Part shown: one piece after another, positions 1 through 41,902 of the stretch
How positions within the stretch are numbered: the first letter of the stretch is position 1
Layout of the letters: the number at the start of each line of letters is the position of its first letter
Source: Acidobacteriota bacterium
Lineage (GTDB): Bacteria; Acidobacteriota; Terriglobia; Versatilivoradales; Versatilivoraceae
NCBI GenBank assembly: GCA_009841055.1
Contig: VXMN01000206.1
Coordinates: 1 to 41,902, forward strand
Reading direction: 5' to 3'
Length of the DNA: 41,902 nucleotides
The notes under the pieces: model-generated
What the model saw: only the letters and a program-made list of their open reading frames with translations
The model's database searches: none
Told to the model about the DNA's origin: nothing
Program-made: the position numbers and the translations under genes

Positions 1-896
1 ATTTTGCGCCAGCGGCCATCCTTGGCGCGATTGGTGGAGGAATAGCCCAGGATGTACTGGTTCTTGAGCTCGATGGCAATCTTGGTGCAGATGTCCTCAA
101 GCTCGTAAACGGAGTTGGGGAAGTAGGACCGCCCCCCGGTAATCTCGGTGATCTGTTCCAGGATACCCCGTCCGGAGCGGCCGCGGGCCAAGTCGGAATA
201 GTAGGAATTGACAATGCCGATGGCGAAAATTTGCACGTCGGCTTCCTTGACGGCATTTCGGACATTGATCAGGGAATAGCGGCTGCGGGTGTCCTCGCCG
301 TCGGTAATGAGCAGGATAGCTTTCTTGGAGTGGTTTGCCTGTTTCATCTTCTCCAGGGCCAGGTAGATGGCATCGTAGAGCGTCGTCGATCCCTTGGCTC
401 TCTTGTGAACCAGGCGGTTCTGGATCTCGCTGATGTCGGAGGTGAAATCCTCCTCCACTGAAGGCCGGTCGGCGAAGGCGATCAACAGGTACTCATCGGC
501 CGGATTGCTGGTCTTGAGAAAGGCCACGGCCGCGTCCCTGGCGCGGGCAATCTTGTCTCCCATGCTGCTGCTGACATCGAACAGCAGCCCGATCGAGGTC
601 GGCACATCCTCGTTGCTGAAGTGCCTGATCTCCTGTTCGATCTTGTCTTCAAAGATGCGAAAGTGCTGCTTTTCCAATCCGGTCACGAAGCGGCGGCTGT
701 GATCGGTGACGGTCGCGCTGACGAGTACCAGATCCACGTCGATCTTCAGCGAGGAAAATCCGTTCTCCGAAGAAGAGTCTCCCGACAATCCGCCTTGTGC
801 CATGCACAATGAGAAGCAGCCAAGCAAAAGCCCAAGACCGATCGATCCTGCGGTTGTGCGGAAGAGAGCAGCCACGGGAAAGCGTCGTCCTTTCAT
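1..896 (-). CDS. Secreted VWFA-domain protein (Acidobacterial VWFA-related family), 3' end cut by window
   Basis: Read on the minus strand from ATG at 896, the frame stays open to the window edge (298 codons seen). Residues 1-33 form a signal peptide; an LLGC stretch near residue 27 could be a lipobox, so a lipoprotein is possible. After a short beta-rich segment (LVLVSATVTD, then LEKQHFRIFED) comes a von Willebrand A domain with the MIDAS motif DVSSS at 107-111 and the later ITDGED. This arrangement matches the VWFA-related Acidobacterial family of exported proteins, whose exact role is unknown; metal-dependent adhesion or protein interaction is the general VWA function. A GGAG lies about 8-12 bases before the start. 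The C-terminal part is missing only because the window ends. Confidence 0.85.
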   Translation of the reverse strand, partial: MKGRRFPVAALFRTTAGSIGLGLLLGCFSLCMAQGGLSGDSSSENGFSSLKIDVDLVLVSATVTDHSRRFVTGLEKQHFRIFEDKIEQEIRHFSNEDVPTSIGLLFDVSSSMGDKIARARDAAVAFLKTSNPADEYLLIAFADRPSVEEDFTSDISEIQNRLVHKRAKGSTTLYDAIYLALEKMKQANHSKKAILLITDGEDTRSRYSLINVRNAVKEADVQIFAIGIVNSYYSDLARGRSGRGILEQITEITGGRSYFPNSVYELEDICTKIAIELKNQYILGYSSTNRAKDGRWRK

Positions 897-1235
897 GGAG
901 CACCGCTCCGACTCATGAAGGCTTGGGGGTAAGTAATCTATCTGCATGAAGCCCGGCCTCAGTTTGCCCCAAGCCCGCGGAAAAGTAAAGGACCGAAGAC
1001 TCCTGACCGGCGTCAATCCGAGGGAGGAACGGGATCGAATTTTGCGGGACTTTCCCGAATGTAGTCTCGCCTCGAAATCCGGCCGGCTGAATTTGCTCGC
1101 GGGCGGCCGTCCACCGAAGCGGGAGATCCCCCAAATTAGGGCTTGATCTCTGCCGGATTTTCAACAAAGATACGGGGAATCCTTCTAACGGCCCGGTTTC
1201 AGCGAGGCCCCTCATCGTCAGACTCCGATCAGGCT
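897..1235. other. Intergenic region between divergent VWA gene and kdsB
   Basis: About 340 bp between two divergently read genes. Short open frames exist on both strands but have no family resemblance and no ribosome binding sites. Promoters for both flanking genes should lie here, but I see no convincing -35/-10 pair. The kdsB frame is open back to TTG 1143, so part of this stretch could be an N-terminal extension, though family length argues against it. Confidence 0.5.
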
Positions 1236-2012
1236 TTGACCAAAAATGATCTGAAGGCTGCCGTAGTAATTCCCGCCCGTTTTCAGTCGACACGGTTTCC
1301 CGGAAAACCCCTCGCAAAAATTGCCAATAAAACCATGATTCAGCACGTCTACGAGCGGGCATCGGCCTCTCGGGGAATTGCCGGGGTCATCGTGGCCACC
1401 GACGACGAGCGAATCGTGCACGCGGTCGAGGTCTTTGGGGGCAGGGTCTGCATGACTTCCGCGACTCATCGATCCGGAACCGAGAGGGTGGCGGAGATAG
1501 GGCGGAACCTGGAAGTCGACGTGGTGGTCAACCTTCAGGGTGACGAGCCGATGATGGATCCGGGTTGCATTGAAGCCATCATCGAACCGTTCCGTTCCGA
1601 TCCGACCCTGATGATCTCGACGCTGAAATGTTGTGCCGAGGCAGAGGAGATTTCCGATCCCAACGTGGTCAAGGTGGTCACGGATCGCCATGGGGATGCC
1701 CTTTATTTTTCTCGGTCCACCATTCCCCATTTGCGGCGGCAACGACTCGGCAGTGGGAAACCGGCGGCCGTATTCAAGCACGTGGGGATCTATGCCTACC
1801 GCAGGGCCTTCCTGGAAATCCTGCCCGATCTGCCGGACTGCCGGCTGGAAGACGTGGAAGACCTGGAGCAACTCCGTTTCCTTTACAACGGATATCGGAT
1901 AAGAGTGGTGGCGTACGAATACCGTGGGGTGGCGGTGGACACGCCTGAAGACCTGGTTCGAATCAATGAGCTTGCCGCTCAAGGCAAGCTCCCGGGAGGC
2001 AGGGTGGACTGA
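1236..2012 (+). CDS. kdsB: 3-deoxy-manno-octulosonate cytidylyltransferase (CMP-Kdo synthetase)
   Basis: Activates Kdo with CTP to CMP-Kdo for lipopolysaccharide inner-core synthesis in the cytoplasm, which implies an LPS-bearing outer membrane. The N-terminal nucleotide-binding signature IPARFQSTRFPGKPL, then VATDDERI, NLQGDEPMM and the C-terminal DTPEDL are all characteristic of KdsB. TTG at 1236 was chosen because it puts about ten residues before the first beta strand and gives 258 residues, near the usual 245-255. The frame is open back to another TTG at 1143, and neither start has a strong ribosome binding site, so the start is uncertain. pyrG follows 54 bp downstream and supplies the CTP substrate. 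Confidence 0.93.
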   Translation: MTKNDLKAAVVIPARFQSTRFPGKPLAKIANKTMIQHVYERASASRGIAGVIVATDDERIVHAVEVFGGRVCMTSATHRSGTERVAEIGRNLEVDVVVNLQGDEPMMDPGCIEAIIEPFRSDPTLMISTLKCCAEAEEISDPNVVKVVTDRHGDALYFSRSTIPHLRRQRLGSGKPAAVFKHVGIYAYRRAFLEILPDLPDCRLEDVEDLEQLRFLYNGYRIRVVAYEYRGVAVDTPEDLVRINELAAQGKLPGGRVD

Positions 2013-3728
<1,716 letters not shown>

Positions 3729-3750
3729 CCTGAGCTGCCCGGGACACACG

Positions 3751-5376
3751 ATGGCCAAGTCGGTGGGTCTGAGTTTCGAAAGGATTCCGAAAACGCCGGC
3801 CCTGCTGGTGGATTACCTTTACCACGCCGAGAAGGTTCAGTCCTTCTTTCCCGGCGTTTCCGCCAGTGTATTCTCCGGAAGGCCCGGGCCTGGCGGCCCT
3901 TGGCCTCACCTGGCCCATCGCGCGGCCCTGGTGGAGATCCTGAGGCGCCAGAATCGGCGCTGGGGCGCTTCCGCCAAAACCATGGAGAACCTGGACCGCC
4001 TGGCCGGAGACCACTGCCGGGCAGTGGTTACCGGCCAGCAGGTTGGCTTGTTTGCCGGTCCCGCCTACACCATTTACAAGGCCCTGACCGCCGTCAAACT
4101 GGCCGAGGCCTACCGACGCCGGGGCGTGGAAGCGGTCCCCCTGTTCTGGATGGCCACCGAGGACCACGATCTCGAGGAAGTTGGCCGCACCTGGATTCTG
4201 GCGGCTGACTCGACTCTGGAATCGTTCCAGTTTGCTCAAGAATCGGAAGGCAATCGGTTGCCGGTGGGACCCATTGCCTTGGGTCCTTCGATCGCGGGCC
4301 ACCTGGACCGGTTTCTGCAGGGCCTTCCGGATTCCGAATTCAAGCCCGTGCTGGCCGCCCGATTGAATCGGGTGTATCGGGAGGGGAATACCTTTGGGGA
4401 GGCGTTTGCGGAAGTCGTTTCCTTTCTCCTTTCCGAGTACGGACTCATCCTGCTGGATCCGCGGGAGCCATCCCTCAAGAAAATGGCCAGCCCGGTATTC
4501 CTGCAGGCTGTCGAGGCCTGGGAGAAACTGGATGAGCTGCTTGGTGACCGCAACCGGCAACTGGCCGGCGCCGGCTATTCCCCTCAGGTCAGCCGGGAGG
4601 CAGGGACCAGCTTTCTCTTTTGGGAGCAGGACGGGAAGCGGCGGGGAGTGGTGGGTACCCGCGGGGGATTTTCTTTGCGGGGGAATGGCGAGCCGCTGCC
4701 CGATTTCCCGGGCCTCGTCGAGCGGGCTCCGGAGAAGGTAAGTCCCAACGTGCTCTTCAGACCCGTCGTGCAGGATTTCCTGCTTCCGACGCTGGCCTAC
4801 GTAGCGGGCCCATCCGAGGTGGCCTACCATGCCCAGATCTCTCCGCTTTACCATGCCCTGGGAAGGGTCATGCCGCCGGTCGTTCCGCGGGCCGGGTTTA
4901 CGGTGATAGAAAGAAGGATGCAGAAGTTGCTGGCCAAATACCGGTTGGAATTCTGCGACTTGTTCGGAGGGAGCCAGGCACTGCTGCAGCAGATCGTGGA
5001 GGGGACCGTCAACCAGGAGGTCGGCAACAGCTTCGATCGGCTCCAGTGTGCAATCGACCGTCGCCTCGGTGAGATGGAGGGGTCCCTGAAGTCAGTGGAT
5101 CCCACGCTGGTTGGAGCCTTGGGGACCGCACGTAAAAAAATCCAGTACCAATTGGAGAACCTTCGATCCAAATTTGTGAGTGCCGAGTCCCGCCGGCGGG
5201 GGATCCTGACGCGGCAGGTCAACAGCCTCTTGACGACGCTCTATCCCTCAGGCGGATTTCAGGAACGTCAGATCAACATTTTCTACTTTCTGTCGCGCTA
5301 CGGACCGGAATTCCTGGATGAGTTGTACGACGCCATCGACCTGTCCGATCCCGACCACAAGTTGATCTATCTGTAA
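3751..5376 (+). CDS. bshC: Bacillithiol biosynthesis cysteine-adding enzyme BshC
   Basis: Adds cysteine to glucosaminyl-malate in the last step of bacillithiol synthesis. Recognised from family blocks VTGQQVGLFAGPAYTIYKAL and PLFWMATEDHDLEEV, with a C-terminal helical region rich in charged heptads around residues 430-510 (coiled coil, typical of BshC). The frame is open upstream to 3682, overlapping pyrG. ATG 3751 avoids that overlap and gives 541 residues, the normal family length. Bacillithiol is best known from Firmicutes, but bsh genes also occur in Acidobacteria and Bacteroidetes. bshA and bshB are not in this window. Confidence 0.92.
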   Translation: MAKSVGLSFERIPKTPALLVDYLYHAEKVQSFFPGVSASVFSGRPGPGGPWPHLAHRAALVEILRRQNRRWGASAKTMENLDRLAGDHCRAVVTGQQVGLFAGPAYTIYKALTAVKLAEAYRRRGVEAVPLFWMATEDHDLEEVGRTWILAADSTLESFQFAQESEGNRLPVGPIALGPSIAGHLDRFLQGLPDSEFKPVLAARLNRVYREGNTFGEAFAEVVSFLLSEYGLILLDPREPSLKKMASPVFLQAVEAWEKLDELLGDRNRQLAGAGYSPQVSREAGTSFLFWEQDGKRRGVVGTRGGFSLRGNGEPLPDFPGLVERAPEKVSPNVLFRPVVQDFLLPTLAYVAGPSEVAYHAQISPLYHALGRVMPPVVPRAGFTVIERRMQKLLAKYRLEFCDLFGGSQALLQQIVEGTVNQEVGNSFDRLQCAIDRRLGEMEGSLKSVDPTLVGALGTARKKIQYQLENLRSKFVSAESRRRGILTRQVNSLLTTLYPSGGFQERQINIFYFLSRYGPEFLDELYDAIDLSDPDHKLIYL

Positions 5377-5386
5377 GAATTGTCTG

Positions 5387-6556
5387 ATGTCGAATTACCT
5401 CGGACTCTACATCCATATTCCCTTCTGCCTGTCAAAGTGCAGCTACTGCCATTTCGCTTCGGGAGTGTTTCCCGGGAGTTTGATCAAGCCCTATTTCGGG
5501 GCGTTGCGGCGGGAAATGGAAGCGCTGCCGGGGCTCTTGCAGAGGTTGAATGGAAAGGGAAGCGGTACCGCCGATTGGGTGATCGATTCCATTTTTGTGG
5601 GTGGCGGCACCCCGTCCCTGGTGGATGGGCAGGAGATCGGGCAAACCCTGAAGTCGGTTCGGAATTCCCTCTCCCTCGCTCCTGTGCCCGAGATTACCCT
5701 GGAGGTCAATCCCGGCACCGTGACGGACGACAAGCTGGACTGCTACCGGGCGGCGGGTGTCAATCGAATCAGCCTTGGGGTCCAGACTTTTCAGGACCAC
5801 CTGCTGAAGAAGGTCGGCCGGTCTCACAGTGTGGCCGATTCGATCTCAACCGTGGAGCTGTGTCGCCGCAACGGGATCGACAACTTGAACGTCGACCTGA
5901 TTGCCGGTCTGCCGGGCCAGACGGAGGAGGACTGGCAGGAGAACCTGGGCCGGGTGGCGGCTCTCTCGCCGGAGCACCTCTCCCTGTATCTGCTGGAGAT
6001 CCACGAAGATGCACATCTGGGGAGGAGAGAGGGACCGGCAGGCGCCTCTTTGCCGGACGAGGAACTGGTTGCCGATTGGTACCAGGAGTCGGTGGAATGG
6101 CTGGGAAGCGCCGGCTGGGAGCAGTATGAAATCTCCAACTTCTGCAGGCCGGGCCGGCAGTCGCGCCACAACCTGAAGTACTGGACCGATCAACCCTTCA
6201 TCGGTTTCGGGTGCGGCGCCCATTCCTACTGGGCGGGGGAGCGTTGGGGCAATGAGCGAGATCCCGCCCGTTACGTCGAGCTGCTGGAGTCTGGAGAGCC
6301 TGCCGCCACCTTTCGATCCGAGATCACTCCCGAGCAGCATCTCGAAGAGGTGGTCTTTCTGGGTCTGCGGCTCAATGCCGGCCTGGACCTGCGGCGCTGT
6401 CGGCGAAAATTCGGGTTTGACCTGCGGGACCGTTTCGGCCGCGAATTGAGCCAACTGGCCCAAGGGGGGCTGATCGAAATCGAAGGAGACCTTTTGAAGC
6501 TGACCCCCAAGGGGCGACTGTTCTCCAACGAAGTCTTTGTCCAATTCATGCAGTAG
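5387..6556 (+). CDS. hemW: Radical SAM heme chaperone HemW
   Basis: Protein of 389 residues of the coproporphyrinogen-III-oxidase-like radical SAM family. The cluster-binding motif is Cys14-X3-Cys18-X2-Cys21 followed by H-F, the HemW pattern; true HemN has an extra cysteine (CX2CXC). IFVGGGTPS, LEVNPGTV, GVQTF and NVDLIAGLPGQ are the conserved SAM-binding blocks, and a HemN C-terminal domain follows from about residue 300. HemW is thought to carry heme to respiratory enzymes rather than make it. The start ATG lies 10 bp after bshC. Confidence 0.93.
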   Translation: MSNYLGLYIHIPFCLSKCSYCHFASGVFPGSLIKPYFGALRREMEALPGLLQRLNGKGSGTADWVIDSIFVGGGTPSLVDGQEIGQTLKSVRNSLSLAPVPEITLEVNPGTVTDDKLDCYRAAGVNRISLGVQTFQDHLLKKVGRSHSVADSISTVELCRRNGIDNLNVDLIAGLPGQTEEDWQENLGRVAALSPEHLSLYLLEIHEDAHLGRREGPAGASLPDEELVADWYQESVEWLGSAGWEQYEISNFCRPGRQSRHNLKYWTDQPFIGFGCGAHSYWAGERWGNERDPARYVELLESGEPAATFRSEITPEQHLEEVVFLGLRLNAGLDLRRCRRKFGFDLRDRFGRELSQLAQGGLIEIEGDLLKLTPKGRLFSNEVFVQFMQ

Positions 6557-6757
6557 GAACAGGACTCGCCCCAGAGGCTTCCATGTCGAACCGGCCTCTG
6601 CCTCAGCTATCCTGGCGGGATGATTCATCGGTGACCCGTAGAGGGCAGGGTTCACCTTGACAAACGGCTGAATCCGGGCCTAGTGTTCTGTCTCGGAAGC
6701 GGGGTTGCCCCTTTTCGGAGCGCAACGGCGCCGAACAGCTCCTTGGAGGCGAGACAG

Positions 6758-7966
6758 GTGGGAAGTCAAAGGTGTGAGACACTTTATTTCGACTGCTTCT
6801 CGGGAATCAGTGGAGACATGATCCTGGGAGCGCTGGTGGATTTGGGACTCCCGCCGGAGCATCTCGCCTCCGAGCTGGAAAAGCTGAGCGTCAGAAACTT
6901 CCATCTCAAATCCTACCGCGTCGACAAGGCGGGAATTCAGGCAACCAAGTACGACGTGGAAACCGGCGAAGAGCACCATCACCGGCACTATTCGACCATC
7001 GAGAAGATCATCCGAGGCAGCACTCTGGATGCCTGGGTCCAGGACAATGCCTGCCGGTCCTTTCTCCGGCTTGCCGAAGCCGAGGCCAAGGTGCACGGCA
7101 CCACGGTGGAAAAGGTTCACTTTCACGAAGTGGGAGCCGTGGACGCCATCGTCGATATTGTCGGAACCTTTGTCGGATTGCACTGGTTGGGCGCGCCCCG
7201 GTGCCTGGCCTCCGCGCTCAACGTGGGTTGGGGGACGGTAGACTGCGCGCACGGGACCATGCCCGTTCCCGCTCCGGCGACAGCGGAACTGCTCAAGGGA
7301 GTGCCCGTCTACTCCAACCGGATCGGAGGCGAACTGGTCACGCCGACGGGAGCGGCGATCCTGACCACCATTTGCCGGAGTTTCGGGGAGTTGCCTGGCT
7401 TTCGGGTAGAGAAAATCGGGTACGGCGCCGGCAGTCGGGATCACAAGGAAGGAGCCAACGTTCTGCGAGTGTTGAGCGGCCGCCGGGTCGATTCCGATTC
7501 AGCTTCCCCGGATTCCGGGGTGTGGGTTCTGGAAGCCAACATCGACGACATGAGCCCCCAGATTATCGGATATGTTCAGGGGAAGCTGTTTGAACTGGGA
7601 GTGCATGACGTGTTCACCTGCCCGGTCCAGATGAAAAAGAACCGTCCGGGAATCCTTCTGACCGTCATCCTTCCAATGGAGCTCCTGGATGGGGTCTCCA
7701 AGGTGCTGTTCGAGGAAACCACCACCCTGGGCCTTCGCTATCACCAATGCCATCGGCAGGTGTTGGAGAGAACGGTTGAGCCGGTGGAGGGTCCGCTGGG
7801 CAGGGTGTCTGTCAAAGTGGCCCGGATGGATGGAAGAATCGTCAGTTTTTCTCCCGAGTATGAGGAATGCAAGGTGCTGGCCCATCGCCACCAGGTGCCC
7901 TTCAAGCAGGTGCAGCGGCAGGTGGTTCAAGAATTCCTGAAGCAGCAGGGAAAACAGTTGGGATAG
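6758..7966 (+). CDS. larC: LarC-type nickel insertion protein (pyridinium-3,5-bisthiocarboxylate mononucleotide nickel chelatase)
   Basis: Inserts nickel into the pincer cofactor precursor (P2TMN) to make the NPN cofactor of lactate racemase-type enzymes. Hallmarks are YFDCFSGISGDMILGALVDL at the N-terminus, the histidine-rich EEHHHRHY near residue 75, HFHEVGAVDAIVDIVG, and the C-terminal EANIDDMSPQ domain. GTG 6758 is preferred because GGAGG sits 8 bp upstream and it gives 402 residues; the frame is open back to GTG 6683. In Lactobacillus plantarum LarC is made through a programmed frameshift between two frames; here both halves are one continuous frame. larA, larB and larE are not in the window, so the client enzyme is unknown. 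Confidence 0.9.
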   Translation: MGSQRCETLYFDCFSGISGDMILGALVDLGLPPEHLASELEKLSVRNFHLKSYRVDKAGIQATKYDVETGEEHHHRHYSTIEKIIRGSTLDAWVQDNACRSFLRLAEAEAKVHGTTVEKVHFHEVGAVDAIVDIVGTFVGLHWLGAPRCLASALNVGWGTVDCAHGTMPVPAPATAELLKGVPVYSNRIGGELVTPTGAAILTTICRSFGELPGFRVEKIGYGAGSRDHKEGANVLRVLSGRRVDSDSASPDSGVWVLEANIDDMSPQIIGYVQGKLFELGVHDVFTCPVQMKKNRPGILLTVILPMELLDGVSKVLFEETTTLGLRYHQCHRQVLERTVEPVEGPLGRVSVKVARMDGRIVSFSPEYEECKVLAHRHQVPFKQVQRQVVQEFLKQQGKQLG

Positions 7967-8000
7967 AGGGGCCGTCGGCAGCCTGCGACCCGCAACTTCA

Positions 8001-10004
8001 ATGGATACCTTCTACATCACCACCCCTCTCTACTACATCAATGCCCGGCCGCACCTGGGACACACCTATACCACCCTGGTGGCCGATTGCTTGAGTCGCT
8101 ACAAGAGGATGCAAGGCCACGACGTGTGCTTTCTCACCGGCACCGACGAGCACGGCCAGAACATCGAGCGGGCCGCCGCCGCCCAGGGGGTGTCGCCGGC
8201 GGTGCTGGCCGATCGAAACGCGGGAGCCTACCGCAAGTTGTGGTCGCGGTTCGGGGTGGAGTACGACCGTTTCATTCGCACCACCGGCAAGAGCCACTAC
8301 GCGGCCGCCGCCGAGGTGTTCCAGCGCGCCTTCGACAAGGGTTTCATCTACAAGGGCGAGTATTCCGGCTGGTACTGCATTCCCTGCAACCTGTTTGCGC
8401 CCGAGGCTGAATCGCCCCCCGACTGCGACGTCTGTCAGCGACCCACCGAGCGGGTCACCGAAGACAGCTATTTCTTCAAGCTGTCTGCCTTTCAGAAGCA
8501 GCTTCTGGATCTCTACGAGAAACACCCCGAGTTCATCAACCCGTCGTCTCGTCGCAACGAGGTGATGCGCTTCGTCAGCGATGGCCTCAAGGACCTTTCC
8601 GTCAGCCGGACCTCGGTCAAGTGGGGCATTCCCGTTCCCGTGGACGACAACCACGTCATCTACGTCTGGTTCGACGCCCTGGTGGGCTACCTCTCGGGAA
8701 TCGGATTCGGAAACAGCCAGGAGCAGGAACAGTTCCGCAAGTACTGGCCGGCCCAGGTTCAACTCGTGGGAAAGGACATCATTCGCTTTCACACCGTCTA
8801 TTGGCCGGCCTTCCTGTTGGCAGCCGGCCTCCCGCTTCCCGAACGGGTCCACGCCCACGGCTGGTGGCTCAAGGACGAAGCCAAGATGTCCAAGTCTCGC
8901 GGCAACGTCATCAACCCCCATCTGCTGCTCAACCACTTCGGTTCGGATGCGGTCCGGTATTTTCTGTTGCGGGAGATCCCCTTTGGAGCCGACGGCAACT
9001 TTTCCTACCAGGCCATGATTCAGAGGACCAACAGCGACCTGGCCAACGATCTGGGCAACCTGGTCTCGCGCACCCTGGCGCTGATTTCCAGGAACTTTGC
9101 CGACACCGTTCCACCCCCCTCCGCTGAGCCTTCGTCGCTGGAGGACGAACTGAAGAAACATGCCCTGGCGACCATTGAAGCCTATCAAGGCCACATGGAC
9201 CGGTTGGCTTTCAGCAGAGCCCTGGAGGCGGTTTGGGAATTGCTTTCCCGCACCAACAAGTACATCAATGTCTGCGCTCCCTGGACCATGGCGGGAGACG
9301 AGGCCCAGCGGCCCCGCCTGGCGACCATTCTCCACACCTGCGCCGAGGTGGTGCGGATCGTCACTGTCCTGCTGGCGCCGGTGTTGCCCGCCAGTTGCGT
9401 CAAGGTCTGGAAACAGTTGGGGCAGCAGGAAGCGTTGAACCTTCAACGGCTGGACCGGCTGCAATGGAGCCGGGAATTGTCGGGAAACAAGTTGGGTGAA
9501 ATCACGGCCGTTTTCCCGCGCCTGGACAGAAAGTCTCTGCTGGACTCGCTTTTCGGCTCCGGCAGCGGCGGGCAGAAGAAGTCCGCTGACAATCAGGGCA
9601 AGAAAAAGCCCCCTGCAGTCCGGGAGCAGGCCCCGGGCTCCACCAGGTCTTCGGCGCGGTCATCCGCCGGCGGAAACACCATTACCATCGAGGATTTTGT
9701 CAAGGTCGATCTGCGGGTGGGCCAGGTGGTTGAGGCCGAAAAGGTCAAGGGCGCCGACCGACTCTTGCGGCTGACCGTGGATATGGGACGGGAAACCCGG
9801 CAGATCGTGGCTGGAATCGCCCAGGCCTATCCCGCGGAGAGCCTGGTTGGAAAGAAGATCATAGTGGTGGCCAACCTGCAGCCGAGAAAGCTGCGGGGAC
9901 TGGAATCCAACGGGATGTTGCTGGCGGCGTCGGTTGGAGAAGAAGACAGACCGGTGCTGGCAACCTTTCTGGAGGAGGTCCCCAACGGCGCTCGCCTGAA
10001 ATAG
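8001..10004 (+). CDS. metG: Methionyl-tRNA synthetase
   Basis: Charges tRNA-Met. Class I synthetase with the HIGH-like HLGH near residue 18, a zinc knuckle made of CIPC and CDVC near residues 128-147, and the KMSKS loop at 295-299. An anticodon-binding helical domain follows. After a low-complexity basic linker rich in Lys, Ser and Pro (about 520-555) comes a C-terminal EMAP/Trbp111 tRNA-binding domain (IEDFVKVDLRVGQV). The fused tRNA-binding domain is common in bacterial MetRS dimers. Length 667 is normal. It starts 34 bp after larC. Confidence 0.98.
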   Translation: MDTFYITTPLYYINARPHLGHTYTTLVADCLSRYKRMQGHDVCFLTGTDEHGQNIERAAAAQGVSPAVLADRNAGAYRKLWSRFGVEYDRFIRTTGKSHYAAAAEVFQRAFDKGFIYKGEYSGWYCIPCNLFAPEAESPPDCDVCQRPTERVTEDSYFFKLSAFQKQLLDLYEKHPEFINPSSRRNEVMRFVSDGLKDLSVSRTSVKWGIPVPVDDNHVIYVWFDALVGYLSGIGFGNSQEQEQFRKYWPAQVQLVGKDIIRFHTVYWPAFLLAAGLPLPERVHAHGWWLKDEAKMSKSRGNVINPHLLLNHFGSDAVRYFLLREIPFGADGNFSYQAMIQRTNSDLANDLGNLVSRTLALISRNFADTVPPPSAEPSSLEDELKKHALATIEAYQGHMDRLAFSRALEAVWELLSRTNKYINVCAPWTMAGDEAQRPRLATILHTCAEVVRIVTVLLAPVLPASCVKVWKQLGQQEALNLQRLDRLQWSRELSGNKLGEITAVFPRLDRKSLLDSLFGSGSGGQKKSADNQGKKKPPAVREQAPGSTRSSARSSAGGNTITIEDFVKVDLRVGQVVEAEKVKGADRLLRLTVDMGRETRQIVAGIAQAYPAESLVGKKIIVVANLQPRKLRGLESNGMLLAASVGEEDRPVLATFLEEVPNGARLK

Positions 10005-10030
10005 GGTGGGGCTCAAGCCCCGGAGGTTCC

Positions 10031-10681
10031 TTGGAAGCGATACTCGAGTTTTTCGAAAGTCTCTATAACCCGGAAAAGCTGACCGACCTGATCCGGTCGG
10101 GTGGCTACCTGGTGCTGGCGGCCATCGTCTTTGCGGAAACCGGCTTGTTTATCGGTTTTTTCCTGCCCGGGGACTCCCTGCTGTTCCTGGCGGGTCTGGT
10201 GGCAGCAAAAGGGTTCTTCGACGTCACCTTTCTGATGGTGCTGCTGAGTGTGATGGCCATCGTCGGCGACGCCGTGGGCTATGGCATTGGCTTCAGAGCC
10301 GGAGTCGCTCTCTACAAGAGGGAAGACAGCTTCTGGTTCCGCAAGAAGCACCTCCACTACGCCCGGGTGTTCTACGAGAAGCACGGAGGAAAAGCGATCG
10401 TCCTGGCCCGCTTCGTGCCCTTCGCCCGAACCTTTGCGCCGGTCGTGGCTGGCATTGGTCAGATGTCCTACCCCCGCTTTGCCGCCTTCAATGTGTTCGG
10501 TGGTATCTTTTGGGTGGTGTCGATGGTCCTGGCCGGGTATTACCTGGGTCAGGTGGCCTGGGTTCGCGACAACCTGGAGAAGGTGGTCCTGCTGATCATA
10601 TTCCTGTCGATTTCACCCATTCTCTTCGAAGCGGCGCGACACCGGTTCAGGGAGAGAGCCCGAAAATCCCCACCAGGCTGA
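10031..10681 (+). CDS. DedA family membrane protein
   Basis: Integral membrane protein of 216 residues with several hydrophobic helices. The DedA/SNARE-associated signature blocks are visible: ETGLFIGFFLPGDSLLFLAG near residues 37-56 and ARFVPFARTFAPVVAGIGQM near 130-149. Members scramble or flip lipids such as undecaprenyl phosphate and phosphatidylethanolamine and support envelope homeostasis. The start is TTG with GGAGG 4 bp upstream. The stop codon overlaps the ATG of tatD by one base (TGATG), so the two are likely translationally coupled. Confidence 0.92.
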   Translation: MEAILEFFESLYNPEKLTDLIRSGGYLVLAAIVFAETGLFIGFFLPGDSLLFLAGLVAAKGFFDVTFLMVLLSVMAIVGDAVGYGIGFRAGVALYKREDSFWFRKKHLHYARVFYEKHGGKAIVLARFVPFARTFAPVVAGIGQMSYPRFAAFNVFGGIFWVVSMVLAGYYLGQVAWVRDNLEKVVLLIIFLSISPILFEAARHRFRERARKSPPG

Positions 10682-11472
10682 TGTTCATTGATTCCCACGC
10701 CCATCTGGCGGAAGCCGAGTTTCAATCGGACCTCCCATCAGTTCTGGATCGAGCCCGATCGGCACAGGTGGAACGCGTACTGGTGATCGGAGACGGGGTG
10801 GATCCGGCAAAAACCGAGAAGGCGGTCTTGCTGGGAGAGCGTGAGGAAGACCTGGATGTGGCTGCGGGAATTCATCCCCACGAGGCGCGCCTGGCCTCGG
10901 AGACGAGCCTGGCGTACCTTGTCCGGTTGGCGCAGTCGGGCAGGCTGGTTGCCTGGGGAGAAATCGGACTGGACTTCCATTACAGTCATTCTCCGCCCGG
11001 CGAGCAGGAAGCGGTATTTGCCCGCCAGCTGTCTCTGGCCCGAAAGGCGGGTCTTCCGGTCGTGATCCACACCAGGGAGGCCGAAGACCGGACACTGGGG
11101 ATTCTGGGCGAGCACTGCGGCAATAGCGGTTCGCCGGGTGTGATGCACTGTTTCAGCGGCAGCCTGGCCATGGCCCGGGACTGCCTGGAGATGGGATTTC
11201 ACATCTCGTTTTCGGGACTGTTGACCTTTCCCAAAGCCCGTAACATCCGCCAGGTGGCCCGCGAGGTGCCGATGGACCGGCTGTTGATCGAGACGGATTC
11301 CCCCTACCTGGCTCCGGTGCCTTTTCGCGGACGGCGCAGCGAGCCGGCTTTCGTGGTGGAGACGGCCAAAGTCCTGGCAGAGGTCAAGCAGGTCAGCCTG
11401 GATACCCTGGCCAAGTGTACGACGGAGAACTATCAGCGGCTGTTCCACCCGGATCGCGAGACGCCGCAATGA
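10681..11472 (+). CDS. TatD family metal-dependent deoxyribonuclease
   Basis: A 263-residue TIM-barrel hydrolase. The metal site is marked by DSHAHL at the N-terminus (His6, His8), GEIGLDFHY, HTREAE, HCFSG and ETDSPYLAP near the C-terminus, all TatD signatures. TatD/YcfH-type proteins are Mg-dependent 3'-5' DNases acting in DNA repair, though some members may have other substrates. ATG 10681 is chosen because it overlaps the dedA stop by one base and gives the family length; the frame is open further upstream inside dedA. metG followed by tatD is a frequent neighbourhood in bacteria. Confidence 0.93.
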   Translation: MFIDSHAHLAEAEFQSDLPSVLDRARSAQVERVLVIGDGVDPAKTEKAVLLGEREEDLDVAAGIHPHEARLASETSLAYLVRLAQSGRLVAWGEIGLDFHYSHSPPGEQEAVFARQLSLARKAGLPVVIHTREAEDRTLGILGEHCGNSGSPGVMHCFSGSLAMARDCLEMGFHISFSGLLTFPKARNIRQVAREVPMDRLLIETDSPYLAPVPFRGRRSEPAFVVETAKVLAEVKQVSLDTLAKCTTENYQRLFHPDRETPQ

Positions 11473-11536
11473 CGGCCCCTGGCCTCGGTTCCGGTCCACT
11501 CACAGTTTGTCCCGATCGATAACCGGAAGGGTTTGA

Positions 11537-12511
11537 GTGCGTCCTCAAGAGATATTTCACCTGGTTAAAGACGAACTGCGGCGGGTCGAAGGGGAATTTG
11601 CGCGCCAGCGCCATTCTCCGGTCGGGACCATCGAGGAGATCGGCAAATATCTGCAGGAGGGCGGCGGGAAACGCATCCGTCCCAGTCTGCTGTTGCTCTG
11701 CACCAAGCTTTGCGGTCAGGTTAACGAGTCGGCCATCAAGCTGGCTGCCGTGGTCGAGTTCATTCATACCGCCACCCTGGTCCATGACGACATCATCGAT
11801 GGGGCCAGGGTCCGACGCGGGCGCCCCAGCGCCAACCACAAGTGGGGTAATCAAATCACGGTGCTGGTGGGCGACTGGCTCTACATGCAGTCCTTCTACG
11901 TGGCGCTGCAGGAACGCAACTTTCGCATCCTGGACATCCTGATCGACTTGACCCAGAGAATGGTGGAGGGGGAATTGATTCAACTCTCCCTGGATGGAAG
12001 CTCCAGGGTCAGCGAGCGGCAGGTGCTGGATATTGCCCGCCGCAAGACCGCTCATCTGTTTTCCGGCTGCGCCAGGATTGGAGGGTTGCTGGGTAGAGTG
12101 AGCGATGAGCAGGAACGGGCGCTGGGTGAGTATGGCCTGAGCCTGGGACTGGTCTTCCAGGTCACTGACGATATCCTCGACTTGAGCTCTTCGCAAAGGG
12201 TTCTGGGTAAACCGGTGGGGAGCGACCTCAAAGAGGGCAAAATGACCTTGCCGCTGGTGTACGCCCTTCAGTCCTGCGATCGGGACGAGTCCCGCAAGAT
12301 CGAGACGGTCCTGCGGGAGAAGGCGTTTCGCTCTGTCTCCAAGGAGGAAATTCTCGCCATCGTGACCCGGTACCGGGGCCTGCAGAAAGCTCGGGAACGT
12401 GCCGAGGAGTTCGCCGGAAGAGCCCATGCAGCCATGGAGTGCTTTCCGCCCTCCCCCTACCGTAGCGCACTGCAGGCGATCCCCCGGTTGATTCTGGACC
12501 GCGACCGTTAG
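11537..12511 (+). CDS. Long-chain polyprenyl diphosphate synthase
   Basis: Trans-prenyltransferase of 324 residues that elongates allylic diphosphates with IPP, probably to the octaprenyl/heptaprenyl-type side chain of a quinone. Both aspartate-rich motifs are intact: DDIID at 84-88 and DDILD at 211-215, with GGGKRIRP at 42-49 and GDWLYM at 112-117. Small residues precede the first motif, as in long-chain enzymes (inference). GTG start with GGAAGG 6 bp upstream. Menaquinone is the likely end product because mqnC lies in the same window. Product length cannot be read from sequence alone. Confidence 0.92.
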   Translation: MRPQEIFHLVKDELRRVEGEFARQRHSPVGTIEEIGKYLQEGGGKRIRPSLLLLCTKLCGQVNESAIKLAAVVEFIHTATLVHDDIIDGARVRRGRPSANHKWGNQITVLVGDWLYMQSFYVALQERNFRILDILIDLTQRMVEGELIQLSLDGSSRVSERQVLDIARRKTAHLFSGCARIGGLLGRVSDEQERALGEYGLSLGLVFQVTDDILDLSSSQRVLGKPVGSDLKEGKMTLPLVYALQSCDRDESRKIETVLREKAFRSVSKEEILAIVTRYRGLQKARERAEEFAGRAHAAMECFPPSPYRSALQAIPRLILDRDR

Positions 12512-12516
12512 TCCGG

Positions 12517-13683
12517 TCAGGCTCGAGTCACGAAACGATAGATGATCTCGGCGCAATCGCCGAGGTCCTCAGCCACCACATACTCTTCCAGGGAATGCAG
12601 CCCGGCTCCTCGAGGACCGAAGACCAGGGTCGGGATATCGGCGGCCGCCAACAGGGCGGCATCAGTCCAGAATGAAACGCTGCCCCAGCAAACATGGCCG
12701 GGGCATTGGGATCGGGCGGTGCGACAAAAATGCTTCAGGACAGCCTGTTCGGGGTCGGTTTCAAAGGGTTCTCGCGCGCAGACCAGCGCGGCGTCCCCCC
12801 GGAAGCGGGAATCCTGATCGCGGCAAGTTTGAAGGATTCGCCGGAATTCGGTTTCGACGGTTTCCCGCGTTTCAGGCGGAACGGTCCTTCGCTCGTATTT
12901 CAAGCGGCAGCGGTCGGGGTAGCTGCTCCATTGGCGGCCGCCCTCGATCAGTGAGGCGTGCAGCGAGCCCGATCCCAAGAGTCGGTGATGGGGATGGCTC
13001 TGCAGATCCCGGTCCAGTCGGTCCAGGTGGCCCAGGACCCGACCCATCAGGCGAATGGCATCCAAGCCGTCCGCCGGTCGACTGCCGTGGGCTGCCTTCC
13101 CGTAGGTCGTGACTTCAACCCAGGCAAACCCCTTGTGGGCCGTGGCCACCTGAAGATCGGTCGGTTCCAGCACCAGCGCGAAATCGAAGGGTCTGTCCCG
13201 CGGCCAATGCTCCAGAAAGCAGGTGGTTCCCAGGCTCAAGTCCTCCTCATCGGCCACCGCTGCCAGCACAACCTCGCCCTTCCAGTCCTCCTTGTTCCGG
13301 GACAGCGCCAACAGCGCCGCTACCGCTGCCGCCAGCCCTCCCTTCATGTCCTGCGCCCCCCGGCCGTAGACTCTTCCCTCCCTGAGAACCGGCACCAGGG
13401 GGCGATTCATCCCTGCGATACTCACCGTGTCGAGGTGTCCGTTCAGGAGCACTCTGGGTCCGGGGCCGGACCCTTGCACCGCGGCCAGCACGTTGAATCG
13501 TCCCGGGGCAACCGGCTGCAGTTCGCTTGGGATGCCCTCGCTTTTCAGCAGTCCGGAAAGATGTTCGGCAATGGCCTGCTCTCCGGCCCCTCCGGACACG
13601 AGAGTAGGGTTGACCGATTCGATCCGGATCAGTTCAAAGAGGATTTCCAGCGATCGATCGAAGGTCTGTTGCAGTGAAGTCAC
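12517..13683 (-). CDS. M20 family metallopeptidase (ArgE/DapE-like deacylase)
   Basis: Zinc-dependent amidohydrolase of 388 residues. Metal ligands and catalytic residues are recognisable: His83 and Asp85 in GHLDTV, Asp112 in GRGAQDMKGG, Glu146-Glu147 in ADEED, the Glu of LEPTDL, and a C-terminal His in GLHSLEEYV. A dimerisation insert lies between. Family members deacylate acetylornithine or succinyl-diaminopimelate, or cleave dipeptides; the substrate here is not clear, so no symbol is given. It converges with the polyprenyl synthase (5 bp gap). GTG start; a TATAAT box lies just six bases upstream, suggesting a leaderless message. Confidence 0.9.
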   Translation of the reverse strand: MTSLQQTFDRSLEILFELIRIESVNPTLVSGGAGEQAIAEHLSGLLKSEGIPSELQPVAPGRFNVLAAVQGSGPGPRVLLNGHLDTVSIAGMNRPLVPVLREGRVYGRGAQDMKGGLAAAVAALLALSRNKEDWKGEVVLAAVADEEDLSLGTTCFLEHWPRDRPFDFALVLEPTDLQVATAHKGFAWVEVTTYGKAAHGSRPADGLDAIRLMGRVLGHLDRLDRDLQSHPHHRLLGSGSLHASLIEGGRQWSSYPDRCRLKYERRTVPPETRETVETEFRRILQTCRDQDSRFRGDAALVCAREPFETDPEQAVLKHFCRTARSQCPGHVCWGSVSFWTDAALLAAADIPTLVFGPRGAGLHSLEEYVVAEDLGDCAEIIYRFVTRA

Positions 13684-13689
13684 TGTGCG

Positions 13690-13695
13690 ATTATA
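13690..13695 (-). promoter_or_regulatory. -10 element of a probable leaderless promoter for the M20 gene
   Basis: On the minus strand a perfect TATAAT is followed by six bases (CGCACA) and then the GTG start codon of the M20 gene at 13683. With usual -10 to start-site spacing, transcription would begin at or next to the G of GTG. No Shine-Dalgarno sequence can fit. No clear -35 is seen. Confidence 0.5.
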
Positions 13696-13784
13696 CCGGC
13701 TCTGCTTTGGTTTCGGGGTGAAAGGGAATACACTGTGATCGATCGGCTCATCCGGCCGGAACGAGATTCGAGAGGGAGAATTGA

Positions 13785-15164
13785 ATGTCTGACCACCGGC
13801 ATCATTCGTCCATCGACCGCCGCAGCTTTCTGAAGAATTCCATGGCGGCCGCAGCCGCTGCAGCCTCCCAGGCCGCGGCCCCTGCAGTCATTTCAGCCCG
13901 GAACCTGGATTCGCCCGTGGTTTACGCCCTGATCGGCACCGGCTCTCAGGGAAGAAACCACCTGCGAAACTTGAGCACCCTGAAGTCCGGGCGATGCGCC
14001 GTCCTGTGCGACACCTACCCGCCCAACCTGGCCAAGGGGGTGCAGGAGATCGGCGGCAGACCCGATACCGAGACGGGCGACTACCGTCGCGTGCTGGAAC
14101 GCAAGGACGTCGAGGCGGTCTTCATCACCACCCCCTACCACTTGCACGTTCCCATGCTGCTGGAGGCCTTGAGCGCCGGAAAACACGTCTTCGTCGAGAA
14201 GTGCCTGATGAAGGAGGAAGGGGAGATTCCGAGGGTCTACCAGGCCAAGCGCCGCCACCCCGAACTGGTTTTGCAGGTAGGGCTTCAGCGGCGCTACAGC
14301 GGGGTCTACCGCAATGCCATGCGCATGATTCACACCGGGGTATTGGGCCGGGTGATGACGATCCGGGCCCAATGGCACCGAAATACCAGTTGGCGCCGCC
14401 CGGTTCCCGATCCCGGGCTGGAACGAAGCATCAACTGGAGGATGTACCGGGAGTACTCGGGGGGCCTGATGGCCGAACTGGGGTCCCATATGGCGGACGT
14501 GGCCAACTGGGCCTTCGAGTCGGAGCCGGTCAGCGTCACCGGAGTCGGCGGCAACGACTACTGGAAGGATGGCCGCGAGATCTTCGACAACGTGGCCGTG
14601 ATTTACCAATATCCCCGGGGACAGAAGTTCCTCTTCAGCGCCATCGGTCACAACCGGCACCTGGAATTCTCGGAAACCATTCTGGGAGATCGTGGAACCA
14701 TTGAAATTACCCTGGGGCGCAATGATCCCAGAGCCACCTTCTATCCCCAGAAGCTGGCTCGCGGAGCCCCCACCGGCGGAGAGTCGACCAGGATTCCCAA
14801 AGAGCTGGACTGGATGGCGGGAGCCACCATCCTCGAGAAGGCCAGAGGGGTTCCCATTACGTCGGAGCCTCCCGCGGAGTCCCGGGGATTCGTGGCTCGC
14901 GAAGTCGAGCATGCCCGCCGCTGGCTGGTCGATCTGGGCGTGATCGAGGTCGAACGCGAGCGCAATCCCATTCAGGCCGAGGACGAGCATTTCTTCGAGT
15001 GCATTCGCCAGGGCAAGAAGCCGCTGGCGGATCTGGACGTGGGCGCCGCAGACTCCCGGGCGGTGATCTATGCCAATCGGGCCATGGACAGCAAGGAAAG
15101 GGTGACCTGGCCGGAGCCTCAACCCGGAGAGCCGGAACAGAAGCTGATCACCCAAAGGGTTTAG
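13785..15164 (+). CDS. Tat-exported Gfo/Idh/MocA family oxidoreductase
   Basis: NAD(P)-dependent sugar-type oxidoreductase of 459 residues. The N-terminus has a twin-arginine signal (DRRSFLKN near 11-18) followed by an alanine-rich hydrophobic stretch, so it is exported folded with its cofactor. The Rossmann motif is IGTGSQGRNHL; the family motif EKP appears as EKCLM, so its proline is replaced by cysteine. A C-terminal Gfo/Idh domain follows. Related exported enzymes are numerous in Acidobacteria, Planctomycetes and Verrucomicrobia; substrates are mostly unknown. A GAGGGAG ribosome binding site precedes the ATG. apbE begins 9 bp after its stop. Confidence 0.9.
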   Translation: MSDHRHHSSIDRRSFLKNSMAAAAAAASQAAAPAVISARNLDSPVVYALIGTGSQGRNHLRNLSTLKSGRCAVLCDTYPPNLAKGVQEIGGRPDTETGDYRRVLERKDVEAVFITTPYHLHVPMLLEALSAGKHVFVEKCLMKEEGEIPRVYQAKRRHPELVLQVGLQRRYSGVYRNAMRMIHTGVLGRVMTIRAQWHRNTSWRRPVPDPGLERSINWRMYREYSGGLMAELGSHMADVANWAFESEPVSVTGVGGNDYWKDGREIFDNVAVIYQYPRGQKFLFSAIGHNRHLEFSETILGDRGTIEITLGRNDPRATFYPQKLARGAPTGGESTRIPKELDWMAGATILEKARGVPITSEPPAESRGFVAREVEHARRWLVDLGVIEVERERNPIQAEDEHFFECIRQGKKPLADLDVGAADSRAVIYANRAMDSKERVTWPEPQPGEPEQKLITQRV

Positions 15165-15173
15165 TTTCCTGCA

Positions 15174-16223
15174 ATGGCGAGGAAGTGCCTGGCGCAGTTA
15201 CTGGTGTTGCTTGTGGGGGCTCCGCCCCTTTTTATCAGCCTCGGCGCCAGCGGTTCCGGTCCGGCAGTGGCCCACTACCGAGGCAGTCATGCCTCCATGG
15301 GCACCACTTACAGGATTCAGCTCTACGGCACCGGCCGGGAGGACCTGGCGCTGGTGGCGGAGAGCGCCTTCGATGAGGTGGACCGCATCGACCGCCTGAT
15401 GAGTGTCTACAAGCGGAACAGCGCCGTCTCCTTCATCAACCGGCGGGCAGGTCGGGAACCGGTCCGGGTGGAGCCGGAACTGTTTGACTTCCTGCAAAGG
15501 TGCCTTGCGTTCAGCCGGCAATCCCGGGGAGCCTTCGACGTAACCGTGCAGCCGTTGATGAGGGCTTGGGGATTTTTCGGAGGCGAGGGTCGCCTGCCGC
15601 CCGAGACCGAGCTTCGCAAGGTGCTGCAGAGGGTGGGTTACCGCAAGCTCAGCCTCGATCCCGACCGGCGTACCGTCCGCTTCGGCCGGGACGGCATGGC
15701 TCTCGACCTGGGAGGCATCGCCAAGGGGTATGCGGTGGACCGGGTGGTGAGCCTGCTGAGAGAGTACCGAATCGAAAGCGCTCTGGTGAGCGCGGGCGGC
15801 AGCACGGTCTTCGGTTTGGGCACACCTCCCGGAATGACCGCCTGGAAAATCAGGGTTCGAGACCCGGTCTTTCCGCGCGACCCCCAAAGAAGCGCCCTCA
15901 CCGTCGCACTCGAGAACCGGTGCTTGTCGATTTCAGGCAGCTATGAGAATTCCTTTAGTGTCGAGGGTGTGACCTATTCCCATATCATGGACCCCAGAAA
16001 CGGACGTCCTGTTCGGGGTCTGCTCAGCGTGGCCGTGGTGGCCGGAACCGGGATGGAGGGAGATGCCCTCGACAATGCGCTTTTTGTAATGGGCCCGCAG
16101 GAAGCCCAAGGCTACCTGAAGCGATATCCCCGGGTTCAAGCCTACTACTTCCTGCCCGCAAAGAAGAAAGGCTGGAGATTGCTGTCAGTTCCCCCGGCTC
16201 CGGTGGCCGAGTCATCCGACTGA
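15174..16223 (+). CDS. apbE: FAD:protein FMN transferase (ApbE family)
   Basis: Transfers FMN from FAD to a threonine of client proteins such as Nqr/Rnf subunits or flavin-carrying reductases, acting outside the cytoplasmic membrane. Residues 1-27 form a signal peptide. Core motifs: ASMGTTYRI, GAFDVTVQPLMRAWGF, LDLGGIAKGYAVD, VSAGGSTVFGLG, YSHIMDPRNGRPV and GDALDNALFVMG; the last reads DALDN where DALST is usual. Length 349 is normal. It follows the Gfo/Idh gene by 9 bp; no recognisable flavin acceptor protein is next to it. Confidence 0.92.
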   Translation: MARKCLAQLLVLLVGAPPLFISLGASGSGPAVAHYRGSHASMGTTYRIQLYGTGREDLALVAESAFDEVDRIDRLMSVYKRNSAVSFINRRAGREPVRVEPELFDFLQRCLAFSRQSRGAFDVTVQPLMRAWGFFGGEGRLPPETELRKVLQRVGYRKLSLDPDRRTVRFGRDGMALDLGGIAKGYAVDRVVSLLREYRIESALVSAGGSTVFGLGTPPGMTAWKIRVRDPVFPRDPQRSALTVALENRCLSISGSYENSFSVEGVTYSHIMDPRNGRPVRGLLSVAVVAGTGMEGDALDNALFVMGPQEAQGYLKRYPRVQAYYFLPAKKKGWRLLSVPPAPVAESSD

Positions 16224-16298
16224 GTTTGGATTCAGGGCCATCAGGGAGTACTCCTTGGCTGCCGCCAGGCGCGGCGAGATCGATACCCGATAACGACC

Positions 16299-18158
16299 AT
16301 GAAGATTGCATTCAACCGAAAAAACTCGATCGTGTGGGCCATTCTGCTGGTGCCTGCCATTCTGGTGCCAATCGGCAACTGGCACTTCCGTTCCTTGGTA
16401 CCGGCAACGGCCACCGGCGGCATCAGCTCCGAAGGTCTGATGCCGCACATCCGATATCTGGCCTCCGATGAGTTGGAAGGGCGGCTCGCCGGAAGCCCGG
16501 GAGCGGAGAAGGCGGCCCGCTACATTGCGGAACAGTTCGCCCGGAGGAACCTGGTGCCCCTGGGGGACGAGGGGAGCTACTTTCAGGAGTTCTCCTTTGT
16601 CTCCGGGGTGCGGTTGGGCTCGGCGAATTCCCTGGAGGTGGCATGGGGGAAGGCCGGCTCCTCCAATCAGACGGGTGGAAGGAGCGTTCTGGAACCGGGC
16701 AGCGACTTTTCGCCGGTTTCATTCTCGTTGACCGGGGAGTTCGAGGGTGCGGCCCACTTTGCGGGGTACGGCATTTCCGCGCCGTCGCTCCAGTATGACG
16801 ACTATCGGAATTCGGATGTGAAGGGGAAATTCGTCTTCGTTTCGCGCTACGGCCCCGAGGGAGACGATCCCCACGGGCAATTCGGGCGCTACCATGCCCT
16901 GCGCTTCAAGGCCCAAACGGCTCGGGACCAGGGCGCCGCGGGCATTGTCTTCGTCGATGACTCGGAAGATTTTTCCGGGAGCTCGCTCTCCAAGCTCAGA
17001 TTCGACCGCTCTTTCGCCGATTCGGGCATTGCCGCCCTGGCCATCAGTCGTTCCTCCGCCCGCCGGATTCTGGCTAAAGCCGGATTGAAACTGGAAGACC
17101 TGGAAGGGGCCGCCCGAAGCCGCAAGGGCAGTGCCGTGGATGTGCCGGGTGTCCGCCTGAAATTCCGCGCGGATCTGGTCAAGGAAACCCGGTCGGCCCG
17201 CAACGTGGTGGGTTTCCTGAAAGGCACCGGCGAACTCGCGGAGGAAGTGCTGGCGATCGGGGCTCACTTCGATCATCTCGGAATGGGCGAAGTGAGCTCG
17301 CTGGCGGCCAAGCCGGGAAGGGAGGTCCACAACGGCGCCGATGACAACGCTTCGGGTACAGCCGGGCTGCTGGAACTGGCAGGGGCCCTGGCCTCCCGAA
17401 GGGGTCAACCTGGCCGCAGTCTCCTCTTCCTGGCCTTCAGCGCCGAAGAGCAGGGCCTGCTGGGCTCTCGACACTACGTCAACCATCCGGTCGTGCCCTT
17501 GGACAAAACCGTGGCCATGATCAACATGGACATGATCGGACGCATGCAGGGCAAGCGTTTGATCGTTGGCGGCACGGGAAGCTCGCCGGGCTGGAGGGAC
17601 CTGCTGACTCGACTGAACAAGGATGCGGACCTGGAGCTGAAATTTCGTGACGGAGGGTTCGGACCCAGCGACCACTCCTCCTTCTACGGACGGGATATTC
17701 CGGTGCTTTTTTTCTTCACCGGGGTCCATGGGGACTACCATAAGCCCAGTGATGACTATGATAAAATCGAGGCTGCCGCGACCGCCCGGGTCGTAGAATT
17801 CATCCATCGGACGGCCCGGTCCATATGCGGGATGGATCAGCCGCCTGCCTTCCAAAAGACTGCGGGCGCCCAACCCGAATCGGGAAGAACGGGTTTCAGA
17901 GTTTCGCTGGGAATCATTCCCGACTATGGCGAGGAGGTCGAGGGGGTTCGGCTTTCCGGCGTAAGGGAGGGAAGTCCGGCGGCCAAGTGCGGACTGCAAT
18001 CCGGCGATCTGATCGTGGGGTGGTCGGAGAAAAAGATCACCAACATATACGACCTGACTTACCTTCTGCAGGAACATCGACCGGGGGACGAGGTAGAGAT
18101 TTCAGTGGTGCGTGACGGCGAGGAACTGCAATTCACGGCCACTCTGGAAGGGCGGTAG
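16299..18158 (+). CDS. M28 family zinc aminopeptidase with PA and PDZ domains
   Basis: Exported peptidase of 619 residues. A hydrophobic segment near residues 12-26 is a signal peptide or anchor. A PA-type insert lies around 130-260. The M28 catalytic domain carries zinc ligands in GAHFDH (about residue 323), GADDNASG (about 348), [14 protein letters not shown] and PSDHSSF. A C-terminal PDZ domain (about 530-615; [20 protein letters not shown]) follows. It probably trims peptides in the periplasm, with PDZ-mediated substrate binding or regulation. The PA-M28-PDZ architecture is known from soil and marine Gram-negatives. mqnC begins shortly after. Confidence 0.9.
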
Positions 18159-18184
18159 TTGCGCAGGTGGAAGAGTTTACGCCC

Positions 18185-19264
18185 ATGAACGTGCAGGAGA
18201 GCCTCAGTCGGGCCGAGGAAGAACGGCTGGGTCCGGGGGTTTATGCCCTCCTGGCCGAGCGGGCTTCCCTCGAGCAATTGCAGCAGACGGCGGACCGTAT
18301 CCGGCGGCGGTTGCATCCGGACGGCGTCGTCACCTACGTGGTGGACCGCAACATCAACTACAGCAACATCTGCTCTGCCGTCTGCACCTTTTGCGCCTTT
18401 TATCGACCGCCGGGTTCCAGCGAAGGATACGTGCTGAGCCACCAGGAGATTTTTGAGAAAGTCGAGGAGACCCTGGAGCTTGGCGGCAGCGGTATTCTCA
18501 TGCAGGGCGGGCTCCATCCGGATCTTCCGCTGGAGTGGTACGAGCGGCTTCTGAGCGAGTTGAAGCGGCGGTACCGGATCCACCTCCACTGCTTCTCTCC
18601 GCCGGAGATCCATGCCTTCACCCGGATCTTCGACATGGGCACCCGGGAAGTGCTTCTCCGGCTGCAAGCCGCGGGACTGGACTCGATTCCGGGCGGCGGG
18701 GCCGAGATCCTGGTGGATGAGGTCAGGAAAAAGAACACCAACAAGTGCAACACGGCCGAGTGGCTGGAGGTGATGGAGGTCGCCCACGGTCTGGGGCTTC
18801 CGAGCACGGCCACCATGATGTTCGGAATGGGGGAAACCCTGGAGCACCGCATCGAGCACCTGGAGCGCATCTACGAACTGCAGCGGCGGACGGGGGGCTT
18901 TGTGGCCTTTATCCCGTGGACGCTGCAACCGGATAACACCAAGATCAGTCGCAAGGTCCCCGATCGGGAATCGAGCGAGGAGTATCTGCGCTGGTTGGCG
19001 CTGGCCAGAATCGCTTTGCCCAACGTCCCCAATATCCAGGTGTCCTGGTTGACCCAGGGCGTTGAAGTGGGAAGGCAGGGGCTTCACCACGGGGCCAACG
19101 ACATGGGCAGCATCATGATCGAGGAAAACGTGATCACCCCGGCCGGCGCTCATCACAGGGCCACGGAAGACATTTTGCGCGAGGCCATCCTGGCCGAGGG
19201 GTTCCAGCCTGTAAAGAGAAAGGCGGACTACGTGCGCCTGGAGGAAACCGTTGAGACTCTATGA
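18185..19264 (+). CDS. mqnC: Cyclic dehypoxanthinylfutalosine synthase (radical SAM)
   Basis: Radical SAM enzyme of the futalosine pathway to menaquinone. The cluster motif is Cys63-X3-Cys67-X2-Cys70 in [51 protein letters not shown] and FIPWTLQP are close to MqnC consensus and separate it from MqnE and CofH/CofG. ATG 18185 has GGAAGAG about 9 bp upstream and gives 359 residues; GTG 18167 is an alternative six codons earlier. The 3' end overlaps ttcA by 14 bp. Other mqn genes are not in the window. Its presence implies menaquinone made without the classical Men route. Confidence 0.92.
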
Positions 19265-20132
19265 CACGCTTCCTGCGCAGAGGACGGTGGACACGGCGCC
19301 CCAGTCGCCTGCTTCCGCGCCCTCCAGCGGGGATCTGCCTCGGCTGAGACGGCGGCTTCTGAGAAAGGTGGGCCAGGCGATCGCCGATTTTTCCATGATC
19401 TCGGAGGGCGACCGGGTCATGGTCTGCCTGAGCGGAGGCAAGGACAGCCACGCCCTGTTGACGCTGCTGAGAGACTTGCGCAAGCGGGCCCCGGTCTCCT
19501 TTTCAATGGTGGCGGTCAATCTGGACCAGAGGCAGCCGGGGTTTCCCGCCGAGGTGCTGCCCGAGTATCTGCAACGCTTGGGGCAGGAGTACCGCATTCT
19601 GGCCAAAGACACCTATTCCATCGTTCAGTCCCACATTCCGGAGGGCGGCACCACCTGTTCGCTCTGTTCGCGCCTGCGCCGGGGCATCCTCTACAATGCG
19701 GCCGTCGAGATGGAATGCAACAAGATCGCCCTGGGTCACCACGCCGACGACATGGTGGAGACTCTGCTTCTGAACCTGTTTTACGGGGGGGTATTGAAGT
19801 CCATGCCGCCCGTTTTGAGAAGCGACGATGGACGCAACACCGTCATCAGGCCGCTGGCCTATTGTCGCGAGGTCGATATCGCCAGTTTCGCCTCTCTCAT
19901 GGGCTATCCCATCATTCCCTGTGACCTCTGCGGCTCTCAGCCCGACCTCAAGCGCCAGGAGGTCAAGGAGCTGATCGCCCGGCTACAGGCGGAGAATCCG
20001 GGAGTCGGAGACTCCATGCTGGCCGCTCTCAAGCACGTGATCCCCTCGCACCTGATGGATGCCGGGCTGTTTGATTTCCAACGCCTGGCCGAGGCTTCCG
20101 GTTCGGTGGAAGTGGAGTTGGAGGCAGTGTAG
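19251..20132 (+). CDS. ttcA: tRNA 2-thiocytidine(32) synthetase TtcA
   Basis: ATP-dependent, iron-sulfur-dependent thiolation of C32 in tRNA. The PP-loop is SGGKDS at 61-66. Cluster-binding cysteines are Cys136 and Cys139 in [12 protein letters not shown] and Cys224 in PCDLCGSQ, matching E. coli Ttc[16 protein letters not shown] is the second ATPase block. TTG start with GGAGG 6 bp upstream; it overlaps mqnC by 14 bp, suggesting translational coupling. The N-terminal 30 residues are poorly conserved. A rhodanese gene follows 77 bp downstream and could supply persulfide sulfur (inference from position only). Confidence 0.93.
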
Positions 20133-20209
20133 CGGCAAAATCGGCGGAGACGTCATCAGGGTCGCAGCGACCCGGTGAGAGATAGGGGTTAAGGTCGAGG
20201 AGTAGGCGA

Positions 20210-20581
20210 ATGCAGCACTCAGAGGCATTTTTGCAGATCGTCAACGATGCCAAGTCCCGGATTCGAGAGGTTTCGGTGGCTGTGGTGCAGGAGAAGCTGC
20301 AAAGAGGGCAATCCCTTCACTTCATCGACATTCGCGAAGATCACGAGTGGGCTCGGGGGCGCGCCGAGGGCGCCGTCCACCTGGGGAAGGGAATCATCGA
20401 AAGGGATATCCAGGCGCTGGCGCCCGACCCTGACGGCGAGATCGTTCTCTATTGCGGCGGGGGGTACCGGTCGGCGCTGTCCGCCGAGGCCTTGCAGCGC
20501 ATGGGTTACCGAAACGTGTTCTCCATGGCGGGAGGTTACAAGGAGTGGGTGGCGTCGGGAAACCCGGTCACCGGAGACTAG
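20210..20581 (+). CDS. Single-domain rhodanese-like sulfurtransferase
   Basis: A 123-residue cytosolic protein with one rhodanese domain: FIDIREDHEWARGRAEGAVHL, then active-site loop YCGGGYRS with the catalytic Cys82, then SMAGGYKEW. It can carry a persulfide on Cys82 and pass sulfur to acceptors. It lies between ttcA, which needs sulfur, and the putative selenocysteine peroxiredoxin. GAGGAG precedes the ATG. No signal peptide. A partner cannot be identified from sequence. Confidence 0.92.
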   Translation: MQHSEAFLQIVNDAKSRIREVSVAVVQEKLQRGQSLHFIDIREDHEWARGRAEGAVHLGKGIIERDIQALAPDPDGEIVLYCGGGYRSALSAEALQRMGYRNVFSMAGGYKEWVASGNPVTGD

Positions 20582-20725
20582 CCTGCAATTCCCGCCGCAT
20601 GGCTGCAAGCAGCCGAGTCCCGATGCATGACGATGGTTTTGAAGAGAGTCTGGTTGAGCCTCAAGCCCGATCGGGTCTTGATGGATAGTCCCAAAGCCGT
20701 TGACGTTGAATAAGGAGAGACTCCA

Positions 20726-21250
20726 ATGTTGATGAAGATCTCCATGGTGCTGGTGTTCGTGTTGGCCCTTGCCTGGGGCCAGTCCCTGGCTGCCGACCTG
20801 AAGCCCGGGGACGTGGCGCCCGATTTCTCGCTTCCGGGGTCGGACGGGAAGACCTACAGCCTGAAGCAGTTCAAGGGCAAGCAGGTGGTGGTGCTGGCCT
20901 GGTTTCCCAAGGCCTTCACAGGGGGGTGAACGGCCGAGTGCCGGTCGTTCCGTGAGAATGGCCAAGCCTTGCGATCCTTGAACGTTGCCTACTTCACTGC
21001 AAGCTGCGACAGCGCTGACGAAAACCGCCGGTTTGCCGAATCTCTCAAGGCGGACTATCCCATACTGAGCGATCCCGGCAAAGAGACGGCCCGGGCCTAC
21101 GGCGTCGTCCACGAGAACCGAAACCTGCCGGAACGATGGACCTTCTACATCGGAAAGGACGGGAAGATTCTCTACGTGGATCGCCAGGTCAGGGCGTCCA
21201 CGGCCGCCGAGGACGCGGTCGCCAGGCTCAAGGAGTTGAATGTCCGGTAG
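20726..21250 (+). CDS. Exported peroxiredoxin with in-frame TGA (putative selenocysteine) at the catalytic position
   Basis: Thioredoxin-fold peroxiredoxin of 174 residues if the TGA at 20927-20929 is decoded. ATG has AAGGAGA 8 bp upstream; residues 1-23 are a signal peptide (cleavage after SLAA). The AhpC/TSA core begins with LKPGDVAPDFSLPGSDGKTY. The frame reads FPKAFTGG, TGA, TAECRSF: the TGA is codon 68, where homologues have the peroxidatic Cys, and Cys72 is at the resolving position. Downstream sequence (NVAYFTASCDSADENRRFAE, PILSDPGKETARAYGV) is intact, in the same frame and clearly peroxiredoxin, ending at a normal TAG. One nonsense mutation landing exactly on the catalytic codon is unlikely, so selenocysteine is the best reading. 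If TGA is a stop, only an inactive 67-residue fragment results. The SelA/B/C/D machinery must be encoded elsewhere. Confidence 0.85.
20928..20950 (+). promoter_or_regulatory. RNA hairpin at the in-frame TGA (SECIS candidate)
   Basis: The mRNA can form a 9-bp stem beginning inside the UGA codon: 20928-20936 pairs with 20942-20950 (one G-U pair), with loop AGUGC at 20937-20941. A hairpin directly 3' of UGA with a G early in the loop is expected of a bacterial SECIS element. The loop is only about 7 nt from UGA, closer than in the known E. coli fdhF element, so the assignment is tentative. Alternative foldings reaching to about 20963 exist. Confidence 0.4.
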
Positions 21251-21255
21251 GGCCC

Positions 21256-22452
21256 ATGCGGTTCTCCAACCTGGCCGACCGTTTGGCGGCAAAACGCAAT
21301 CGCCTCTATACGGAGCATGAGAAGGCCGCCGCGTCCGGACGAACCATCCTCGATCTGATTTCCACCAACCCGGCCGAACAGGGTTGGGTCTTTCCCCAGG
21401 AACGGCTGCAGGCCATCCTGGCGGACGCAGCTCCCCGGGCGCGAGTCTATCGTCCCGACCCCCTGGGACTGCCATCCGCCCGGGAGGCCATTGCCGACTT
21501 CTACCGGACGGCCGGCATCCCCGCCTCGGCCGACCAGGTCCTCATCACGCCCGGGACCAGCCTTTCCTATTTCTACTGCTTCAAGCTGCTGGCCAGTCCG
21601 GGAGAAGAGATCCTCTGCCCCCGTCCGTCCTACCCTCTTTTCGAGTCCATCGCCGAATTGGCGGGACTCCGGTTGAGGTATTACCGGCTGCAGGAATCGC
21701 GGGGATGGGAGATCGATCTCGACCACCTGGAGTCTCAGATCAGCACCCGAACCCGTGCGCTGGTGCTGATCTCACCCCACAATCCCACTGGAATGGTCGC
21801 GGGCGGACAGTCCCTGGAAGAGCTGGCGGCCGTGGCTTGCAGGCACGAATTGCCGATCCTCGCCGACGAAGTCTTCAGCGAGTTTCTCTACGACCTGGAA
21901 GCCCTGCCGCGCCCAGCGGCCACGCCGGCGCCGCTGGTTTTCACCCTCAATGGATTTTCCAAGATGGCGGCTCTGCCCGGACTGAAGCTGGGGTGGATAG
22001 TGCTGACCGGGGGTCACGCCCGGGTTCGAAGGTCCCTGGAAGTGATGGAGCTCATCTCGGATACCTTTCTGCCGGTCAACGACCTGGCCCAGCACATGGT
22101 CAGCGGCATCTTCGAGGACCGGGAGGCCTTTGCATCCGCCCTTGGGCCGTGGCTTCAGCGCTGCCGCCAAATCGCCACGACCCGACTCTCCCAATGTCCG
22201 GGAGTGCGCTTCACCCCGCCGCGGGGCGGATTCCATCTCACGTTGAAGGTGGGTGGGGCGGAGGTCGACGAGGAAGCCCTCTGTATCCATCTTCTGAAGG
22301 AGTCGGGCGTCCTGGTGCATCCCGGCTATTTCTACGACATGCCTCCGGCCCACTTGGTCCTGACCTTCGCCCTCCGGCACGAGTTGCTGGATCGGTCCCT
22401 GAAGGCGCTCTGCGAGGGGATCCGGGAATGGGAACAGCGGAGGGATTCCTGA
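21256..22452 (+). CDS. PLP-dependent class I/II aminotransferase
   Basis: Fold-type I aminotransferase of 398 residues. Hallmarks: PLGLPSAREAIADFY near 69-83, ITPGTSLSYFY near 97-107, ISPHNPTG at 172-179, LADEVFSEF with Asp204, and the PLP-binding Lys236 in NGFSKMAALPGLKLGW. This places it near the aspartate/alanine aminotransferases; substrate not assignable. ATG 21256 gives a normal N-terminus, with GTAGGG just upstream; the frame is open further back into the peroxiredoxin gene. It begins 5 bp after that gene ends, so the two are probably co-transcribed. Confidence 0.9.
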   Translation: MRFSNLADRLAAKRNRLYTEHEKAAASGRTILDLISTNPAEQGWVFPQERLQAILADAAPRARVYRPDPLGLPSAREAIADFYRTAGIPASADQVLITPGTSLSYFYCFKLLASPGEEILCPRPSYPLFESIAELAGLRLRYYRLQESRGWEIDLDHLESQISTRTRALVLISPHNPTGMVAGGQSLEELAAVACRHELPILADEVFSEFLYDLEALPRPAATPAPLVFTLNGFSKMAALPGLKLGWIVLTGGHARVRRSLEVMELISDTFLPVNDLAQHMVSGIFEDREAFASALGPWLQRCRQIATTRLSQCPGVRFTPPRGGFHLTLKVGGAEVDEEALCIHLLKESGVLVHPGYFYDMPPAHLVLTFALRHELLDRSLKALCEGIREWEQRRDS

Positions 22453-22465
22453 GGCTGGATTGGCC

Positions 22466-23389
22466 TCAGCCGCCGCGGGCGGGCTTGTCCAGGAGGTGGC
22501 GCAGGGCGCCTTCCAGCGTCGGGTATTGGAAGGAGTAGCCGGAATCCGCCAGCCGTCGCGGCTCCACCCGGGAGCCGGCCAGCAGCAGGGCCTCGGCCAT
22601 CTCTCCAAAGGCGATGCGAGCCGCAAAGGCGGGCATGGGAAACAGGGTGGGACGGGACAGCACCTTGCCCAGGGTCTTGGTGAATTCCAGGTTGGTGGCG
22701 GGGTTGGGGGCGACCGCGTTGACGGGGCCGCTGAGGTTCGAGTCCGCCAGAGCCTGGCAAAGGGCCCCGACGGCATCATCCAGGGCGATCCAGCTCAGGT
22801 ACTGGTGACCGCTGCCGATCTTTCCGCCGGCCCCCAGCTTGAAGGGCAGCAACATCTTGGCCAGGGCGCCGCCACGGGGAGAGAGGACGATGCCCAGGCG
22901 CAACCGGACGACCCGAATGCCTTTTTCCTCCGCGGGCAGGGAGGCGGCCTCCCATTGCCGGCAGACCTCCGACAGAAAGTCGTTCCCGGAGGAGCTGTCT
23001 TCGCTGAGCAGCTCGTCTCCGCGGTCTCCGTAAAAGCCGATGGCCGAGGCGGCCACCAGCGTTGCCGGAGGCTGGGAGAGGTTGGCCAATCGGTCGCTCA
23101 GGAGGGCCGTTCCCCGGACACGGCTGTCGCGGATCCTGGCTTTCTGCGCCGCCGTCCAGCGCCGGGCGGCGATGTTCTCGCCCGCCAGGTGAATTACGGC
23201 CTCAATTCCCTCGAGCCGACTGCCGTCCAACTCACCGGTTTCAGGATTCCATTGAACCGTTGAATCCCCTGGACCTGACGGTGCCGACGAGCTCCGCACC
23301 AACCTGAAGACTTCGTGTCCAGCCGATCTCAACACCGGCACCAGGGCCGAACCGACCAGCCCGCTGGAACCTGAAACAAGGATCTTCAT
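22466..23389 (-). CDS. TIGR01777 family NAD-dependent epimerase-like protein
   Basis: Extended short-chain dehydrogenase of 307 residues, YfcH/TIGR01777 type. The Rossmann start is MKILVSGSSGLVGSALVP; family blocks are VIHLAGENIAARRWT, SAIGFYGDRGDELLSE, RLGIVLSPRGGALAKML and the C-terminal domain (FPMPAFAARIAFGEMAEALL). The biochemical role of the family is not established. AGGAGG lies 6-7 bp before the ATG. It lies 35 bp downstream of brnA on the same strand. It converges with the aminotransferase (13 bp gap). Confidence 0.9.
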   Translation of the reverse strand: MKILVSGSSGLVGSALVPVLRSAGHEVFRLVRSSSAPSGPGDSTVQWNPETGELDGSRLEGIEAVIHLAGENIAARRWTAAQKARIRDSRVRGTALLSDRLANLSQPPATLVAASAIGFYGDRGDELLSEDSSSGNDFLSEVCRQWEAASLPAEEKGIRVVRLRLGIVLSPRGGALAKMLLPFKLGAGGKIGSGHQYLSWIALDDAVGALCQALADSNLSGPVNAVAPNPATNLEFTKTLGKVLSRPTLFPMPAFAARIAFGEMAEALLLAGSRVEPRRLADSGYSFQYPTLEGALRHLLDKPARGG

Positions 23390-23424
23390 GGTTTGCCTCC
23401 TATTTCAGCAAAACTCTCCCTGGC

Positions 23425-23691
23425 TTACTTGGCCTCGACCTTTTCAGACAGCCAGACCTTGATCAGTGACTGGTAGGGGACATCGCGCTGGTTGGCTGCA
23501 ATCTTGATCTGCTCGAGCAGGCGTAGCGGCAGCCTCAACGAAATGGACTTGGTCGACGGTCTGAGGTTAACCAAACGGGCACGTTTGGCACGGGTCCAGT
23601 CGATATAGCCGCTGGAATCGTTAGCCTCCCAGAAGGCCCGCTCCTCGGCTTCATTCTGAAAAACAGGAATGGAATCAGGTTCCCTGCTCAT
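23425..23691 (-). CDS. brnA: BrnA/CopG-type antitoxin
   Basis: An 88-residue antitoxin. The N-terminal half (EEERAFWE-like region with SGYIDW) is toxin-binding, and the C-terminal half (KSISLRLPLRLLEQIKIAAN, VPYQSLIKVWL) is a ribbon-helix-helix DNA-binding domain. This is the CopG/BrnA antitoxin family usually paired with BrnT. It overlaps the upstream toxin gene brnT by 17 bp, the toxin-first order normal for brnTA. It probably represses the operon through the palindrome at 23982-24000. Confidence 0.85.
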   Translation of the reverse strand: MSREPDSIPVFQNEAEERAFWEANDSSGYIDWTRAKRARLVNLRPSTKSISLRLPLRLLEQIKIAANQRDVPYQSLIKVWLSEKVEAK

Positions 23692-23977
23692 GGTGTTCGC
23701 GTTCCTTTCGGTGCATGTCTCGGGCCGAGATCACGCGTATTCTGGTTTGCTGCGCCCTCAGCGTGAAAGTCACGTGCAACCGGCGTCCTTCCAAGGTAGC
23801 ACCGAGTGCATGGAACCGTGGCTCCGATCGGCTGTGGAGAACATCTTCGGCCACGACCAGGGGTTCACTGAAGAATATCTGCTCAGCCTCGGATTGGCTC
23901 ACGCCGTGCTTTTCATTGCTCTTGCGAAGGTTGCCCTGGTCCCAGTCAAAGCCAACCACCCGCTCGAAGTCAATCAC
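23675..23977 (-). CDS. brnT: BrnT family ribonuclease toxin
   Basis: A 100-residue RelE-fold toxin. It starts with the BrnT pattern VGFDWDQGNLRKSNEKHGVSQSEA and continues with a strand-rich core (ALGATLEGRRLHVTFTLR) ending in RVISARDMHRKEREHH, where the Arg and His residues typical of BrnT lie. BrnT cleaves mRNA and is neutralised by BrnA. GTG start at 23977, four bases downstream of a perfect palindrome. Both genes appear intact. Confidence 0.85.
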   Translation of the reverse strand: MIDFERVVGFDWDQGNLRKSNEKHGVSQSEAEQIFFSEPLVVAEDVLHSRSEPRFHALGATLEGRRLHVTFTLRAQQTRIRVISARDMHRKEREHHEQGT

Positions 23978-23981
23978 TTGA

Positions 23982-24000
23982 GTATATTACCATAATATAC
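23982..24000. promoter_or_regulatory. Palindromic operator candidate for brnTA
   Basis: Perfect inverted repeat GTATATTA-CCA-TAATATAC (8-bp arms, 3-bp spacer) immediately upstream of the brnT start. It contains AT-rich -10-like hexamers. Its position fits autorepression by a ribbon-helix-helix antitoxin. Confidence 0.6.
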
Positions 24001-24139
24001 AATGCCGGGGGCAGTGCTCTCAGTCGCAACCGATTGGATACCATACCTACGACCCGGAATTCGGGGCATTCCGAAGCGGTTCACTTGAAGCGATGTTTCC
24101 CGGGCCGAGCACTTGGAGGCAATTGAAATGAGGCGGCCA

Positions 24140-24367
24140 CTATCCAGCGAGGGCCCGGTACAGCGCCTCTTTGTCGGAAAGGTCGACGCGGGCGCGCATT
24201 GGCCTTGAGATCCAGACGGGAGGAGGTTCTGCCGCAGGCTTCGCGTTCTCCCGCAAGGCCTGCGCCAGCAGGTCGGACACCAGCCGCCCCATGGACGTGC
24301 CTTCATTCTTCTTGAGTTGTTTCAGTTTCCGGAGGATCGGAGCGTCGATTTCGAGTGTGATTCTCGT
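24140..24367 (-). pseudogene. Orphan VapB-like antitoxin without a canonical start codon
   Basis: The minus-strand frame encodes 75 residues that read as a complete VapB-type antitoxin: RITLEIDAPILRKLKQLKKN, then GTSMGRLVSDLLAQALRE (ribbon-helix-helix DNA-binding part), then VWISRPMRARVDLSDKEALY (toxin-binding tail). The codon where the initiator Met is expected is ACG (24365-24367), and no ATG, GTG or TTG lies in frame upstream; an ATT at 24377-24379 overlaps the mazF stop. No VapC toxin follows; the sequence down to brnT is about 140 bp without recognisable coding. It is probably a decaying remnant, or it uses a rare start coupled to mazF. Confidence 0.6.
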
Positions 24368-24378
24368 GTGCTGATGAA

Positions 24379-24699
24379 TTACAAGCCCAAATGGAGCCTC
24401 ACGGCCGCGTCCAGATTTTCGATGTCGCCATCGGATAATTTTCCAAAGAAAGCCCCGATTCGTGCCTTGCTCACGGAAGTCAACTGATCGGCCATGGCTT
24501 TATGCGGCCTATCGTTGATGACAACGAGGGCCTCGCCGGGGTAAACCCTGCTCACTTGGGTCGTCAAGGGTACAACCTGAACCCTGTTCAGGTGGGAGAT
24601 AGCCAGGTCGTTGGTCACGACAACGGCTGGCCTCCGCTTGCGGATTTCTCCGCCAACGGACGGTCCGAATCTCACCCACCAGGCTTCACCTCGCTTCAT
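24379..24699 (-). CDS. MazF/PemK-type endoribonuclease toxin
   Basis: A 106-residue toxin of the MazF/PemK fold: MKRGEAWWVRFGPSVGGEIRKRRPAVVV at the start, then VVPLTTQV and the C-terminal ADQLTSVSKARIGAFFGKL. MazF enzymes cut mRNA at short sequences. ATG 24699 is chosen as it gives the classical N-terminus; the frame is open upstream to 24798. It overlaps the antitoxin gene by 14 bp. The antitoxin-first order and overlap indicate a standard two-gene module. Confidence 0.88.
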   Translation of the reverse strand: MKRGEAWWVRFGPSVGGEIRKRRPAVVVTNDLAISHLNRVQVVPLTTQVSRVYPGEALVVINDRPHKAMADQLTSVSKARIGAFFGKLSDGDIENLDAAVRLHLGL

Positions 24700-24922
24700 C
24701 GCTGACGTCCTCGGCCGTACCCTCCATCCACTCCATCGCCTCGGTTTCTCGTTCGGTGTCCGCAGCCATTTGACGATAACCTTCCCGAATATCGCCATAC
24801 ATGACGTGAGGCCTGACCAGCGACTCGATGAACCGGCTGATCTTGCGTTTGCCCACGACCTGGTAGAGACCTGCGTACACCTCTTCGTCTATGGTGATTG
24901 TCAGTTTCTTTTGCATATTCAT
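24686..24922 (-). CDS. Ribbon-helix-helix antitoxin partnered with MazF
   Basis: A 78-residue protein. QKKLTITIDEEVYAGLYQVV followed by RKISRFIESLVRPHV is a ribbon-helix-helix DNA-binding domain, and the acidic tail (ERETEAMEWMEGTAEDVSDE) is the toxin-neutralising part. It precedes and overlaps the MazF gene. Two ATG codons are possible (24922 and 24916); the second has an AGGA at better distance. It likely autoregulates through the palindromes just upstream. Confidence 0.85.
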   Translation of the reverse strand: MNMQKKLTITIDEEVYAGLYQVVGKRKISRFIESLVRPHVMYGDIREGYRQMAADTERETEAMEWMEGTAEDVSDEAR

Positions 24923-24926
24923 TTCC

Positions 24927-24944
24927 TACACGTGTACTGCACGT
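24927..24944. promoter_or_regulatory. Palindromic operator candidate of the MazF module
   Basis: TACACGTGTA (24927-24936) is a perfect 10-bp palindrome, and ACGTG (24930-24934) also forms an inverted repeat with CACGT (24940-24944). Upstream on the minus strand a possible promoter TTGCGT, 16 bp, GATAAT places the start site at or near these palindromes. This fits antitoxin autorepression. Confidence 0.5.
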
Positions 24945-25101
24945 ATATTATCAGCCGGATCAGGAGAGACGCAACCGGCTTGACCAATCGTCAACTCTCG
25001 CAAGGCCGGCGGACTTCTTACCGGACCGGACGACTTGCGGGCCCGTGTCTGCAACAATGCCGTCGCATCCGAGCGGTGTCGCAATCTCACGTCAGAGATT
25101 T

Positions 25102-26466
25102 TCACCAGCGGAGCAGGGCCAGGACCACGGAATAGCCCATCAGGAGGGCCATGATCAGGGTGGTTGCCCAGAGGGCCGCGGTGATCCAGTTCTTGGGTGC
25201 GATCTCGCGCGGCAGATAGGTCTTGCCGAGGTAGAGGATGGCAAAGCCGATGCCGGGCAGCAGCAGGGCCTGGCTGATTCCACTGACCTTGATCATGACA
25301 ACCGGCTCCTGCAAGTACAGGAACAGCAGCGTGGGAATCAGCGGAAGCCCCACCACCAGGAGCCGAATGGCCCTCAGCCTGGCGGCATAGTCGTCTTTGG
25401 GGTAGAGGCCCAGCATGCCGGCGAAGTCGGCCAGCATGCGGCTCAGTGCGGCGATTCCGGAGAATACGGTGGAATAGAGGACGGCCATCGAGCCGATCAG
25501 GAAGAGGTAGAAGGACCAGTTTCCCAGGGTTTGGGTGAACATGTGAGACAGGGTTCTGACCATGTCGAGGCCCTTGGGCACCAGCCCCATCCCGGACAGG
25601 ACACCCGCGCCCAGGAAGTAAAAGGCCACGGTGGCGAAGGTGTAGATCACGCAGGCGCTGAGAACGTCGGTTCCCATCACCTTGATCCAACCTTCGGCTC
25701 TGGCTTTCCACTCCTGGGACCGCTCCCGAATGCCGGTGAAGCGGGCGTAGCCCTTCTCGATGCACCAGTAGGGATAGGCGATCAGTTCGATGGCTCCCAC
25801 GCCGGTGGCCCCGAAGACGGTGACCGCCGTGCTCATGCCGCCTTGCGGGGGGTGAAAGGAGAGGCCGTCCAGGACTCTGGCCCAGGTAAAATACTGCGGG
25901 TCCTTGGAAAGCAGGTAGGCGCAGCCGACGGTCAGCAGGGTAAAGGTCACCACCATGGCAATCGCCACCCGTTCGATCAGCGAGTAGCGGCCGACGACCA
26001 GCAGTGCGATGGTGAAGAGGTTGAGGAACCACAACCAGGCATTGAAGGAGACACCGGGAATCAGCGTGTTGAGCACCTCGGAGATGCCTCCCAGCATGCC
26101 TCCGATGGAGAAGAGTCCCAGCAGCACCACCAGGAACCAGAGCCAGACCACCCAGGAAACCCGCCATCGAGGTCCGGGAAGCTTGTCGAAGGCCTCCAGG
26201 GTGGTCTCGCCCGTCCCGATGGCATAGCGTCCCAACTCGTTCTGGACCACGATCTTGACGACGCAGCTCACCAGGATCAGCCAGAGGAGAGCGTATCCCT
26301 GCTCGGCCCCCAGAACAGTGGTTGCGATCAGTTCGCCCGATCCCACGATAGTGCTGGTCAGGATCAGCCCGGGACCGATGCGCCTGAGAATCGAAAAAAA
26401 GCGTTTGGGCGGCTTCAGAACGGAATCGGGGTGCAGTGAATAGGGACTGCGGGGAACTTCAGGCAT
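25102..26466 (-). CDS. Divergent Nramp-family transporter
   Basis: Integral membrane protein of 454 residues with about 11 hydrophobic helices and Nramp-like organisation (RRIGPGLILTSTIVGSGELI, GAEQGYALLWLILVS, VQNELGRYAIGTGET). The TM1 metal motif DPGN of Mn/Fe transporters is replaced by GSGE at 42-45. The TM6 MPH motif is absent (GAIELIAYPYWCIEKG, about 225-239). The protein therefore probably does not use the usual transition-metal site; its substrate cannot be inferred. The open frame is intact with no sign of decay. Neighbours are the MazF module downstream and a repeat region upstream. Confidence 0.85.
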   Translation of the reverse strand: MPEVPRSPYSLHPDSVLKPPKRFFSILRRIGPGLILTSTIVGSGELIATTVLGAEQGYALLWLILVSCVVKIVVQNELGRYAIGTGETTLEAFDKLPGPRWRVSWVVWLWFLVVLLGLFSIGGMLGGISEVLNTLIPGVSFNAWLWFLNLFTIALLVVGRYSLIERVAIAMVVTFTLLTVGCAYLLSKDPQYFTWARVLDGLSFHPPQGGMSTAVTVFGATGVGAIELIAYPYWCIEKGYARFTGIRERSQEWKARAEGWIKVMGTDVLSACVIYTFATVAFYFLGAGVLSGMGLVPKGLDMVRTLSHMFTQTLGNWSFYLFLIGSMAVLYSTVFSGIAALSRMLADFAGMLGLYPKDDYAARLRAIRLLVVGLPLIPTLLFLYLQEPVVMIKVSGISQALLLPGIGFAILYLGKTYLPREIAPKNWITAALWATTLIMALLMGYSVVLALLRW

Positions 26467-26656
26467 GGGACCGATGCTACTTTGAGGACGCGCCCTACTT
26501 CAAGGGCATAGTGCCGTTTTCGCCCGGACCCGACGCCAGCGAGGACCGGTGCGGACCCTTCAGAGGGGAAATAGCCGATCGTTCATCAAGACGAACCACG
26601 AATGGACAGGAAGACCGATGGACCTCTATTGCTGCGACGACGTCATGGAATGAAGC

Positions 26657-26684
26657 CCCCGGGAGCGCGGGCGTCCCGCCCGCA
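26657..26684 (+). repeat. Left arm of perfect 28-bp inverted repeat
   Basis: Identical to the reverse complement of 26837-26864, with 152 bp between arms. Each arm itself folds: GCGGGCG (26667-26673) pairs with CGCCCGC (26677-26683) around a 3-base loop, so the element is a palindrome within a palindrome. Confidence 0.9.
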
Positions 26685-26771
26685 TAAATTCTGGCACCGC
26701 CCTGCCCATCTCCTCGACCTGAATGGACCGGCAACGGCGCCGGGGCTCCGCTTTGGCCGGGCCCATGCCGT

Positions 26772-26864
26772 TCCCGCCGGCGGGGTGGCCGGGTGCACCA
26801 TCGCAGAGAAACTGAGCGGCACGTAACGGGAGTGCATGCGGGCGGGACGCCCGCGCTCCCGGGG
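26772..26864 (+). repeat. 93-bp dispersed intergenic element, copy A
   Basis: Aligns without gaps to 31621-31713 over 93 bases with 19 mismatches (about 80% identity), in the same orientation. The shared core includes GGGTGGCCGG, CTGAGCGGC, GCATGCGG and GGACGCCCGCGCTC. Neither copy encodes a recognisable protein. Confidence 0.85.
26837..26864 (-). repeat. Right arm of perfect 28-bp inverted repeat
   Basis: Exact reverse complement of 26657-26684. It also forms the 3' end of the 93-bp dispersed element found again at 31621-31713, where the inner palindrome has decayed (ACCGGACGCC instead of GCGGGACGCC). Confidence 0.9.
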
Positions 26865-26884
26865 GGGGCATCCTCCCATCCCTC

Positions 26885-26997
26885 TTGCTTCTCAAGGGGG
26901 CAGGCGCCATCTTGTCGGGCCACTGCCCTGCCCATGCGGCAGAGCTGTCACGCTTCGTGGACCTTTGTCGTCCTTCGTGTGCCTTCGTGGATCGCTC
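26885..26997 (+). repeat. Tandem duplication, unit 1
   Basis: A 113-bp unit directly followed by a diverged second copy (26998-27111). Both begin TTGCT(T/C)CTC(A/G)AGGGGGCA and end CTTCGTGGATCGCTC. They share GTCACGCTT and CCTTCGTGTG blocks at the same offsets. Confidence 0.8.
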
Positions 26998-27111
26998 TTG
27001 CTCCTCGAGGGGGCACGCGCCGACTCGCCGGGCCGCGGCCGGTGCCGATGCGGCGGAACCGTCACGCTTGGTGGCCCTTGCCGGTCCTTCGTGTGGCTTC
27101 GTGGATCGCTC
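26998..27111 (+). repeat. Tandem duplication, unit 2
   Basis: Second, diverged copy of the 113-bp unit at 26885-26997. Its end (from 27083, GGTCCTTCGTGTGGCTTCGT and the T-rich tail to about 27127) resembles 32023-32070 in the other repeat-rich gap. Confidence 0.8.
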
Positions 27112-27236
27112 CTTTTTCGTTATGTTTCAAATAACTCCGTAGGGCGGGACCGGTCTCTCTGGTGTAAAGTAAGCTTGCAAGTAGCATTTCCAAGCTTGGT
27201 GGCGCGCTTTTTCCCATCGATCCGAGGAGGGTTTCC

Positions 27237-27788
27237 ATGAGTGAGAGGATGAAGAGGTTTGCCGACTATTTCAAGGAACTGGGAGCCGCGGACGTCGGGC
27301 ATTCCGAGAATACCTATCTGGCGCATGGCGCCGGGGTCTATCGGGACCTGAAGTCCTGGGGTTGCAGCCAGGAACTGTGCGATGCCGGCATGTTTCATTC
27401 GATCTACGGCACCGAGCTGTTCCAGGATTTCACCTTGCCGCTGGAACGCCGGGGCGAGGTGAAGGACCTCATTGGAGAGCGGGCCGAGAGACTGGTCTAT
27501 CTCAACTGTTGCCTGTTGCGGCAATCCCTGGACGAGAGCGTCGCGCGGGGACAGGAGCCCTACACTCTCAAGGATCGTTTCCTGCAGCAGGAGATCGAAC
27601 TCTCCAAAGAGGAATTCGACGACCTGTGCCGGCTCCACCTGTGCGATTGGCTGGAGCAGGTGCCGCGGGACGATCGCTGGGGTCTTCGCAGGCAGGCCTT
27701 CCGGCGCATGGCGGAAAGGCTTGGGGGAGTCGCCCTGGAATCCTACGACCGGGTTTTCGCCATGGAACCGGCCGAGAGCCGTAATTGA
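27237..27788 (+). CDS. DUF6817 (HD-like) protein
   Basis: A 183-residue cytosolic protein of unknown function. The N-terminal third resembles DUF6817: HSENTYLAHGAGVYRDLKSW followed by ELCDAGMFHSIYGTELF. The conserved histidines (AHGAG and FHS) are spaced as in HD-type metal phosphohydrolases, so a metal-binding fold is plausible; activity is not known. The rest is helical and charged. ATG has AGGAGG about 6 bp upstream. It converges with the phytanoyl-CoA dioxygenase-like gene (21 bp gap). Confidence 0.8.
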   Translation: MSERMKRFADYFKELGAADVGHSENTYLAHGAGVYRDLKSWGCSQELCDAGMFHSIYGTELFQDFTLPLERRGEVKDLIGERAERLVYLNCCLLRQSLDESVARGQEPYTLKDRFLQQEIELSKEEFDDLCRLHLCDWLEQVPRDDRWGLRRQAFRRMAERLGGVALESYDRVFAMEPAESRN

Positions 27789-27809
27789 GGAAACGCGGAC
27801 TCGACCAGG

Positions 27810-28748
27810 TCATCCCCTCACGATCCCGTTGGCGGAGAAGCCCAACAGGTATCGCAGGGTGGGGGAGAGTCCGGCCAGCGTCGGCTCGGAAAAGCAGGTG
27901 CGGTAGTCGCTGAAGGGCTTGACCCAGGAACGGGAATAGTAGCCGAGCAGAGCCCGGCGGGGGCGATCGGTGGTATTGGGACCCGAGCGGTGCCAGGTGT
28001 TGGACAGCCAGACGGCCACCGATCCGGCGGGGGCGGTCAGGATGGCCTCCTGGTGTTCCTGCCGGGGAGCCCAGGCGGGCTTCTTCCTCAGCTTGTGGCT
28101 GCGGGGCACGACCCGGGTGGCGCCGTTTTCGGCCGTGAAATCGTCCAGCATCCAGGCATTCTGAACGGTCAAGGGGAAATCGGGCAGGGGCTCTGACAGT
28201 TGACCCAGGGGCACATCCACGTGCCAGGCTCCTCCTTCGGTGGCATGGGCGCCGATGCTGGTGGCGCTCAAGTCCGAGAGCACGCAGTCCTCGCCCAGGA
28301 CCCCCCGGACCAGTTTCAGGATATGGGGTTCTTCAACCAGTTGCAGCGCCGCATTCGACTTGGCAGGCAGGTTCATGATGCGCTGGGACCGATCCTGATC
28401 GAAGAGCAGCGGGAGGTGAAAGAAGAGCTTCATGACCTGGTCGGGAGGCACCGGCCAGGAGGTGTTCCGGTTGAGTGCACGGGTGTGGCGGATCCTCTTC
28501 ATGATTCGAGCCACTTCGGCCGCCGAGGCGGTGTAGCTCTCCGAGATGAAGGCTTCGATGGCATCGTCGTCGGGTCCCTCGGGGCCGTCGCCCGGGTCGA
28601 AAGGCTTCCGCTGTTCCTGCTCGAAGAGCCGGTCGACCTCCCCTCGAATCCGTTGCAGGCGCTTCCGGTCCAGGATACCCTCGAGCACGACGTATCCCTC
28701 CTGGTCGAGATGCCTGATGGCCGCCTCGAGATCGATCGCTTTCTTCAT
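27810..28748 (-). CDS. Phytanoyl-CoA dioxygenase (PhyH) family protein
   Basis: Fe(II)/2-oxoglutarate-dependent oxygenase of 312 residues. Metal ligands are the H-X-D of AWHVDVP (His176, Asp178) and a distal histidine in NTWHRSGPN (His253), with Arg264/265 placed to bind 2-oxoglutarate. The N-terminus (AIRHLDQEGYVVLEGILD) is the usual PhyH opening. ATG 28748 is chosen because it gives this family N-terminus; the frame is open to 28913 but that extension has no family resemblance. Substrate unknown. It diverges from the amidohydrolase at 28912, with about 160 bp between starts. Confidence 0.88.
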   Translation of the reverse strand: MKKAIDLEAAIRHLDQEGYVVLEGILDRKRLQRIRGEVDRLFEQEQRKPFDPGDGPEGPDDDAIEAFISESYTASAAEVARIMKRIRHTRALNRNTSWPVPPDQVMKLFFHLPLLFDQDRSQRIMNLPAKSNAALQLVEEPHILKLVRGVLGEDCVLSDLSATSIGAHATEGGAWHVDVPLGQLSEPLPDFPLTVQNAWMLDDFTAENGATRVVPRSHKLRKKPAWAPRQEHQEAILTAPAGSVAVWLSNTWHRSGPNTTDRPRRALLGYYSRSWVKPFSDYRTCFSEPTLAGLSPTLRYLLGFSANGIVRG

Positions 28749-28911
28749 GTTTCCGCCGAATCGGTGAGTCCTGCGAGCCGGAATGCTCTCATTGCCTGCC
28801 GGTTGCCTGGCCAGGGGAGCCCGGATCCCCTGACCCCAGGCGCATCTTACTGTCAATTCCACCCCGGGAAAACATCTTTTCCGGGAGCCGGTTTTCCCCG
28901 AGGGAGATCGC

Positions 28912-30171
28912 ATGGCGCATCACGACTGGATCATTGCGGGCGGCCGGGTGATGGACCCGGCCAATGGCATTGACGGACAACTGGACCTGTGTGTTCGGGA
29001 CGGGCGTATTTCCCTGTTGACCCGGTCGGCCCGGGCGGAAACTTCCGAACGGCGATTCGACGCCAGGGGAATGCTGGTGGCGCCCGGCCTGATCGATCTT
29101 CACATGCACGGCTATGAGCACGTCACTCCTCTGGGTATCAACGTGGACCACTACTGCCTGGGACGAGGGGTGACGACGGCACTCGATACCGGCAGCGCCG
29201 GCTGCAGCACCTTCGAGGGCTTTCGAAACTATGCCTGTCAGTCCAGCCGGACACGCCTGTTGGCCCTGCTCAACATTTCCTGCGCCGGGCTGGCCTTCGC
29301 CAAGCTGGGCGGTGACAAGGCCACGCCGGGCGAGCTGGACTTGATGGAGCTGGCCGACCTGGAAGGCTGCATCGACTGCGTGAATGCCAATCGAGACCTG
29401 GTTGCGGGAGTCAAGGTCCGTCTTTCCGCCTCGCTGGCCGACGAGGGCCGCAACGAAGCCGAAGCCTATCGCCGGGCCCTGGACGCGGCTCGCGCGGTCC
29501 GGCTTCCCCTCATGGTTCACCACACGCTCTCCACGGTGAGCCTGGCGGACTGCCCGGGCAAAATGGCCGCGGGCGACATCTATACCCACACCTATCACGG
29601 ATTCCGAAGCACCATCATCCGTTCGGACGGGACGTTGGATCCTTCGGTCCGAGCGGCCCGGGAAAAGGGCGTATTGTTCGACGTGGGTTTTGGGCAGGGA
29701 TCGTTCAACTGGACGGTTGCCGAGTTGAGCGTTCGGCAGGGGTTTTGGCCCGACACCATCAGCACCGACCTTCACAGCGGAACCTGCGAAGGCCCGGCCT
29801 ACGATTTGCCGACCGTCATGTCCAAGCTGCTCCACCTGGGTTTGCCGCTGACGGAAGTCATTCGGCGGACCACCTTCGAGCCGGCCAGGGCCATTGGCTG
29901 GGAGGACCGCATCGGAAGCCTGGCAGTCGGGAGAGAAGCCGACGTGACGGCACTCTCGCTGGAAACGGTCGACGCCGAATTGGAGGACTGCCAATCGCAA
30001 CTGCGCCGAGTCCGGCGGCGCCTCCGGCCCCGGGCCGTTTGGCGAGCGGGAGTGCCGGGACGAATCACCGAGCCGGTTCAATGGCCCAATCCGGCGGCCA
30101 TTGCCAGGCAGAGATCGGCCTGGGACCTCCTGGAGGTGCGAGACCCGCATCCCCCCGGGCAACTTACTTGA
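28912..30171 (+). CDS. Amidohydrolase/deacetylase family metallohydrolase
   Basis: TIM-barrel hydrolase of 419 residues. The metal site is marked by His64 and His66 in GLIDLHMHG, Lys168 in GVKVRLS (position of the carboxylated lysine), a metal-binding region MVHHTLS, HTYHGF and STDLHSG with its aspartate. This pattern fits the dihydroorotase-like, EF_0837/D-amino-acid-type deacetylases rather than true dihydroorotases. Substrate not assignable. GAGGGAGA precedes the ATG. Its last 8 bases overlap the end of the convergent DUF3179 gene. Confidence 0.88.
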   Translation: MAHHDWIIAGGRVMDPANGIDGQLDLCVRDGRISLLTRSARAETSERRFDARGMLVAPGLIDLHMHGYEHVTPLGINVDHYCLGRGVTTALDTGSAGCSTFEGFRNYACQSSRTRLLALLNISCAGLAFAKLGGDKATPGELDLMELADLEGCIDCVNANRDLVAGVKVRLSASLADEGRNEAEAYRRALDAARAVRLPLMVHHTLSTVSLADCPGKMAAGDIYTHTYHGFRSTIIRSDGTLDPSVRAAREKGVLFDVGFGQGSFNWTVAELSVRQGFWPDTISTDLHSGTCEGPAYDLPTVMSKLLHLGLPLTEVIRRTTFEPARAIGWEDRIGSLAVGREADVTALSLETVDAELEDCQSQLRRVRRRLRPRAVWRAGVPGRITEPVQWPNPAAIARQRSAWDLLEVRDPHPPGQLT

Positions 30172-31618
30172 CCAGGCGGGTCTCGGGGTATTGAGCGAAC
30201 CATCCGAACCAAAAGGCGCGGAAGGCTGGAATACGGGGCAATATCCGGTCGGGGTATTCCTCGGAAACCAGGCCGTCTTCGGTCATTTTCCAGGCTTTTC
30301 CGCCGTCGTCGATCACGCGGTCATCCCGCAAGAGCCTCTGAAACCCTTGCTTCCCGGTCTTGAAGACACGGTTGGCGCCCGATCGCGTCGTCAGGATGGT
30401 CAGGTGGTGCCCGGCCAGCTCGGTCCGGAAAACGGGATTCTTTCGCAGGAATCTCGAGCTGACCGCCAGAGACTGCTCCTTGCCGCCGGGAGTGTAGGGA
30501 GAGAGCACAATCCCCAGGATTTCAGCCTTGTTCCTCAGGCGCTTGTCCCGCTCGGCCACCTGAAACATCAGTGAGTCGGTCGCAAAGTACTGCTTGTAGG
30601 CTTGACCCTCCCGGTAGTCGCGCTCATGCCCTGTGTCCAGAGACAGGACGGTGGTGTCGGGGTGTTTTTTCCTCCACTCCCCCCATCGGGTGGTCACGAT
30701 GGGAAGGGACTCCAGCTTGAGACTGGAGCCCGCCAGTTTACCGATCACGGGTGTTCCCAGCAGGGTGGACCACAGACTGTTGGACTCGTGGTCGAACATC
30801 AGCTTGTTGGCCCGATAGACCAGTCCGCTGGTGCCGAAGGTCCGGTGCTGCCCCCCGACGACGCTCTTGTAGGGGATGGCGGTGCCGCAGAGCGTGCAGT
30901 AGACCAGGGTAATCTCGGTGTCGCCCACTCTGTCCAGAGCCATCTCGTGCCACGCCAGAATCCGCTTGGGGTAGGCTCGAGCGTTGCCCCCCACCGATAG
31001 ACCGAAGACGACGTGGTTGTCCTTGAGATAGCCGGCCTCACTGGCCGGAATGTTCTCGGGGTGGTCCAGGGGAGGAATGCCGTTGACCTTCACCCCTCCC
31101 CACTGTACCTCGTCCAGCCGGACCAGGGAGCGGGCAGCCGGCGGGAAGAACTTGACCATGCGGGGATCGATGATCTTGTAGAAGGATCGCTTGAAGATGA
31201 GGTATTCAGGGTGGGGTTCGTAGGGTTGCTTCCAGACCCACCTCAACCAGCGCTGGCTGTCCTGTCCGAAGAATTGGCCGGTCTGCTTGGTGAGGAAGCG
31301 AATGAGCCGATTCTTGATTTCCGGATAGGTGGGACCGCTCAGTTCGACCAGCATGGCGGTATAGGAGTCTCGCCAGGAGCGGCTGATGGCCTCCAGGGCG
31401 GGTTTGGCATCGGCGTCCTCGACGGCTCCAGCCTGAAAGAACAACTCCAGGGGAGGGAAATCATCGGTGTCGTCTTGGGGCGGCGCGGCCTGGCTCGTCA
31501 GCAGGGTGAGAGCCACCAGGAAAAAGGCCGGCACCGGCAGGAAGGACGGCAGCCTACGGGTCTTTCCGGGAATGCGCTTGGCTCTCTCGGGGATATTGGT
31601 TTTCCAGGGTGCGCTCAT
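30164..31618 (-). CDS. DUF3179 domain-containing exported protein
   Basis: Protein of 484 residues with a signal segment near 30-45 (FFLVALTLLTSQAAP) after a long basic n-region. An N-terminal helical region (60-150) is followed by the DUF3179 domain: GVKVNGIPPLDHPENIPA, VFGLSVGGNARAYPKRIL, WHEMALD, LVYCTLCGTAIPY with Cys241 and Cys244, FGTSGLVYRANKLMFDHES and SLWSTLLG. The CxxC in a conserved strand suggests metal or redox chemistry, but the function of the family is unknown. The start lies three bases from the second copy of the 93-bp repeat. Confidence 0.85.
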   Translation of the reverse strand: MSAPWKTNIPERAKRIPGKTRRLPSFLPVPAFFLVALTLLTSQAAPPQDDTDDFPPLELFFQAGAVEDADAKPALEAISRSWRDSYTAMLVELSGPTYPEIKNRLIRFLTKQTGQFFGQDSQRWLRWVWKQPYEPHPEYLIFKRSFYKIIDPRMVKFFPPAARSLVRLDEVQWGGVKVNGIPPLDHPENIPASEAGYLKDNHVVFGLSVGGNARAYPKRILAWHEMALDRVGDTEITLVYCTLCGTAIPYKSVVGGQHRTFGTSGLVYRANKLMFDHESNSLWSTLLGTPVIGKLAGSSLKLESLPIVTTRWGEWRKKHPDTTVLSLDTGHERDYREGQAYKQYFATDSLMFQVAERDKRLRNKAEILGIVLSPYTPGGKEQSLAVSSRFLRKNPVFRTELAGHHLTILTTRSGANRVFKTGKQGFQRLLRDDRVIDDGGKAWKMTEDGLVSEEYPDRILPRIPAFRAFWFGWFAQYPETRLVK

Positions 31619-31620
31619 GA

Positions 31621-31713
31621 TCCCGCCGGGAGGGTGGCCGGTTGCCGCATCGTAGGGAGACTGAGCGGCGACCGAAGGGACGGCATGCGGACCGGACGCC
31701 CGCGCTCACGGGG
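31621..31713 (+). repeat. 93-bp dispersed intergenic element, copy B
   Basis: Gap-free match to 26772-26864 (74 of 93 bases). It abuts the start of the DUF3179 gene, so any promoter of that gene must lie in or beyond the repeat. Confidence 0.85.
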
Positions 31714-31771
31714 AGGCTGTCCCAGTTGGTGCGGATCATACGAGAGTGAAACACGCAATCGTCAACAACGA

Positions 31772-31802
31772 CGAACCACGAATGAATACGAATAAACACG
31801 AA
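31772..31802 (+). repeat. CACGAA-type inverted repeat, left arm
   Basis: Begins CGAACCACGAATGAATACG. It matches the reverse complement of 31945-31975 at 26 of 31 positions, with 142 bp between arms. Confidence 0.85.
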
Positions 31803-31944
31803 GGCAGGCGGACCTACTCGAACGACAAGCGGCACCAAAATGCTTCTGCAACTTTGTTACCTTGGTATGACTTCGTTTCCTTAGTAGGTATCCCCTCGAT
31901 ATCGGTTTTCACACCCCCCAATCAACAATTCGTCGATCAATTTA

Positions 31945-31975
31945 TTGGTGTTCATTCGTGTCCATTTGTGGTTCG
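31945..31975 (-). repeat. CACGAA-type inverted repeat, right arm
   Basis: Ends GTCCATTTGTGGTTCG; partner of 31772-31802. It is followed by further TTCGTG-rich sequence to about 32050 and a run of T residues. Confidence 0.85.
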
Positions 31976-32122
31976 CCGTTCCCCGTCGTGGATATCTCTC
32001 TTCCTTTCGTGTCTTTCTTGGTGGTCCTTCGTCGTCCTTCGTGGATCACTCTTTTTTTCTGTTATTTCTGGCGAGGCAAGCCGGTGGGTCTGCCGGGTCT
32101 TTGGGATCGGTCCGGGACCCTT

Positions 32123-33250
32123 TCAGGGAGGGAAGACTCCGGTGGTCATGATCAGGTCCCGGTCACTGCTCCCTCCCAGTTCCCGGATGACCAGGCGACC
32201 GTCCCGCCAGGTCACGCCGGCGACTCCCCGGTAATCTTCGGGGATCTCGAACAGGAAGGCCAGGTAAGACCTCACCGTGGTCTGACCGGCGTCCAGGTGA
32301 ACGTAGAGCGGTCGACCGAAGATTCTGCCCTTCTCGACCAGGACCGGGAAGGGTTGGTGCAGTCCGCTGGTTCCGAACTCCAGGCCCCGCGCCTGCGGCT
32401 TGCCGTTTTCCGAGTGGCGCCAGATGTTGAGCCAGGGGTATTCCGCGGTGCTCCACAGGTACCCGATCAACAACCCCTGCGAGGGGCTGCTGGCGGTGAT
32501 CCAGCCAAGGTCCTCGTCAAAGACAAAGGAGACCACGTTGGGGTCCGAGTCGTCCGCCAGTCGGCGCAGCGACAGGGGTTGACCCTCTTTGAGCGCCTGG
32601 GGCCAATACACGGCCGGCTCCTCCGGATTGGGCAGGGGGCTGGTCTGCATGAAGCCCTTGCGCGCGTTGCTGTCGACCAGAGTGCCCTCGTCCAGGAACG
32701 GGGGGCCGATGGTGGGGTGCTGGACCATATTGTAGATACGCCCCAGCTTGTTTCTGTTGGTTACGCTTTCGGAGACGATGCAGCTCGCCGAGGAGTCGGA
32801 CAGGCGAACGGTCCGCAAGACCTCCAGTCCGGCCATGGGAAGCAGGGCCGACAGGGTCGCTTCCACCGCTCCACCCTTGCGGGCCGGTCCCTCGTGAACT
32901 TTCCATTCGACCCGGGTAGCCTCCCCGTGAAAGAACATTCCGTTGCGTTCTTCGGCTTCCGAGGGGGCGCCCCAGCGGTCCAGGCAGAGGAAGTGGCCCA
33001 GGGGTTTCAAGGCGGCCGATTCCCCCGGGTCCCACTGGAGAGGGTTGACGGAGTGACCACTCAAGCGGAAGTCCGCCAGAGAACCGCCGCCGAGATCCAC
33101 GACCAACCGGGCGTCCCGGCCCTCCAGAATCAGGGAAGGACGGCCGTTGAAGAGGGTTTCGGCGGGCATTGGCGCGCTGATGGCCAGGAGCGTGACTACA
33201 ACCGCGCTCCCGATCACGGCTCGGAATTTGTTGAGTGCGGAATTCGCCAC
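32123..33250 (-). CDS. Exported galactose-mutarotase-like protein
   Basis: Protein of 375 residues with a signal peptide (about 1-30, VIGSAVVVTLLAISAPMPA). The remainder is beta-rich and resembles an aldose-epimerase/galactose-mutarotase-like fold (LVVDLGGGSLADFRLSG, NPLQWDP, RTVRLSDSSASCIVSESVTN, YNMVQHPTIGPPF). I do not recognise catalytic residues with confidence, and the family is not characterised. It begins 13 bp after the DUF1552 gene ends and so closes a three-gene operon, suggesting a role in extracytoplasmic carbohydrate handling (inference). Confidence 0.72.
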   Translation of the reverse strand: MANSALNKFRAVIGSAVVVTLLAISAPMPAETLFNGRPSLILEGRDARLVVDLGGGSLADFRLSGHSVNPLQWDPGESAALKPLGHFLCLDRWGAPSEAEERNGMFFHGEATRVEWKVHEGPARKGGAVEATLSALLPMAGLEVLRTVRLSDSSASCIVSESVTNRNKLGRIYNMVQHPTIGPPFLDEGTLVDSNARKGFMQTSPLPNPEEPAVYWPQALKEGQPLSLRRLADDSDPNVVSFVFDEDLGWITASSPSQGLLIGYLWSTAEYPWLNIWRHSENGKPQARGLEFGTSGLHQPFPVLVEKGRIFGRPLYVHLDAGQTTVRSYLAFLFEIPEDYRGVAGVTWRDGRLVIRELGGSSDRDLIMTTGVFPP

Positions 33251-33263
33251 CGGCAGACCAGGT

Positions 33264-34600
<1,337 letters not shown>

Positions 34601-34604
<4 letters not shown>

Positions 34605-37033
34605 GATCCTCCTCCGTTGGTGGTTCTCATTCGGAACGGCAGGCTCTCGACGATCGATTGGACCAGTTGGCTGAGCCTGAAGCCACTATTTTCCAACTCC
34701 AGGCAGATCCGGTCCACCGCAGGCTTGTCGTAGGGTTCCAGGCCTCTTCCCAGGGCGTAGGTTAACATTTTTTCGGTGAGACAGCGAACGAATGCGTCGC
34801 GCTCCGTGTCGGCCAACAGCCCCCTGAGATCCTTCGGTCCCTGAAAGGAGCGTCCTCCCGGCAACTCTCCGGCGGCGTCCACCGGGACCCCGCCGTCTTC
34901 CGTCCGCCAGGCTCCCACAGCGTCATAGTTTTCCAATCCGAAGCCCAGGGCGTCCATCTTCAGGTGGCAGGCGGCGCAGGCCGGCCGGCTCCGGTGCTTC
35001 TCCAGCCGCTCCCGGAGTGTCATGTGCGCTCCGTTCGGTTCCTCCTCGAGTGTCTCCATCTCGGGTGGCGGCGGAGGTGGAGTGCCCAGCAGGGTTTCCA
35101 GGATCCACTTGCCTCGCAAAACCGGTGAAGTGCGAGTCGGATAGGAGGAAACCGTCAATATACTGGCTTGAGAAATCAGTCCGCCGCGCTGGTCACCGGC
35201 GAGCTCAATCCTCCGGAAGTGTCGGCCCTCGACCCCGGGATGCCCGTAATGACGGGCCAGTCGCTGGTTGAGGAAAGTGTAGTCGGCGTCCAGAAAATCG
35301 ATCAGGCTGCGGTCATCCTGCAGTATCGAACGGAAGAAGAGCTCCGTTTCGCGACGCATGGCCTCTCGCAACGGTTCGTCAAAGTCGGGAAACCGGTCGG
35401 GGTCGGGTTGAGCGCTCTCCAGATTCCGCAGTTGCAGCCATTGCCCGGCAAAATTTTCCACCAGGGCCTCGGACCTGGGATCCTTGAGCATCCGCTCGAC
35501 CTGTTGTCTCAGGACTCGAGGATCGTTGAGTTCGGCTCTCTGGGCCAAGCCGAACAGCTCGTCGTCGGGCAGGCTGCTCCAGAGGAAGTAGGAAAGGCGA
35601 GAGGCGAGCTCATAGGATCCCAGGGGGTAGGCCGAGCCTGCAGGGTGGGCCTCCGGATCGAATTCAAGTCGGAAGAGGAAATGGGGCGACACCAGGACCG
35701 CCTGCAGAGCCATCTGGATTCCGCGTTCCAGGGGCTCCCCTTGCCGTTGAGCCGAGACTGCCAGTCCCCGCAACCGGTCGATCTCCTGCTCGGTCGCCGG
35801 CCGGCGGTAGGCTCGCAGCGCCAGGTTCCGCAATATCGAGTCGGTGCAGCCCGCCAGGTGTTTCCCGGGGTCATGTCCGCAGATCAGCACCCTCCGATGG
35901 CTGTCGGACAAGGGCTCATGCTTCACCTTGAACGGACCCAGGATCTCCATGGAATCGGCATAGACCGGGCGTTCCGGGGGTTTTTCCACCCTGTCCTCGA
36001 ATACCGCTTGGTTGAGTGCGCTGCCCAGTGACTCCGAATCCAGCCGGGGAGATGCATCCAGCCGATGCACGCCCGAGTCGACCCTGATGCGAATGTCGAA
36101 GGTGCCCCTGTGGTATGCGTCCGTTTTAATGTGGAAGGTTTGAAGGTACCTGTCGTCAAGCAGGACGGAGAGGGTGGCTGAAGGCATCTCGGCCGGCGCC
36201 CACTGTCCTGCTTCGGCCGGCGGCGATCTCCTTCTGTCCACCACTCTGATCCGCAGCTCGTACTCTCCCGGGGAGGGGAAGGCATGCCGGGCGAGAAGCC
36301 TGCCTTCGAGAGAGTAAGGAGTGGTGTGGGTGCCTTCCGGGACCGAGGGGGGAGCCTGGCTTCGGGAGGCCAGATAACGGGCCAGCATCGGCTTGACTTT
36401 TCGCCGAACCACCACGGCCCGGGCGGCGATCTCTTCGGCAGCCGCCAGGTATTTTTCCATCAGCAGCGGAGAGAGCGAGAGCACATCCCCGATGTTGTCG
36501 AAGCCGTATCCGGTATCATCGATCGGAAAGTCCTCCGACAATCCGAGATCGAGGTCCAGCCAGTCCCGAATCGTATTGTCGTATTCACTGCGGTTGAGCC
36601 GCCGGGCCGTGACCCGTCCGGGGCTGGGCGCCACGCTGTCAGCCTCTTCCTCGAGCCGCGCTTCGATCCAGCGTTCCACTTTCCTCAGTTGCTCGACCGC
36701 CGGGCGTGGATTTCCCGGCGGAGGCATGCGACCGGTGCGCAGCTCCCGCAATACGGACTGCCACAGGTCCTGCCGATCGCGGACCGGATGCTCGGGGTCG
36801 AAGTCACTCAGGTTGATTTCGGCGGTGCTGAGGTTGGCGTTGTGGCACTGCAGGCAGTGTTCGGTCAGGAAGGGTTCTACCTCCCCTTCGAAGGTGGATG
36901 CCTGAAGGGAAGGAGATCCGACAAGGGCCAGAAACGCCAGTAGAAGCGGCAGGAAACCAGGACGCCGTACTAGACCGGCCGCCGCCGGAATCGACCTGAG
37001 ACGGAATTCGGGGCTGAAGAGGGTGGAGATCAC
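34601..37033 (-). CDS. DUF1592/DUF1588/DUF1585-type multidomain protein with cytochrome c motifs
   Basis: About 810 residues. After a signal peptide (FLPLLLAFLALVGSPSLQAS) comes a PSCyt1-like heme site CLQCH (60-64 from GTG 37033). DUF1587 (RLNRSEYDNTIRDWLDLD), DUF1595, DUF1592 (SYFLWSSLPDDELF), DUF1588 (GLISQASILTVSSYPTRTSPV) and DUF1585 at the C-terminus follow in the usual order. A second CxxCH, CAACH, lies in a linker near the C-terminus. Such proteins are abundant in Planctomycetes, Verrucomicrobia and Acidobacteria; a role in periplasmic redox or polymer breakdown is suspected but unproven. The start is uncertain: the frame is open to 37189, and GTG 37033 leaves a plausible signal peptide but has no clear ribosome binding site. 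Confidence 0.88.
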
Positions 37034-37123
37034 GGCGAGCGTGCTCAACTGGAACCAATTCGGACCGAGTATAAGTGTTTGAGCTTGCTGGGACAAGATC
37101 TTCCCCGAGAAAGGTCGCGGCGG

Positions 37124-37153
37124 TTGAATGAGGCACCGGCACAATGCTATACT
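37124..37153 (+). promoter_or_regulatory. Sigma70-type promoter candidate
   Basis: TTGAAT (37124-37129), 18-bp spacer, TATACT (37148-37153). The predicted start is near 37160, giving a leader of about 250 bases before the PIN-TRAM gene and its downstream genes. Confidence 0.5.
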
Positions 37154-37160
37154 GCACCCA

Positions 37161-37181
37161 TGCAGGATGTGACTTCCTGCA
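37161..37181. repeat. Inverted repeat at the predicted transcription start
   Basis: TGCAGGA, 7-base spacer, TCCTGCA: perfect 7-bp arms directly downstream of the -10 box. It could be a repressor site or a 5' hairpin in the message. Confidence 0.5.
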
Positions 37182-37409
37182 ACTCCCATGGCATTCGGCG
37201 ATTCGGCACGCTGAATCAGTGGCGCCGCGAATGATGTGGGGTTTCAATATGACCAACGTCGGCAGGCAGCCTGTTGATGTTTCCTCCGAGTTTCTTCTCG
37301 CCGAAAGCCTGCCTGTGCCTGTGACTCCCTTGCCGTCTGTTTCAAGCATCAAGCCTTTTCCCAGCCAAGTTGCGGGCGTTCCGTCCTGATTCGAAGGGGG
37401 TGAGACCAT

Positions 37410-38426
37410 TTGTTGGAGACAACCTTTATTCGGGTGGTGTTCTGTGCGGTTTTCATTTTCAGTTGTTACTACTTCCAGCCTTTTGAGTTGACAAAGCCTC
37501 TGGCGGCGGTCGCCGGTGCGGTGACCTCCGGGGCGATCATCATTTTCGAGGTCCGCCTGAGAAAGACCTCGTTGAAGCAGCTCATCGGAGCAGCCATCGG
37601 GTCCATTATGGGCATCGGCGGAGCCGCCATGATCGGCATCATGCTGGTCGAGACCACGATTGACCCTCAAACCAAGTCGTTTCTTCAAATTGGACTGTTC
37701 CTGTTCATGGGCTACGTCGGCCTTGTGATGGGAGCCAACAAGGGAGATCTCCTAAACCTATCGGCTTTGGGCGGGTTCTTTGCCGGGGAGAGGCGCAGCG
37801 GGAAGAACTACAAGATCCTGGATACCAGCGTGATCATTGACGGTCGCGTGGCTGACGTCTGTGAGACCGGCTTCATCGACGGAATTCTGCTCATTCCCCA
37901 GTTCGTGCTGCGAGAGCTCCAGCAGGTAGCCGATTCAGCGGATTCCCTGAAGCGGAATCGGGGACGGCGCGGTCTGGATATTCTCCAACGGATACAGAAA
38001 ATGGCCGGGATTGAGGTGCAGATCCTGGAGAAGGACTTTCCCCAGATCCGGGAGGTGGACTTGAAGCTCATTGAGCTGGCCAAGGAACTGGAGGCCAAGA
38101 TTGTTACCAACGACTTCAACCTCAACAAGATAGCTCAATTGCAGGATGTTCCCGTGTTGAATATCAACGAGTTGGCGAACTCGCTGAAGCCGGTCGTACT
38201 TCCGGGCGAGGTCATGAAGGTATTCATTCTCAAGGAGGGCAAGGAGTACAACCAAGGGGTGGCCTACCTCGATGACGGCACCATGGTAGTGGTGGACAAC
38301 GCCAGAAAGATGATCGGAAAGACCATAGACACCTCGGTCACCAGTGTCCTGCAGACCACCGCCGGCAAGATGATATTCGGTCGCTACCACGACCGTTCAC
38401 ACAAGATGGAAGCCGTTGGACCATGA
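37410..38426 (+). CDS. PIN-TRAM membrane protein (YacL-like)
   Basis: Protein of 338 residues. Four hydrophobic helices fill residues 1-110. A PIN-fold nuclease domain follows with acidic residues Asp138 and Asp144 (ILDTSVIIDGRVADV) and Asp in VTNDFNLN. A C-terminal TRAM domain (about 275-330, GEVMKVFILKEGKEYNQGVAYLDDGTMVVV) may bind RNA. This is the architecture of Bacillus YacL, whose function is unknown. TTG start with GGGGGTGA upstream. Its stop overlaps the ispD ATG (ATGA). Confidence 0.92.
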   Translation: MLETTFIRVVFCAVFIFSCYYFQPFELTKPLAAVAGAVTSGAIIIFEVRLRKTSLKQLIGAAIGSIMGIGGAAMIGIMLVETTIDPQTKSFLQIGLFLFMGYVGLVMGANKGDLLNLSALGGFFAGERRSGKNYKILDTSVIIDGRVADVCETGFIDGILLIPQFVLRELQQVADSADSLKRNRGRRGLDILQRIQKMAGIEVQILEKDFPQIREVDLKLIELAKELEAKIVTNDFNLNKIAQLQDVPVLNINELANSLKPVVLPGEVMKVFILKEGKEYNQGVAYLDDGTMVVVDNARKMIGKTIDTSVTSVLQTTAGKMIFGRYHDRSHKMEAVGP

Positions 38427-39148
38427 ATGTGGCTGCCATCATTCCGGCGGCGGGCGTTGGGACGAGGATGAAATCCCCCAGCCCCAAACAGTTCATTCCA
38501 CTGGGGGATGGATCGGTCCTCATCCATACGTTGGGAAAATTCGCGGCCTGCACCCGGGTTCCGACGGCCTGCGTTTCGCTCCGAGAGGCGGACATGTCCG
38601 TATTCCGCCAGGAGTTGGAGCAGTGGGGACTGTCAGACTTTGCCCGCCTGGTTGCAGGTGGGGCCCATCGCCAGGAGTCGGTCTACAACGGCTTCAGGGC
38701 ACTTGATTCGGGCACCGATATCGTGGTGGTGCATGACGGTGTCAGGCCTTTTGTCGAGACGGCGATGATTGAGGCCGTCATTGATGCAGCGGCTGAGAAG
38801 GGTAGCGCCATCGTGGCTCTCCCCTGCATCGATACGGTCAAGCAAGTGGAACGCCAACGGGTGGTGGCCACTCTGCCACGCGAGAAAATTGTCATGGTTC
38901 AGACTCCCCAAGCCTTTCGCTATGACATTCTCGAAGAAGCGTTTGAAAAGGCCCGTGCCGACCACTATTACGCGAGTGACGAGTCCTGTCTGGTGGAGCG
39001 TCTGGGTTTTCCGGTAACGGTACTGCTGGGTAGCGAGCGGAACATAAAGATCACCAAGCCTGCCGATCTGCCGCTGGCCGAGCTCTTCGTCCGGCAGTCT
39101 TCCAGCCCGGGAGTTCGGGTGGAGCCGCAAAGCGGCGGAAGCAGTTAG
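38423..39148 (+). CDS. ispD: 2-C-methyl-D-erythritol 4-phosphate cytidylyltransferase
   Basis: Couples CTP to methylerythritol 4-phosphate in the MEP route to isoprenoids. Protein of 241 residues with the nucleotide-binding start IIPAAGVGTRMKSPSPKQF, then AGGAHRQESVYNGF, VVVHDGVRPFV and QTPQAFRYD, YASDESCLVE. ATG overlaps the preceding stop by 4 bp. ispF, often adjacent, is not here. The pathway supplies precursors for the polyprenyl synthase at 11537. Confidence 0.95.
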   Translation: MNVAAIIPAAGVGTRMKSPSPKQFIPLGDGSVLIHTLGKFAACTRVPTACVSLREADMSVFRQELEQWGLSDFARLVAGGAHRQESVYNGFRALDSGTDIVVVHDGVRPFVETAMIEAVIDAAAEKGSAIVALPCIDTVKQVERQRVVATLPREKIVMVQTPQAFRYDILEEAFEKARADHYYASDESCLVERLGFPVTVLLGSERNIKITKPADLPLAELFVRQSSSPGVRVEPQSGGSS

Positions 39149-39251
39149 CCGTGGGCGCAAGCCCGCGGAAGGCTTGCGACTTTCCAACCATCCCCGGCGC
39201 ATCCTGATCCCGAGATTCCCAACCTGTCGGCTGTCCTCCCCTGGGTCACAC

Positions 39252-40766
39252 ATGCGCAATCGTCTCCGCTTTGCTCCCAGCCCGACCGGTGAACTGCACG
39301 TCGGAAATGCTCGGACCGCCGTCTTCAACTGGCTGTTCGCGAAAAAGTACGGCGGCGCCCTTGTCATTCGGATTGAAGACACCGACCTGGCTCGTTCCGA
39401 TAGTCGTTTCGAAGATCTTATCTGCCGAAATCTGAAGTGGCTGGGTCTGGATTGGCAGGAAGGGCCGGACTGCGGGGGGACGTTCGGTCCCTATCGCCAG
39501 AGCAGCCGAACAGCAATTTATGCGCGCCATGCCGAGTCCTTGTTGGAGAAGGGCGCCGCCTACCGGTGCTTTTGCAGTGAGGAGGAATTGGGACGGCAGG
39601 CCCGGGAGGCGCGGCGGGCGGGAGCCGCCCGGAAGTGTCCCGCGACCTGCCGAAATCTTCCTGCAGGGGAGGTGGCTCAACGGCTGAAGGATTCCCGTCC
39701 GTCGGTGATTCGCCTGAGGGTCCGCTCCGGCAAGATTGTCTTTCAGGACCTGGTCCATGGCGAGATGACGTTTGACGGCGCGGTGCTGGGGGATCCCATT
39801 CTGGTCCGGTCCAATGGCATGCCCACCTACAACTACGCGGTGGTCGTGGACGATGGCTTGATGAAGATCAGCCACGTCGTACGGGGCGACGACCACCTCT
39901 CCAACACCCCCAGACAGGTTCTGATATACGAGGCCCTGGGATGGCCCCTACCGGTTTTCGCCCATTTGTCGACCATTCTCGGGCCCGACCGCACCCGCCT
40001 TTCGAAGCGACACGGCGCAACCTCTCTGCGACACTTTCGGGATGAGGGAGTACTTCCGGAAGCCTTGCTCAACTACCTGACCCTTCTGGGATGGGCGCCC
40101 GGGGAAGACCAGAGTGAAATCCTCTCGCCGGAAGAGCTGGTTGCAAGCTTCGACATCGAGCGGGTGTCGAAGAGCTCGGCCGTTTTCGATATTCACAAGC
40201 TGTATTTTTTCAACCGGCACTACCTGAAGGAATGCGAGCCCTCCCGCACTGTCGAGTGGGCCGTCGCCTATCTGATGCAGGAGGGACTGTTGGAGGAGGT
40301 GGATTCCGGAGTACGCCAATGGGTAGGACTGGTGGTTGAGGCCTTTCTGCCCGGTCTGGACCACCTGAGCCAGATTTCCCGAATGGCGCCTCAGCTATGG
40401 TCCTTCGAGGCGGAAAGGGCCGTTCAGGATGAAGGAGTGCGCCAGGTGCTGTCGCTGCCCGGGGCCGCAAGAGTCGTTGAGGAACTCAGGAATCAGCTTT
40501 CTCGTGAGGGGCGCGACGTGGTCCGGGATTGGTCGTCCATCGTGCAGAGCGTGAAGGCCGCCAGCGGTCAGAAGGGACGAAAGCTTTTTCATCCCATTCG
40601 GGTGGCGCTGACGGGCAAGGATTCAGGGCCGGAGCTGGACAAGCTGGTGCGCATATTCGAGGGTGGCAGTCAACTGGAATTGCCCCGCCGAATCAAAGAC
40701 TGCCGGGAAAGGATCAGCGAGTTCCATAGCGCCATGCTTTCCCACGGACCGAAACCGGACCATTGA
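39252..40766 (+). CDS. gltX: Glutamyl-tRNA synthetase
   Basis: Class I synthetase of 504 residues charging tRNA-Glu. The HIGH region is RFAPSPTGELHVGNARTA near residue 5; RIEDTDLARS follows. A cysteine-bearing insert (RCFCSEEEL, CPATCRN) and the KMSKS-equivalent RLSKRHGAT are present, with the C-terminal anticodon-binding helical domain after about residue 320. ATG 39252 is chosen for the normal N-terminus; the frame is open to 39174. It ends in a one-base overlap with rlmB. Confidence 0.96.
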   Translation: MRNRLRFAPSPTGELHVGNARTAVFNWLFAKKYGGALVIRIEDTDLARSDSRFEDLICRNLKWLGLDWQEGPDCGGTFGPYRQSSRTAIYARHAESLLEKGAAYRCFCSEEELGRQAREARRAGAARKCPATCRNLPAGEVAQRLKDSRPSVIRLRVRSGKIVFQDLVHGEMTFDGAVLGDPILVRSNGMPTYNYAVVVDDGLMKISHVVRGDDHLSNTPRQVLIYEALGWPLPVFAHLSTILGPDRTRLSKRHGATSLRHFRDEGVLPEALLNYLTLLGWAPGEDQSEILSPEELVASFDIERVSKSSAVFDIHKLYFFNRHYLKECEPSRTVEWAVAYLMQEGLLEEVDSGVRQWVGLVVEAFLPGLDHLSQISRMAPQLWSFEAERAVQDEGVRQVLSLPGAARVVEELRNQLSREGRDVVRDWSSIVQSVKAASGQKGRKLFHPIRVALTGKDSGPELDKLVRIFEGGSQLELPRRIKDCRERISEFHSAMLSHGPKPDH

Positions 40767-41506
40767 TGGAGCAACTGATCTACGGCATCCATCCCGTCAG
40801 GGAGTGTTTGAGATCCGGCGCCAGACCGGTCTCGTGCCTCTACATCGCCCGTGAAACCGGCAGCCCCGGACTCAAGGCCATCGTCCATCTCGCCAGGCGC
40901 CAGGGAAACACCATCCGGTTTGAGTCGCGTAACCTTTTGGATCAGCGAGTGGGCGGCGCCAACCACCAGGGAGTGGTGGCGGTCTGTGTTGCCCGGCCCT
41001 ACGTCGAGATGGAAGATCTCCTGGACGGTTTGGGTTCGGCGCCTCTGGTGGTTGTGCTGGATTCTGTCGAGGACCCGCGAAACCTGGGCGCGGTCTTTAG
41101 GTGTTGTGCGGCTGCCGGCGTGGATGGGGTGATTGTCACCAGGGACCATGCCGCCGGGGTGACGCCCACCGTCTCCAAGGCGGCTGCCGGTGGACTCGAG
41201 TACCTCTCCATCGCTCGGGTGAGCAATGTCGCCAGAGCCATCGATCAGCTCAAGGCGAAGGGACTATGGGTGGCAGGGCTGGAAACGGGGCAACCGCTCG
41301 GTTGTCAGGATCTGGATTTGACCCTGGCCACGGCACTGGTGCTGGGGAACGAAGGAACGGGGTTGAGGCGGCTGGTGCGGGAAAAGTGCGATTTCCTGGC
41401 TTCGATTCCCACCCCGGGGCCCATCCGGTCGTTAAACGTGTCGGTTGCGGCCGGCATTGTGCTTTATGAGGCCATCCGGCAGCGAGGCCTCAGTCGAAGC
41501 AATTGA
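40766..41506 (+). CDS. rlmB: 23S rRNA (guanosine-2'-O-)-methyltransferase RlmB (SpoU family)
   Basis: SPOUT-class methyltransferase of 246 residues. An N-terminal substrate-binding domain (YGIHPVRECL to about 85) precedes the knotted domain with motif 1 DPRNLGAVFRCCAAAG, motif 2 ALVLGNEGTGLRRLV and motif 3 PGPIRSLNVSVAAGIVLYEA. RlmB methylates G2251 of 23S rRNA; the best match is RlmB, though other SpoU paralogues are possible. The start overlaps the gltX stop by one base (TGATG). Confidence 0.92.
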   Translation: MEQLIYGIHPVRECLRSGARPVSCLYIARETGSPGLKAIVHLARRQGNTIRFESRNLLDQRVGGANHQGVVAVCVARPYVEMEDLLDGLGSAPLVVVLDSVEDPRNLGAVFRCCAAAGVDGVIVTRDHAAGVTPTVSKAAAGGLEYLSIARVSNVARAIDQLKAKGLWVAGLETGQPLGCQDLDLTLATALVLGNEGTGLRRLVREKCDFLASIPTPGPIRSLNVSVAAGIVLYEAIRQRGLSRSN

Positions 41507-41621
41507 ATCGGATAGCCCGGCGAGCTTTTTGCGAAATTCGTAGCGGGCAGCTCTTTTTGCCGGCACACGTGATGTATTGCCTTTTTCGATATCGGGTGTG
41601 ACCTGACGAAAAGTGCTGTTT

Positions 41622-41650
41622 AACCACAAAAAGCACAAAAGTCACAAAGA
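41622..41650 (+). repeat. CACAAA-type inverted repeat, left arm
   Basis: AACCACAAAAAGCACAAAAG and following bases are imperfectly complementary to 41732-41760, with about 80 bp between arms. Same style as the CACGAA arms at 31772-31975. Confidence 0.75.
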
Positions 41651-41731
41651 ATATCCATGTAGTTCGAAGGCCGTCTGGCGGATCTGATCACACAAAGCCC
41701 GCACGCCTCGGTCGTTTCTCATCGTTCGGCT

Positions 41732-41760
41732 CTTTTTTGTGGTTTTTGTGCCTTTTGTGG
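41732..41760 (-). repeat. CACAAA-type inverted repeat, right arm
   Basis: Partner of 41622-41650; reads TTTTTGTGCCTTTTGTGG at its 3' end. Confidence 0.75.
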
Positions 41761-41816
41761 CCATTTCCGGTAAACGTCCCACTGCCGAATTTTGCAAGAT
41801 GCTCCGGTATTTGTGC

Positions 41817-41845
41817 TTGCGCGGGGAGCGGCTTTTTGCTATGTT
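41817..41845 (+). promoter_or_regulatory. Promoter of tRNA-Thr
   Basis: TTGCGC (41817-41822), 17-bp spacer, TATGTT (41840-41845) preceded by TGC, an extended -10. The predicted start is about 41852, roughly ten bases before the tRNA. Confidence 0.6.
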
Positions 41846-41862
41846 TGGGTGTTTGCCAACGG

Positions 41863-41902
41863 GCTGGCGTAGCTCAGTTGGTAGAGCATCTGATTTGTAA
41901 TA
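41863..41902 (+). tRNA. tRNA-Thr (UGU), 3' part beyond the window
   Basis: Acceptor 5' strand GCTGGCG, D-arm GCTCAGTTGGTAGAGC, and anticodon loop TTTGTAA with anticodon TGT at 41896-41898. Only the first 40 bases are inside the window. The last visible base (A at position 40) does not pair with G30, so the anticodon stem has one apparent mismatch as far as can be seen. Confidence 0.88.

Follow-up and report, generated by a model that had tools for sequence, protein, structure and literature searches.

Predicted selenocysteine at the peroxidatic position of a putatively exported peroxiredoxin from Acidobacteriota

Does an in-frame TGA in an acidobacterial peroxiredoxin gene mark a broken gene, or is it read as selenocysteine (Sec)? 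The question arises in the window analysed here, a stretch of 41,902 nucleotides (VXMN01000206.1, positions 1 to 41,902, forward strand) from the Acidobacteriota bacterium assembly GCA_009841055.1. The original prediction described a single peroxiredoxin frame with a ribosome binding site and a normal stop, broken only by TGA at the peroxidatic position. All of these elements were recovered: the frame runs from ATG at 20726 to TAG at 21248-21250 over 174 codons, and is interrupted only at 20927-20929, in the context PKAFTGG-U-TAEC. The features of the locus, all on the forward strand, are as follows.

20712..20717, +: AAGGAG ribosome binding site, read directly, 8 nt upstream of the ATG
20726..21250, +: Sec peroxiredoxin gene, predicted exported; 174 codons plus TAG, with TGA read as Sec
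20726..20794, +: signal-peptide-like N-terminus MLMKISMVLVFVLALAWGQSLAA, from a hydrophobicity scan; hydrophobic core, with small residues before the likely cut
20906..20941, +: active-site motif P61-K-A-F-T65-G-G-U68-T-A-E-C72; P61, T65, position 68 and C72 invariant in 81 sequences
20927-20929, +: in-frame TGA, predicted selenocysteine codon 68, the sole internal stop of the frame
20939..20941, +: Cys72, second redox residue, +4 from Sec; invariant in 81/81
20944..20962, +: SECIS hairpin; seven stem pairs around a CGUGA loop (20951-20955)
20947-20949 and 20956-20958, +: codons 75 and 78, a coupled residue pair in Sec forms
21134..21136, +: Arg137, distal active-site arginine; invariant in 81 sequences

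The read-through frame contains the AhpC-TSA/Redoxin domain of peroxiredoxins, and the Pfam AhpC-TSA match extends across the TGA (4.9e-33, 114.2 bits; cut-off 26). Conservation in the same frame beyond the TGA, as originally claimed, is borne out by codons 85-172, where synonymous:nonsynonymous differences from the four nearest relatives are 12:4, 20:4, 15:8 and 15:8. As these differences are mainly synonymous, the part downstream of the TGA appears to be translated and under protein selection.

A scan of public genome contigs yielded 80 relatives at 54-94% identity, including 30 from Planctomycetota, 29 from Verrucomicrobiota and 17 from Acidobacteriota. The query carried Cys at position 68, so TGA forms were not favoured by the search. 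Nevertheless, codon 68 is TGA in 56 homologues and a Cys codon in the other 24 (TGC in 20, TGT in four), with TAA, TAG or any other residue in none. The four nearest relatives carry TGA at exactly this codon; together with the 56 of 80 homologues, they uphold the earlier argument that an isolated error is improbable. 'Candidatus Versatilivorator vitaminiformans' is among the nearest relatives, which places the host close to that acidobacterial lineage. Between 9 and 12 Sec-Cys switches were counted on the tree; phylogenetically independent contrasts gave only one or two well-supported pairs, too few for a test. The gene lies in the order ORF (18167), TtcA-like PP-loop protein (19251), rhodanese (20210), peroxiredoxin (20726) and aminotransferase (21256), spanning 18167-22452 of the window. 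Near acidobacterial relatives (L027-L031) share this order, which breaks up at greater distances; conserved neighbours were dropped as a clue to the reductant, since the order is not kept across phyla.

The genome that contains the window (4.32 Mb, 374 contigs, 93.8% complete) encodes a full Sec pathway, all four components that the original prediction had called for being present. Matches above curated cut-offs were found for selA (contig C352, 535 bits), selB (C64, 337.6 bits) and selD (C91, 338.9 bits), and ARAGORN places a tRNA-Sec with anticodon UCA on C94, which scores 69.4 bits against Rfam's 47. A second Rfam match, on C218 and barely above the gathering score, is a tRNA-Ser. The selD gene has one in-frame TGA of its own (CAG-U-ASK; positions 1531-1533 of L021, on C91), so that SelD is itself a predicted selenoprotein. 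Across 50 genomes searched, selA exceeded its cut-off in 24 of the 26 with a TGA form and in 12 of the 24 with a Cys form (p=0.0013). The two TGA-form genomes that gave no selA match above cut-off, those of L027 and L035, are probably incomplete metagenome-assembled genomes. In the genome of L028, selA (G002:C56:5613-6978) is split in two, and the larger match contains a TGA; the split is perhaps an assembly frameshift.

Downstream of the TGA lies a hairpin with a G in its small apical loop, a common feature of bacterial SECIS elements (PMC1088965). In the window sequence, its stem extends to eight pairs (20943-20963). The loop G is the 23rd nucleotide after the UGA, a distance consistent with bacterial SECIS elements. 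Among 46 distinct Sec-form sequences, the stem is paired in 96.0% of cells, with 29 cells changed on both sides in compensatory fashion, and the Sec-form covariation score of 0.288 (0.144 in shuffles) was equalled in 0 of 500 shuffles. Sliding the stem by 1-3 columns reduced pairing in Sec forms to just 34-65%, and the same stem in Cys forms is 57.8% paired, with no excess over shuffles. RNAalifold, unprompted, recovered the inner six of the seven SECIS pairs. The loop also appears to constrain codon choice: Arg76 is encoded by CGU in 55 of 56 Sec-form arginines compared with 3 of 22 Cys-form arginines (p=4e-14), and hairpin and CGU are kept together in 48 of 52 distinct Sec sequences against a maximum of five in 2000 synonymous shuffles, related sequences being taken as separate in these hairpin and CGU counts. 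An Rfam scan of the window gave no match at gathering thresholds. For the window sequence alone, with the UGA included, an alternative fold reaches -16.7 kcal/mol, compared with -14.4 kcal/mol for the SECIS fold without the UGA, such that the alternative hairpin is favoured by about 2 kcal/mol. From its covariation and its restriction to Sec forms, the hairpin is identified as a bacterial SECIS element. Of 52 distinct Sec sequences, 49 have Leu-Ser or Phe-Asn at residues 75 and 78; in Cys forms the two positions are uncoupled. This pattern is attributable to SECIS base pairing.

An in-frame stop is the usual mark of a broken gene, and an assembly fragmented into 374 contigs might be expected to contain errors or a pseudogene with a nonsense change at codon 68. 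This explanation is refuted by the homologue codons, since 56 other assemblies carry TGA, and never TAA or TAG, at the same codon, as well as by purifying selection downstream and by the maintained SECIS hairpin; its probability is close to nil. Genome-wide reassignment of UGA to Cys or Trp would account for a UGA where relatives carry Cys. However, TGA serves as a normal stop, ending 14 of the 24 longest non-overlapping ORFs of the window, the other cysteines of the peroxiredoxin are encoded by TGC, and the genome has the complete Sec pathway, which together make reassignment scarcely credible. Local recoding to Sec is left as the reading to which the sel genes, the tRNA-Sec, the TGA/Cys-only homologues and the SECIS all point, in agreement with the original prediction. 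The gene is thus, with very strong support, a predicted selenoprotein, and Sec would be inserted at codon 68 in vivo.

The AF2 model of the protein has a mean pLDDT of 91.6 (about 98 in the domain), with low confidence at the signal-peptide-like N-terminus. Its nearest structures in the PDB are BcpB (5epf), Bcp1 (3drn), Bcp4 (3hjp) and AhpE, and it has the Pxxx(T/S)xxC/U motif and distal Arg of peroxiredoxins. Cys94 was dropped as a candidate third catalytic residue, being Cys in just 49 of 81 sequences. A hydrophobicity scan found a signal-type N-terminal segment in 79 of the 80 testable rows, whether Sec or Cys forms, which suggests that the protein is exported. The original prediction had regarded an exported version as unusual; a signal-type segment is instead the rule across Acidobacteriota, Planctomycetota and Verrucomicrobiota. 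The same genome also encodes a canonical Cys PrxQ that has no signal peptide (CTQEAC; contig C116, L108 1465-1917, complement) and a Tpx-like thiol peroxidase (L109 1435-1953, complement).

Exported AhpC-TSA domains are often ResA/TlpA-like, and a second Cys lies invariantly four residues after Sec; the protein might on these grounds be a thiol-disulfide oxidoreductase and not a peroxidase. Several observations render this very unlikely: the motif is TxxU and not UxxC; none of the peroxidase residues (P61, T65, position 68 and R137) varies; structurally, the protein comes closest to BCP, AhpE and PrxQ; and the match to the ResA model PRK03147 reaches 40 bits, well below its cut-off of 170. The best overall explanation, held with high confidence, is an exported peroxiredoxin of BCP/PrxQ-AhpE type with Sec as peroxidatic residue, and peroxidase activity would be expected by analogy. 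The role of Cys72 is a separate matter, with no bearing on the selenoprotein reading. The residue is invariant (81/81); its original designation as resolving is tentative, since it lies at +4 and the resolving Cys of PrxQ is at +5. Cys72 may instead be structural, in which case the enzyme would act as a 1-Sec peroxidase with an external thiol as its direct reductant, as in AhpE. AhpE is cytosolic and a 1-Cys enzyme. Its place among the nearest structures and the differing +4 position on the helix favour such a mechanism, against which stands the invariance of Cys72 in both Sec and Cys forms from several phyla. A purely structural Cys72 is consequently a real but lesser possibility.

For the exported Sec peroxidase, the following mechanism is proposed. 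SelB, carrying Sec-tRNA(UCA), would recognise the downstream hairpin by its CGUGA loop, and Sec would be inserted at the UGA in place of termination. The protein would then be exported and its predicted signal peptide removed. By family resemblance, Sec68, positioned by Arg137 and the P-xxx-T-xx-U loop, would attack H2O2 or organic hydroperoxides and be converted into selenenic acid. Cys72, one helical turn away, would most likely form an internal selenenylsulfide with Sec68, which a periplasmic thioredoxin-like or Dsb-like reductant may open.

Knowledge of Sec peroxiredoxins with a TxxU motif goes back to 2001-2005. In the Sargasso Sea set they ranked second in abundance among selenoproteins (PMC1088965), and Sec peroxiredoxin is still a listed selenoprotein family (PMC9312934, PMC13188914). 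The window protein shares with this family (COG1225/Bcp, PF00578) the TxxU Sec position, a bacterial SECIS and Cys homologues. Complete Sec-insertion gene sets have been reported for some Planctomycetes (PMC4807772). PrxQ/BCP proteins resemble it in fold, Pxxx(T/S)xxC motif, distal Arg and a second Cys on the helix past the peroxidatic residue. It differs from them in its signal-peptide-like N-terminus, GG in place of PG, Sec, and a second Cys at +4 (UTAEC, 81/81). In the BCP consensus PKxxTPGCTxEAC (PMC8945050), the resolving Cys is at +5, and the genome's own PrxQ conforms to this pattern. Correspondingly, the NCBIfam PrxQ equivalogs remain below cut-off (NF006960, 75.3 of 140 bits; NF053650, 68.1 of 260 bits), and the protein, which does not have the +5 Cys, is most suitably regarded as a sister form. 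PrxU of Eubacterium acidaminophilum (NF040737; 41.1 of 270 bits) and Prx-SUH (NF045827; 23 bits against 298) are also Sec peroxiredoxins, of different subfamilies. AhpE of Mycobacterium tuberculosis shares the fold (TM 0.75-0.84) and the AFTG before the peroxidatic residue, but has no Sec.

No curated NCBIfam model reaches its cut-off for the window protein or covers its subfamily, and the text of PMC1088965, PMC9312934 and PMC13188914, sequence sets aside, makes no mention of an exported UxxxC subfamily or of its occurrence in Acidobacteriota, Planctomycetota and Verrucomicrobiota. Literature searches on exported Sec peroxiredoxins and on this lineage likewise found nothing specific. The window enzyme therefore belongs to an already known Sec peroxiredoxin class, within which it perhaps represents an unnamed subfamily. 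It is tentatively suggested that this subfamily, with a UxxxC and not a UxxxxC pair, could be a main envelope peroxidase of much of these three phyla, with a selenenylsulfide that is unusually tight, formed within a single helical turn, and with F75-N78 or L75-S78 set by SECIS pairing.

Because gene callers tend to end such genes at the TGA, this predicted antioxidant enzyme, frequent across three environmental phyla, has probably been annotated wrongly, as a truncated peroxiredoxin. Coupling of residues 75 and 78 that is driven by the SECIS could mislead coevolution analyses of the protein. The 56 Sec and 24 Cys forms provide a useful natural series for the study of Sec-Cys exchange, and may also inform how a SECIS constrains codon and amino-acid choice.
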